A stretch of 43,897 bases of DNA, taken from positions 19,340 through 63,236 of the forward strand of contig NKIT01000008.1 in the NCBI GenBank assembly GCA_002256185.1, given 5' to 3'. The notes under the pieces are model-generated. The model did no database searches and had not been told where the DNA came from. It saw only the letters and a program-made list of their open reading frames with translations. Below, one piece after another: positions 1 to 43,897 of this stretch (position 1 is its first letter; each line of letters begins with the position of its first letter). Source of the DNA: Rhodobacteraceae bacterium PARR1. GTDB lineage: Bacteria > Pseudomonadota > Alphaproteobacteria > Rhodobacterales > Rhodobacteraceae. The position numbers were made by a program, and so were the translations under genes.

Positions 1-1
1 G

Positions 2-1168
2 GTTCTGCTGCAGGGCGCGGTGCTTGTGGGGCAGGCGGGGCCGATGAGCTGGCTGGCCAGTGTGCTGAACCGGCTGTTCCTTGCGGCATCGACCCATCTC
101 GACTCGGCTGAGGCGGCTCTGAAAAAGGCCGACGCCGCCCGCCAAGAGGCAGAGGCAACAGCCGCACAGCAATCGCAGGACCGGGCCGAGACCTTGGGTT
201 TTGTCACCGCATTGGGTGAGGCGTTTGGCTGTCTGGCCAATGGCAACCTGAACGCCTCGATCCGGGGGTGTGGCTCTGCCCGCTATGAGTTGGCGCATCA
301 GCAATTTGACGCGATGGCGAATGTGATCCGCGACATGGTCGAACAGTTGGAAACCAGCGCCGGAGGTTTGCGGGATTCCGCCGATGATCTTGCCCGAGTG
401 GCGGATCAGAATGCCGTCCATGCGACGGAACAGTCGGGAATCCTTGGGTCGGCTCTGGTCTTGCTGGACCAGATGACCGACAGCGCGGACGCCACGACCC
501 GTCATGCCATCGCCACCAGTGATCGCATGGTCCAAAGCCGCACCGCCGCCGAAGAGGGCGGACGTATCCTGGCCAGCGCCGTGCAGGCGATGCAGCGGAT
601 GGAGGCAAGCTCTGGCAAGATCGGAACCATCTCTGAGGTGATGGAGGCGATTGCTTTTCAGACCAACCTGCTGGCCTTGAATGCCGGGGTCGAGGCCGCG
701 AGGGCAGGCGACGCAGGGCGCGGTTTTGCTGTGGTCGCGACAGAGGTGCGGGCCTTGGCGCAACGTGCGGCGGATTCGGCCAAGGATATTCAAACCTTGG
801 TCACCACCAGCCGCCACAGCATGGCCGAAGGGTCACAGTTGGTGCAACAGACCAGCGAAGCCTTGGGCGTGTTGATCCGCCACACGGTGGACAACGCGGC
901 CTCGGTCGCCGAAATCGCGCAGCGCACGCGCGAACAATCCGGCGGTCTGGGCAATCTGGTCACCTGTCTGCGCACGTTGGAAGACGTCGTTCGCCGGGGG
1001 GCCATTCTGGCGGAACGGTCGCTGGCGATGAGCAATTCGTTAAAGCAGGACTCCCACAGGCTCAGCAGTTCCGCAGCAGCCTTCCGTCTGGGGGAGGGCG
1101 ACGCCAGCGAAGAGGACACGCCAGCGACCGTGGATCATCGGCCCGCCATGCGCTTGGTCACGGCTTAG
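2..1168 (+). CDS. Methyl-accepting chemotaxis protein signalling domain, 5'-truncated by the window edge
   Basis: Frame is open to the left edge (VLLQGAVLVG...). MCP hairpin-tip motif EVMEAIAFQTNLLALNAGVEAARAGDAGRGFAVVATEVRALAQRAADSAKDI. Confidence 0.93.
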   Translation, partial: VLLQGAVLVGQAGPMSWLASVLNRLFLAASTHLDSAEAALKKADAARQEAEATAAQQSQDRAETLGFVTALGEAFGCLANGNLNASIRGCGSARYELAHQQFDAMANVIRDMVEQLETSAGGLRDSADDLARVADQNAVHATEQSGILGSALVLLDQMTDSADATTRHAIATSDRMVQSRTAAEEGGRILASAVQAMQRMEASSGKIGTISEVMEAIAFQTNLLALNAGVEAARAGDAGRGFAVVATEVRALAQRAADSAKDIQTLVTTSRHSMAEGSQLVQQTSEALGVLIRHTVDNAASVAEIAQRTREQSGGLGNLVTCLRTLEDVVRRGAILAERSLAMSNSLKQDSHRLSSSAAAFRLGEGDASEEDTPATVDHRPAMRLVTA

Positions 1169-1183
1169 GTGGCATGGCCTGCG

Positions 1184-3175
1184 TCACGCGCCGATCCCAA
1201 TCGCCACCTTGCGGCCTTCGTGAAAGGCGTATGGTGCCTGACGCGGGGCGGTGCAATCGCCGATCCGATGCGTGGTCTTGCCGGGAAAGGTTTCGGGAAA
1301 GGGGTCAAAGGCGATGTTGGTGGTGGCCATCACCAGACCCGAGGCCGCGATGGTCTCTTCGGCCCCCGTCAACATGCTGCGGACCGTCGCGCCATTGCCG
1401 TGCCAGCGGGTAATCACATGTTCGGTCAGGAACTTTGCCCCGGCCCGTGCCAGACGCCCACGCGCCGGACCATCGGCAGAGGTGCGGGTGATTTCCTTGC
1501 CCACATAGGCATCAGGCGTCACGATCACCACCTGTTTGCCCTGTTCGGCCAGCGCCCAAGCCGTGCCGACGCCGCGCCAATTGCCGCCTTCGTCATAGAC
1601 GATCACGGTGTCGGACAGCTTCGCCTCGCGCCGCAACACATCTTCGGGCGACCAGACGCCGCCATTGTCCAAACCCGGCAGGGCCCCGGCAGCGGGCAGC
1701 CAACGCTGATGCGCCTCGGGGTCTGGCAGCGATCCGGTGGCGAGGATGACAACCTCTGCCGGATGGGCGGTGATGTCGTCCACGTCGAGAAAGCTGTTCA
1801 GCCGAAGCGTGACGCCAAGATTTACGAACTGCCGTTCGTACCAGTCCAGCAGATCAAGGATCTGCCCCCGGCGTGGCTGCATCCCGGCAAGGCGGAACTG
1901 CCCGCCGATCTGCGGCGCGGCCTCGACCAACTCCACCTTATGCCCACGTTCTGCGGCCACGCGCGCAGCCTCTAGTCCCGCCGGGCCAGCGCCCACGACC
2001 AGAACCGACGTTGGAGTTTCCGCCTTGGTAAACCGATCCCCGCCCCATTCCCATTCGCGGCCCACGCTCGGGTTAATCAGGCAGGAAATCCAGTAATCCC
2101 GCGACCGCCGCCCCCAACACATCTGATTGCAAGAGATACAGCCGCGCACATCGCCCGCGCGGCCCTCGGCGGTTTTGCGGGCCAGATGCGGGTCGGCGAT
2201 CTGGCCGCGCACGATGGAGACAAGGTCTGCTTGGCCAGAGGCGATCACGCTTTCGGCGTTTTCCGGGGTGCGCACATGCGCCTCTGACGTGACCTTGGCG
2301 TGTTTGACGACGGCCTTGATCTGTTCAGTCACCGGCGCGGTCAGCTTTTCACCGAACAGAAAGGTCGGCATCAGGCGCTCAAAATCGAGGTATCCGCCAT
2401 GCCCGCAGGTGATGTAATCGACATGACCGGTGGCATCATGCAAAGCGATGATTTCCAAAAGGGATTCCACCGACAAGGTCACATCCTGCGCGTCAGAGGT
2501 AGAGACCGCCAAACCGATGATGAACTCCTCGCCACATTCCCGCCGGATGCGTTCGATCACGGTGCGGGAAAACCGCGTGCGGTTCTCCAACGACCCGCCC
2601 CATTGATCGTCGCGCGTGTTGCTCCACGGCGTCCAGAACTGATCCAGCAGGGAATGATAGGCGGCCCAAACCTCCACCCCCTGAAAACCGGCGGCCTTGC
2701 AGCGGACAGCGGCGGCAGCATGGGCGTCGATCAACTCCCAAATCTCGGTTTCCGTCATGCGGTGCGACCCGTCGCTGTCGTGATAGCTGGAATGGCCTGA
2801 GGGCGACCAATGCGGCGCAAAGCTGAGGTCGGAATCCCCATGCGCGCCGATGTGGTAAAGCTGTTGCAGGATCACCGCGCCCGCCTCTTTCACCGGTTCG
2901 GTCACCTTGCGGAAATGCGGGATCACCTCATCGGTTGAGTGCAGGAAATTCCCGCGCGTCAGCACGCCTGTCCGATGCACCGGCACAGGTTCGGCCACGA
3001 TCATCGCCGCCCCGCCCAAGGCCCGCTCTAGCAGATACCCGGCGGTGCGTGGGCCGGGCAGACCCATGTCGGACATGTTGTTGGTATGCGCGCCAAAGAC
3101 GATGCGGTTGCGCAGGGTCTGGCCGCGCAGTTGCAGCGGGGCCATCAGGCGGGGGTGAGAGGTCATGGTCACCAC
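1184..3175 (-). CDS. NADH:flavin oxidoreductase/NAD(P)-binding protein, Old Yellow Enzyme-trimethylamine dehydrogenase type, with Fe-S motif
   Basis: N-terminal OYE TIM barrel (APLQLRGQTLRNRIVFGAH), Fe-S motif CISCNQMCW-x10-C, C-terminal dinucleotide fold VLVVGAGPAGLEAARVAAERGHKVELVE. Confidence 0.9.
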   Translation of the reverse strand: MVTMTSHPRLMAPLQLRGQTLRNRIVFGAHTNNMSDMGLPGPRTAGYLLERALGGAAMIVAEPVPVHRTGVLTRGNFLHSTDEVIPHFRKVTEPVKEAGAVILQQLYHIGAHGDSDLSFAPHWSPSGHSSYHDSDGSHRMTETEIWELIDAHAAAAVRCKAAGFQGVEVWAAYHSLLDQFWTPWSNTRDDQWGGSLENRTRFSRTVIERIRRECGEEFIIGLAVSTSDAQDVTLSVESLLEIIALHDATGHVDYITCGHGGYLDFERLMPTFLFGEKLTAPVTEQIKAVVKHAKVTSEAHVRTPENAESVIASGQADLVSIVRGQIADPHLARKTAEGRAGDVRGCISCNQMCWGRRSRDYWISCLINPSVGREWEWGGDRFTKAETPTSVLVVGAGPAGLEAARVAAERGHKVELVEAAPQIGGQFRLAGMQPRRGQILDLLDWYERQFVNLGVTLRLNSFLDVDDITAHPAEVVILATGSLPDPEAHQRWLPAAGALPGLDNGGVWSPEDVLRREAKLSDTVIVYDEGGNWRGVGTAWALAEQGKQVVIVTPDAYVGKEITRTSADGPARGRLARAGAKFLTEHVITRWHGNGATVRSMLTGAEETIAASGLVMATTNIAFDPFPETFPGKTTHRIGDCTAPRQAPYAFHEGRKVAIGIGA

Positions 3176-3181
3176 TTCCGA

Positions 3182-5218
3182 TCAAAGGTCTTTGACCAAC
3201 CGCAAAGCGTCAAAGATTGCGGCATGGGTGTTGCGGGCGGATACTGCATCCCCGATGCGGAAGACGCGGAAAGGGGCATCGGGGTTGCGGGTGATGGTCT
3301 GCAAGCCCCCGGTCGACAGGGCATCGTAATCCACCTCGCCACCATTCCGCGAGATCGGTTTCAACGCGAAATACAGGTCATCCAGCGGCAGGGTGCCGTG
3401 GTTGACGATCACCTGATCGACCAGCCGTTCCTTGCGATAGTCGCCGTAATCGCTGCCCAAGGTGGCGCGCAAATGGTTGCCGTCGCGCACCACGGACGTC
3501 AGCCGCCATGTCACGGTAAAGGTGGTGTTGCGGCCCTGAAGGTTCCGCATATAGGGCACAAGGTTCATCGCCATCACTTCGGGCGCAAAACTGCGGTCAG
3601 GGGTGACGATCTCCACCGCCGCGCCCGTGGCGCTGATGAGGTCGGCTGCCTGCAACGCGGCATGATCGCCTGCATCGTCAAAGATCATCACATTGGCACC
3701 GGGTTTCACATCGCCCGACAGAATATCCCACGCGGAATGCACCAGATCATTGCCCGCCGCCAGCACCGCCATGTGGGGCAGGCCGCCGGTGGCGATGATC
3801 ACCTCATCTGGGTTGGTGGCCAGCACGGCATCCACATCGGCATAGGTGTTGAAGTGGAAGGTGACGCCCTTCTTTTCCGCCTGCGCCATGCGCCAGCCGA
3901 TCACGGAAATCATCTCACGCCGACGCGGGTCTTGTGCCGTCAGGCGGATTTGGCCGCCGGGTTGATCGGCAGCCTCAAACACCGTCACCACATGGCCCCG
4001 CTCTGCCGCCACCCGTGCCGCCTCGACCCCCGCAGGGCCAGCACCGACGATGGTGATGCGCTTTTGCGTGAGGGAGGCCGGGATCAGATGCGGCATCGTC
4101 TCTTCGCGGCCTGTGGCGGGGTTGTGCAGGCAAAAGGCGTGGCCGCCCTGATAGATACGGTCAAGGCAGTAATTCGCGCCAACGCAGGGGCGGATGTCCT
4201 CTTCGCGCTTTTCAAGGATTTTGCGGACGATATGCGGATCGGCCATATGGGCGCGGGTCATGCCGACCATGTCGAGCTTGCCCGAGGCTATGGCATGGCG
4301 CGCGGTCGCCACATCGGGGATGCGCGCGGCGTGAAAGGTGGGGAAACCGGTTGCGGCACGAATCTCACCCGCGAAATCCAGATGCGGCGCGCTTTTCATG
4401 CCCTGGATCGGGATCAGGTCGGTCAGGGCGGGGTCGGTGTCGATCCGGCCCCGGACCACGTTCAGGAAATCCACAAGGCCGCTGTCGCGCAGCTTGCGGC
4501 TGATCTCCAGCCCCTCGTCCTTGGTGGTGCCGCCCGGTGTGGCTTCGTCGCCGGTGTACCGCAAGCCGACGATGAAATCCGTGCCGCAGCGGGCGCGGAT
4601 GGCGCGCAAGACGTCAAAGGTAAAGCGCAGTCGGTTGTCCAGACTGCCGCCGTAGGGATGGGGCAGGTCGTTGGTCAGGGGCGACCAGAACTGTTCCAGC
4701 AGATGACCATACGCCTCAAGCTCGATCCCATCGACGCCTGCGGCCTGCATCCGTTCGGCGGCATCGGCGAAATCCTCGATGATGCGGGTCATGTCCCAAT
4801 CTTCGATCCGCTTGGGAAAGGCGCGGTGGGCGGCTTCGCGTTCATGGCTGGGGGCGACGACCGGCAGCCAATCGCCCTTGTCCCAACGGGTGCGGCGGCC
4901 AAGGTGGGTCAGTTGGATCATCACCGCCGCGCCATGGTCGTGGCATTCGTCGACCATCTGGCGCATCCAGCCGACAACCTCATCCTTCCAGGCAAGGATG
5001 TTGTTGAACACCGGCGGGCTGTCCCGCGCGACCGAGGCTGACCCCGCCGTCATCGTCAGCGCAACGCCAGCCTTGGCCCGTTCCACATGATAGGCCCGAT
5101 AGCGCCCCTTCGGCATCCCATCCTCAGGATAGGCCGGTTCATGGCTGGTGATCATGATCCGGTTGCGCAGGGTCAGGTGCTTCAGCTTGTAGGGCTGCAA
5201 AAGCGGGTCGTTTGACAT
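3182..5218 (-). CDS. NADH:flavin oxidoreductase, OYE-trimethylamine dehydrogenase type, N-methylproline demethylase-like
   Basis: OYE barrel (LQPYKLKHLTLRNRIMITSHEPAY), altered Cys motif RPCVGANYCLDRIYQGGHAFC, FAD fold ITIVGAGPAGVEAARVAAERGHVVTVFE. Its 3' end is 7 bp from the start of the following paralogue. Confidence 0.88.
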   Translation of the reverse strand: MSNDPLLQPYKLKHLTLRNRIMITSHEPAYPEDGMPKGRYRAYHVERAKAGVALTMTAGSASVARDSPPVFNNILAWKDEVVGWMRQMVDECHDHGAAVMIQLTHLGRRTRWDKGDWLPVVAPSHEREAAHRAFPKRIEDWDMTRIIEDFADAAERMQAAGVDGIELEAYGHLLEQFWSPLTNDLPHPYGGSLDNRLRFTFDVLRAIRARCGTDFIVGLRYTGDEATPGGTTKDEGLEISRKLRDSGLVDFLNVVRGRIDTDPALTDLIPIQGMKSAPHLDFAGEIRAATGFPTFHAARIPDVATARHAIASGKLDMVGMTRAHMADPHIVRKILEKREEDIRPCVGANYCLDRIYQGGHAFCLHNPATGREETMPHLIPASLTQKRITIVGAGPAGVEAARVAAERGHVVTVFEAADQPGGQIRLTAQDPRRREMISVIGWRMAQAEKKGVTFHFNTYADVDAVLATNPDEVIIATGGLPHMAVLAAGNDLVHSAWDILSGDVKPGANVMIFDDAGDHAALQAADLISATGAAVEIVTPDRSFAPEVMAMNLVPYMRNLQGRNTTFTVTWRLTSVVRDGNHLRATLGSDYGDYRKERLVDQVIVNHGTLPLDDLYFALKPISRNGGEVDYDALSTGGLQTITRNPDAPFRVFRIGDAVSARNTHAAIFDALRLVKDL

Positions 5219-5410
5219 CGGCGTCTCCTGTCTTTGGCCGAGTGTCGCGCAAAATGTTCAGATAAGTCAAGTTTGCCGACGGGGTCGATCATTTCTGTTG
5301 AGACGGCAAGGCAAAGGGGCCAAACCCAAGACCTGCCATGCGACGGATCAGGATATGCGGGACAGGATGAGGCGTGCCGCCGCTGGCTTGTGGACGGCGC
5401 CATGGTAACG

Positions 5411-5452
5411 CGACAGGATCAAGGCGACAGGATCAAGACGACAGGGTCAGGC
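5411..5452. repeat. Three tandem copies of a 14-bp unit (cgacaggatcaagg / cgacaggatcaaga / cgacagggtcaggc)
   Basis: Read directly; copies 1 and 2 differ at the last base, copy 3 has three differences. Confidence 0.85.
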
Positions 5453-5513
5453 ACATGCACGGCGGTGACCGCTCCGTTAGGCACCCCGGAGGGCCACCGC
5501 ACCAGCCCGCCGT

Positions 5514-5726
5514 TTACACGGCGCGGACCACTTCGGCGGTGACGGTCTGCGCCAAACTCAGCGCAGAGGCACCGGCATCTGTGTCTTTCAGGGTCACGCG
5601 CAGGGCATCGCACAACTGCGGCACAAGCGCGGCCAATCTCGCAAGGTCCAGTTCGTCTTCGACGATCCGCTGTTCGGCGATCTGCAGGTTCAGGAACTGA
5701 AAGAAGTCCATCTCTGTCGTGTCCAT
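5514..5726 (-). CDS. Small hypothetical protein (70 aa)
   Basis: MDTTEMDFFQFLNLQIAEQRIVEDELDLARLAALVPQLCDALRVTLKDTDAGASALSLAQTVTAEVVRAV; plausible soluble helical protein with no competing ORF of better quality. Confidence 0.5.
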   Translation of the reverse strand: MDTTEMDFFQFLNLQIAEQRIVEDELDLARLAALVPQLCDALRVTLKDTDAGASALSLAQTVTAEVVRAV

Positions 5727-6033
5727 CGTCCAGCACCTGATCGTCGACTCACTGATTCAAGCCGTCCTTGTTTATCAGCCAGTAGTGTTCTGTAGGAAAG
5801 CGTAGCATTCGTATAAGGCATGCGCCGCCATGCTGTGCAAACCCATCCATAGGGATGGATCAGGTCGGAATCGCCGCACGCCCATCCGAATGGCGAATAT
5901 GACTGATCCACAATTGCCGATAGCGATTCAAAGGACTGCTGCGGTTGAGGCGCTGAACCCCTTTGCCGCACCCTGGAACCTGTCGGCCAAGTCGTCTGGC
6001 CAAAGATGCTGACCAAGGCCACTGGATCGAACG

Positions 6034-7929
6034 ATGAAGCGCCCTGTTCCGTCCCCGTCGCGGCAACTGGTCTTGAGCCTGTTGATTGCGTTTGCCCTCT
6101 GTATCGCCGGGGCGGTCGCATGGCCAGAGCGCGCCGTGGCGCAGACTGAAAAGACCGGCAGTGCCAGCCTGATCCGCGATGTCGGTCTGTTGCGTGATCC
6201 GACCGGGACCATGACTTTGGATGACGTGCTGGGTCATACCTTCAAGCCCAGCGGTCAATTGATCATCGCAGGCTATACCGGCGCTGCCTTCTGGGTGCGC
6301 CTGACGGTCCTTCCTGCCCCGGATGATGCAGGCACGGTGCTGATCCTCCGCCCGCCGACCTTTGACCACATGACGCTTTACGCCCCCGAGGCGGACAATT
6401 CCGGCACTTGGGCCACGCGCAACCTTGGGGGCGCGGTGCCTGTCGGTGCCGAAGACTGGGCGTCGTCGCTGCGGGGGTTCACGCTGGAACCCAAGGCCGA
6501 CGGCACGGTCTATTACCTGCGGCTAGAAACCACGGGGTCATTCACCGCCTATATCGAGGCGCTGCCAAAGTTCGCCGCGCATCGGCAGGGTCTGATGATC
6601 GACTTTGCCCAGATCACCTATATGTCACTGATGCTGGTGCTGATGCTCTGGTCGCTGCGGATGGCCGTGCTGACGCGCGAATCTCTGTTCTGGTGGTTCG
6701 CCGCCTTGCAGGCCGGCTGGCTGTTTCACAACACCTTCTACTTTGGCTACATCAGCCTTGCTGTGCCGAACCTGTCACAAGAGACGGTGTTCCTGACCTT
6801 TCGTTCCGCCGTCATTGGCGCATCGGCCCTGTCCATCGCCTTTCACCACACCCTGCTGCGCCGCTATGATCCGCATTGGGCCAGCCTGCGCCTGCTTGAG
6901 GCGATCATCCTGACCATGCTGGTTGCCTTTGTCATCTTCTGGCTGGGCGACCGCACCAGAGCCTTGCAGATCAATGCGGTTGGCATCGCCCTGTCCCCCA
7001 TCGCCTTTTTTGTCACCGCGTTCAGCACGCGCAAAAGTGCCTCGCCGGGATTGCGGACGATGCGGGTCATCTATGCGCTTCTGTCTGGGGCGTTGCTCTT
7101 GTGGGTGCTGACTCTGGTTGGCCTGTTCCAGATCGGGACATTCTCGCTCTATGGCACCATGATCCACGGCACGGCGACTGGTGTGCTGATGGCGGCCATC
7201 CTGCATCTGCACGCCAAGAACCTGCTGGCCGAGGCGCAGAATGCACAGACGGCGCTGGCCGCCTTGCAACAGCGCCGCGCCTATGAGGAAGAGCAGACCC
7301 TGACCCTGATGCGGTTCATCGACATGCTGACCCACGAGACCAAGAACGCAATGGCCGTCATCAACATGTCGGTGTCTGCCCCCAAGATCGGTGCCCGGCA
7401 GCGCGACCGTATTGCCGAGGCGATCCGCGATCTGACCACGGTGATCGACCGCTGCAACCAATCGGTGCAACTGGACAGCGTCGAACAGACCATCGCCCGA
7501 TCTACCTGCGATCCGGGCGTCATTCTGCGCGAGGCTTGCGCCGCCCATCCGGCGGCAGAGCGCACGGTGCTGACGCTGCCCGCGCCGGTGACCCTGCACA
7601 GTGACCCGGTGCTGCTGCGCGTGATCCTGAGCAACCTCATTGAAAACGCGCTGAAATATTCGCCCGCAGGGTCGCGCGTGGATGTCGCGCTGGCCAAGGT
7701 GCCCGAAGGGCGGGTGGAGATCACAGTCGAAAATGACGCGGGCCAAGCCGGAATGCCGGACCCGGCCCGTGTGTTTGAACGCTATTATCGCAGCCCGCGC
7801 GCCCTGTCGCAAATCGGCTCGGGGCTTGGGCTTTACCTTGTGCAAGGCTTGGTGCGGATCTTGGGCGGTGGCATCGCCTATGAGCCGGACGCAGGCCGCG
7901 TGCGCTTTCGCCTGTGGTTGCCATGCTGA
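6034..7929 (+). CDS. Membrane sensor histidine kinase, 7TMR-DISM type
   Basis: Signal peptide, periplasmic sandwich domain, multiple TM helices, phosphoacceptor LTHETKNAMAVI, N box NLIENALKYSP, G box GSGLGLYLVQGLVRILGG. Confidence 0.9.
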   Translation: MKRPVPSPSRQLVLSLLIAFALCIAGAVAWPERAVAQTEKTGSASLIRDVGLLRDPTGTMTLDDVLGHTFKPSGQLIIAGYTGAAFWVRLTVLPAPDDAGTVLILRPPTFDHMTLYAPEADNSGTWATRNLGGAVPVGAEDWASSLRGFTLEPKADGTVYYLRLETTGSFTAYIEALPKFAAHRQGLMIDFAQITYMSLMLVLMLWSLRMAVLTRESLFWWFAALQAGWLFHNTFYFGYISLAVPNLSQETVFLTFRSAVIGASALSIAFHHTLLRRYDPHWASLRLLEAIILTMLVAFVIFWLGDRTRALQINAVGIALSPIAFFVTAFSTRKSASPGLRTMRVIYALLSGALLLWVLTLVGLFQIGTFSLYGTMIHGTATGVLMAAILHLHAKNLLAEAQNAQTALAALQQRRAYEEEQTLTLMRFIDMLTHETKNAMAVINMSVSAPKIGARQRDRIAEAIRDLTTVIDRCNQSVQLDSVEQTIARSTCDPGVILREACAAHPAAERTVLTLPAPVTLHSDPVLLRVILSNLIENALKYSPAGSRVDVALAKVPEGRVEITVENDAGQAGMPDPARVFERYYRSPRALSQIGSGLGLYLVQGLVRILGGGIAYEPDAGRVRFRLWLPC

Positions 7930-8624
7930 AGATCGTGATCGTCGAAGACAACGCCGCCTTGCGTGAGTCGCTTGTGGATGTGCTGGCCGCCGAGGACCAC
8001 CACGTCGCCGCCTTTGAAAGCGCCGAGGGGTTCTTGGCCAATTGCAGCATCGCCTCGGTCGATATCCTGCTTTTGGACCTGAACCTGCCCGGCGAGGATG
8101 GCGTCTCGCTGGCGCGGCGGATGCGGGCGGATTGGCCCGATATTGGCATCATCATGCTGACCGCGCGGGGGGCACCGGCAGACCGCAGCGCCGGTTACGA
8201 AAGCGGAGCGGATATTTATTTGACCAAGCCCAGCTCTGCGCCGGAACTGACCGCTTCGATCCGCGCTTTGGCACGACGCTTGAACACAGACAGCCGTGTG
8301 CCCACGTCGCCGGCAGAGGTTTCAGAAGTGCCCTTGGTTTTGAATTGCAAGACGATGACCCTGACCGGGCGCGATGGCATGCAGGCGCTGACGGCAAGCG
8401 AAACGGATTTGCTGCAAGCCTTTGCCAAGGCCCCCGACAACCGGCTGGACGTGGAAAGCATCCTTGGCCTTGGACCGGCCAGCGCCCCGGCCAGCAAGGC
8501 CGCGCTGGGGGTCAAGATCGTCCGGCTGCGCAAAAAGCTGATCGCCGCCGGGGCAACCGGGCAGCCGCTCAACGTCATCAGGACATGGGGCTACCAGCTT
8601 TCGGTTCCACTCACATTGATATGA
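7923..8624 (+). CDS. Response regulator, OmpR/PhoB-like winged helix
   Basis: MLKIVIVEDNAALRESL receiver, phospho-Asp in DILLLDLNLPGEDG, C-terminal wHTH (VKIVRLRKKLIAAGATGQPLNVIRTWGYQL). ATGCTGA overlap with the kinase stop; the ORF track starts at 7914, ATG 7923 preferred. Confidence 0.9.
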   Translation: MLKIVIVEDNAALRESLVDVLAAEDHHVAAFESAEGFLANCSIASVDILLLDLNLPGEDGVSLARRMRADWPDIGIIMLTARGAPADRSAGYESGADIYLTKPSSAPELTASIRALARRLNTDSRVPTSPAEVSEVPLVLNCKTMTLTGRDGMQALTASETDLLQAFAKAPDNRLDVESILGLGPASAPASKAALGVKIVRLRKKLIAAGATGQPLNVIRTWGYQLSVPLTLI

Positions 8625-8633
8625 AATAACCAG

Positions 8634-8936
8634 ATGACATCAAGGACCAAGACCATGAAAGACTTCACCGCCAGAACTTTGACCGAAACCCAGCAGGGTG
8701 GTTTGGATGTCGTCCTGTTGGCACAAGCCATCGAATGCCTGTCGATGGTGGCCGGGGTGGAACAAACCGAAGCTGCAGCCACTTTTCTGCTGGTCTGCGA
8801 AGGGCACACAGCCGAACCCCATCGCCTTGCGCCTTTGCGTCAGGCGGGGTTGACCAGCGCAGCGGGTGCGCTGACCGCGCAGGGCATTGCAGTGCGCGCT
8901 TGGCTTGGGTTCCACCCGGCAGCGTTGGTCGGCTGA
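8634..8936 (+). CDS. Small hypothetical protein downstream of the two-component pair
   Basis: MKDFTARTLTETQQGGLDVVLLAQAIECLSMVAGV...; start may be ATG 8655. Ends at a hairpin terminator. Confidence 0.5.
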   Translation: MTSRTKTMKDFTARTLTETQQGGLDVVLLAQAIECLSMVAGVEQTEAAATFLLVCEGHTAEPHRLAPLRQAGLTSAAGALTAQGIAVRAWLGFHPAALVG

Positions 8937-8942
8937 AAGAAA

Positions 8943-8970
8943 AGCCCCCCGCCTGTCAGGGCGAGGGGCT
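8943..8970. terminator. Stem-loop between convergent genes
   Basis: AGCCCC...GGGGCT inverted repeat between the + strand small ORF and the - strand thuB-like gene. Confidence 0.6.
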
Positions 8971-8991
8971 GATTTTCCACAGGGCTGGCGT

Positions 8992-10050
8992 TCAGACCGC
9001 CACGCTTAGCCCGCGCTGACCCGCTGATTGCTCGGCCCGGTCCAGCATCCTTTGCAACTCTGCCCCGCGCGCAAAGGTGGGTTCCGCAGCGCTTTCGCCC
9101 CGGATCGCCGCGATGAAGCGTTGATAGATCGTGGGAACGGCGGGGCAGTCCACCTCGTGCCATTCGGCGGTTTTCATGTCGGGTTCCAGACAGGCAAACA
9201 GGCGGCTGACGGCCTTTTCAAACTGCACCTCAAGCCCGCCCTTATCGCCGTAAAGCCGCAAGCGCAGGTCGTTCAGATGGCCCGTGGCAAAGCGGGTGGC
9301 CGCCACCGTGCCAAGCGCACCGTTGTTCAGCACCACCTGCATGGTGGCCGAGTCATTGGCGTCCAGCACATAGTCGCCGATCTTGCCGCCGGGGGCTTTG
9401 TCAAAGGTCGCCAGACGGCAGGAAATCTCACTGACCGATTGCCCGGCGATAAAGGTCGCAAAGTCGAGGATGTGAATCCCCACATCGCCCAAAACGCCCT
9501 TTGATCCATGCGCTGTGGACAGCCGCCACAGCCATTGGCTTTCCTTGTCCCAAGCGCCCCAGGCATCCTGCGTCAGCCAGCTTTGCAAGTAAGACGCCTC
9601 AAAATGCCGGATGGTGCCGATGGCCCCATCGCGCACCATCTGGGCGGCGTGCTGCAAGGCTGCGACGTTGCGGTAGGACAGGTTGACCATGTTCACCACG
9701 CCCGCCTTGTCCGCCGCTGCGGCCATCTCGGCCGCCGCCGCCTCATTGGTGGCGAGTGGTTTTTCGCACAGCACATGCTTGCCCGCCGCAAGGAAGGGCA
9801 GGGTGGTCGCATGATGCGCGGCGTCCGGGGTGACATTGGTCACCGCGTCAAATTCGCCCCAGCGCAGGGCGTCATCGATGCTGGCAAAGCCATGGGGGAT
9901 GCCATGCGCCTCTTGGAACGCGGCAAGCTGGGCGGGCCGCGTGTCAACGCCCCCCACCAACGTGACGCCGGGGATCGCGGCAAAGCCTTCGGCATGGTTC
10001 TTGGCCATGCCACCGGTGCCGACGATCAGCAGACGAACGGGGGCAGCCAT
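8992..10050 (-). CDS. thuB: Gfo/Idh/MocA family oxidoreductase, ThuB-like
   Basis: Rossmann start VRLLIVGTGGMAKNHAEGFAAIPGV, EKPLATN motif; directly follows thuA in a thuEFGKAB-ordered operon. Confidence 0.85.
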   Translation of the reverse strand: MAAPVRLLIVGTGGMAKNHAEGFAAIPGVTLVGGVDTRPAQLAAFQEAHGIPHGFASIDDALRWGEFDAVTNVTPDAAHHATTLPFLAAGKHVLCEKPLATNEAAAAEMAAAADKAGVVNMVNLSYRNVAALQHAAQMVRDGAIGTIRHFEASYLQSWLTQDAWGAWDKESQWLWRLSTAHGSKGVLGDVGIHILDFATFIAGQSVSEISCRLATFDKAPGGKIGDYVLDANDSATMQVVLNNGALGTVAATRFATGHLNDLRLRLYGDKGGLEVQFEKAVSRLFACLEPDMKTAEWHEVDCPAVPTIYQRFIAAIRGESAAEPTFARGAELQRMLDRAEQSAGQRGLSVAV

Positions 10051-10835
10051 CAGCGATACCCCGCTTCGCCGTCTTGGTGCAGGCGCGGGCCGCGTTCGAC
10101 GATCGGCTCCAACGCCACCTCAACCGGCACATTCGGCGCGTCATTCGGGTTGGCGATGCGCGGCGCGGGGTTGTGTGCCCAGCGAACGGCATTGGCGATC
10201 ACGCGCTGGATATTGGCGTCGTGATAAGTCGGATAGGTTTCATGCCCCGGGCGGAAATAGAACACGCTGCCTGCGCCGCGCTTGTAGGTCAGGCCGGAAC
10301 GAAACACCTCGCCGCCCGCGAACCACGACACGAACACGGTTTCCATCGGGTCCGGCACGCCAAAGGGTTCGCCATACATCTCTTCGTGTTCCAACTCGAA
10401 ATGATCCGGCAGGCCCGCCGCGATGGGGTGGTTGCGCGACGTGACCCACAAACGCTCACGCTCTCCGGCTTCACGCCATGTCAGGTTGCAGGGCGCACCC
10501 ATCAGCCGCTTGCACGGCTTTGAGAAATGGGCCGAGAGCAGAAAGATGATCCCCATCCCGCCCCAGCCCGCGTTGCAGATGCGTTCGACGATCTCATCCT
10601 GCACCTCGCCATGCGCGGCGTGGCCCCACCAGATCAGCACATCGGTTGCCGCCAGCTTTTCCGCCGTCAGCCCGTGTTCCGGGTCTTGCAGCGTCACCGT
10701 GCTGGCGGTGATCCCGCCCGCCGTATTCAGCGCGGCGGCAATGGTGCCGTGCATGGTCTGCGGATAGACCTGCGCCACCACCTTGTTCTTGTGTTCATGG
10801 ACGTTCTCACCAAAGACGGTGACGCGGATGTTCAT
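10050..10835 (-). CDS. thuA: ThuA family protein (trehalose utilization)
   Basis: MNIRVTVFGENVHEHKNKVVAQVYPQTMHGTIA..., DVLIWWGHAAHGEV, RGAGSVFYFRPGHETYPTYHD; typical ThuA features and operon position. Confidence 0.9.
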   Translation of the reverse strand: MNIRVTVFGENVHEHKNKVVAQVYPQTMHGTIAAALNTAGGITASTVTLQDPEHGLTAEKLAATDVLIWWGHAAHGEVQDEIVERICNAGWGGMGIIFLLSAHFSKPCKRLMGAPCNLTWREAGERERLWVTSRNHPIAAGLPDHFELEHEEMYGEPFGVPDPMETVFVSWFAGGEVFRSGLTYKRGAGSVFYFRPGHETYPTYHDANIQRVIANAVRWAHNPAPRIANPNDAPNVPVEVALEPIVERGPRLHQDGEAGYR

Positions 10836-10879
10836 GGTTTTCTCCTTGTGCCCGGCGCAGGGCGCGGGTGTCGTGATGG

Positions 10880-11887
10880 TCAGCGGATTGGCCTGCCGTC
10901 CGCGTCAAAACGGTGAATATTTGCTGCCTGCGGGCGTAGCCCGATGCGCGTGCCCAAAGCAATGGAAAGCTTGCCGGGTTGGCGCACGATGACAGGTTCA
11001 TCGCTGCCGATCTCGACAAACAGGAAGTTGTCAGAGCCAAGGTCCTCGGCATGAACAACTTCACCCGTCCAATCACCCGCGCCATCGGGCAGAACGTCAA
11101 TATGTTCCGACCGGATGCCCAAGGTGGTGCAGTCATGCGCAGCTGCAAAGGCCCCGGTCAGGAAGTTCATTTTGGGGCTGCCGATAAAACCCGCCACGAA
11201 CAGCGAATTCGGGCGCTCATAAAGCTCTGCCGGGGTGCCTACCTGTTCCAGCCGCCCATCACGCAACACGGCGATGCGGTCGGCCAAAGTCATCGCCTCG
11301 ACCTGATCATGGGTGACGTAGATCATCGTCACATCGGTCATGGAATGATGCAACTTGGCGATTTCCAGACGGGTCTGCACCCGCAGGGCAGCATCAAGGT
11401 TCGACAGCGGTTCGTCGAACAGGAACACGCGCGGGTCGCGCACGATGGCGCGGCCAATAGCGACGCGCTGGCGCTGGCCGCCCGACAGTTGCTTGGGCAG
11501 GCGGTCCAGCAGGTGGTCGATCTGCAACAGCTTGGCCGCATCGCGCACGCGCTTGTCGGTGTCGGCCTTGCTGGCCTTGGCGAGTTCCATGCCGAAGGCC
11601 ATGTTATCATAGACCGTCATATGCGGATAAAGCGCGTAGCTTTGGAACACCATCGCGATCCCGCGCTTGGACGGGATCACGTCATTCACCCGTTCGCCGT
11701 CAAAAGCCATGTCGCCGGTGGTAATATCCTCCAGCCCCGAAATCAGGCGCAGCAGGGTGGATTTGCCACAGCCCGAAGGCCCGACAAACACCATGAATTC
11801 GCCTTTGTTGATCTCAAGGTCGATGCCCTTGATCACCTGCACGGCGCCGTAGGATTTGGTGACGTTCTTCAGTTCTATCTTGGCCAT
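10880..11887 (-). CDS. thuK: Sugar ABC transporter ATP-binding protein (ThuK-like)
   Basis: Walker [14 protein letters not shown], signature [14 protein letters not shown], Walker [15 protein letters not shown]-terminal TOBE-like region. Confidence 0.9.
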
Positions 11888-11893
11888 GGTGGA

Positions 11894-12727
11894 TCAGCCT
11901 TTCACGCCGCCGGCGGTCAGGCCCGCCACGATCTTGCGCTGGAAAATGAGGACGAGGATGACAAGCGGCACCGTCACGATCACCGAGGCGGCCATGATCG
12001 GCCCCCACGGAATTTCTTGCTGTGACGCGCCAGAGAGCAGCCCGATGGCAACCGGCACGGTGCGGGTCGTCTCGGAACTGGTGAAGGTCAGCGCGAAGAG
12101 GAATTCGTTCCACGCCCCGATAAAGGCGAGAAGCCCCGTCGTCACCAAGGCAGGCCACAAAAGCGGCAGGAACACGCGGGTGATGACGATCCAAGGGGTC
12201 GCGCCGTCAACGATGGCGGCTTCTTCGATTTCCACGGGCAGATCACGCATGAAGGTGGTCAGCACCCAGACGGTGAAGGGCAGGGTAAAGATCGTGTAGG
12301 ACAGGATCATCGCCCATGGTGTGTTGAAGATGCCGATGAAGCGGATCAATTCGAACAACCCGGCCAGTACGGCAATCTGCGGGAACATCGACACCGCAAG
12401 GATCGTCATCAAGAGCAGCCCCCGCCCCCGGAACCGCACCCGCGCCAAGGCGTAGGATGCCGTCACCGCAAGGAACAGGGCAAAGACGACGGTGGTGGTG
12501 GCGATGAAGACCGAATTCAGGATCGACCGGACGAAATTCCGTCCGCTCATGACCGCGACATAGTTGGACCAGTCAAACGAATGCGGCAGGTAGTTCACCT
12601 TGAACAGGTCCGTGCCCGTCGCAAAACTGGTCACGATGGCGTAATAGAACGGAAAGACCGAAAACAGCACGATCACCACGACCAGCGCATAGAACCCCGG
12701 CTGTTTCAGCAGCTTTTGCGTGGTCAC
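11894..12727 (-). CDS. thuG: Carbohydrate ABC transporter permease (ThuG-like)
   Basis: MalG-type permease with EAA loop EIEEAAIVDGATPWIVITRVFLPLLWP. Confidence 0.88.
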   Translation of the reverse strand: MTTQKLLKQPGFYALVVVIVLFSVFPFYYAIVTSFATGTDLFKVNYLPHSFDWSNYVAVMSGRNFVRSILNSVFIATTTVVFALFLAVTASYALARVRFRGRGLLLMTILAVSMFPQIAVLAGLFELIRFIGIFNTPWAMILSYTIFTLPFTVWVLTTFMRDLPVEIEEAAIVDGATPWIVITRVFLPLLWPALVTTGLLAFIGAWNEFLFALTFTSSETTRTVPVAIGLLSGASQQEIPWGPIMAASVIVTVPLVILVLIFQRKIVAGLTAGGVKG

Positions 12728-13689
12728 CGGTTGCCCTCCCCCGACAGGTCCACCCGGCCCAGCCAGATGTAGACCGAGACGAAAATAGCGATGATCGCGA
12801 ACAGCAGCGTCGATTGCGCCGCGCCATAGGCAAACTTGTCAAAGTCGATCATGTTCTCGCGGCTGATCACGCTCATGGTCTTGGTCGCGGCAGAATTCGG
12901 CGTCAGCACATAGACCAGATCGAACACCCGCAGCGCATCCAGCATGCGGAAGATCACCGCCACCATCAGCGCAGGGCGGATCAAGGGCAGCGTGACCTTG
13001 AAGAACACCTTGAACGGGTTGATGCCATCCAGCTTTGCCGCCTCATAGATATCGCGCGGCACCATTTGCAGCCCGGCAAGGATCAGCAGCGCCATGAAGG
13101 GCGTGGTTTTCCACACATCCACCATCAGCACGGCATACATCGCCGTGTCGGTGCTGGCGGTCCATGCGATCTTTTGGTCGATCAGACCAAGGCGCAACAG
13201 CATGTCATTGATGATTCCGAACTGATCGTTCAGCATCCATGCCCACATCTTGGCCGATACGATGGTGGGGATGGCCCAGGGGATCAGGATCGCGGCGCGC
13301 ACCAGACCGCGCCCCTTGAATTCGGCATTCAGCACCAGCGCCACGATCAACCCGAGCACAGTTTCAATCAGGACCGAGGTGACGGCAAAGCGCACCGTGT
13401 TCCAGACGGCATTCCACCATGCCGGATCCACCAGCGTGCCGCGATAGATCACCTTGCCAGACGACAAGGTGCGCACCGACAGGTAGTTGTCCAATCCGAT
13501 CCACGTGCCGCCATACAGGTTCGACAGCGTGGTGTCGGTCAGGGAAAACCAGATCGTGCGCAGCAAAGGCCAAGCGGCGACACAGATCAGGGCCAAAAGC
13601 ATCGGGGCCAGAAACCAGAAGGCGGCGCGTTGGCGCTGCTGCTGAAGGCTAAGGCCCGCCTTGCGCGGGGCGATGGGCGCGGCTGTCAT
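12724..13689 (-). CDS. thuF: Carbohydrate ABC transporter permease (ThuF-like)
   Basis: MalF-type permease with EAA loop DIYEAAKLDGINPFKVFFKVTLPLIRP. Start moved to MTAAPIAP (GGGAGGG upstream); the ORF track starts at 13734. Confidence 0.87.
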   Translation of the reverse strand: MTAAPIAPRKAGLSLQQQRQRAAFWFLAPMLLALICVAAWPLLRTIWFSLTDTTLSNLYGGTWIGLDNYLSVRTLSSGKVIYRGTLVDPAWWNAVWNTVRFAVTSVLIETVLGLIVALVLNAEFKGRGLVRAAILIPWAIPTIVSAKMWAWMLNDQFGIINDMLLRLGLIDQKIAWTASTDTAMYAVLMVDVWKTTPFMALLILAGLQMVPRDIYEAAKLDGINPFKVFFKVTLPLIRPALMVAVIFRMLDALRVFDLVYVLTPNSAATKTMSVISRENMIDFDKFAYGAAQSTLLFAIIAIFVSVYIWLGRVDLSGEGNR

Positions 13690-13736
13690 CCGGGGTTCCC
13701 TCCCTTGAACCGTCAGAAAAGCGTGCAGAAACAAGC

Positions 13737-13763
13737 GGGCGGGCGGCGAAAGGCCGCCCGCCC
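13737..13763 (-). promoter_or_regulatory. GC-rich stem-loop in the thuE-thuF intergenic region
   Basis: Perfect 11-bp stem GGGCGGGCGGC / GCCGCCCGCCC around a 5-nt loop. Confidence 0.75.
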
Positions 13764-13786
13764 CAAGGGTCAGGCCAACCGGGAGG

Positions 13787-15070
13787 TTACCAGCCAGACC
13801 CCTTGATGTCGGTCAGTTCAACCTCAAGCAATTCAAGGTTTTCGGCGGCGGTGCCATTGCCCGACAGGGTGTTGTGCACAGCCGACCAGAACTTGGACGA
13901 CACTTCGTTATACTTGCCCTTGGTCGGGGCCGACGGGCGCGGCACGGCTTGCAGGAAAACGTCCTTCCAGCGCGGGATGATCGGCTGCGCGGCGGCGATG
14001 TCGGCATCATCATAAAGCGACACGATCGTGGGCAGGTTCGACTCATTGATCGCGCGTTGCTTTTGCGCCTCAGGGCCAGCCAGATACATGGCAAGGCTGA
14101 TCGCGGCCTCTTGCTTGGTCGAATACTTCGACACCGCGACGTTCCAGCCACCCAGCGTTGCCGCCGACGTCGGGTTGTCGCCGCCGGTCGGCAGCGGGGC
14201 GACGTCGAACAGACCCTTCACGGCGCTGTCGTCGCCATTGCCCAGACCGTAGGCATAGGGCCAGTTGCGCATGAACACGGCATTGCCGGTCTGCCAGACG
14301 CCACGGGCTTCTTCTTCCTGATAGGCCAGAACCCCATCCGGGGAAATCGTGCCGACCCAGCCCTTGACGGTGTCCAGCGCCTGCACGGCCTTTTCGTTGT
14401 TGATGCTGATCGTGCCGTCGGGTTCCACGATCTGGCCGCCGCCAAAGGACTTGACCCATTCCAGCGCGTTGCAGGTCAGGCCTTCATAGGCGTTGCCCTG
14501 CCAGACAAAACCCCAGAGGTCAGCCTTGCCTTCGGCGCGTTCGGCATCCTGGATCATCTGCGCGGTGGCGGTCAGCTCTTCCCAGGTCTTGGGAACCGCT
14601 GCGCCATGCTTTTCCAGCAGGTCTTTGCGATAATAAAGCGCGGGCGCGTCGGTAAAGATCGGCAGGGCGACCAGTTTGCCGTTCACGGTCTGCGATTCAA
14701 TGATCGACGGGAAATGCGTCGGGGCGAGGTCTTTGGCCACCTCGGTCAGGTCCACGAAGTGATCGGCCAGTTGCGGCGCCCAGATCACATCGGTCTGGAA
14801 CAGGTCGATGTCGGACGTGCCAGCGGCCAGCCAAAGGCGATACTGTGCGAACTGGTCGGTGGTCGATGCGGGCATCGGCACCATGGTCACGGTGTTGCCG
14901 GTCGCCTCTTCCCACGGCTTGACCAGTGCCTTGAAGTTTTCGACGGCGTTGCCGACGGCACCCGAGACGTAGAACAGTTCCTCGGCCGCGACCGGGGCCG
15001 CACCGAACGAGGCCAGCGCGAATGCCGCCACCGTTGACCGCAGGGCTGCGGCCTTCATCGAAAATTCCAT
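13787..15070 (-). CDS. thuE: Extracellular sugar-binding protein (ThuE-like)
   Basis: Signal peptide MEFSMKAAALRSTVAAFALASFGAAPVAAEE, family 1 solute-binding architecture; GGAGGA before the ATG. Confidence 0.9.
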   Translation of the reverse strand: MEFSMKAAALRSTVAAFALASFGAAPVAAEELFYVSGAVGNAVENFKALVKPWEEATGNTVTMVPMPASTTDQFAQYRLWLAAGTSDIDLFQTDVIWAPQLADHFVDLTEVAKDLAPTHFPSIIESQTVNGKLVALPIFTDAPALYYRKDLLEKHGAAVPKTWEELTATAQMIQDAERAEGKADLWGFVWQGNAYEGLTCNALEWVKSFGGGQIVEPDGTISINNEKAVQALDTVKGWVGTISPDGVLAYQEEEARGVWQTGNAVFMRNWPYAYGLGNGDDSAVKGLFDVAPLPTGGDNPTSAATLGGWNVAVSKYSTKQEAAISLAMYLAGPEAQKQRAINESNLPTIVSLYDDADIAAAQPIIPRWKDVFLQAVPRPSAPTKGKYNEVSSKFWSAVHNTLSGNGTAAENLELLEVELTDIKGSGW

Positions 15071-15158
15071 GATTTCCTCCGGTTGAAGCGGGGTCGCTTC
15101 CTCTCGACCCCTGTCAGTCAGACGTTCCGAAACCCGCTGCTCTTGGTGGCACCGATTA

Positions 15159-15174
15159 TCCGAAGCGCTTCGGA
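15159..15174. promoter_or_regulatory. Perfect 16-bp palindrome TCCGAAGCGCTTCGGA, candidate ThuR operator upstream of thuE
   Basis: Perfect self-complementarity with the central CG typical of LacI-family operators; about 90 bp upstream of the thuE ATG. Confidence 0.85.
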
Positions 15175-15236
15175 AATGTGCTGCAGCATCACCATTCCGT
15201 CAACAGAAATTTTCAAAGGGCTTTGGAAAGCCTGTC

Positions 15237-16304
15237 TCAGCCCCTCGGCGCGGGCCCGACAGAGCGGCGTTCGACAAAGCGGATATCTCCGATTAGTTGA
15301 AGCGCTTCAAGCGGTTGCCCTTCCAATGCGCCAACCAAAAGCCGCGCCATCGGTTCCCAACTGTCTTGCAAGGCGGCTTCCGTCACCGTCAGCGGCGGGT
15401 GCATGGCGGCAGTTTCGGGCGCGGGCAGCAGATCGTCATGCGCCACCACCGAAACATCGCCGGGGATGGACAAAGACAGCGCCTCCAGTGCTTCATAAAT
15501 GCCTTTTGCCAGCAATGAGTTACCAGCGATGAAGGCTGTCGGACGGTTTGTCTGGTTTTCCATGAGGCGGATGGTTTCGACCAGCCCGACCGATTGCCGC
15601 ATCTCTCCGTTCCTGTGCAAGGCAGGATCGAATCGTTCTCCGACGGCGGCAAGCGCATCGGCATAGCCCCTCATCCGGGCCAAACTGTAGGATCGGCCGT
15701 CCATCCCGTTCAGAAACGCGATGCGACGATGGCCAAGCGCCGTCAGATGTTTCGTCAGGCGATGCCCCACGGCATAATTGTCGATGTCGAAATAGGGATA
15801 GTCCACCGCTTCGAGGGTTCGGCCATGCAGCACAAAGGGAACTTCTCGCCGTTGCAGGAAGTGGACCCTTGGATCATCAACGCGGGAATCTACGACAACA
15901 AAGCCATCCAGCGCTGCGCTATCCACCAGCTTGCGATGCACCGCCACCGGATCATCCCGCTCATCGGCGATGTGCAGCAAGAAGCGGACATCCAACTTAC
16001 TGAAATTGTGTGATAATCCACTGATCATCTGAACAAACAGCGCGTCATTCGCCGCATGGCTTGGGGCTGGCACCACCAGACCCACCGTCCCGCTGCGCCC
16101 CGTCGCCAGCTTGCGCGCCGACAGGTTGGGCTGGTAGCGCAACTGACGCGCGGCGGCCATGACCTTTTCGCGTGTGGCCTCATTCACATCGGAATGGCCG
16201 TTCAGCGCACGGCTGATCTGGGTGACGGACAATCCCAGATGGCGACTCAGGTCTTTCAGCGTGGCCAAACTCGCCCCCTTTTTGCCCGGTATGGACATCG
16301 TCAA
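15237..16304 (-). CDS. thuR: LacI family transcriptional regulator (ThuR-like)
   Basis: HTH TLKDLSRHLGLSVTQISRALNGHSDVNEATREKVMAAARQLRYQPN plus periplasmic-binding-like domain; adjacent to thuE. Confidence 0.88.
   Translation of the reverse strand: MTMSIPGKKGASLATLKDLSRHLGLSVTQISRALNGHSDVNEATREKVMAAARQLRYQPNLSARKLATGRSGTVGLVVPAPSHAANDALFVQMISGLSHNFSKLDVRFLLHIADERDDPVAVHRKLVDSAALDGFVVVDSRVDDPRVHFLQRREVPFVLHGRTLEAVDYPYFDIDNYAVGHRLTKHLTALGHRRIAFLNGMDGRSYSLARMRGYADALAAVGERFDPALHRNGEMRQSVGLVETIRLMENQTNRPTAFIAGNSLLAKGIYEALEALSLSIPGDVSVVAHDDLLPAPETAAMHPPLTVTEAALQDSWEPMARLLVGALEGQPLEALQLIGDIRFVERRSVGPAPRG
15297..15310. promoter_or_regulatory. Perfect 14-bp palindrome TTGAAGCGCTTCAA inside the 3' end of thuR, candidate auxiliary operator
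   Basis: Shares the GAAGCGCTTC core with the thuE-proximal site; lies in the codons for LEALQ. Confidence 0.55.
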
Positions 16305-16348
16305 CGCCTTTTGATGGCGGTGTTGGCGGCGAAGTCAAGCGGCTTGGA

Positions 16349-16362
16349 CCGAAGCGTTTCGG
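16349..16362. promoter_or_regulatory. Near-perfect palindrome CCGAAGCGTTTCGG, candidate ThuR operator in the thuR/isomerase-like divergent region
   Basis: Differs from the thuE-proximal operator core by one base; between divergent thuR and the isomerase-like gene. Confidence 0.7.
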
Positions 16363-16467
16363 GGGCGGTTCCATAGCCCCATGGGCGCGTGCAGATTGCG
16401 TGTGCCGGTGCAATGCCCCTACAGTCGTCCCAAAGGACAAAAGCCCGATGGGCAAAGGGAGGGGACT

Positions 16468-17934
16468 ATGCCGTTGGTGATCCGTCGCAAGGTGACGTTG
16501 GGCGTGGTGATCGGGTCGCGCGCATTTTTCTCGCCCGCGCCCTGTGCAGACGCGCGGCGCGATGTGCTGGCGCAGTTGGAAAAGCTGGGCGTGGACGTCA
16601 TCACCCTGCCGTTTGAGGCGACGGCGAATGGCGCGGTGCAATCGGTGGCCGATGCCGACCTTTATGCTGCTCACTTCCGCGCCCATGCCGACAGGATCGA
16701 CGGCTTGGTGATCTGCCTGCCGAACTTTGGCGACGAGATCGCGATTGCAGAACTGGTCAACCGCGCCCGCCTGAACGTGCCGATCCTGCTGCAAGCCAGC
16801 AATGATGAGGTGACAAAAGTCTCGGTCAAGGAACGCCGTGATGCGTTCTGCGGCAAGATCAGCGTGACCAACAACTTCTGGCAATATGGCGTGCCCTTCA
16901 CCGAAACCACGCACCACACCAGCGACACATGGGGCGATGAATTCGCCGCCGACCTTGACCGTTTCGCCCGCACCTGCCGCACCGTGCGCGGCTTGCGCGG
17001 CGCACGTCTGGGGGCCATCGGCGCGCGCACCGGCGCATTCCAGACCATGCGCTATTCGGAAAAACTGCTACAGGCGGCGGGGATCACGGTTGTGACCGTT
17101 GACCTGTCCGAGATGATGGGGGCCGCCATCGCGATCCGTGACGATGACCCGGCTTTGCAGGCCACCTTGGCGCGGGTGCAGTCCTATGGCATCATCCCGG
17201 CGCACATCAAACCCGCCCAAATCGCCAAACAGGCGCGCTGGACCTTGGCCGTCAACCGCTGGATCGAAGACAACGGCTGCGATGCCAGCGCCATCCAGTG
17301 CTGGCGGTCTTTGCAGGACAACTTCGGCTGCGCCACTTGTCTGACCATGTCCATGATGGGCGAAGACCTGATGCCAAGCGCGTGCGAGGTCGACATCATG
17401 GGTGCCCTGTCGATGTATGCGCTGGCCTTGGCCTCGGGTGCGCCGCCAGCCATCCTCGATTGGAACAACAACTACGCCTATGAGGAAGACATCTGCGTCT
17501 GTACCCATTGTGGCAATTACCCGAAATCCTTCATCGGTGACACGCCAGAGGTGGGGGAGTTGGATGTCTTGGGTGAAACCATCGGGCGCGAGAAATGCTT
17601 TGGCGCGGTGAAGGGCAAGGTAAAGCCCGGCCCGATGACCTATTTCCGCCTGTCCACCGATGATCGGCGCGGCACGGTGAAGTGCTATCTGGGTGAGGGC
17701 GAATTTACCGAACATCCATTCGCCATGGATGGCGGCATCGCTGTCAGCCGCGTGCCGCAACTGCGCAAGTTGTTGCGCTTTGTCACGCAAAACGGCTTTG
17801 AACACCATGTCGCCATGGTGCGCGGCCATCACGCCGATGTGGTGAATGAGGCGGTGACGCGCTACCTCGGCTGGCCGATCTACCACCACGGCGCAGAACC
17901 AGAGCCGCAGCTTTACATGCCCAACCGTTTCTGA
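16468..17934 (+). CDS. L-fucose/L-arabinose isomerase family protein
   Basis: MPLVIRRKVTLGVVIGSRAFFSPAPCADARRDVLAQLEKLGVDV..., C-terminal MVRGHHADVVNEAVTRYLGWPIYHH typical of fucose isomerase C-terminal domains. SD GGAGGGG before ATG 16468; the ORF track begins at 16381. Confidence 0.85.
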   Translation: MPLVIRRKVTLGVVIGSRAFFSPAPCADARRDVLAQLEKLGVDVITLPFEATANGAVQSVADADLYAAHFRAHADRIDGLVICLPNFGDEIAIAELVNRARLNVPILLQASNDEVTKVSVKERRDAFCGKISVTNNFWQYGVPFTETTHHTSDTWGDEFAADLDRFARTCRTVRGLRGARLGAIGARTGAFQTMRYSEKLLQAAGITVVTVDLSEMMGAAIAIRDDDPALQATLARVQSYGIIPAHIKPAQIAKQARWTLAVNRWIEDNGCDASAIQCWRSLQDNFGCATCLTMSMMGEDLMPSACEVDIMGALSMYALALASGAPPAILDWNNNYAYEEDICVCTHCGNYPKSFIGDTPEVGELDVLGETIGREKCFGAVKGKVKPGPMTYFRLSTDDRRGTVKCYLGEGEFTEHPFAMDGGIAVSRVPQLRKLLRFVTQNGFEHHVAMVRGHHADVVNEAVTRYLGWPIYHHGAEPEPQLYMPNRF

Positions 17935-17956
17935 ACGAAAGTTCGGTAATAAAGCA

Positions 17957-17989
17957 AAAAGCCGGGGATGCCCATCATCCCCGGCTTTT
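17957..17989. terminator. Bidirectional rho-independent-type terminator
   Basis: AAAAGCCGGGGATGcccatCATCCCCGGCTTTT between convergent genes, A/T tracts on both sides. Confidence 0.92.
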
Positions 17990-18017
17990 CCATGCCCGAA
18001 CCAAGCCTGAACGCGGT

Positions 18018-18647
18018 TCAATTCACCAAGGTCGCCTCAGTCGCTGCGCGCAATTCCGCCTCGGTCACGCCATCGGCCAATTCGACGATCTTCAGCCCAC
18101 CCGGCACCACATCCAGCACGCCCATGTTGCTGATGATGCGGTTGACCACGCCTTGGCCGGTCAGCGGCAGGGTGCAGCGTTTCAGCACCTTGGACTCGCC
18201 GTGTTTGGACGTGTGGTCCATCACCACCACCACGCGGCCGACACCCGCCACAAGGTCCATCGCGCCGCCCATGCCCTTGACCAGCTTGCCGGGGATCATC
18301 CAGTTCGCCAGATCCCCATTCTCGGCCACCTCCATCGCGCCAAGGATGGCCATGGCGATCTTGCCGCCGCGGATCATCGCGAAAGACTGCGCCGAGTCAA
18401 AGAACGCCGTCTGCGGCAGTTCGGTGATGGTCTGCTTGCCCGCGTTGATCAGATCGGCATCCTCTTCGCCCTCAAACGGGAACGGACCCATGCCGAGCAT
18501 GCCGTTTTCCGATTGCAGCGTGACGTTGACGCCCGCCGGAATGTAATTCGCCACCAGCGTCGGAATGCCGATGCCAAGGTTCACATACCAGCCATCCTGC
18601 AATTCCTGCGCGGCGCGGGCGGCCATTTGGTTGCGGTCCCACATCAC
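18018..18647 (-). CDS. scoB: 3-oxoacid CoA-transferase subunit B
   Basis: [58 protein letters not shown]; subunit B hallmark motifs. Confidence 0.93.
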
Positions 18648-19348
18648 ACAGCCTCCTTCTTGCGAACAGTGCGCTGTTCGATCCGTTTTTCGTGCTGACC
18701 TTGCACGATGCGGTGCACATAGATGCCGGGCAGGTGGATGGTGTCGGGGTCCAGCGATCCCAGCGGAACGATTTCCTCCACCTCAACCACGCAAATCTTG
18801 CCGCAGGTGGCGGCGGGCGGGTTGAAGTTGCGGGCGGTCTTGCGGAACACGAGGTTGCCTGACGGATCGGCCTTCCACGCCTTGACGATGGACAGATCGG
18901 CAATGACGGCGCGTTCAAGGATATAGGTCTTGCCGTCGAAATCCTTGTGTTCTTTGCCCTCGGCGATCACCGTGCCTACGCCGGTGCGGGTGTAGAAACC
19001 GGGGATGCCCGCGCCGCCCGCGCGCATGCGTTCGGCCAGGGTGCCTTGGGGGTTGAATTCCAACTCCAACTCACCGCTCAGATATTGGCGCATGAATTCG
19101 GCGTTTTCGCCCACATAGGACGAGATCATTTTCTTCACCTGACGGCTTTCCAGCAGCACGCCAAGGCCAAAGCCATCGACGCCCGCGTTGTTGGATGCCA
19201 CGGTCAAACCTTGCGTTCCGGCCTTGCGAATGGCGGCGATCAAAAGCTCAGGGATGCCGCACAGGCCAAAGCCCCCGCTGGCGATGGTCATGCCGTCAAA
19301 CAGCACGCCGTCCAATGCCGCATCGGCAGATTCGTAAACTTTCCGCAT
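18644..19348 (-). CDS. scoA: 3-oxoacid CoA-transferase subunit A
   Basis: [52 protein letters not shown]; overlaps subunit B by 4 bp. Confidence 0.93.
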
Positions 19349-19425
19349 GTCCCCCGCCTGTCTGTCGGGGCCGGTTCAGCCCCTGTCGGGCATGACTTTC
19401 CCCCTTTGCGCGGCGCTGTGCTATC

Positions 19426-19452
19426 CGTAGGAATACGTATGACCCTACGTAG
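19426..19452. promoter_or_regulatory. Nested palindromes in the scoA/luxR divergent promoter
   Basis: CGTAGG-N12-CCTACG inverted repeat (19426-19449) plus 8-bp palindromes ATACGTAT (19433-19440) and CTACGTAG (19445-19452). Confidence 0.65.
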
Positions 19453-19460
19453 AGGATGCG

Positions 19461-19971
19461 ATGCGGCGACCCGATGATCTTGCCCAGACCGGCTTTGACC
19501 TTGCCCCCGATGCCACACTCGTGCTGGCTGCCCGCGTGATCCTAGGGCCAGTCGATCCGCATGCTTTATCCCGGTCAGACCGACTTCGCCCTGATCGGTG
19601 ACCGCGCGCGGCGGGCGATGCTGACGGACCCGGTCTATAGCGACGAACGCTTCATGCGGCGCAAGGAGGGCCAAGTGGTCTGGATGGAGGCGCATGGTCA
19701 AGCCCTCGACCCCTGCGATCCGCAAAAGCTGGCGGTGTGGTCCTACCGTCCGGCGCGGGTGGCGGCGGCAGGTCCGGCGGACAGCATGACAGCGGCGGAA
19801 CGGCGGATCGCGGGCTATCTGGTGAACGGCTTTACCAGCAAGGAAATCGCGCAATCGCTGGGCTGTTCGCCGCGCACGATCGAGGCGCACCGCGCCAACA
19901 TGATCCGCAAGATGGGGGTGCGGAACAGTTTTGACCTTGTCAGCCGCTTGCTGGCGGCCAGTGAAGGGTAA
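19461..19971 (+). pseudogene. PAS-LuxR family regulator, apparent internal PAS deletion and frameshift
   Basis: N-terminal frame from 19461: MRRPDDLAQTGFDLAPDATLVLAARVI..., stops at 19601. C-terminal frame: GQSIRMLYPGQTDFALIGDRARRAM...MTAAERRIAGYLVNGFTSKEIAQSLGCSPRTIEAHRANMIRKMGV (LuxR HTH). The middle of the PAS domain is absent between the two frames. Confidence 0.7.
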
Positions 19972-19998
19972 GGGTGGATTTACGCCCCAGTGCTGTTA

Positions 19999-20016
19999 GC
20001 TTTCCCGATATGTATC
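19999..20016 (-). promoter_or_regulatory. Candidate shared operator GATACATATCGGGAAAGC (- strand) upstream of GH127
   Basis: Aligns with sites at 28520-28537 (15/18) and 23541-23558 (13/18). Confidence 0.6.
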
Positions 20017-20033
20017 AGATTCGGGGGTATGAA

Positions 20034-21926
20034 ATGCGGCGCTATTCTTCGGTTCCGTTTTCGGATGTGGCGATCACCGGGGCCTTTTGGTCCGAACGGC
20101 TTGAGGTAGTGCTGACCCGCACCATCCCCAGCCAGCATAAGCAGTTGGAGAAATTCAACATGCTTCGGTCGTTGAAACTGCCCAAACCCGTGCCGCCGAC
20201 CACGATCCCACCGCAAGCCACTGGTTTCACGACGGAAATCTTCTGGGACAGCGATATCGGCAAATGGGTTGAGGCGGCGGCCTATGCCCTGTCGCACCGC
20301 CGCGATGCGGGGGTTGAGGGGCAGATTGAATCCATCGTTGATGACCTGGAAAAGGCCCAAGCGCCCGATGGATACCTGAACTGCTGGTATCTGGAGCGCG
20401 AGCCGGAAAACCGCTGGACCAATCTGCGCGACAACCACGAACTTTATAACGCTGGTCACCTGCTGGAAGGCGCGGTTGCCTATTTGCGCGCCACCGGGCG
20501 GGACCGGATGCTGCGGGTTATGGAACGCTACATCGACCACATTGCCACCGTTTTTGGCCGGGGTCCGGGGCAAAAGCGCGGCTATTGCGGGCATCAGGAA
20601 ATCGAACTGGCGCTGGTCAAGGCTTTCCATGCCACCGGGCAGCGCAAGTATCTGGACCTTGCCACCTATTTCATCGACGAACGCGGCGCGCAGCCGCATT
20701 ACTTTGACCTTGAGGCGCAGGCGAGGGGAGAGGCACCGGGCAAATTCCACCAAGGCACGCATGAATATTCCCAATCGCATCTGCCCGTGCGCCAGCAGAC
20801 CAAGGTGGTCGGCCATGCGGTGCGCGCGATGTACATGTATTCCGCCATGGCCGATCTGGCGGCAGAGCATGGCGACGACAGCCTGAAGCGGGCTTGCGAA
20901 GTGCTTTGGCAGGATGTCACCCGCACCCGGATGTATGTGACGGGTGGCTTTGGTCCATCGGCCCGCAACGAAGGCTTCACGCAGGATTATGACCTGCCCA
21001 ACGACACCGCCTATGCCGAAACCTGTGCCAGCGTGGCGATGGTGTTCTGGGCGGCGCGGATGCTGAACCTTGACCTCGATGGGCAGTATGCGGACCTGTT
21101 GGAACTGGCCTTGTATAACAACGCCTTGGCGGGGCTGTCCAAAGACGGCGAGACCTATTTCTACGACAACAAACTGGACAGCGACGGCAGCCATCGCCGC
21201 TGGGAATGGCACCCGTGCCCCTGCTGCACGATGAACGTGGCGCGGCTTGTCGCCTCGGTCGGGGGGTATGTCTTTGGGCTCGCCGGGGATGAGGTGGCGC
21301 TGCATCTTTACGGCGGGGCTTCCGCGCGGTTGGCGGTGGCGGGAACGGCCGTGCAGATCACCGAAACCTCGGCTTACCCGTGGGATGGCGCGATCCGGGT
21401 GACGGTTGATCCTGAAACGCCCGCCGAATTCACCCTGTCGCTGCGCATTCCCTCTTGGTGCCATGACGCCACGCTAGCGATCAACGGCACGCCGACGGCT
21501 GTGCAGACCGAACGCGGTTACGCCCGTTTGCGGCGGCAGTGGCAGGCTGGGGATGTGGTGACGCTGACCCTGCCGATGGCGGCGGAACGGCTTTACGCCC
21601 ACCCGGATGTGAAAGCCGATGTCGGGCGGGTGGCGCTGCGCCGGGGGCCGCTGGTCTATTGTCTGGAAGCGCTGGATCAACCCGCGCCGCTGCACCGAAT
21701 CCGCCTGCCGCGCGGGGCGGCGCTGACATCGCGTTTCCGGGCGGACTTGCTGGGCGGGGTGGCGGTGGTTGAAGGCGTGGGACGCGCGACCGCAGACCAA
21801 GGGTTCGCGGAAACCCTCTACCGCACCGAACCGCCGACAGAGTCAGATGCCCCCCTGACCGCAGTGCCCTATTACATCTGGTGCAATCGCGGGCCGAACC
21901 CGATGCAGGTCTGGCTGCGGGAATGA
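20034..21926 (+). CDS. Glycoside hydrolase family 127, beta-L-arabinofuranosidase-like (DUF1680)
   Basis: MRRYSSVPFSDVAITGAFWSERLEVVL..., Cys motif WHPCPCCTMNVARLVASVGGYVF. Start at ATG 20034 preferred; the ORF track begins at 19974. Confidence 0.92.
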   Translation: MRRYSSVPFSDVAITGAFWSERLEVVLTRTIPSQHKQLEKFNMLRSLKLPKPVPPTTIPPQATGFTTEIFWDSDIGKWVEAAAYALSHRRDAGVEGQIESIVDDLEKAQAPDGYLNCWYLEREPENRWTNLRDNHELYNAGHLLEGAVAYLRATGRDRMLRVMERYIDHIATVFGRGPGQKRGYCGHQEIELALVKAFHATGQRKYLDLATYFIDERGAQPHYFDLEAQARGEAPGKFHQGTHEYSQSHLPVRQQTKVVGHAVRAMYMYSAMADLAAEHGDDSLKRACEVLWQDVTRTRMYVTGGFGPSARNEGFTQDYDLPNDTAYAETCASVAMVFWAARMLNLDLDGQYADLLELALYNNALAGLSKDGETYFYDNKLDSDGSHRRWEWHPCPCCTMNVARLVASVGGYVFGLAGDEVALHLYGGASARLAVAGTAVQITETSAYPWDGAIRVTVDPETPAEFTLSLRIPSWCHDATLAINGTPTAVQTERGYARLRRQWQAGDVVTLTLPMAAERLYAHPDVKADVGRVALRRGPLVYCLEALDQPAPLHRIRLPRGAALTSRFRADLLGGVAVVEGVGRATADQGFAETLYRTEPPTESDAPLTAVPYYIWCNRGPNPMQVWLRE

Positions 21927-21932
21927 CCGAAA

Positions 21933-21959
21933 TGGCGGGCGGTTCAACACCGCCCGCCA
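21933..21959. terminator. Stem-loop between convergent GH127 and GH51 genes
   Basis: TGGCGGGCGGT-tcaac-ACCGCCCGCCA perfect 11-bp stem. Confidence 0.7.
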
Positions 21960-21969
21960 CCGGAAAGGA

Positions 21970-23487
21970 TCAGGTCAGCGCAACGCGGATGACCTGATAA
22001 GAAAACGGCGGCAAGCCCAGCTTAAGCGACCCATCTTCGACAATCGCGCCCGCGCCCTGCTTGGGGGCCACGTTCATCGGATTGACGGCGGTGTTCACGG
22101 CATAAAGGTCCGGATGGGTGATGACCTGATGGTCAATCACACGCCCCTGCGCGCCAAAGCCTTGCAGCGACAGCGAAAGATCCAACACCTCAGTCGGGTG
22201 GCGGTTGACGGCAAAGAAGCTGACCGTTCCGCCCGCTTCGTCATGCACACCCGAGATGTCCAGATACGGCACATTGTCGGCCACATCGGCATCATAGCCG
22301 GGGCAGACCACCGACAGGTTCAGCGCCGTGCCACGCCCGAAGATCGAGGCGAAGTAATAGGGGTAATAGATGGTCTGCCGCCAAGCCGCGCCCATCGGAT
22401 CGGTCATGATCGGCGCGATCACGTTCACCAACTGCGCGATACAGGCGATTTTGACGCTGTCAGAGCGGCGGATGAACGTGTTCAGGATACAGCCGACCTG
22501 CAACACATCCTCAAAGCAGTAGATATCTTCCAGCAGACGCGGCGCATGCGGCCAGCCCTCATTCCCGGCAAGGATAGCGCGGTCCTGTTCGTTCGAATGA
22601 TACCAGACATTCCATTCATCAAAGCTGATATAGACCTGATGCTTGGACCGCTTGTTCGCCTTGACCAGATTGATCGTCGACTGAACCGTTTCGATGTAGC
22701 GGTCCAGCTTGTGGTTCAGCGCCAGATAGTTGCCCGCGTGTTTCGTCCGGTTGGCGAAATACATGTGCAGGCTGATGTGATCGACCGACTCATAGGTGTG
22801 TTCCAGCACGATCCGTTCCCATTCGGGATAGGTTTTCATGTCGGAATTCGACGACCCGCAGACGATCAGTTCCAGCGATTTGTCAAAGGCGCGCAGGGCC
22901 TTGGCGGTTTCATTCGCGAGACGGCCGTATTCTTCGGCGGTCTTGTGGCCAACCTGCCACGGGCCGTCCATTTCGTTGCCCAGACACCACAGGCGGCAGT
23001 CAAAGGGTTCCGCGCGGCCGTTCTTCTTGCGCAGATCGCCCCAATAGCTGCCCGTCGGGCCGTTCACATATTCAACGAAATTCCGCGCCTCATCCAATCC
23101 CCGTGAGCCGAGGTTGATCGCCAGCATCATCTGCGTGCCAACCGTATCGCACCAGTCGGCGAATTCATGCACGCCCACTTGGTTCGACTCGGACGTATGC
23201 CACGCCAGATCCAGCCGCACCGGGCGCTGGTCGCGCGGGCCGACGCCGTCTTCCCAGTTGTAGGCCGACACGAAGTTGCCGCCCGGATAGCGCACATAAG
23301 GAATGTTCAGATCGCGCACCAACTGCGCCACATCGCTCCGCATGCCATTCTTGTCGGCGGTCGGGTGGTCGGGTTCGTAGATGCCGGTATAGATCGCCCG
23401 CCCGAGGTGTTCGAGGAACGCCGAATACACCCGGTCATCAATCCGGGCGATGGTATAGTCCTTGTGCGCAATGGCCGTCGCCTTCAT
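21970..23487 (-). CDS. Alpha-L-arabinofuranosidase, glycoside hydrolase family 51
   Basis: FLEHLGRAIYTGIYEPDHP, acid/base region CLGNEMDGPWQVGHK, ISFDEWNVWYH. Start MKATAIAHKDY (SD GGGAGGG); the ORF track begins at 23532. Confidence 0.93.
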   Translation of the reverse strand: MKATAIAHKDYTIARIDDRVYSAFLEHLGRAIYTGIYEPDHPTADKNGMRSDVAQLVRDLNIPYVRYPGGNFVSAYNWEDGVGPRDQRPVRLDLAWHTSESNQVGVHEFADWCDTVGTQMMLAINLGSRGLDEARNFVEYVNGPTGSYWGDLRKKNGRAEPFDCRLWCLGNEMDGPWQVGHKTAEEYGRLANETAKALRAFDKSLELIVCGSSNSDMKTYPEWERIVLEHTYESVDHISLHMYFANRTKHAGNYLALNHKLDRYIETVQSTINLVKANKRSKHQVYISFDEWNVWYHSNEQDRAILAGNEGWPHAPRLLEDIYCFEDVLQVGCILNTFIRRSDSVKIACIAQLVNVIAPIMTDPMGAAWRQTIYYPYYFASIFGRGTALNLSVVCPGYDADVADNVPYLDISGVHDEAGGTVSFFAVNRHPTEVLDLSLSLQGFGAQGRVIDHQVITHPDLYAVNTAVNPMNVAPKQGAGAIVEDGSLKLGLPPFSYQVIRVALT

Positions 23488-23540
23488 CTCGCGTCCCTCC
23501 CTGACGGTGCCGCCCGTTGTCTCAGGCGGCATGAGTATCT

Positions 23541-23558
23541 GGTTTACAGATATACATC
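23541..23558 (-). promoter_or_regulatory. Candidate shared operator GATGTATATCTGTAAACC (- strand) upstream of GH51, overlapping inverted repeat TATCTG-N5-CAGATA
   Basis: Same 18-bp pattern as upstream of GH127 and of the ABC binding protein; inverted repeat at 23536-23552. Confidence 0.65.
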
Positions 23559-23626
23559 AGGAAAATGGGAATTGCGTCAAGGCCAAACGCACGCAGCCCA
23601 TCACAGGGGTCGTCAGACGGGGGCCG

Positions 23627-24556
23627 TCACCGATCCGTGGTCAGCCGCATGATGATGTCTTGGTCATAGTTGCCGAACCCACGCCCGAAGATATTGATCC
23701 CCCCCGGATGGCGCGCGGAATCCTTGACCCCGATGCGAAAGCGGATCGACTTGTGCGCGCCAAGGTCCAGGTCTTTCAGCGACACGGGCGACATTTTCAG
23801 CCCGTCGACAAAGGTGCCCTCCTGCGTCACGCGCACCGATTTCAGCTTGCCATATTGGCTGCCCTTCAGCTTCCACCAATCGGGGGTATAGACTCCGCGC
23901 TGATCGCCAAAATCGCCCGGCGATGTCCATGTCCCGATGTCGATCTGGTTGATGGAAAAGGTGATGTCAGACGGCCAATCCGCCGCCGTGCCCGGCACTT
24001 CGGATGACAGTTCCATCGAAAACTCGACGGCATTCACCTGCGTATTCAGAAGCTTGGTGTTGTTGGGGAACTTGTATTCCACATAGCCGCGCGTGAACCA
24101 GATCAGCCCCGCCGTCATCCGCCCCGGATCAAGAAAGGTGTCCGGCACATCCAGAAGCCCGATGATCCCGGCGGTCGAACACAGACCGCAGGGCGCCGTC
24201 ACCTCGCAGCTTGTGTACAGGCCCAAGGGCATCGCCACCTCGATCACATTGTCCTTGGTGGCGGTGTTGTCCTTCTTGAACATCACCAACACCTCTTCGA
24301 ACAAGGGGTGGCAAATCTTCTGGTTGCCCTTCTTGGCACGCTGGGTCTCGGTGCGGATCAGGCCCGCATCCTCCAGCGATTGGACATTGGCGGAGATGCT
24401 GGACTGCGGCATCTCCATCGCCGCTGCCACGGCGTTGACGTTCATCGGCCCTTGTTGATGCAGTAATTTCAGAATGCCGATCCGCACCGGGGATGCCAAG
24501 GCTTTCAGGGTTTCAATCCCCTCTTCGGGATCGACGATCAGGAAGTTGCGGCTCAT
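23627..24556 (-). CDS. ArsR-like winged-helix transcriptional regulator with a ~200-aa C-terminal domain
   Basis: N-terminal wHTH LKALASPVRIGILKLLHQQGPMNVNAVAAAMEMPQSSISANVQSLEDAGLI; C-terminal region with CEVTAPCGLC and a beta-rich Trp/Gly-rich tail. Confidence 0.82.
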   Translation of the reverse strand: MSRNFLIVDPEEGIETLKALASPVRIGILKLLHQQGPMNVNAVAAAMEMPQSSISANVQSLEDAGLIRTETQRAKKGNQKICHPLFEEVLVMFKKDNTATKDNVIEVAMPLGLYTSCEVTAPCGLCSTAGIIGLLDVPDTFLDPGRMTAGLIWFTRGYVEYKFPNNTKLLNTQVNAVEFSMELSSEVPGTAADWPSDITFSINQIDIGTWTSPGDFGDQRGVYTPDWWKLKGSQYGKLKSVRVTQEGTFVDGLKMSPVSLKDLDLGAHKSIRFRIGVKDSARHPGGINIFGRGFGNYDQDIIMRLTTDR

Positions 24557-24634
24557 CCAGCGGCCTTTCGGTTCAATCCGCCCTCTGTATCAGCTTTTCG
24601 GGTTTGGTCAAATCTGGCGTGCCACGGCGGACCT

Positions 24635-25636
24635 TCACCGCCTCGGCCCGGTGATCGAGGCGCGTTCCACCAACTCGCAATCCAGCTTCATCCGCAGCGG
24701 TGCTGTGGGGGCAGGGGACAACAACCGATCCACCGCCCAGCGGGCCATTTCATCATGCGGCAGGACCATCGTGGTCAGCGGTGGTTGCAGGGTGGCCGCG
24801 ATGTCGTCGTTGTCAAAGCCGATCACGGACAGATCGTCGGGCAGGCGCAACCCGCGCTCCGCCGCCGCTTCATAGACCCCCAGCGCGACGCGGTCGTTGA
24901 AGCAAAAGATTGCGGTCGGCGGGTTTGGTTGCGAAAGCAGCGCAAGGGCCGATGCCCGCCCCGATGCCGCTGTCCATGCCGGGGTCGCCAAAAGCGACGG
25001 ATCAAAGGGCACATCCGCACTCGCCAAGGCGCGGCGATAGCCCAAGGCGCGGTCGCGCGCGGCCTCTCCCCAATCCTCGCCGGGGATATGGGCGATGCGG
25101 CGATGGCCTGCGCGGATCAGCGCGGTCGTTGCGGCAAATCCCGCCAGCACATCCCCCGGTACAACAGATGCCAAAGGGCTGCGCGCGGCGTGGCAATTCA
25201 GCAGCACGGCGGGCAGACCGTCCAAGGCGGCAGGCGGCTGCACCGCCCGCGTCACAAGGCTGGCATAGATCACCCCCGCCAGCCGTGTGGCGCGCAGACT
25301 GGCCAGCGCCGCCGCCTCCACCATCGGATCGCCGCCGGTGCAGCAGACCAGCACCAGCGCCCCTTGGGTAGCGGCCTCAAGCCGGGCACCTTCGATGAAC
25401 GGGGGTGCAAAGGGGGTTGTCACCACCTCATCAATCAGCAGACCGATCACCGGCGCGCCGCCCTGTTGCACCGATGCCTTGCGGGTGTAGCCCAGTTCCG
25501 CCGCAACACCCTGCACCCGCTGCCGCGTGGCTTCGGCAATCCGCGCATTGGCGACACCGTTCAGGACCAGCGACACCGTCGCCTGCGACACCCCCGCCCG
25601 CTGGGCAATATCGGACAAGGTCGCGCGTTTGGTCAT
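24635..25636 (-). CDS. LacI family transcriptional regulator
   Basis: HTH TLSDIAQRAGVSQATVSLVLNGVANARIAEATRQRVQGVAAELGYTRKA; ligand domain ends VIGFDNDDIAATLQPPLTTMVLPHDEMARWAVDRLL. Confidence 0.92.
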   Translation of the reverse strand: MTKRATLSDIAQRAGVSQATVSLVLNGVANARIAEATRQRVQGVAAELGYTRKASVQQGGAPVIGLLIDEVVTTPFAPPFIEGARLEAATQGALVLVCCTGGDPMVEAAALASLRATRLAGVIYASLVTRAVQPPAALDGLPAVLLNCHAARSPLASVVPGDVLAGFAATTALIRAGHRRIAHIPGEDWGEAARDRALGYRRALASADVPFDPSLLATPAWTAASGRASALALLSQPNPPTAIFCFNDRVALGVYEAAAERGLRLPDDLSVIGFDNDDIAATLQPPLTTMVLPHDEMARWAVDRLLSPAPTAPLRMKLDCELVERASITGPRR

Positions 25637-25747
25637 CCGGTCCTGTCCCGTGCGACCCGCCCCTTGCGAATCATCTTACCGGATTAAACGGGATCGGCTA
25701 CTCCTGCCAATGATAAAACTTTAGCAAAACCTTCAGCAGGGACGATC

Positions 25748-28489
25748 ATGCAAGAGCAGACGGTGACGGGCGCGCGGCAAATGATGTCTTTGGATGGCGC
25801 ATGGGACTTCCGGCATCAGGATGGCCCGTGGCGGGTCGCCACCGTGCCGGGGCCGTGGCAGGCAGAGTTTGCGGACCTGCGCCACAGCTCTGGCCGCGCG
25901 GTCTATCGCCGCCGTTTTTCGGTGCCGGATCATGCGCCGGGCACCGAAATCGTGCTGCACTTCGGCGCGGTCTTTTACTTCGCCACCGTCCGTGTGAATG
26001 GCATCGAGGTCGGCAAAAACGACAACGGCTGGCTGCCCTTTGACTGCGTGATCCCCCCCGCCCTCCTGCGGTCGGAAAATGAGGTGACGGTGGATTGCCT
26101 TCTGCCCGATGGCGATCCGGCCACCAGTCCCGACGCGCCCTTTGCCGAAATCCCGCATGGCAAGCAAAGCTGGTATGGCCCGACCGGCGGCATCTGGCAA
26201 AGCGTGGCGCTTGAGTTGCGCCACCCCTGCCACCTGACCCATGCCGCCATCGCGGCTGATCCCTCGGGGCGCGTCGGCGTCACGCTGCACCTGTCGCAAC
26301 CTTCCGACATCCGCCTGACGGTGATTGACCCCACTGGCGCGCGCGTGCTGCACCACGACCTGACGGCATCCGACACCACCATCACGGCCACGCTGACCGT
26401 GGACACCCCGCGCCTTTGGGGGCCGGATCACCCTGACCTCTACCGCCTGCGGGTGGAAATCGTCCGTGGCGCCGTGCTGGACCGGACAGAGCACAGCTTT
26501 GGCTTCCGCCACTTTGAAGCCCGCGACGGCAAGTTCTTCCTGAACGGCGCACCGTTCTACATGCGGGCTGCGCTGGATCAGGATTACTACCCCGAAGGCA
26601 TCTGCACCCCGCCCTCGATGGCCTATATCGAAGACCAGTTCCGCAAGGCGCGCGAGTTGGGCCTGAACATGCTGCGGACCCATATAAAAATCCCCGACCC
26701 GCGTTATTACGACGCCGCAGACCGGATGGGCCTGCTGATCTGGACCGAAATCCCCAACGTCGCCACCTTCACCGATGCCTCGGCAAGCCGGATGAAAGCG
26801 ATGATGGAGGGGATCATCGCCCGCGACGGCAATCACCCCAGCATCGTGATCTGGACCCTGATCAACGAGGATTGGGGCACACGCCTGTGCGAAGACCCCG
26901 CGCATCGGGCGTGGCTGGCGGCAACCTATGACTGGCTGAAACAGCGCGATCCGGGGCGGCTGGTGGTGGACAACTCCCCCTGCCACGGCAACTTCCATGT
27001 GAAAACCGATATCGACGATTTCCACTATTACCGCTCCGTCCCCGAACGGCGGGCCGAATGGGATGCGCTGACGGCGGAATTCGCAGGCCGCGCGGATTGG
27101 ACATTCTCGCCCTTTGGCGACGGGCAAAGGCGCGGCGATGAGCCCTTGGTCGTGTCCGAATTCGGGGTCTGGGGTCTGCCCCACCCCGATCAGGTGCGGA
27201 TCAATGCGGCAGAGCCATGGTGGATGGAAACCGGCGGCGCATGGGGCGACGGCGCGGCCTATCCGCATGGTGTGCAGGACCGTTTCGCGCAGATGCGGCT
27301 GGAACGGGTGTTCGGCAGCTTTGACGGCTTTGTCGCCGCCGTGCAGGGCTACCAATTCGCCAACCTGAAATATGAGATCGAGTCGATGCGCTCTCACGCG
27401 CCGATTCAGGGCTATGTCATCACCGAGTTTACCGATGTTCATTGGGAGTCTAACGGACTTCTCGATATGAACCGCAATCCCCGGTCGTTCCATGACCAGT
27501 TCGGCACCATCAACGCCGATGTGGTCATCGTCCCGCAGATTGACAGCTATGCCGGTTGGGCCGGGGATGTGTTTGAAATCGGCCTGTCGGTGGCGACGGG
27601 GGGGCAGGCGCTGCCTGCCGCTGACCTGCATTGGACCTTTGCCGATGCCAGCGGGGTTTGCCCCGTTGCCGCGACGCCCGCGCTCGCCGTGGCCCGGACC
27701 GAAGGGATTCGCCTGCGCCTGCCGGACAATGGCGCGAACCGGATGCTGGTGCTGGACCTGTGCCTGATGGCGGGCGGTCAGGTGCTGGCAACCAACCGGG
27801 TTGAATTCGCGCTTTATCATCGCCCGTCTCTGGCCGGGATGCCGACAGTGGGCAGTGCCGATCCCGCGCTGGCCGCCGATCTGGCGGCGCTGGGTCTGAC
27901 GGTGCTGCCCCCGGAAAAGGCAGATGTCACCGTGGCCCATGCGCTGGACGGGCAAGACATCGCCCGGATGCAGGGCGGCGCGAAATACCTTTTGATTGCA
28001 GATGGTTCCGGCGGTCTGCGCCTGCGGACAGATATGCCGCCGCGCGACCAACCCTTTATCCCGATTGTCGATGACATCCCCGGCCTGCCCATCAGCCAAG
28101 AGGGGCAGGTGCCAAATATGGTATTGCACCCCCGCCAAGGCACGATCTGGCGCGGCGACTGGATTGCCGGGTTTTCGTGGATCAGGCGCGCGGGCGTGTT
28201 TGCCGACATTCCGGGCGGCCCCTTGGTCGACCTGTCCTTTGACCGGGTGATTCCCCACCATGTGCTGACCGGATTCCGCACATGGGAATATGGTGGGCCG
28301 GTGCATGCGGGGCTGGTGGTCGGCTGGTGCCAGAAACCTGCTGCGCTGATCGCCGAACGGGCCGTGGGGCGCGGCCATCTGGTCGCCACCACCTTCCGTC
28401 TGCGGGCGGATGCACCGGGCCTTGATCCTGTTGCCACGGCTTTGACCCATGCAATGCTGCGTCTGGCCGGAAATGGCGGAGGCGCATAG
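25748..28489 (+). CDS. Glycoside hydrolase family 2 protein (beta-galactosidase/glucuronidase-like)
   Basis: GH2 jelly-roll start (SLDGAWDFRHQDGPWRVATVPGPWQAEF), NMLRTHIKIPDPRYYDAADRMGLLIWTEIPN, HPSIVIWTLINEDWG acid/base motif. Confidence 0.9.
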   Translation: MQEQTVTGARQMMSLDGAWDFRHQDGPWRVATVPGPWQAEFADLRHSSGRAVYRRRFSVPDHAPGTEIVLHFGAVFYFATVRVNGIEVGKNDNGWLPFDCVIPPALLRSENEVTVDCLLPDGDPATSPDAPFAEIPHGKQSWYGPTGGIWQSVALELRHPCHLTHAAIAADPSGRVGVTLHLSQPSDIRLTVIDPTGARVLHHDLTASDTTITATLTVDTPRLWGPDHPDLYRLRVEIVRGAVLDRTEHSFGFRHFEARDGKFFLNGAPFYMRAALDQDYYPEGICTPPSMAYIEDQFRKARELGLNMLRTHIKIPDPRYYDAADRMGLLIWTEIPNVATFTDASASRMKAMMEGIIARDGNHPSIVIWTLINEDWGTRLCEDPAHRAWLAATYDWLKQRDPGRLVVDNSPCHGNFHVKTDIDDFHYYRSVPERRAEWDALTAEFAGRADWTFSPFGDGQRRGDEPLVVSEFGVWGLPHPDQVRINAAEPWWMETGGAWGDGAAYPHGVQDRFAQMRLERVFGSFDGFVAAVQGYQFANLKYEIESMRSHAPIQGYVITEFTDVHWESNGLLDMNRNPRSFHDQFGTINADVVIVPQIDSYAGWAGDVFEIGLSVATGGQALPAADLHWTFADASGVCPVAATPALAVARTEGIRLRLPDNGANRMLVLDLCLMAGGQVLATNRVEFALYHRPSLAGMPTVGSADPALAADLAALGLTVLPPEKADVTVAHALDGQDIARMQGGAKYLLIADGSGGLRLRTDMPPRDQPFIPIVDDIPGLPISQEGQVPNMVLHPRQGTIWRGDWIAGFSWIRRAGVFADIPGGPLVDLSFDRVIPHHVLTGFRTWEYGGPVHAGLVVGWCQKPAALIAERAVGRGHLVATTFRLRADAPGLDPVATALTHAMLRLAGNGGGA

Positions 28490-28519
28490 ACCCCGCGCAA
28501 TCATGGTATCGCACAAACC

Positions 28520-28537
28520 GATACATATCTGAAAATC
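28520..28537 (+). promoter_or_regulatory. Candidate shared operator GATACATATCTGAAAATC upstream of the ABC importer operon
   Basis: Immediately precedes a TTGACA -35-like hexamer (28540-28545); adjacent inverted repeat GTATCG-N7-CGATAC (28506-28524). Confidence 0.65.
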
Positions 28538-28730
28538 GGTTGACACAAGGGCGGCTGGCTCATTAGCCTTTGACCCAAGCGGACGGATTGCGATCAGCGG
28601 CAGGAGGAGGCTGCGGATCGCGCGAAAATCACCCGCCGACGAAGGACAGACCCGGATGCGCCGCCGGGTCACCACCGACAAATGAGGGCGCAACTGGGCC
28701 GAAACGGCCCGCGACATGGGAGGTCTATGG

Positions 28731-29999
28731 ATGAAACGCCTGTTCAGTGCGGCCGTTCTGGCTGCTGTATTTGCTTCTCCGATGGCGATGGCCAAGGAGA
28801 CGGTTGTGTGGTGGGACTTCCTCGGCGGCGGTGACGGCGTCCGGATGAAGAAGCTCATCGAAGACTTCAACGCCGCGCATGCCGACACCATCGAAATTCA
28901 GGCGACGACGCTGGATTGGGGTGTGCCCTTTTACACCAAGGTGCAAACCTCTGCCGCCGTGGGCGAAGGCCCGGACGTGATGACCTATCACGCCTCGCGC
29001 ATTCCGCTGGCCGTCAGCCAAAGCACCCTGACCGAAATCACGCCTGACGACATGGCGGCGATGGGCCTCAGCGCCGACAGCTTTGCCAAGGAAACCTGGG
29101 ATGCGGTCAACGTCGATGGCAAGCAATATGCCGTGCCCTTCGATACGCACCCCATCGTGCTGTATTACAACAAGGACTTGCTGGAAAAGTCGGGTCTGAT
29201 CGGGGCTGATGGCCTGCCCGCTGGCTTGGACGGCAAGGACAACTTCACCGCCGCACTGCAAAAGCTGAAGGATGACGGCAACGAATGGTCCATCGTGCAG
29301 GTGACCGCTGACGGCGGCTTTGCCTTCCGCACGATCTATTCGCTGCTCTGCCAGCAGAACGGCAGCATCGGCGGCGATGGCGCGTGGTTCCCCGATGACA
29401 ACGCCGACAAACTGGCCAATGCCGTGCAGGTCATTTCGGATTGGGTCGGCGCGGGCTTCAACCCCAGCTACACCGACTATCCGTCGACCGTGGCGCTGTT
29501 CACCTCGGGCGCGTCGCCCTTCATGATCAACGGCGTGTGGGAAGTCCCGACCATGGTTGACCTGCAATCGCAGGGCAAACTGTTCAACTGGGGTGCCATC
29601 GAACTGCCGGTGCTGTTCGACAAGCCCTGCACCTATGCAGACAGCCACTCTTTCGCCATCCCGAACAACGCGGGCAAACCTGCGACCCCGGAAAAGCATG
29701 CGGCCGTGCTTGAGGTCATCAAGTATATGTCCGACAACTCGCTCTTCTGGGCGACGGCGGGTCACGTTCCGGCCAACGTGGCTGTGACCGAAACCGCCGA
29801 ATACAAGGCGATGCAGCCGCAGGCGACCTATGCCAAGCTGACCGCCAATCAGGTGTTCGACCCCAAGTCGGTGCATGCCGGTGTGGCCTCTGCCCTGTTT
29901 GACTCGGCAGGCAACGCCTTTACCGCAGCGATCAACGGCGAAACCGATCCCGCCACTGCCGTTGCGGAAATGAAAGCCACCATGGACGCGCTGCAATAA
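28731..29999 (+). CDS. Extracellular sugar-binding protein of ABC transporter
   Basis: Signal peptide MKRLFSAAVLAAVFASPMAMA, KETVVWWDFLGGGDGVRMKKLIEDFNAAH; family 1 solute-binding protein. The ORF track begins at 28716. Confidence 0.92.
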   Translation: MKRLFSAAVLAAVFASPMAMAKETVVWWDFLGGGDGVRMKKLIEDFNAAHADTIEIQATTLDWGVPFYTKVQTSAAVGEGPDVMTYHASRIPLAVSQSTLTEITPDDMAAMGLSADSFAKETWDAVNVDGKQYAVPFDTHPIVLYYNKDLLEKSGLIGADGLPAGLDGKDNFTAALQKLKDDGNEWSIVQVTADGGFAFRTIYSLLCQQNGSIGGDGAWFPDDNADKLANAVQVISDWVGAGFNPSYTDYPSTVALFTSGASPFMINGVWEVPTMVDLQSQGKLFNWGAIELPVLFDKPCTYADSHSFAIPNNAGKPATPEKHAAVLEVIKYMSDNSLFWATAGHVPANVAVTETAEYKAMQPQATYAKLTANQVFDPKSVHAGVASALFDSAGNAFTAAINGETDPATAVAEMKATMDALQ

Positions 30000-30009
30000 C
30001 GCGCATCTT

Positions 30010-30039
30010 TTGGCGGGCCTTGACCCCAAGGCCCGCCAA
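30010..30039 (+). promoter_or_regulatory. Stem-loop in binding protein/permease intergenic region
   Basis: TTGGCGGGCCTTG-accc-CAAGGCCCGCCAA: perfect 13-bp stem, 4-nt loop. Confidence 0.85.
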
Positions 30040-30059
30040 TCTGCGCCCGCCAATCTGCG
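30032..30059. repeat. 14-bp direct repeat cccgccaatctgcg x2
   Basis: Two identical adjacent copies, overlapping the right arm of the stem-loop. Confidence 0.8.
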
Positions 30060-30102
30060 CCCGCCGAACCGCATCCGACAATTCGCACCGACCGGAGGCC
30101 AC

Positions 30103-30981
30103 ATGCTCAGGAACCGTCGCAGCGACCTTGTCGTCGCCTATCTGCTGACCGCCCCTTTCATCCTTGTCTACGCATGGCTGTTCGTCTGGCCGGTGGTGCA
30201 GATGGTGATGCTGACCTTTACCGACGCGCCACTGATCGGCGACGGCAAAGCGGTTGGTTTCGCCAATTACGAACGGATGTTCAAAGACCCGGTGTTCTTC
30301 AAGGCGATCTGGAACACCTCGTATTTCGTCCTCTTGACCGTGATCCCCGGCACCGCTGTCGCCCTTGGCATCGCGCTGATGGTGTCGCGTCTGGGGGGAT
30401 GGCTGCAAAGCGCGGTGCTGGCGGCGTTCTTCCTGCCCTATATCCTGCCGGTCACCGTGGTCTATGTGATCTGGGATTGGCTGACCAACGTGCAATTCGG
30501 GATGCTGCAAAGCGTGCTGGAATGGGTGACAGGCCGCCCCGTCAACCTGTGGCGCGCGATCCCGTGGTTCATGCCCAGCGTGGCGGTCATCACCATCTGG
30601 TGGACCAACGGCTTTTCGATCCTGCTGTTTCTGGCAGGCTTGCGGAACATCCCCAAAGACCTCTATGAGGCGGCGGCTTTGGACGGTGCCACCCGCTGGC
30701 AGATGTTCAGCCGCATCACCTGGCCCCTGATCTGGCCGATCACCGTGCTGTGCCTGACGATCCAACTGATCCTGCAACTGAAGATCTTCGATCAGGTCTA
30801 TCTCTTTGCAACCGGCGGGCGCACGCAGGCGACGATGGTGCTGGTCCAGTATATTTACGAACAGGCATTCCAAAAGAACGCCAGCGGCTATGCGGCAACG
30901 ATTGCGCTGGCCTTGTTCGTGATCGTCGTCGTGTTCTCTGTCCTGCAATTCCAACTTCTTCGCATCCGGGGGCAGAAATGA
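30103..30981 (+). CDS. Carbohydrate ABC transporter permease (MalF-type)
   Basis: MLRNRRSDLVVAYLLTAPFILVYAWLFVWPVVQMV; EAA loop DLYEAAALDGATRWQMFSRITWPLIWP; SD GGAGG before ATG 30103. Confidence 0.9.
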   Translation: MLRNRRSDLVVAYLLTAPFILVYAWLFVWPVVQMVMLTFTDAPLIGDGKAVGFANYERMFKDPVFFKAIWNTSYFVLLTVIPGTAVALGIALMVSRLGGWLQSAVLAAFFLPYILPVTVVYVIWDWLTNVQFGMLQSVLEWVTGRPVNLWRAIPWFMPSVAVITIWWTNGFSILLFLAGLRNIPKDLYEAAALDGATRWQMFSRITWPLIWPITVLCLTIQLILQLKIFDQVYLFATGGRTQATMVLVQYIYEQAFQKNASGYAATIALALFVIVVVFSVLQFQLLRIRGQK

Positions 30982-31853
30982 GCGGCGATCCCACCACCCG
31001 CGACACCTCGCAATCCACGGCGCTGTCACATCTGACACGCTCTCCGGCGGGGATACTCCTGACCCTGCTGACGCTGATCTGCGCCGCGATCTGGTTCTTT
31101 CCGATCTACTGGGCCATCATCACCAGCCTGCGCAGCGATCAGGCCACGGTTCAGGAATTCGGGATGCTGCCGACCGAGCCGACGCTCAGCGGCTATATCT
31201 TCGCCATCGTCAATTCCGAACTGCCGATCTGGTATCTGAACTCCACCATCGTGTCGGTCAGCGTCACCGTTCTGGTGGTGTTCATGTCCGCCTGCACCGG
31301 CTTTGCCATCTCGCAACTCAGGTTTCCGGGGCGGATGGTGCTATGGTGGACGATCCTTACCAGCTTCATGGTGCCGATCACGGCGCTGATCGTGAACCAC
31401 TTCATCATCATCGCCGGGGTCAAACTGCTGAACACCCATATCGGGATGATCCTGCCGATGCTCCTTAGCCCCGTCACGGTCATCGTCTACAAGCAATTCT
31501 TCGACGGCCTGCCCAAGGAATTCCGCGAGGCGGCGGTGATGGACGGCGCAACCGAACTCCAAGTGTTCCTGCGGGTGTTCCTCCCGATGAACTGGGGGGT
31601 GACCACCGCGCTGGCCATCATCACCTTCATCGGCGCGTGGAACAGCTTCCTGTGGCCGTTCCTCGTGGCGCAGGATGAGAAGATGATGACCGTCACCGTC
31701 GGTGTCTCTGCGGTGCAGGATGCATACGGCGTGGCCTATGGCCGCGTGCTGGCCGGGGCGGTGCTGGCCTCCTTGCCGGTGGCGCTGGCCTATCTGTTCT
31801 TTCAACGCCGCGTCACGCAGGCAATCACTCTTTCTGCTGGGATCAAGGGATAG
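30978..31853 (+). CDS. Carbohydrate ABC transporter permease (MalG-type)
   Basis: MSGDPTTRDTSQSTALSHLTRSPAG...; EAA loop EFREAAVMDGATELQVFLRVFLPMNWG; ATGA overlap with the upstream permease. Confidence 0.9.
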   Translation: MSGDPTTRDTSQSTALSHLTRSPAGILLTLLTLICAAIWFFPIYWAIITSLRSDQATVQEFGMLPTEPTLSGYIFAIVNSELPIWYLNSTIVSVSVTVLVVFMSACTGFAISQLRFPGRMVLWWTILTSFMVPITALIVNHFIIIAGVKLLNTHIGMILPMLLSPVTVIVYKQFFDGLPKEFREAAVMDGATELQVFLRVFLPMNWGVTTALAIITFIGAWNSFLWPFLVAQDEKMMTVTVGVSAVQDAYGVAYGRVLAGAVLASLPVALAYLFFQRRVTQAITLSAGIKG

Positions 31854-31855
31854 TC

Positions 31856-32941
31856 ATGGCGTCTGTAGAGCTTTCTCAACTGACCAAGCGGTTCGGCGGG
31901 TTAGAGGTCATCAGCGGTCTGAACCTGTCGGTCGAGGACGGGTCGTTCTGCGCCCTTCTCGGCCCCTCAGGCTGCGGCAAATCCACGCTTTTGCGAATGG
32001 TGGCGGGGCTGGAAACGGTGACCAGCGGCACGGTGCGCATCGGCGACCGTGACGTGACCAGCACGGAACCCAAAAGCCGCGGCGTGGCGATGGTGTTCCA
32101 ATCCTACGCCCTTTATCCGCACCTGACGGTGGCCGAAAACATCGCCTTCAGCTTGTCTTTGGCCGGGGTGTCCAAGGCGAAGAAAACCGAACATGTCGCC
32201 CGCGTTGCCGCCATGCTGCGCCTTGAACCGCTGCTGGAACGCAAACCTGCCCAACTGTCCGGCGGTCAGCGCCAGCGTGTTGCCATCGGTCGCGCCTTGG
32301 TGCGCGATCCGTCGGTGTTCCTGTTCGATGAACCCTTGTCGAACCTTGACGCCCTTCTGCGCGTGCAGATGCGTCTGGAACTGGCCAAACTGCACAATGA
32401 CCTGAAAACCACGATGATCTACGTGACCCATGATCAGGTTGAGGCCATGACCTTGGCCGACAAGATCGTGGTCTTGGACAAGGGCGTGATCTCTCAGGCT
32501 GGGTCCCCGTGGGAGCTTTACAATCGCCCCGCCAACCGCTTTGTCGCGGGCTTCATCGGCTCGCCGGGGATGAATTTCCTGAAAGGGCAGGCGCGGCACA
32601 CGGGCGACGGTGTCAGCGTCACCTTGCAAGGCGGCATCACCCTGACCCTGCCGCCCCGCGCCGTTGCCGCTTTCACAGGCGAACGCAGTGTGGAAATCGG
32701 TATCCGCCCGGAACATGTGACGCTCGCCAGTGGTTCGGATGCACAGATCAGTGGCAAGGCATCAGTCGTGGAATATCTGGGCAACACATCCTTCGCCTAT
32801 GTCGACACAGCCCAAGGGTCCATCATCGTGCAGGCAGACGGCGCCACCCGGATCAATGCGGGCGATACGGTTGGACTGGCCCTGACCACGGCAGAGGCCC
32901 ATATCTTTGACGACACCGGCCAAGCCTGGCCGCATCTCTGA
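31856..32941 (+). CDS. Sugar ABC transporter ATP-binding protein (UgpC/MsmK-like)
   Basis: [58 protein letters not shown]. Confidence 0.93.
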   Translation: MASVELSQLTKRFGGLEVISGLNLSVEDGSFCALLGPSGCGKSTLLRMVAGLETVTSGTVRIGDRDVTSTEPKSRGVAMVFQSYALYPHLTVAENIAFSLSLAGVSKAKKTEHVARVAAMLRLEPLLERKPAQLSGGQRQRVAIGRALVRDPSVFLFDEPLSNLDALLRVQMRLELAKLHNDLKTTMIYVTHDQVEAMTLADKIVVLDKGVISQAGSPWELYNRPANRFVAGFIGSPGMNFLKGQARHTGDGVSVTLQGGITLTLPPRAVAAFTGERSVEIGIRPEHVTLASGSDAQISGKASVVEYLGNTSFAYVDTAQGSIIVQADGATRINAGDTVGLALTTAEAHIFDDTGQAWPHL

Positions 32942-32956
32942 CATCAGGACAGTTTC

Positions 32957-33946
32957 ATGCAGTATCGTCGTCTCGGCAAATCCGGCCTTCAGGTCAGCGC
33001 CTTTTCCTTCGGGTCTTGGGTGACCTTCGCCAAGCAGGTCGACATTGCCCCCGCCAAGGAGATGATGCAGGCCGCCTATGACGCGGGCATCAATTTCTTT
33101 GACAACGCCGAAGGCTATGAACAGGGCCGCTCTGAACTGGTCATGGGCCAAGCGATTGATGAATTGGGCTGGGGCCGGGACAGCTATATCGTCTCGTCCA
33201 AGGTGTTCTGGGGTGGCACAAAACCCACCCAGCGCGGCCTGTCGGCCAAGCATGTCACCGACGCCTGCCATGCCGCGCTGAAACGGCTTCGGGTGGATTA
33301 TCTGGACCTCTACTTCTGCCATCGCCCCGATGTGGACACGCCCATCGAAGAAACCGTCCGCGCGATGCACAACCTGATCACTCAAGGCAAGGTGCTGTAC
33401 TGGGGCACTAGCGAATGGTCGGCGCAGCAGATCACCGAAGCCCACGCCATCGCCGCCCGCTGGGGCCTGACCCCGCCGACGATGGAGCAGCCGCAGTATA
33501 ACCTGTTCGAACGCCAAAAGGTCGAAGGCGACTACGCCCCGATCTATGACACCTTCGGTCTGGGCACCACGATCTGGTCGCCCCTCGCCTCGGGTCTGCT
33601 GACGGGCAAATACAACGACGGCATCCCGCAAGACGCCCGCGCGGCGCTGCCGGGATACGAATGGCTGCGCGACATTTTTACCGGCACCGAAGGACAGGCC
33701 CGCATCGCCAAGGTGCGCGACCTAGCCGCATTGGCCGGACGGATCGGCATGCCGCTGCATCACATGGCGCTGGCGTGGTGCCTGACCAATCCCCGCGTCT
33801 CCACCGTGATCCTTGGCGCATCCCGCCTGTCGCAACTGACGGACAACCTTGCCGCGCTGGACCGTGTCGCCGACCTGACCCCCGATGTGCTGGCCGAGGT
33901 TGAGGCGATCATGGCGAACAAACCCGCCGCCCCGCAACGGTTCTGA
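32957..33946 (+). CDS. Aldo/keto reductase (Kv-beta/YghZ-like)
   Basis: MQYRRLGKSGLQVSAFSFGSWVTF, DAGINFFDNAEGYEQGRSE, DLYFCHRPDVDTPIEETVRAMHNLI, WSPLASGLLTGKYNDGIP. Confidence 0.93.
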   Translation: MQYRRLGKSGLQVSAFSFGSWVTFAKQVDIAPAKEMMQAAYDAGINFFDNAEGYEQGRSELVMGQAIDELGWGRDSYIVSSKVFWGGTKPTQRGLSAKHVTDACHAALKRLRVDYLDLYFCHRPDVDTPIEETVRAMHNLITQGKVLYWGTSEWSAQQITEAHAIAARWGLTPPTMEQPQYNLFERQKVEGDYAPIYDTFGLGTTIWSPLASGLLTGKYNDGIPQDARAALPGYEWLRDIFTGTEGQARIAKVRDLAALAGRIGMPLHHMALAWCLTNPRVSTVILGASRLSQLTDNLAALDRVADLTPDVLAEVEAIMANKPAAPQRF

Positions 33947-34698
33947 TGTTTCTGTCGCGCCTCCTGCGCCCCGATGGCCGCCCGGCGATCATCCTGCGTC
34001 AGGGGCGCGAGGCTGCGATGCTGAAAGCCGCGCCGGATGATCCGATGCCCTTGACCGGCATCGGGGTCGGGCAGGGCTTGGCCGACATCATCCTGCGGCG
34101 CGGTCTGGGTGATCCGGTCGACGTCGAGGATTTGTCGGCCCAAGGTCGGCTCTTGCTGCCGGTCTGGGCCGCGCAGACCGTGCATCTGCCGCTGGGTGTC
34201 GCCGAAGCCCCCTTGCCTGTGGTGCACCTGCGCCCCGGTCAGCCCTTTCAGACTGCGCCGAGCTTTACGCTTGAAGGCGGGATTGCCGCACTGGTTGCGG
34301 CAGGTGGGGCAGGGGCCGTGCTGGGCTGGGTGCAATACCACCTTGTCACCTGCGCCGCGCTTGGGCAGCGGCAACTGTCCTTCGGGCCGGAACTGGTGGT
34401 CAGCGCTGACAGCCCCACGGGCGGCGGAACGGGTGGCTTGTTTGCCGCCGATGGCAGCCAGCGCAGCTTTCCCTTGCCGCAGGTCGGGCGGGGCGATGAT
34501 GGCGCGGTCGCCGACCTGCCCCCCGATACGCTGATGCTGCGCCGCCTGTCGCGCTGGTTGATCCGCCCGGCCTCTGCCCAAGGTCTTGTCGCGCTGGAAA
34601 GTCGCCATGTCGGCGCGGGATTGCCACTGCGCAATCCGCTACAGGCTGTCAATGGTCAGCACATCCAGCCCATGTCGGCCATCACGGGCCAGGTGTGA
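33946..34698 (+). CDS. Hypothetical protein (250 aa) translationally coupled to the aldo/keto reductase
   Basis: TGATG overlap at 33944-33948; no family recognised by eye. Confidence 0.7.
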   Translation: MFLSRLLRPDGRPAIILRQGREAAMLKAAPDDPMPLTGIGVGQGLADIILRRGLGDPVDVEDLSAQGRLLLPVWAAQTVHLPLGVAEAPLPVVHLRPGQPFQTAPSFTLEGGIAALVAAGGAGAVLGWVQYHLVTCAALGQRQLSFGPELVVSADSPTGGGTGGLFAADGSQRSFPLPQVGRGDDGAVADLPPDTLMLRRLSRWLIRPASAQGLVALESRHVGAGLPLRNPLQAVNGQHIQPMSAITGQV

Positions 34699-34700
34699 CC

Positions 34701-35276
34701 TCAGCGCCGGGCCAGCAGCTTCAGCCCCAGCCACAGGATCAGCAGCGCGGCGATCAGCCCCGTGGTATCGCCGATCAGGATCACAAGTCCTTCGGCCGGG
34801 CTCAGCCCGTATGCCAGTCGCAACGCAATCAGATTAAAGACCGAGGCCGCCACCCCCACCGCCATCAACAGCGGCACCCGCAGCATGCCCACCCTCAACT
34901 CCGCCGCGCCACCGATCCGCCGCCCGATGGCAAAGGCCAGCGGTGCCGCCACGAGGCTGGCCGCCGAGCCGAACAGAATGTCGGCATCAAAGGCCCGCGC
35001 CCCGGCGAAATGCAGATTGCACAGCAGCGCCCCCGGCAGCAGGAACAGCACCGACCGCCAGCCATAAAGCCAGGCCGTCAACACCCGCACCCCATGCGGC
35101 AGGAACAGAAAGCTCATGACCGTGGCAGGCAGCAGCGCCTGTTGCAGCGGCAAGACGACCGTCGCCATCAGGAAATAAGCCCAGACGTACAGCGCAGAAA
35201 TCGCAAGGCACAGACAAAGCTGCCGTGGCAGTCCGGGAAGCGGCGAACCCCTTTCGCCGTCACTGGGTCCGGTCAT
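34701..35276 (-). CDS. MASE1-like integral membrane protein without an evident output domain
   Basis: Several TM helices, FLPHGVRVLTAWLYGWRSVLFLLPGALL; alternative start at 35297. Confidence 0.65.
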   Translation of the reverse strand: MTGPSDGERGSPLPGLPRQLCLCLAISALYVWAYFLMATVVLPLQQALLPATVMSFLFLPHGVRVLTAWLYGWRSVLFLLPGALLCNLHFAGARAFDADILFGSAASLVAAPLAFAIGRRIGGAAELRVGMLRVPLLMAVGVAASVFNLIALRLAYGLSPAEGLVILIGDTTGLIAALLILWLGLKLLARR

Positions 35277-35427
35277 GGGCACTTGTCTGCATGCCATGAC
35301 CTTCGCGTCGTTCCAGTTCGGATTGGAACAGGGATTTCAACGCGCGGATGGCCTGTGCCGCTTCGGCATAATCTTCATCCGCCGAGGTTTGCGTCGTGCC
35401 GGGGCGCGGGCCAAACCATTCAGTCAT
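35260..35427 (-). CDS. Small hypothetical protein overlapping the MASE1-like gene start
   Basis: MTEWFGPRPGTTQTSADEDYAEAAQAIRALKSLFQSELERREGHGMQTSAHDRTQ; the 117-aa ORF in the track (start 35613) is probably over-extended. Confidence 0.4.
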   Translation of the reverse strand: MTEWFGPRPGTTQTSADEDYAEAAQAIRALKSLFQSELERREGHGMQTSAHDRTQ

Positions 35428-35642
35428 GAGAATTCGGATTCTTGCGCTGTCCACGACAGATGCCCCATACCAAAGCATATGCAGATTAGTTGAGATGTCC
35501 CGGACGGAACAGACATATTTTCGGCAGGCGCAAAAAGACAAAAGTATCGGAATGACATTCCATCCGCACACGTCCCGCAGCAAGCCCGCCGCGTGGAGCG
35601 TGCCCGCCGCCACAGCCTGATGGCATGACGGCGGGTTTGGCC

Positions 35643-36710
<1,068 letters not shown>

Positions 36711-36713
36711 GAC

Positions 36714-37709
36714 CTACTCCGCCGCCTGTGCCAGTTGCTGCACCGTCAGCAGCCCGTCCGCGCCTACGATCACGGGTTCGGGGTTCATGACATAGCCGCC
36801 GAACACATCCTTGCCGCCATCGGCAAAGCCCATGATCACCAGCCCCTGCGGTCCATCGACAATCCGCGCAGCATAGCGGCGGCAGGGTTCGGCCCCATCA
36901 AGGAACGGCCCCGGCGCAATGCGCCACGGCCCGCGCGGATGATCGGCCATCAGGTAATGCGTGCCGGTCACCGGCATTTCCGGATTGTCACGGCGGTATT
37001 GGTCTGACCAATGCGTGCCCGAGGTGCAGAACAGGCAATACCAATGCTTGCCCACCTGAAACACCTGCGGCACCTCAAGCTGGCCAAAACCGCCATGGAA
37101 CACCGGGGGCTGCAATTCCCATGTCACCAGATCGGCCGATGTGGCAAAGCCGATGGCCCCACCCGCATTCGGTTCCGGCACACCCGGAACGCGGGCGGTG
37201 AAATACATCAGCCAGCCCTTGCCATCCGGGTCACGCATCACCCACGGGTCGCGCATGGCGCGGTCGTGCCAATGGCCGATGGCATGGTCTTTTTCATAGC
37301 AATCGGCATTCGGTCCGGTCAGGTCCAGCGCCAGCCCGTCGCCCACCCGTTCCCAATTGTGCAGGTCGGTCGATGTCGCATGCCCGACGCGCTGATACAT
37401 CGACGCCTCAGCCAAAGTGGTCCCGGTATAGAACAGATGCCACAGCCCGGTGTCATCCTGCACGACGGACCCCGTCCACGTGGTGCTGTCATCCCAAGCC
37501 GCGCCATTGCGCTGGGGTTCAAACGTGGTGCCAAGGTCGGTCCAGTTGACCAGATCCTTTGACGTGGCATGGCGCTGCGTGGCCTTCAGGTGCCGCGCGT
37601 CCGGATCGATCAGCGATTTCGGCGCTTGCAGGAAATAGCCGTGATAGGTGTCGCCATCCTTGGCGTACCAGCTATCCCAGAACCACAGGTCGGAATGTTT
37701 GAAGGACAT
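36714..37709 (-). CDS. Five-bladed beta-propeller glycosidase, GH32/GH43/GH68-like
   Basis: MSFKHSDLWFWDSWYAKDGDTYHGYFLQAP, WTGSVVQDDTGLWHLFYTGT, RDPWVMRDPDGKGWLMYFTAR. Start reset to ATG 37709; the 486-aa ORF in the track runs into the permease gene. Confidence 0.82.
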   Translation of the reverse strand: MSFKHSDLWFWDSWYAKDGDTYHGYFLQAPKSLIDPDARHLKATQRHATSKDLVNWTDLGTTFEPQRNGAAWDDSTTWTGSVVQDDTGLWHLFYTGTTLAEASMYQRVGHATSTDLHNWERVGDGLALDLTGPNADCYEKDHAIGHWHDRAMRDPWVMRDPDGKGWLMYFTARVPGVPEPNAGGAIGFATSADLVTWELQPPVFHGGFGQLEVPQVFQVGKHWYCLFCTSGTHWSDQYRRDNPEMPVTGTHYLMADHPRGPWRIAPGPFLDGAEPCRRYAARIVDGPQGLVIMGFADGGKDVFGGYVMNPEPVIVGADGLLTVQQLAQAAE

Positions 37710-37720
37710 GATGCGACTCC

Positions 37721-38599
37721 TCAGCCCTTCACGCCGGTCGAGGCTATCGACGCGATAAAGGCTTTTTGCAGGTAAAGATAAAAGGCAAGCACGGGGACGG
37801 TGATCATACTCAGGTAGGCCATGACCTCGCCCCATGCGACATTGAGTTGGAAGAAGTATTGCAGGCCGACCATGACCGGGCGGTAGCCTTCTTCCTGCGT
37901 GACCATCAGCGGCCAGAGGTATTGGTTGTACATGACCAGAAATTTCAGGATCGCCGCCGTGGCAAGGATCGGCCCCGACAGTGGCATCACGATCCGGCGG
38001 TAGATCTGGCCCCAGCTTGCGCCTTCGACCCGCGCCGCCTCGATCAACTCGCCGGGCAGGTCTTTGAAATACTGCACGAACAGGAACACCGTCAGCCCAT
38101 CCGCGACAAAGGGAATGATCTGGACGTGATAGCTGTTCAGCCAGCCCCACGTGATCCCCTCGGTCCCGATCCACGGCAGATGCGCCACCATCAAGAGCAT
38201 CGGAATGGCGATGGTTTCAAACGGCAGGATCAGCGTGGCCAGCAGGATCGACAGCAGAACGCCGCGCCCCTTCCAGTTCACAAAGACAAAGGCAAACCCG
38301 GCGGCAGAGCAGATCAGAAGCGACAAAAGCACCGTCACCCCGGTTACAAGCACCGAGTTGAACACAAAGGTCGCCACCGGCGCGCGTTGAAAAGCGGCGG
38401 TGTAGTTGTCCAGACTGATGTCGCCCACCGGCAGGAACGCCCGCAGATTGCCGGAATCCTGCAACAGTTGCTGATCGGGCTTCAGGCTGGACATCACCAT
38501 GAACACCAGCGGAAAGACAAAGATCACGGCGATCAGCCCCAGCACCGCATAGCGGGTGGCCAGACGCAGGCCGCGATTGTCGGCGGAAATCAGGGCCAT
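37721..38599 (-). CDS. Carbohydrate ABC transporter permease (MalG-type)
   Basis: EAA loop ELIEAARVEGASWGQIYRRIVMPLSGP. Confidence 0.9.
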   Translation of the reverse strand: MALISADNRGLRLATRYAVLGLIAVIFVFPLVFMVMSSLKPDQQLLQDSGNLRAFLPVGDISLDNYTAAFQRAPVATFVFNSVLVTGVTVLLSLLICSAAGFAFVFVNWKGRGVLLSILLATLILPFETIAIPMLLMVAHLPWIGTEGITWGWLNSYHVQIIPFVADGLTVFLFVQYFKDLPGELIEAARVEGASWGQIYRRIVMPLSGPILATAAILKFLVMYNQYLWPLMVTQEEGYRPVMVGLQYFFQLNVAWGEVMAYLSMITVPVLAFYLYLQKAFIASIASTGVKG

Positions 38600-39672
38600 C
38601 AGCTTTTCTCCCGTGTCAGCCAGCGTTGGATCAGCGAGATCGACAGCACGATCACGAACAGGATCACCGAAATCGCCGACCCGCCCGAGATGTCCTGCTT
38701 GCCATAGCCCCGCTCAATCGCCTGAAAGACGATGGTCTGCGTGCTGTCCAGCGGCCCGCCATTGGTCATCACGTCAATCTGCGCGAACAGGCCAAAGGCT
38801 TGCATTGTAATGACGATCAGGATCAGCACGGCGGTATTCCGCAGCCCCGGCCATGTGATATAGCGAAACACCTGCCATTTTGAGGCCCCCTCGATCGCCG
38901 CCGCTTCATAGAGCGTGGGGCTGATGGTTTGCAGACCAGACAGCCAGATCACCATGTGGAACCCCACCGCCTGCCAGATCGACATGGCGATGATCGATCC
39001 CAGCGCGGTGGACGGATTGCCCAGCCAATCGACCGGCGGGATCAGGCCAAAGGATATCGTGCCCAACAGGTTATTGAGCAACCCCGATTGCCCGTCATAG
39101 ATCAAGCGCCACAAAAGCGAGACGACGACAATCGACACCACGACCGGCATGAAATAAATCGCCCGGAACACGTTGATGCCGCGCAGGCGTTGGTTGATCA
39201 ACAGCGCCAACCCCAGCGCCAAGCCAGCCTGAACGGGGGCCACGACCAGCACAAAGATAAACGTGTTCACAATCGCCTTCATGAACACCACATCGCGCGC
39301 CAGCACATAGGTCCGGCTGTCCCCGCCCGTGGAAAAGCTGAACCACTCCCGCATCCCCGCCAGATCGGGGCGGTCGGGATTGTTGCGCGTCAGGCTGCGC
39401 AGCGACGGATATTCCGGTTCGCCATCCTTCATCACCACCGCGCCCGCCTCATCACGCACGGGGTCCAGCGTCAGGGTCGTCACACCCAGCAACTGGCGAT
39501 AATTGGCCAGCCCGGTGAATTCGGTCGGATTGGGCGACACCAGCCTTTGGTTGGTGAACGAAAACCCAATCGCCAGAAAGAACGGCAGGATCACGAACCC
39601 CGCGATCAGCAGAACTGCAGGCCCGGCCATAAGCCAGCCCGTCCGGTTGGATACGGTGAACTTGGACGCCAT
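38599..39672 (-). CDS. Carbohydrate ABC transporter permease (MalF-type)
   Basis: MASKFTVSNRTGWLMAGPAVLLIAGFVILPFFLAIGFSF; EAA loop TLYEAAAIEGASKWQVFRYITWPGLR. Confidence 0.9.
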   Translation of the reverse strand: MASKFTVSNRTGWLMAGPAVLLIAGFVILPFFLAIGFSFTNQRLVSPNPTEFTGLANYRQLLGVTTLTLDPVRDEAGAVVMKDGEPEYPSLRSLTRNNPDRPDLAGMREWFSFSTGGDSRTYVLARDVVFMKAIVNTFIFVLVVAPVQAGLALGLALLINQRLRGINVFRAIYFMPVVVSIVVVSLLWRLIYDGQSGLLNNLLGTISFGLIPPVDWLGNPSTALGSIIAMSIWQAVGFHMVIWLSGLQTISPTLYEAAAIEGASKWQVFRYITWPGLRNTAVLILIVITMQAFGLFAQIDVMTNGGPLDSTQTIVFQAIERGYGKQDISGGSAISVILFVIVLSISLIQRWLTREKS

Positions 39673-39728
39673 CGTCGCCTCGTTTCAAAGCCATGATAAG
39701 GGGCGGGCAGGGTCGCCCCCACCCGCAA

Positions 39729-39768
39729 GGTTCCGCAAGGAACCGACCCCGGCAGTCACCCGCCGGGG
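39729..39768 (-). promoter_or_regulatory. Two consecutive stem-loops in the binding protein/permease intergenic region
   Basis: GGTTCC-gcaa-GGAACC (39729-39744) and CCCCGGC-N8-GCCGGGG (39747-39768). Confidence 0.75.
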
Positions 39769-39777
39769 CCAAAGCGA

Positions 39778-41040
39778 TCAGTGGCCGTAGCCGCCGTTCT
39801 TTTCGATGTCGGCGTTGATCTCATCCGCCGCCGCATCCAGCGTTGCTGCAACGTCAGCCCCATTGGCGATGTCGGCCAGCGCCTTTTCAAACACCTTGGC
39901 CTGCACGACGTAACCCGGGGTCACCGGACGCACCAGCGCCGTCTTGGCCGAGTATTCGACGAACACCGACAGCGGGCCACCGGCCTTGTAGTTGTCCACC
40001 ATTTCCGCCGCAGTGGGCGTCGCCGGGATCAGACCGATGCCGTTCGAGAAGGCGGCCAGATACTTGTCCTGCAACGCAAACTCGATGAACGCCGCAGCGC
40101 CCTGCGGGTTCTTCGACGTGGCCGACACACCAAACTGCCAGCTTGCCGCCCCGATCTTCGGACCAGCACCCAGATCAGGCGCGGGCAGGAACACGGTGTC
40201 CGGGAAGGCCGCCAGCGCGCCAAGGGCCGCCCAGTTGCCGTTCCACGAGAAGGCGTATTTGCCAGCCGCAAAGCCGCCGTCACGATCCGCCGGGTCTTGG
40301 GTCGCTTGGGCGTAGCCGTTCTTGAACAGACCCTGCCACCATTCGCCGAACGCCATCGCGGCATCACCGTTCAAAGCGCCTTCAGCGGTTTTATAGGTGG
40401 TGCGGTCCACGATGTCGCCACCGAAGGATTGCAGGAACGGCGAGAAGGCATAGGGATACCATTCACCGGTCCAGGCCATGCCCAGATCCAGCGGGAATTC
40501 CCACTTGCCCGCCGCCTTGGCTGCGTCCAGTGCGGCCATGAATTCGTCCTTGGTCCAGGGCGCGTCCACAGTCGGCTTGCGCAGGCCCAATTCGTCCAGC
40601 GTGGATTGACGGGTCACCAGCGCGACGGCGGCATCCCAAAGCCCGATGGAATACAGCTTGCCATCCCACACGCCCTTGGTGCCGGGCAGGAAGTTGGCAA
40701 TCTTCGTCTCGTCGATGACCAGCGGCTGCATGTAGCCAGCCCATGCCCAGTTCGGCATGTTCGGCCCGTCCACGTCGAGGATGTCAGGCAGGTTGCCAGC
40801 CAGCGCACCGGCCACGACCGAGTCATTATAGGCCGCTTGCGGGAAACTTTGCAGTTCGACCTTCCAGTCGGTCTGGCTGGCGTTGAAGTCGGTGATCAAC
40901 TCGTTGATCAGCTTCAGTTCGACCTCATTGCCCGCGCCGTGATACCACATCGACAGCGTGGTTTGCGCCAGTGCGGCCGAAGCCCCCGCCGCTGCCCATG
41001 CCATGATCGCAGCCGAGGCTGCGAATTTGAAAAGTTTCAT
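39778..41040 (-). CDS. Extracellular sugar-binding protein of ABC transporter
   Basis: Signal peptide MKLFKFAASAAIMAWAAAGASAALAQ, family 1 solute-binding protein body; ATGA overlap with the upstream LacI gene. Confidence 0.92.
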   Translation of the reverse strand: MKLFKFAASAAIMAWAAAGASAALAQTTLSMWYHGAGNEVELKLINELITDFNASQTDWKVELQSFPQAAYNDSVVAGALAGNLPDILDVDGPNMPNWAWAGYMQPLVIDETKIANFLPGTKGVWDGKLYSIGLWDAAVALVTRQSTLDELGLRKPTVDAPWTKDEFMAALDAAKAAGKWEFPLDLGMAWTGEWYPYAFSPFLQSFGGDIVDRTTYKTAEGALNGDAAMAFGEWWQGLFKNGYAQATQDPADRDGGFAAGKYAFSWNGNWAALGALAAFPDTVFLPAPDLGAGPKIGAASWQFGVSATSKNPQGAAAFIEFALQDKYLAAFSNGIGLIPATPTAAEMVDNYKAGGPLSVFVEYSAKTALVRPVTPGYVVQAKVFEKALADIANGADVAATLDAAADEINADIEKNGGYGH

Positions 41041-42125
41041 CCCTTTTCCTCCCTCAGGGTTTTGAACGTCACGAGATTTGGTTTGCGGACCTCTTGGATC
41101 GAGGCGCGCCAGTGGACCGGGCCAGCCACAAGGACCGGTGCGGTGTCATCCCGGCCTTCGCCGGAAATCAGGGCCAAAAGACGCTCGCCCGCGCGGGCGC
41201 CGATGGCATTATAGGGCAGGTCCACCGTGGTCAGCGGCGGATACAATGTTTCGGCAATGGCGCGGTAATTGTCGAAGCCCGCCACGCCCACCTCTTCGGG
41301 CATCTTGCGGCCCATCGACCGCAGGATGCCATAAACCATCATCGCCATCTGGTCGTTGCCGCAGCACAGCACCGTGGGCGGCATGTCCAGCCGCAGCATC
41401 CGGTCGATGCTGTCCCACAAGAGTTGCGGTCCGGCCTCGGCCTGATCGAAATCGACATGCGTCAAAAGCAGGGGGTCATAGGCAATCCCGGCCTCGGCCA
41501 GCGCATCGCGGTATCCCAGCGTGCGCAACCGCCCCGCCGCCATTTCCGGCCGCAGCGACAGATAGGCCACGCGCTTGTGCCCCGCCGCAAGAACGCGCCG
41601 CACCATATCCGCCTGCAACCGCCGGTCATCGGGCAGGACGGCGGGCGTGCCTGCCGCGTCATAGCAATTGGCCAGCACCAGCGGCGTATCTTCTGGCACC
41701 TTGGGCAGCTTCACCTCTTGGTGGTATTCGGCGACATAGATCAGCCCCTCCACCCGATGCGACAGGAAGGTGTCGATCAGATGCGGCACCCGGTCCTTGC
41801 GCCCTGCGGTGTCGGCGATCATCACCGTCATGCCCGACGATTCCAGCGCGCGCTGGATGCCCTGCACGATGTAAAGATCGGGCAAGCCTTGTTGCGTGCT
41901 GATCTGGTTCTTGGTCGAAATCGCCCCGGTGATCAGGCCCACGATGCCGGACTTCTGCGCCCGCATCATCCGCGCCGCATTGGACCGCACATAGCCAAGA
42001 TCGCGCATCGCGGCCTCAACCGTCTCACGCGTCTTGTCCCCCACAGGGCCGTCACCGTTCAGCACACGGCTGACCGTCTTGGGCGAAACGCCCGCAAGGC
42101 GCGCGACATCGTAGATCGTTGACAA
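41037..42125 (-). CDS. LacI family transcriptional regulator, probable TTG start
   Basis: LSTIYDVARLAGVSPKTVSRVLNGDGPVGDKTRETVEAAMRDLGYVRSNAARMMR. GGAGGGG lies just upstream of TTG 42125; the ORF track start at 42182 falls inside tandem operators. Confidence 0.85.
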   Translation of the reverse strand: MSTIYDVARLAGVSPKTVSRVLNGDGPVGDKTRETVEAAMRDLGYVRSNAARMMRAQKSGIVGLITGAISTKNQISTQQGLPDLYIVQGIQRALESSGMTVMIADTAGRKDRVPHLIDTFLSHRVEGLIYVAEYHQEVKLPKVPEDTPLVLANCYDAAGTPAVLPDDRRLQADMVRRVLAAGHKRVAYLSLRPEMAAGRLRTLGYRDALAEAGIAYDPLLLTHVDFDQAEAGPQLLWDSIDRMLRLDMPPTVLCCGNDQMAMMVYGILRSMGRKMPEEVGVAGFDNYRAIAETLYPPLTTVDLPYNAIGARAGERLLALISGEGRDDTAPVLVAGPVHWRASIQEVRKPNLVTFKTLREEKG

Positions 42126-42166
42126 CGTCCGCCCCTCCAAGCCCTCACCACGCCTTGTCGGGCGCA

Positions 42167-42196
42167 ATGACATCGGTGTCATGACATCGGTGTCAT
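42167..42196. promoter_or_regulatory. Two overlapping 16-bp operator-like near-palindromes ATGACATCGGTGTCAT (14-bp period)
   Basis: ATGACATCGGTGTCATGACATCGGTGTCAT read directly; each copy is ATGACA-tcgg-TGTCAT. Confidence 0.8.
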
Positions 42197-42335
42197 AAAT
42201 CGGTCGATTCTGTCAAGCCGCGATTGCGCCGGGAAAGTGACCCCTCCGAAAGCAGGGGGTGGCCATCTTTCGTCGCGTTGCATCCATCCGCCGCGCCACG
42301 CATGACAGGCGGCGTGATACAGCCTTGCCGGGAGT

Positions 42336-43160
42336 ATGGGCATGCCAAGCGATTTCCTGACGATGGAACGGCACGACGCTGATGATCCCTTGCCCGCCGA
42401 TGCCTTCGCACGGCTGCGCAGCGGGCAGTTGGATGTGTTGCGCGTCGATGGCGTCTTTGCCCCCGATCTTTGCGCCCGCATGGTCGCCGATCTGGAAACC
42501 AACGCGCCGGGGTTTGAGGTGACGGAATTTCCCGGCCCGTTCCGATCCTTCTTCTATGGTCGCAACCTGAACCTGAACGACCCCGATCTGGATGACTATT
42601 TTGCCGCCGCCGCCCGCTTTGACGGTGACCTTCATCGCTTTGGCGCGGGCTTGGGCGTCGATCCCGTGGCGCGGATAACGGGCGTGCTCTCTGGCTTGGA
42701 TGGCGGGCGGGCTGTCGCGCCAGCGCCGGGGCCGGATGGGGCCAACCATTTCTTCACCACCTTTCGCGGCCACCGCAACGGCGGCTACATCCCCCCGCAT
42801 TTCGACAACGAACAGGGCCTGCGCCCCAGCTACCGCCATGTGGCCGCAGTCACCTCGGGCGACATCCTGTCCTTCGTTGTGACCTTGGCTGCGGCAGAGG
42901 GCGGCGGCGTGCTGGAACTTTACGACCTGATCGCCGAACAGGGGCGGGGGATCGTCAACGACGACGGCCTGTCGCGCCGTCCTGACCTGTCCACCCTGCG
43001 GTCGCAGACCGTTCCCGTCCCTGCAGGGTCCATGCTGGTGGTGCAATCGGGGCGGCGCTTGCACCGCGTGCAGCCTGTGATCGGCGAGAAGATGCGCTGG
43101 ACGATGTGCAGTTTCATGGCCCTGTCGCGCGACGGCCAACGGACCTTTGCTTGGGGATGA
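42336..43160 (+). CDS. 2OG-Fe(II) oxygenase-like protein
   Basis: Candidate metal facial triad PPHFDNE (HxD) and distal His in SGRRLHRVQPV; prolyl-hydroxylase-like C-terminal organisation. Confidence 0.72.
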   Translation: MGMPSDFLTMERHDADDPLPADAFARLRSGQLDVLRVDGVFAPDLCARMVADLETNAPGFEVTEFPGPFRSFFYGRNLNLNDPDLDDYFAAAARFDGDLHRFGAGLGVDPVARITGVLSGLDGGRAVAPAPGPDGANHFFTTFRGHRNGGYIPPHFDNEQGLRPSYRHVAAVTSGDILSFVVTLAAAEGGGVLELYDLIAEQGRGIVNDDGLSRRPDLSTLRSQTVPVPAGSMLVVQSGRRLHRVQPVIGEKMRWTMCSFMALSRDGQRTFAWG

Positions 43161-43897
43161 TGGGCTATATCGACAGCCTTATTGACGCGCGGCGGGCGGG
43201 GCATGTGTCCGATCATATCCATCTGGGTTTGTTCATCGACCCCGAAATGACGCTGGATCAGGCCCAAGAGGCGATGGCCCGCCACCACCTATCGGCACTG
43301 GACCTGTGCGATGCACTGGATGTTGTGGATGTCGGCTGCGGCTTTGGCGGCACGCTGCGCAGGATTGATAAGGATTTCTTAGGTAAGTTGACAGCTGTCA
43401 ACATCGACCCCCGCCAGATCGCCCTTGCGCGTGAAGGAGCGTGGCGCAACCCCGTGGACTGGCTGACCTGCGACGCATCCGCCTTTTCCGAAGGGCGTAT
43501 GGCTTGGGCCGACCGTATCCTGTCGCTTGAGGCGATGTTTCATTTCCCCGACCCCAAGACGTTTTTCGCCACTTGTGCAAAGGCATTGCGACCGGGGGGA
43601 AAGCTGGTCGTCAGCACGATCCTGCTGGATCGCAGCCCCTCAGCCCATGCCGTGGCCCAAGGTTTCGCCCCTTGGCCGGTGCCAGAGATGAGCTTGGACG
43701 ATCTGACAGCGATGGCAATTGCCGAGGGCTTCAAGGTGCAAGACATCCAGAACCTCGCCCCGCTGACCCTGCCGGGGTTTGACTGGATGTGCCCACCCGC
43801 ACCACCCGAAATCACCGACCATCCGGTGATCGAACTGCGGCGCCTGTTTCAGACAGGTCAGGCCTCCTATCCGATGCTGGTGCTTCAGGCGGGCGGG
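43157..43897 (+). CDS. Class I SAM-dependent methyltransferase, truncated by the window end
   Basis: MMGYIDSLIDARRAGHVSDHIHLGLFID..., SAM motif VVDVGCGFGGTLRRID, CAKALRPGGKLVVSTI; ATGA overlap with the oxygenase. Open at the right edge, so absent from the ORF track. Confidence 0.85.
   Translation, partial: MMGYIDSLIDARRAGHVSDHIHLGLFIDPEMTLDQAQEAMARHHLSALDLCDALDVVDVGCGFGGTLRRIDKDFLGKLTAVNIDPRQIALAREGAWRNPVDWLTCDASAFSEGRMAWADRILSLEAMFHFPDPKTFFATCAKALRPGGKLVVSTILLDRSPSAHAVAQGFAPWPVPEMSLDDLTAMAIAEGFKVQDIQNLAPLTLPGFDWMCPPAPPEITDHPVIELRRLFQTGQASYPMLVLQAGG

Follow-up and report, generated by a model that had tools for sequence, protein, structure and literature searches.

A conserved half-site operator, probably that of an ArsR-like regulator, at arabinoside import and hydrolysis genes of Alphaproteobacteria

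An element that recurs upstream of several genes in a 43,897-nucleotide stretch of Rhodobacteraceae bacterium PARR1 (hereafter, the window) is most probably the operator of the ArsR-like protein encoded at 23627-24556, which would act as a local, autoregulated repressor of arabinoside import and hydrolysis that is relieved by an inducer. The genes surrounding the sites are the following:

20034-21926, plus strand: GH127 beta-L-arabinofuranosidase-type enzyme (PF07944, 351.5 bits)
21970-23532, minus strand: GH51 arabinofuranosidase, ArfA equivalog (NF051901, 859.6 bits, cut-off 625), with its true start probably at 23487
23627-24556, minus strand: ArsR-like regulator of 309 aa, with a winged helix at about residues 1-95 and a beta-sandwich C-terminal domain
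24635-25636, minus strand: regulator of the LacI family, not considered a binder of the element
25748-28489, plus strand: GH2 glycosidase
28734-32941, plus strand: CUT1-type ABC importer (binding protein, two permeases and a MalK-type ATPase)

The initial annotation had described the element as an 18-mer recurring at 28520-28537 on the plus strand and at 19999-20016 and 23541-23558 on the minus strand. All three copies are present at these positions, their pairwise identities (15, 14, and 13 of 18 by hand count) agree with the claimed range of 13-15, and each copy has 0 mismatches to the consensus GATRYATATCKGNAAANC. While the element is thus real in all three upstream regions, its register was wrong, as the structured unit covers 23 bp and reads GATR-N2-TATC-N9-GRTA. 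Moreover, a fourth, weaker site at 24588-24604 had been overlooked, and the importer site is inverted with respect to its gene and reaches the -35 box. The revised sites are listed here together with a separate palindrome from the same cluster:

20007-20029, minus strand: GH127 operator TACCCCCGAATCTGATACATATC, overlapping the 18-mer at 19999-20016, with 0 mismatches to TAYC-N9-GRTA-N2-TAYC
23536-23558, minus strand: GH51 operator GATGTATATCTGTAAACCAGATA (GATR-N2-TATC-N9-GATA), containing the 18-mer at 23541-23558
24588-24604, minus strand: fourth site, AACC-CGAAAAGCT-GATA, a dyad in the promoter of the ArsR-like gene, flanked by TTGACC (24606-24611) and the likely -10 box
25711-25726, plus strand: LacI-type palindrome TGATAAAACTTTAGCA, between the LacI and GH2 genes
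28507-28545, plus strand: transporter operator with -35 box, TATC-N9-GATA-N2-TATC-N9-GTTGACA, containing the 18-mer at 28520-28537

Related loci were fetched with the ArsR-like protein, yielding 9 other genomes of the family and 80 named loci drawn from Rhodobacterales, Devosia, Pelagibacterium, and Rhizobiaceae; in nearly all of the 90 loci gathered, the ArsR-like gene adjoins GH51. Judged from these sequences, the basic unit is a 4-bp half-site, GRTA/TAYC. Half-sites form an everted dyad, TAYC-N9-GRTA, usually with a third half-site 2 bp off, and they recur at constant distances in three promoter types across the 90 loci, namely those of the ArsR-like gene, GH51, and the transporter operon. 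An anchor-free spacing scan (≤1 mismatch allowed, non-redundant loci, shuffled controls) rules out the 18-mer as the unit, since it is the half-sites that emerge; read in this register, the 18-mer is made up of two half-sites and part of the N9 linker. Of 80 non-redundant loci, 69 have TAYC-N9-GRTA upstream of the ArsR-like gene, compared to a mean of 6.2 in shuffles, and spacings of 7, 8, and 10 were at background. Of 72 non-redundant regions upstream of GH51, 68 contain GRTA-N2-TAYC and 44 contain TAYC-N9-GRTA (means of approximately 9 in shuffles). A further signal upstream of GH51, at a spacing of k=11 (46/72), probably reflects the fixed -10 box, which reads TACAAC in many Devosia.

A sigma-70 consensus scan of 23400-28750 found no promoter, and promoter boxes were therefore read from conservation. 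On this basis, the GH51 operator of the window lies approximately 17 bp downstream of TTGACG, over the expected -10 region. Between the ArsR-like gene and GH51, usually about 30-75 nt ahead of the latter, there is a conserved palindrome; most Devosia have CTGATAYAAATCAG, and Rhodobacterales have GATGTATATC, GATCTATATC, or GATATACATC. In Devosia loci, including L075, L077, and L079, a second sequence, AAAAATCATACAAAAG or CAAAAATCATATTTTTGA, recurs farther upstream of the GH51 promoter. In a divergent Rhodobacterales group (L033-L039), the half-sites are GGTA/TACC, e.g., CCGGTATTTACCGG, in the same geometry, and the recognition helix is almost unchanged; across the loci compared, no clean pattern of co-variation between the recognition helix and GATA or GGTA half-sites was found. 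At the promoter of the ArsR-like gene itself, the window arrangement TTGACC-A-AACC-N9-GATA spans 24588-24611 and includes one imperfect half-site (AACC). Of 89 promoters of ArsR-like genes, 52 match the corresponding pattern TTGAY-N2-NAYC-N9-GRTA exactly, and all other spacings occurred twice.

The transporter promoter shows the strictest arrangement. Each of 32 loci has a single copy of TATC-N9-GRT-N3-WAYC-N10-TTGACA; with either internal spacing (N9 or N2) altered, it was found in 0 loci, and with the distance to TTGACA altered, in 2 in all. In every aligned Rhodobacterales locus, the site is located where GH2 ends or in an equivalent place, with TTGACA behind it (with 1 additional base in L046), and the -35 box is a perfect TTGACA in 19 of 19 such loci aligned without requiring this hexamer. 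The pattern precedes two unrelated types of importers: CUT1 in Rhodobacterales and a Dpp/Opp-type system in Devosia and Pelagibacterium, whose binding protein was assigned by judgment from translations. This importer swap under a conserved operator can be seen at L079 (13025-15086) and L107 (12666-14693), which represent Devosia/Pelagibacterium and the Dpp/Opp type. Of 199 genomes from the family, 3 contain the transporter pattern exactly, and all 3 are within the 10 that carry the regulator, a co-occurrence with a chance of approximately 1 in 10,000 (hypergeometric, calculated by hand). Most of the other regulator-bearing genomes of the family belong to the divergent GGTA/TACC group, in which, from reading by eye, the geometry is unchanged.

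The earlier proposal that one regulator serves all three transcription units is strongly supported by these conserved half-sites and their fixed spacing at the promoters of orthologous loci. Since the regulator always goes with the element, the ArsR-like protein is its likely binder, and a repressor fits because the sites cover the -35/-10 spacer of the regulator gene, the -10 region of GH51, and the importer region up to the -35 box. From the sites, their spacing, positions, and conservation, and their co-occurrence with the regulator, we infer binding, repression, ligand, and dimer stoichiometry as follows. A dimer of the ArsR-like protein would most likely recognize the everted 4-bp half-sites of TAYC-N9-GRTA, and several dimers may bind at GH51, GH127, and the importer, where another half-site lies 2 bp away from the dyad. 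As long as inducer is absent, the protein would cover four places, namely its own -35/-10 spacer, the -10 stretch of GH51, the bases immediately ahead of the GH127 start codon, and the importer region up to and touching the -35 box, and would keep all four units off. An arabinoside or L-arabinose, as suggested by the fold matches of the beta-sandwich and the gene content, would then bind to the beta-sandwich domain and cause release, so that importer and arabinofuranosidases would be made together. Speaking against this reading are the imperfect half-site in the window's autoregulatory dyad, the restricted occurrence of the GH127 operator, the GGTA/TACC half-sites of L033-L039 despite an almost unchanged recognition helix, the weak fold matches of the C-terminal domain, and the constant distance to the importer -35 box, which would suit an activator as well.

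A dual action of the same regulator on the same operators, repressing its own gene and GH51 but activating the importer, where the dyad centers lie near -61 and -42, is the strongest of the alternatives, if a rather unlikely one. It would account for the distance of 10 bp between core and TTGACA, which does not vary between the two transporter types or among several families, and the fourth importer half-site (GTTG/ATTG) is poor, so that a second dimer need not account for the spacing. Nevertheless, the perfect TTGACA in all 19 aligned Rhodobacterales loci argues against the need for an activator, and the site positions at the other promoters fit repression only. Slightly more doubtful is an extended version in which the protein represents an undescribed ArsR clade: a fused lectin- or CBM-like beta-sandwich sensor would read arabinosides directly, and a tandem multi-half-site operator would serve to repress the hydrolase and to activate whichever importer has been recruited.

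Besides the ArsR-like protein, which the initial annotation considered the best candidate, it named the neighboring LacI, and the first choice turns out to be by far the better one. That LacI is encoded within the same cluster and that the core of the element is palindromic could speak for LacI as the binder, yet the LacI-GH2 intergenic regions contain a different palindrome, TGMTAA-N4/5-TTAKCA, which is conserved in 17 Rhodobacterales loci including the window and which the shared element does not match. The only exact match in the window is 25711-25726, and this site probably controls GH2 and/or LacI. Among the collected loci, close homologs of this LacI are confined to Rhodobacterales, while Devosia and Rhizobiaceae loci that have no such LacI still keep the element ahead of both GH51 and the ArsR-like gene, and it is the ArsR-like gene's own promoter that the element marks. 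We therefore rejected LacI, whose binding to the element is very improbable.

With up to 3 mismatches to the 18-mer consensus, the window contains 5 matches compared to 0.64 expected, a number reached in 0 of 100 shuffles. In the whole 4.09-Mb genome, these three sites alone match with 0-1 mismatch, and 3-mismatch matches are common. The genome scan, with its refuting condition set beforehand, thus found the motif to be rare at random positions, and the comparison of related loci likewise found the sites conserved. The rarity of the consensus alone is circular, because it was fitted to the same three sites. With a matrix built exclusively from Rhizobiales GH51 operators, the window sites ranked 1st, 3rd, and 5th in 43.9 kb, with single scores within the range of shuffles (whose maximum averages 13.9); since the scores overlap, the weight rests on cross-species conservation and fixed spacing. 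A chance likeness of three AT-rich promoter stretches, with which these single scores and the common 3-mismatch matches would agree, has hardly any probability left, as it is refuted by the spacing scan, in which dozens of loci keep the spacing fixed at three classes of promoters, and by the genome-wide co-occurrence with the regulator.

The GH127 operator ends 4 bp short of the ATG at 20034, and its core was found in the window and in one close relative whose upstream region is complete (L042). A comparison of upstream regions revealed that L044 and L054 encode GH127 but lack the operator. A wider regulon in this genome was rejected, as a search of the whole sequence, allowing ≤1 mismatch to TAYC-N9-GRTA-N2-TAYC, gave 16 matches, below the 51 of the reversed control. 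Two matches outside the window were inspected and rejected as background, one within a coding frame (L130) and one intergenic, beside a symporter-like gene (L126).

The ArsR-like protein matches PF12840 (42.4 bits, cut-off 27) and PF01022 (27.3, cut-off 22), with NF033788 (HTH_metalloreg) at 53.3 bits falling just under its 55-bit cut-off. It lacks the traits of metalloregulators (a length of approximately 100 aa and an ELCVCDLC-type metal site in the winged helix), being 309 aa long and devoid of such a motif. Searches with AlphaFold and Foldseek indicated an ArsR-type winged helix, with ArsR structures among the best matches, and a C-terminal beta-sandwich with weak fold matches (TM-score by query length <0.4) that include carbohydrate-binding modules, accessory domains of GH115, and lectins. 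C82, C123, and C126 are invariant in 44 orthologs, the latter two being located in the C-terminal domain; a metal or redox site in this sugar-linked ArsR protein is possible. Three distant paralogs with 32-34% identity (L147-L149) are encoded in G304, a small AT-rich genome of the same class, and have neither a GH51 nearby nor an evident operator.

The ArsR family is best known for sensors of metals and sulfur, and NolR is a small member of the family without a C-terminal sensor domain. A half-site pair with an N9 linker that overlaps the promoter, as found here, corresponds to the operator type of the ArsR family, and an ArsR binder is plausible because NolR and SqrR use half-site pairs with N9 or N8. 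The Sinorhizobium repressor NolR (ArsR/SmtB), likewise from Alphaproteobacteria, shares the N9 linker but differs in half-sites and target genes, with (A/T)TTAG-N9-A(T/A) at symbiosis genes (PMC12445080). SqrR/YgaV also recognizes everted half-sites with nearly the same spacing and represses its own gene by covering promoter elements, but its site is ATTC-N8-GAAT and it senses sulfide/persulfide (PMC9774250). The sole precedent for an ArsR-family regulator with arabinofuranosidases in the literature found is ArbA/ArbR of Caldicellulosiruptor bescii, a predicted repressor beside an alpha-L-arabinofuranosidase gene with conserved predicted sites, which was called the first ArsR-family regulator of carbohydrate utilization (PMC8579813). 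Compared by description only, both systems place an ArsR-family gene beside an arabinofuranosidase gene, while ArbA differs in its divergent transcription, its thermophilic Gram-positive genus, and the additional control of abfA by AraR. The GH51 of the window clearly belongs to the ArfA family, and published open-access papers yielded neither a regulator of ArfA (NF051901) loci nor a description of an alphaproteobacterial ArsR-like/arabinoside system.

Thus, a sugar-linked ArsR regulator, otherwise only predicted in one thermophile genus in the literature found here, may be associated with an operator that is defined at the base level across many Alphaproteobacteria, including plant-associated Rhizobiaceae, and that provides a search pattern for arabinoside loci. 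The importer is swapped under an unchanged operator geometry, suggesting a promoter architecture that is kept constant by the regulator, and the regulator, sites, and effector of this plant-arabinoside circuit are now directly testable.
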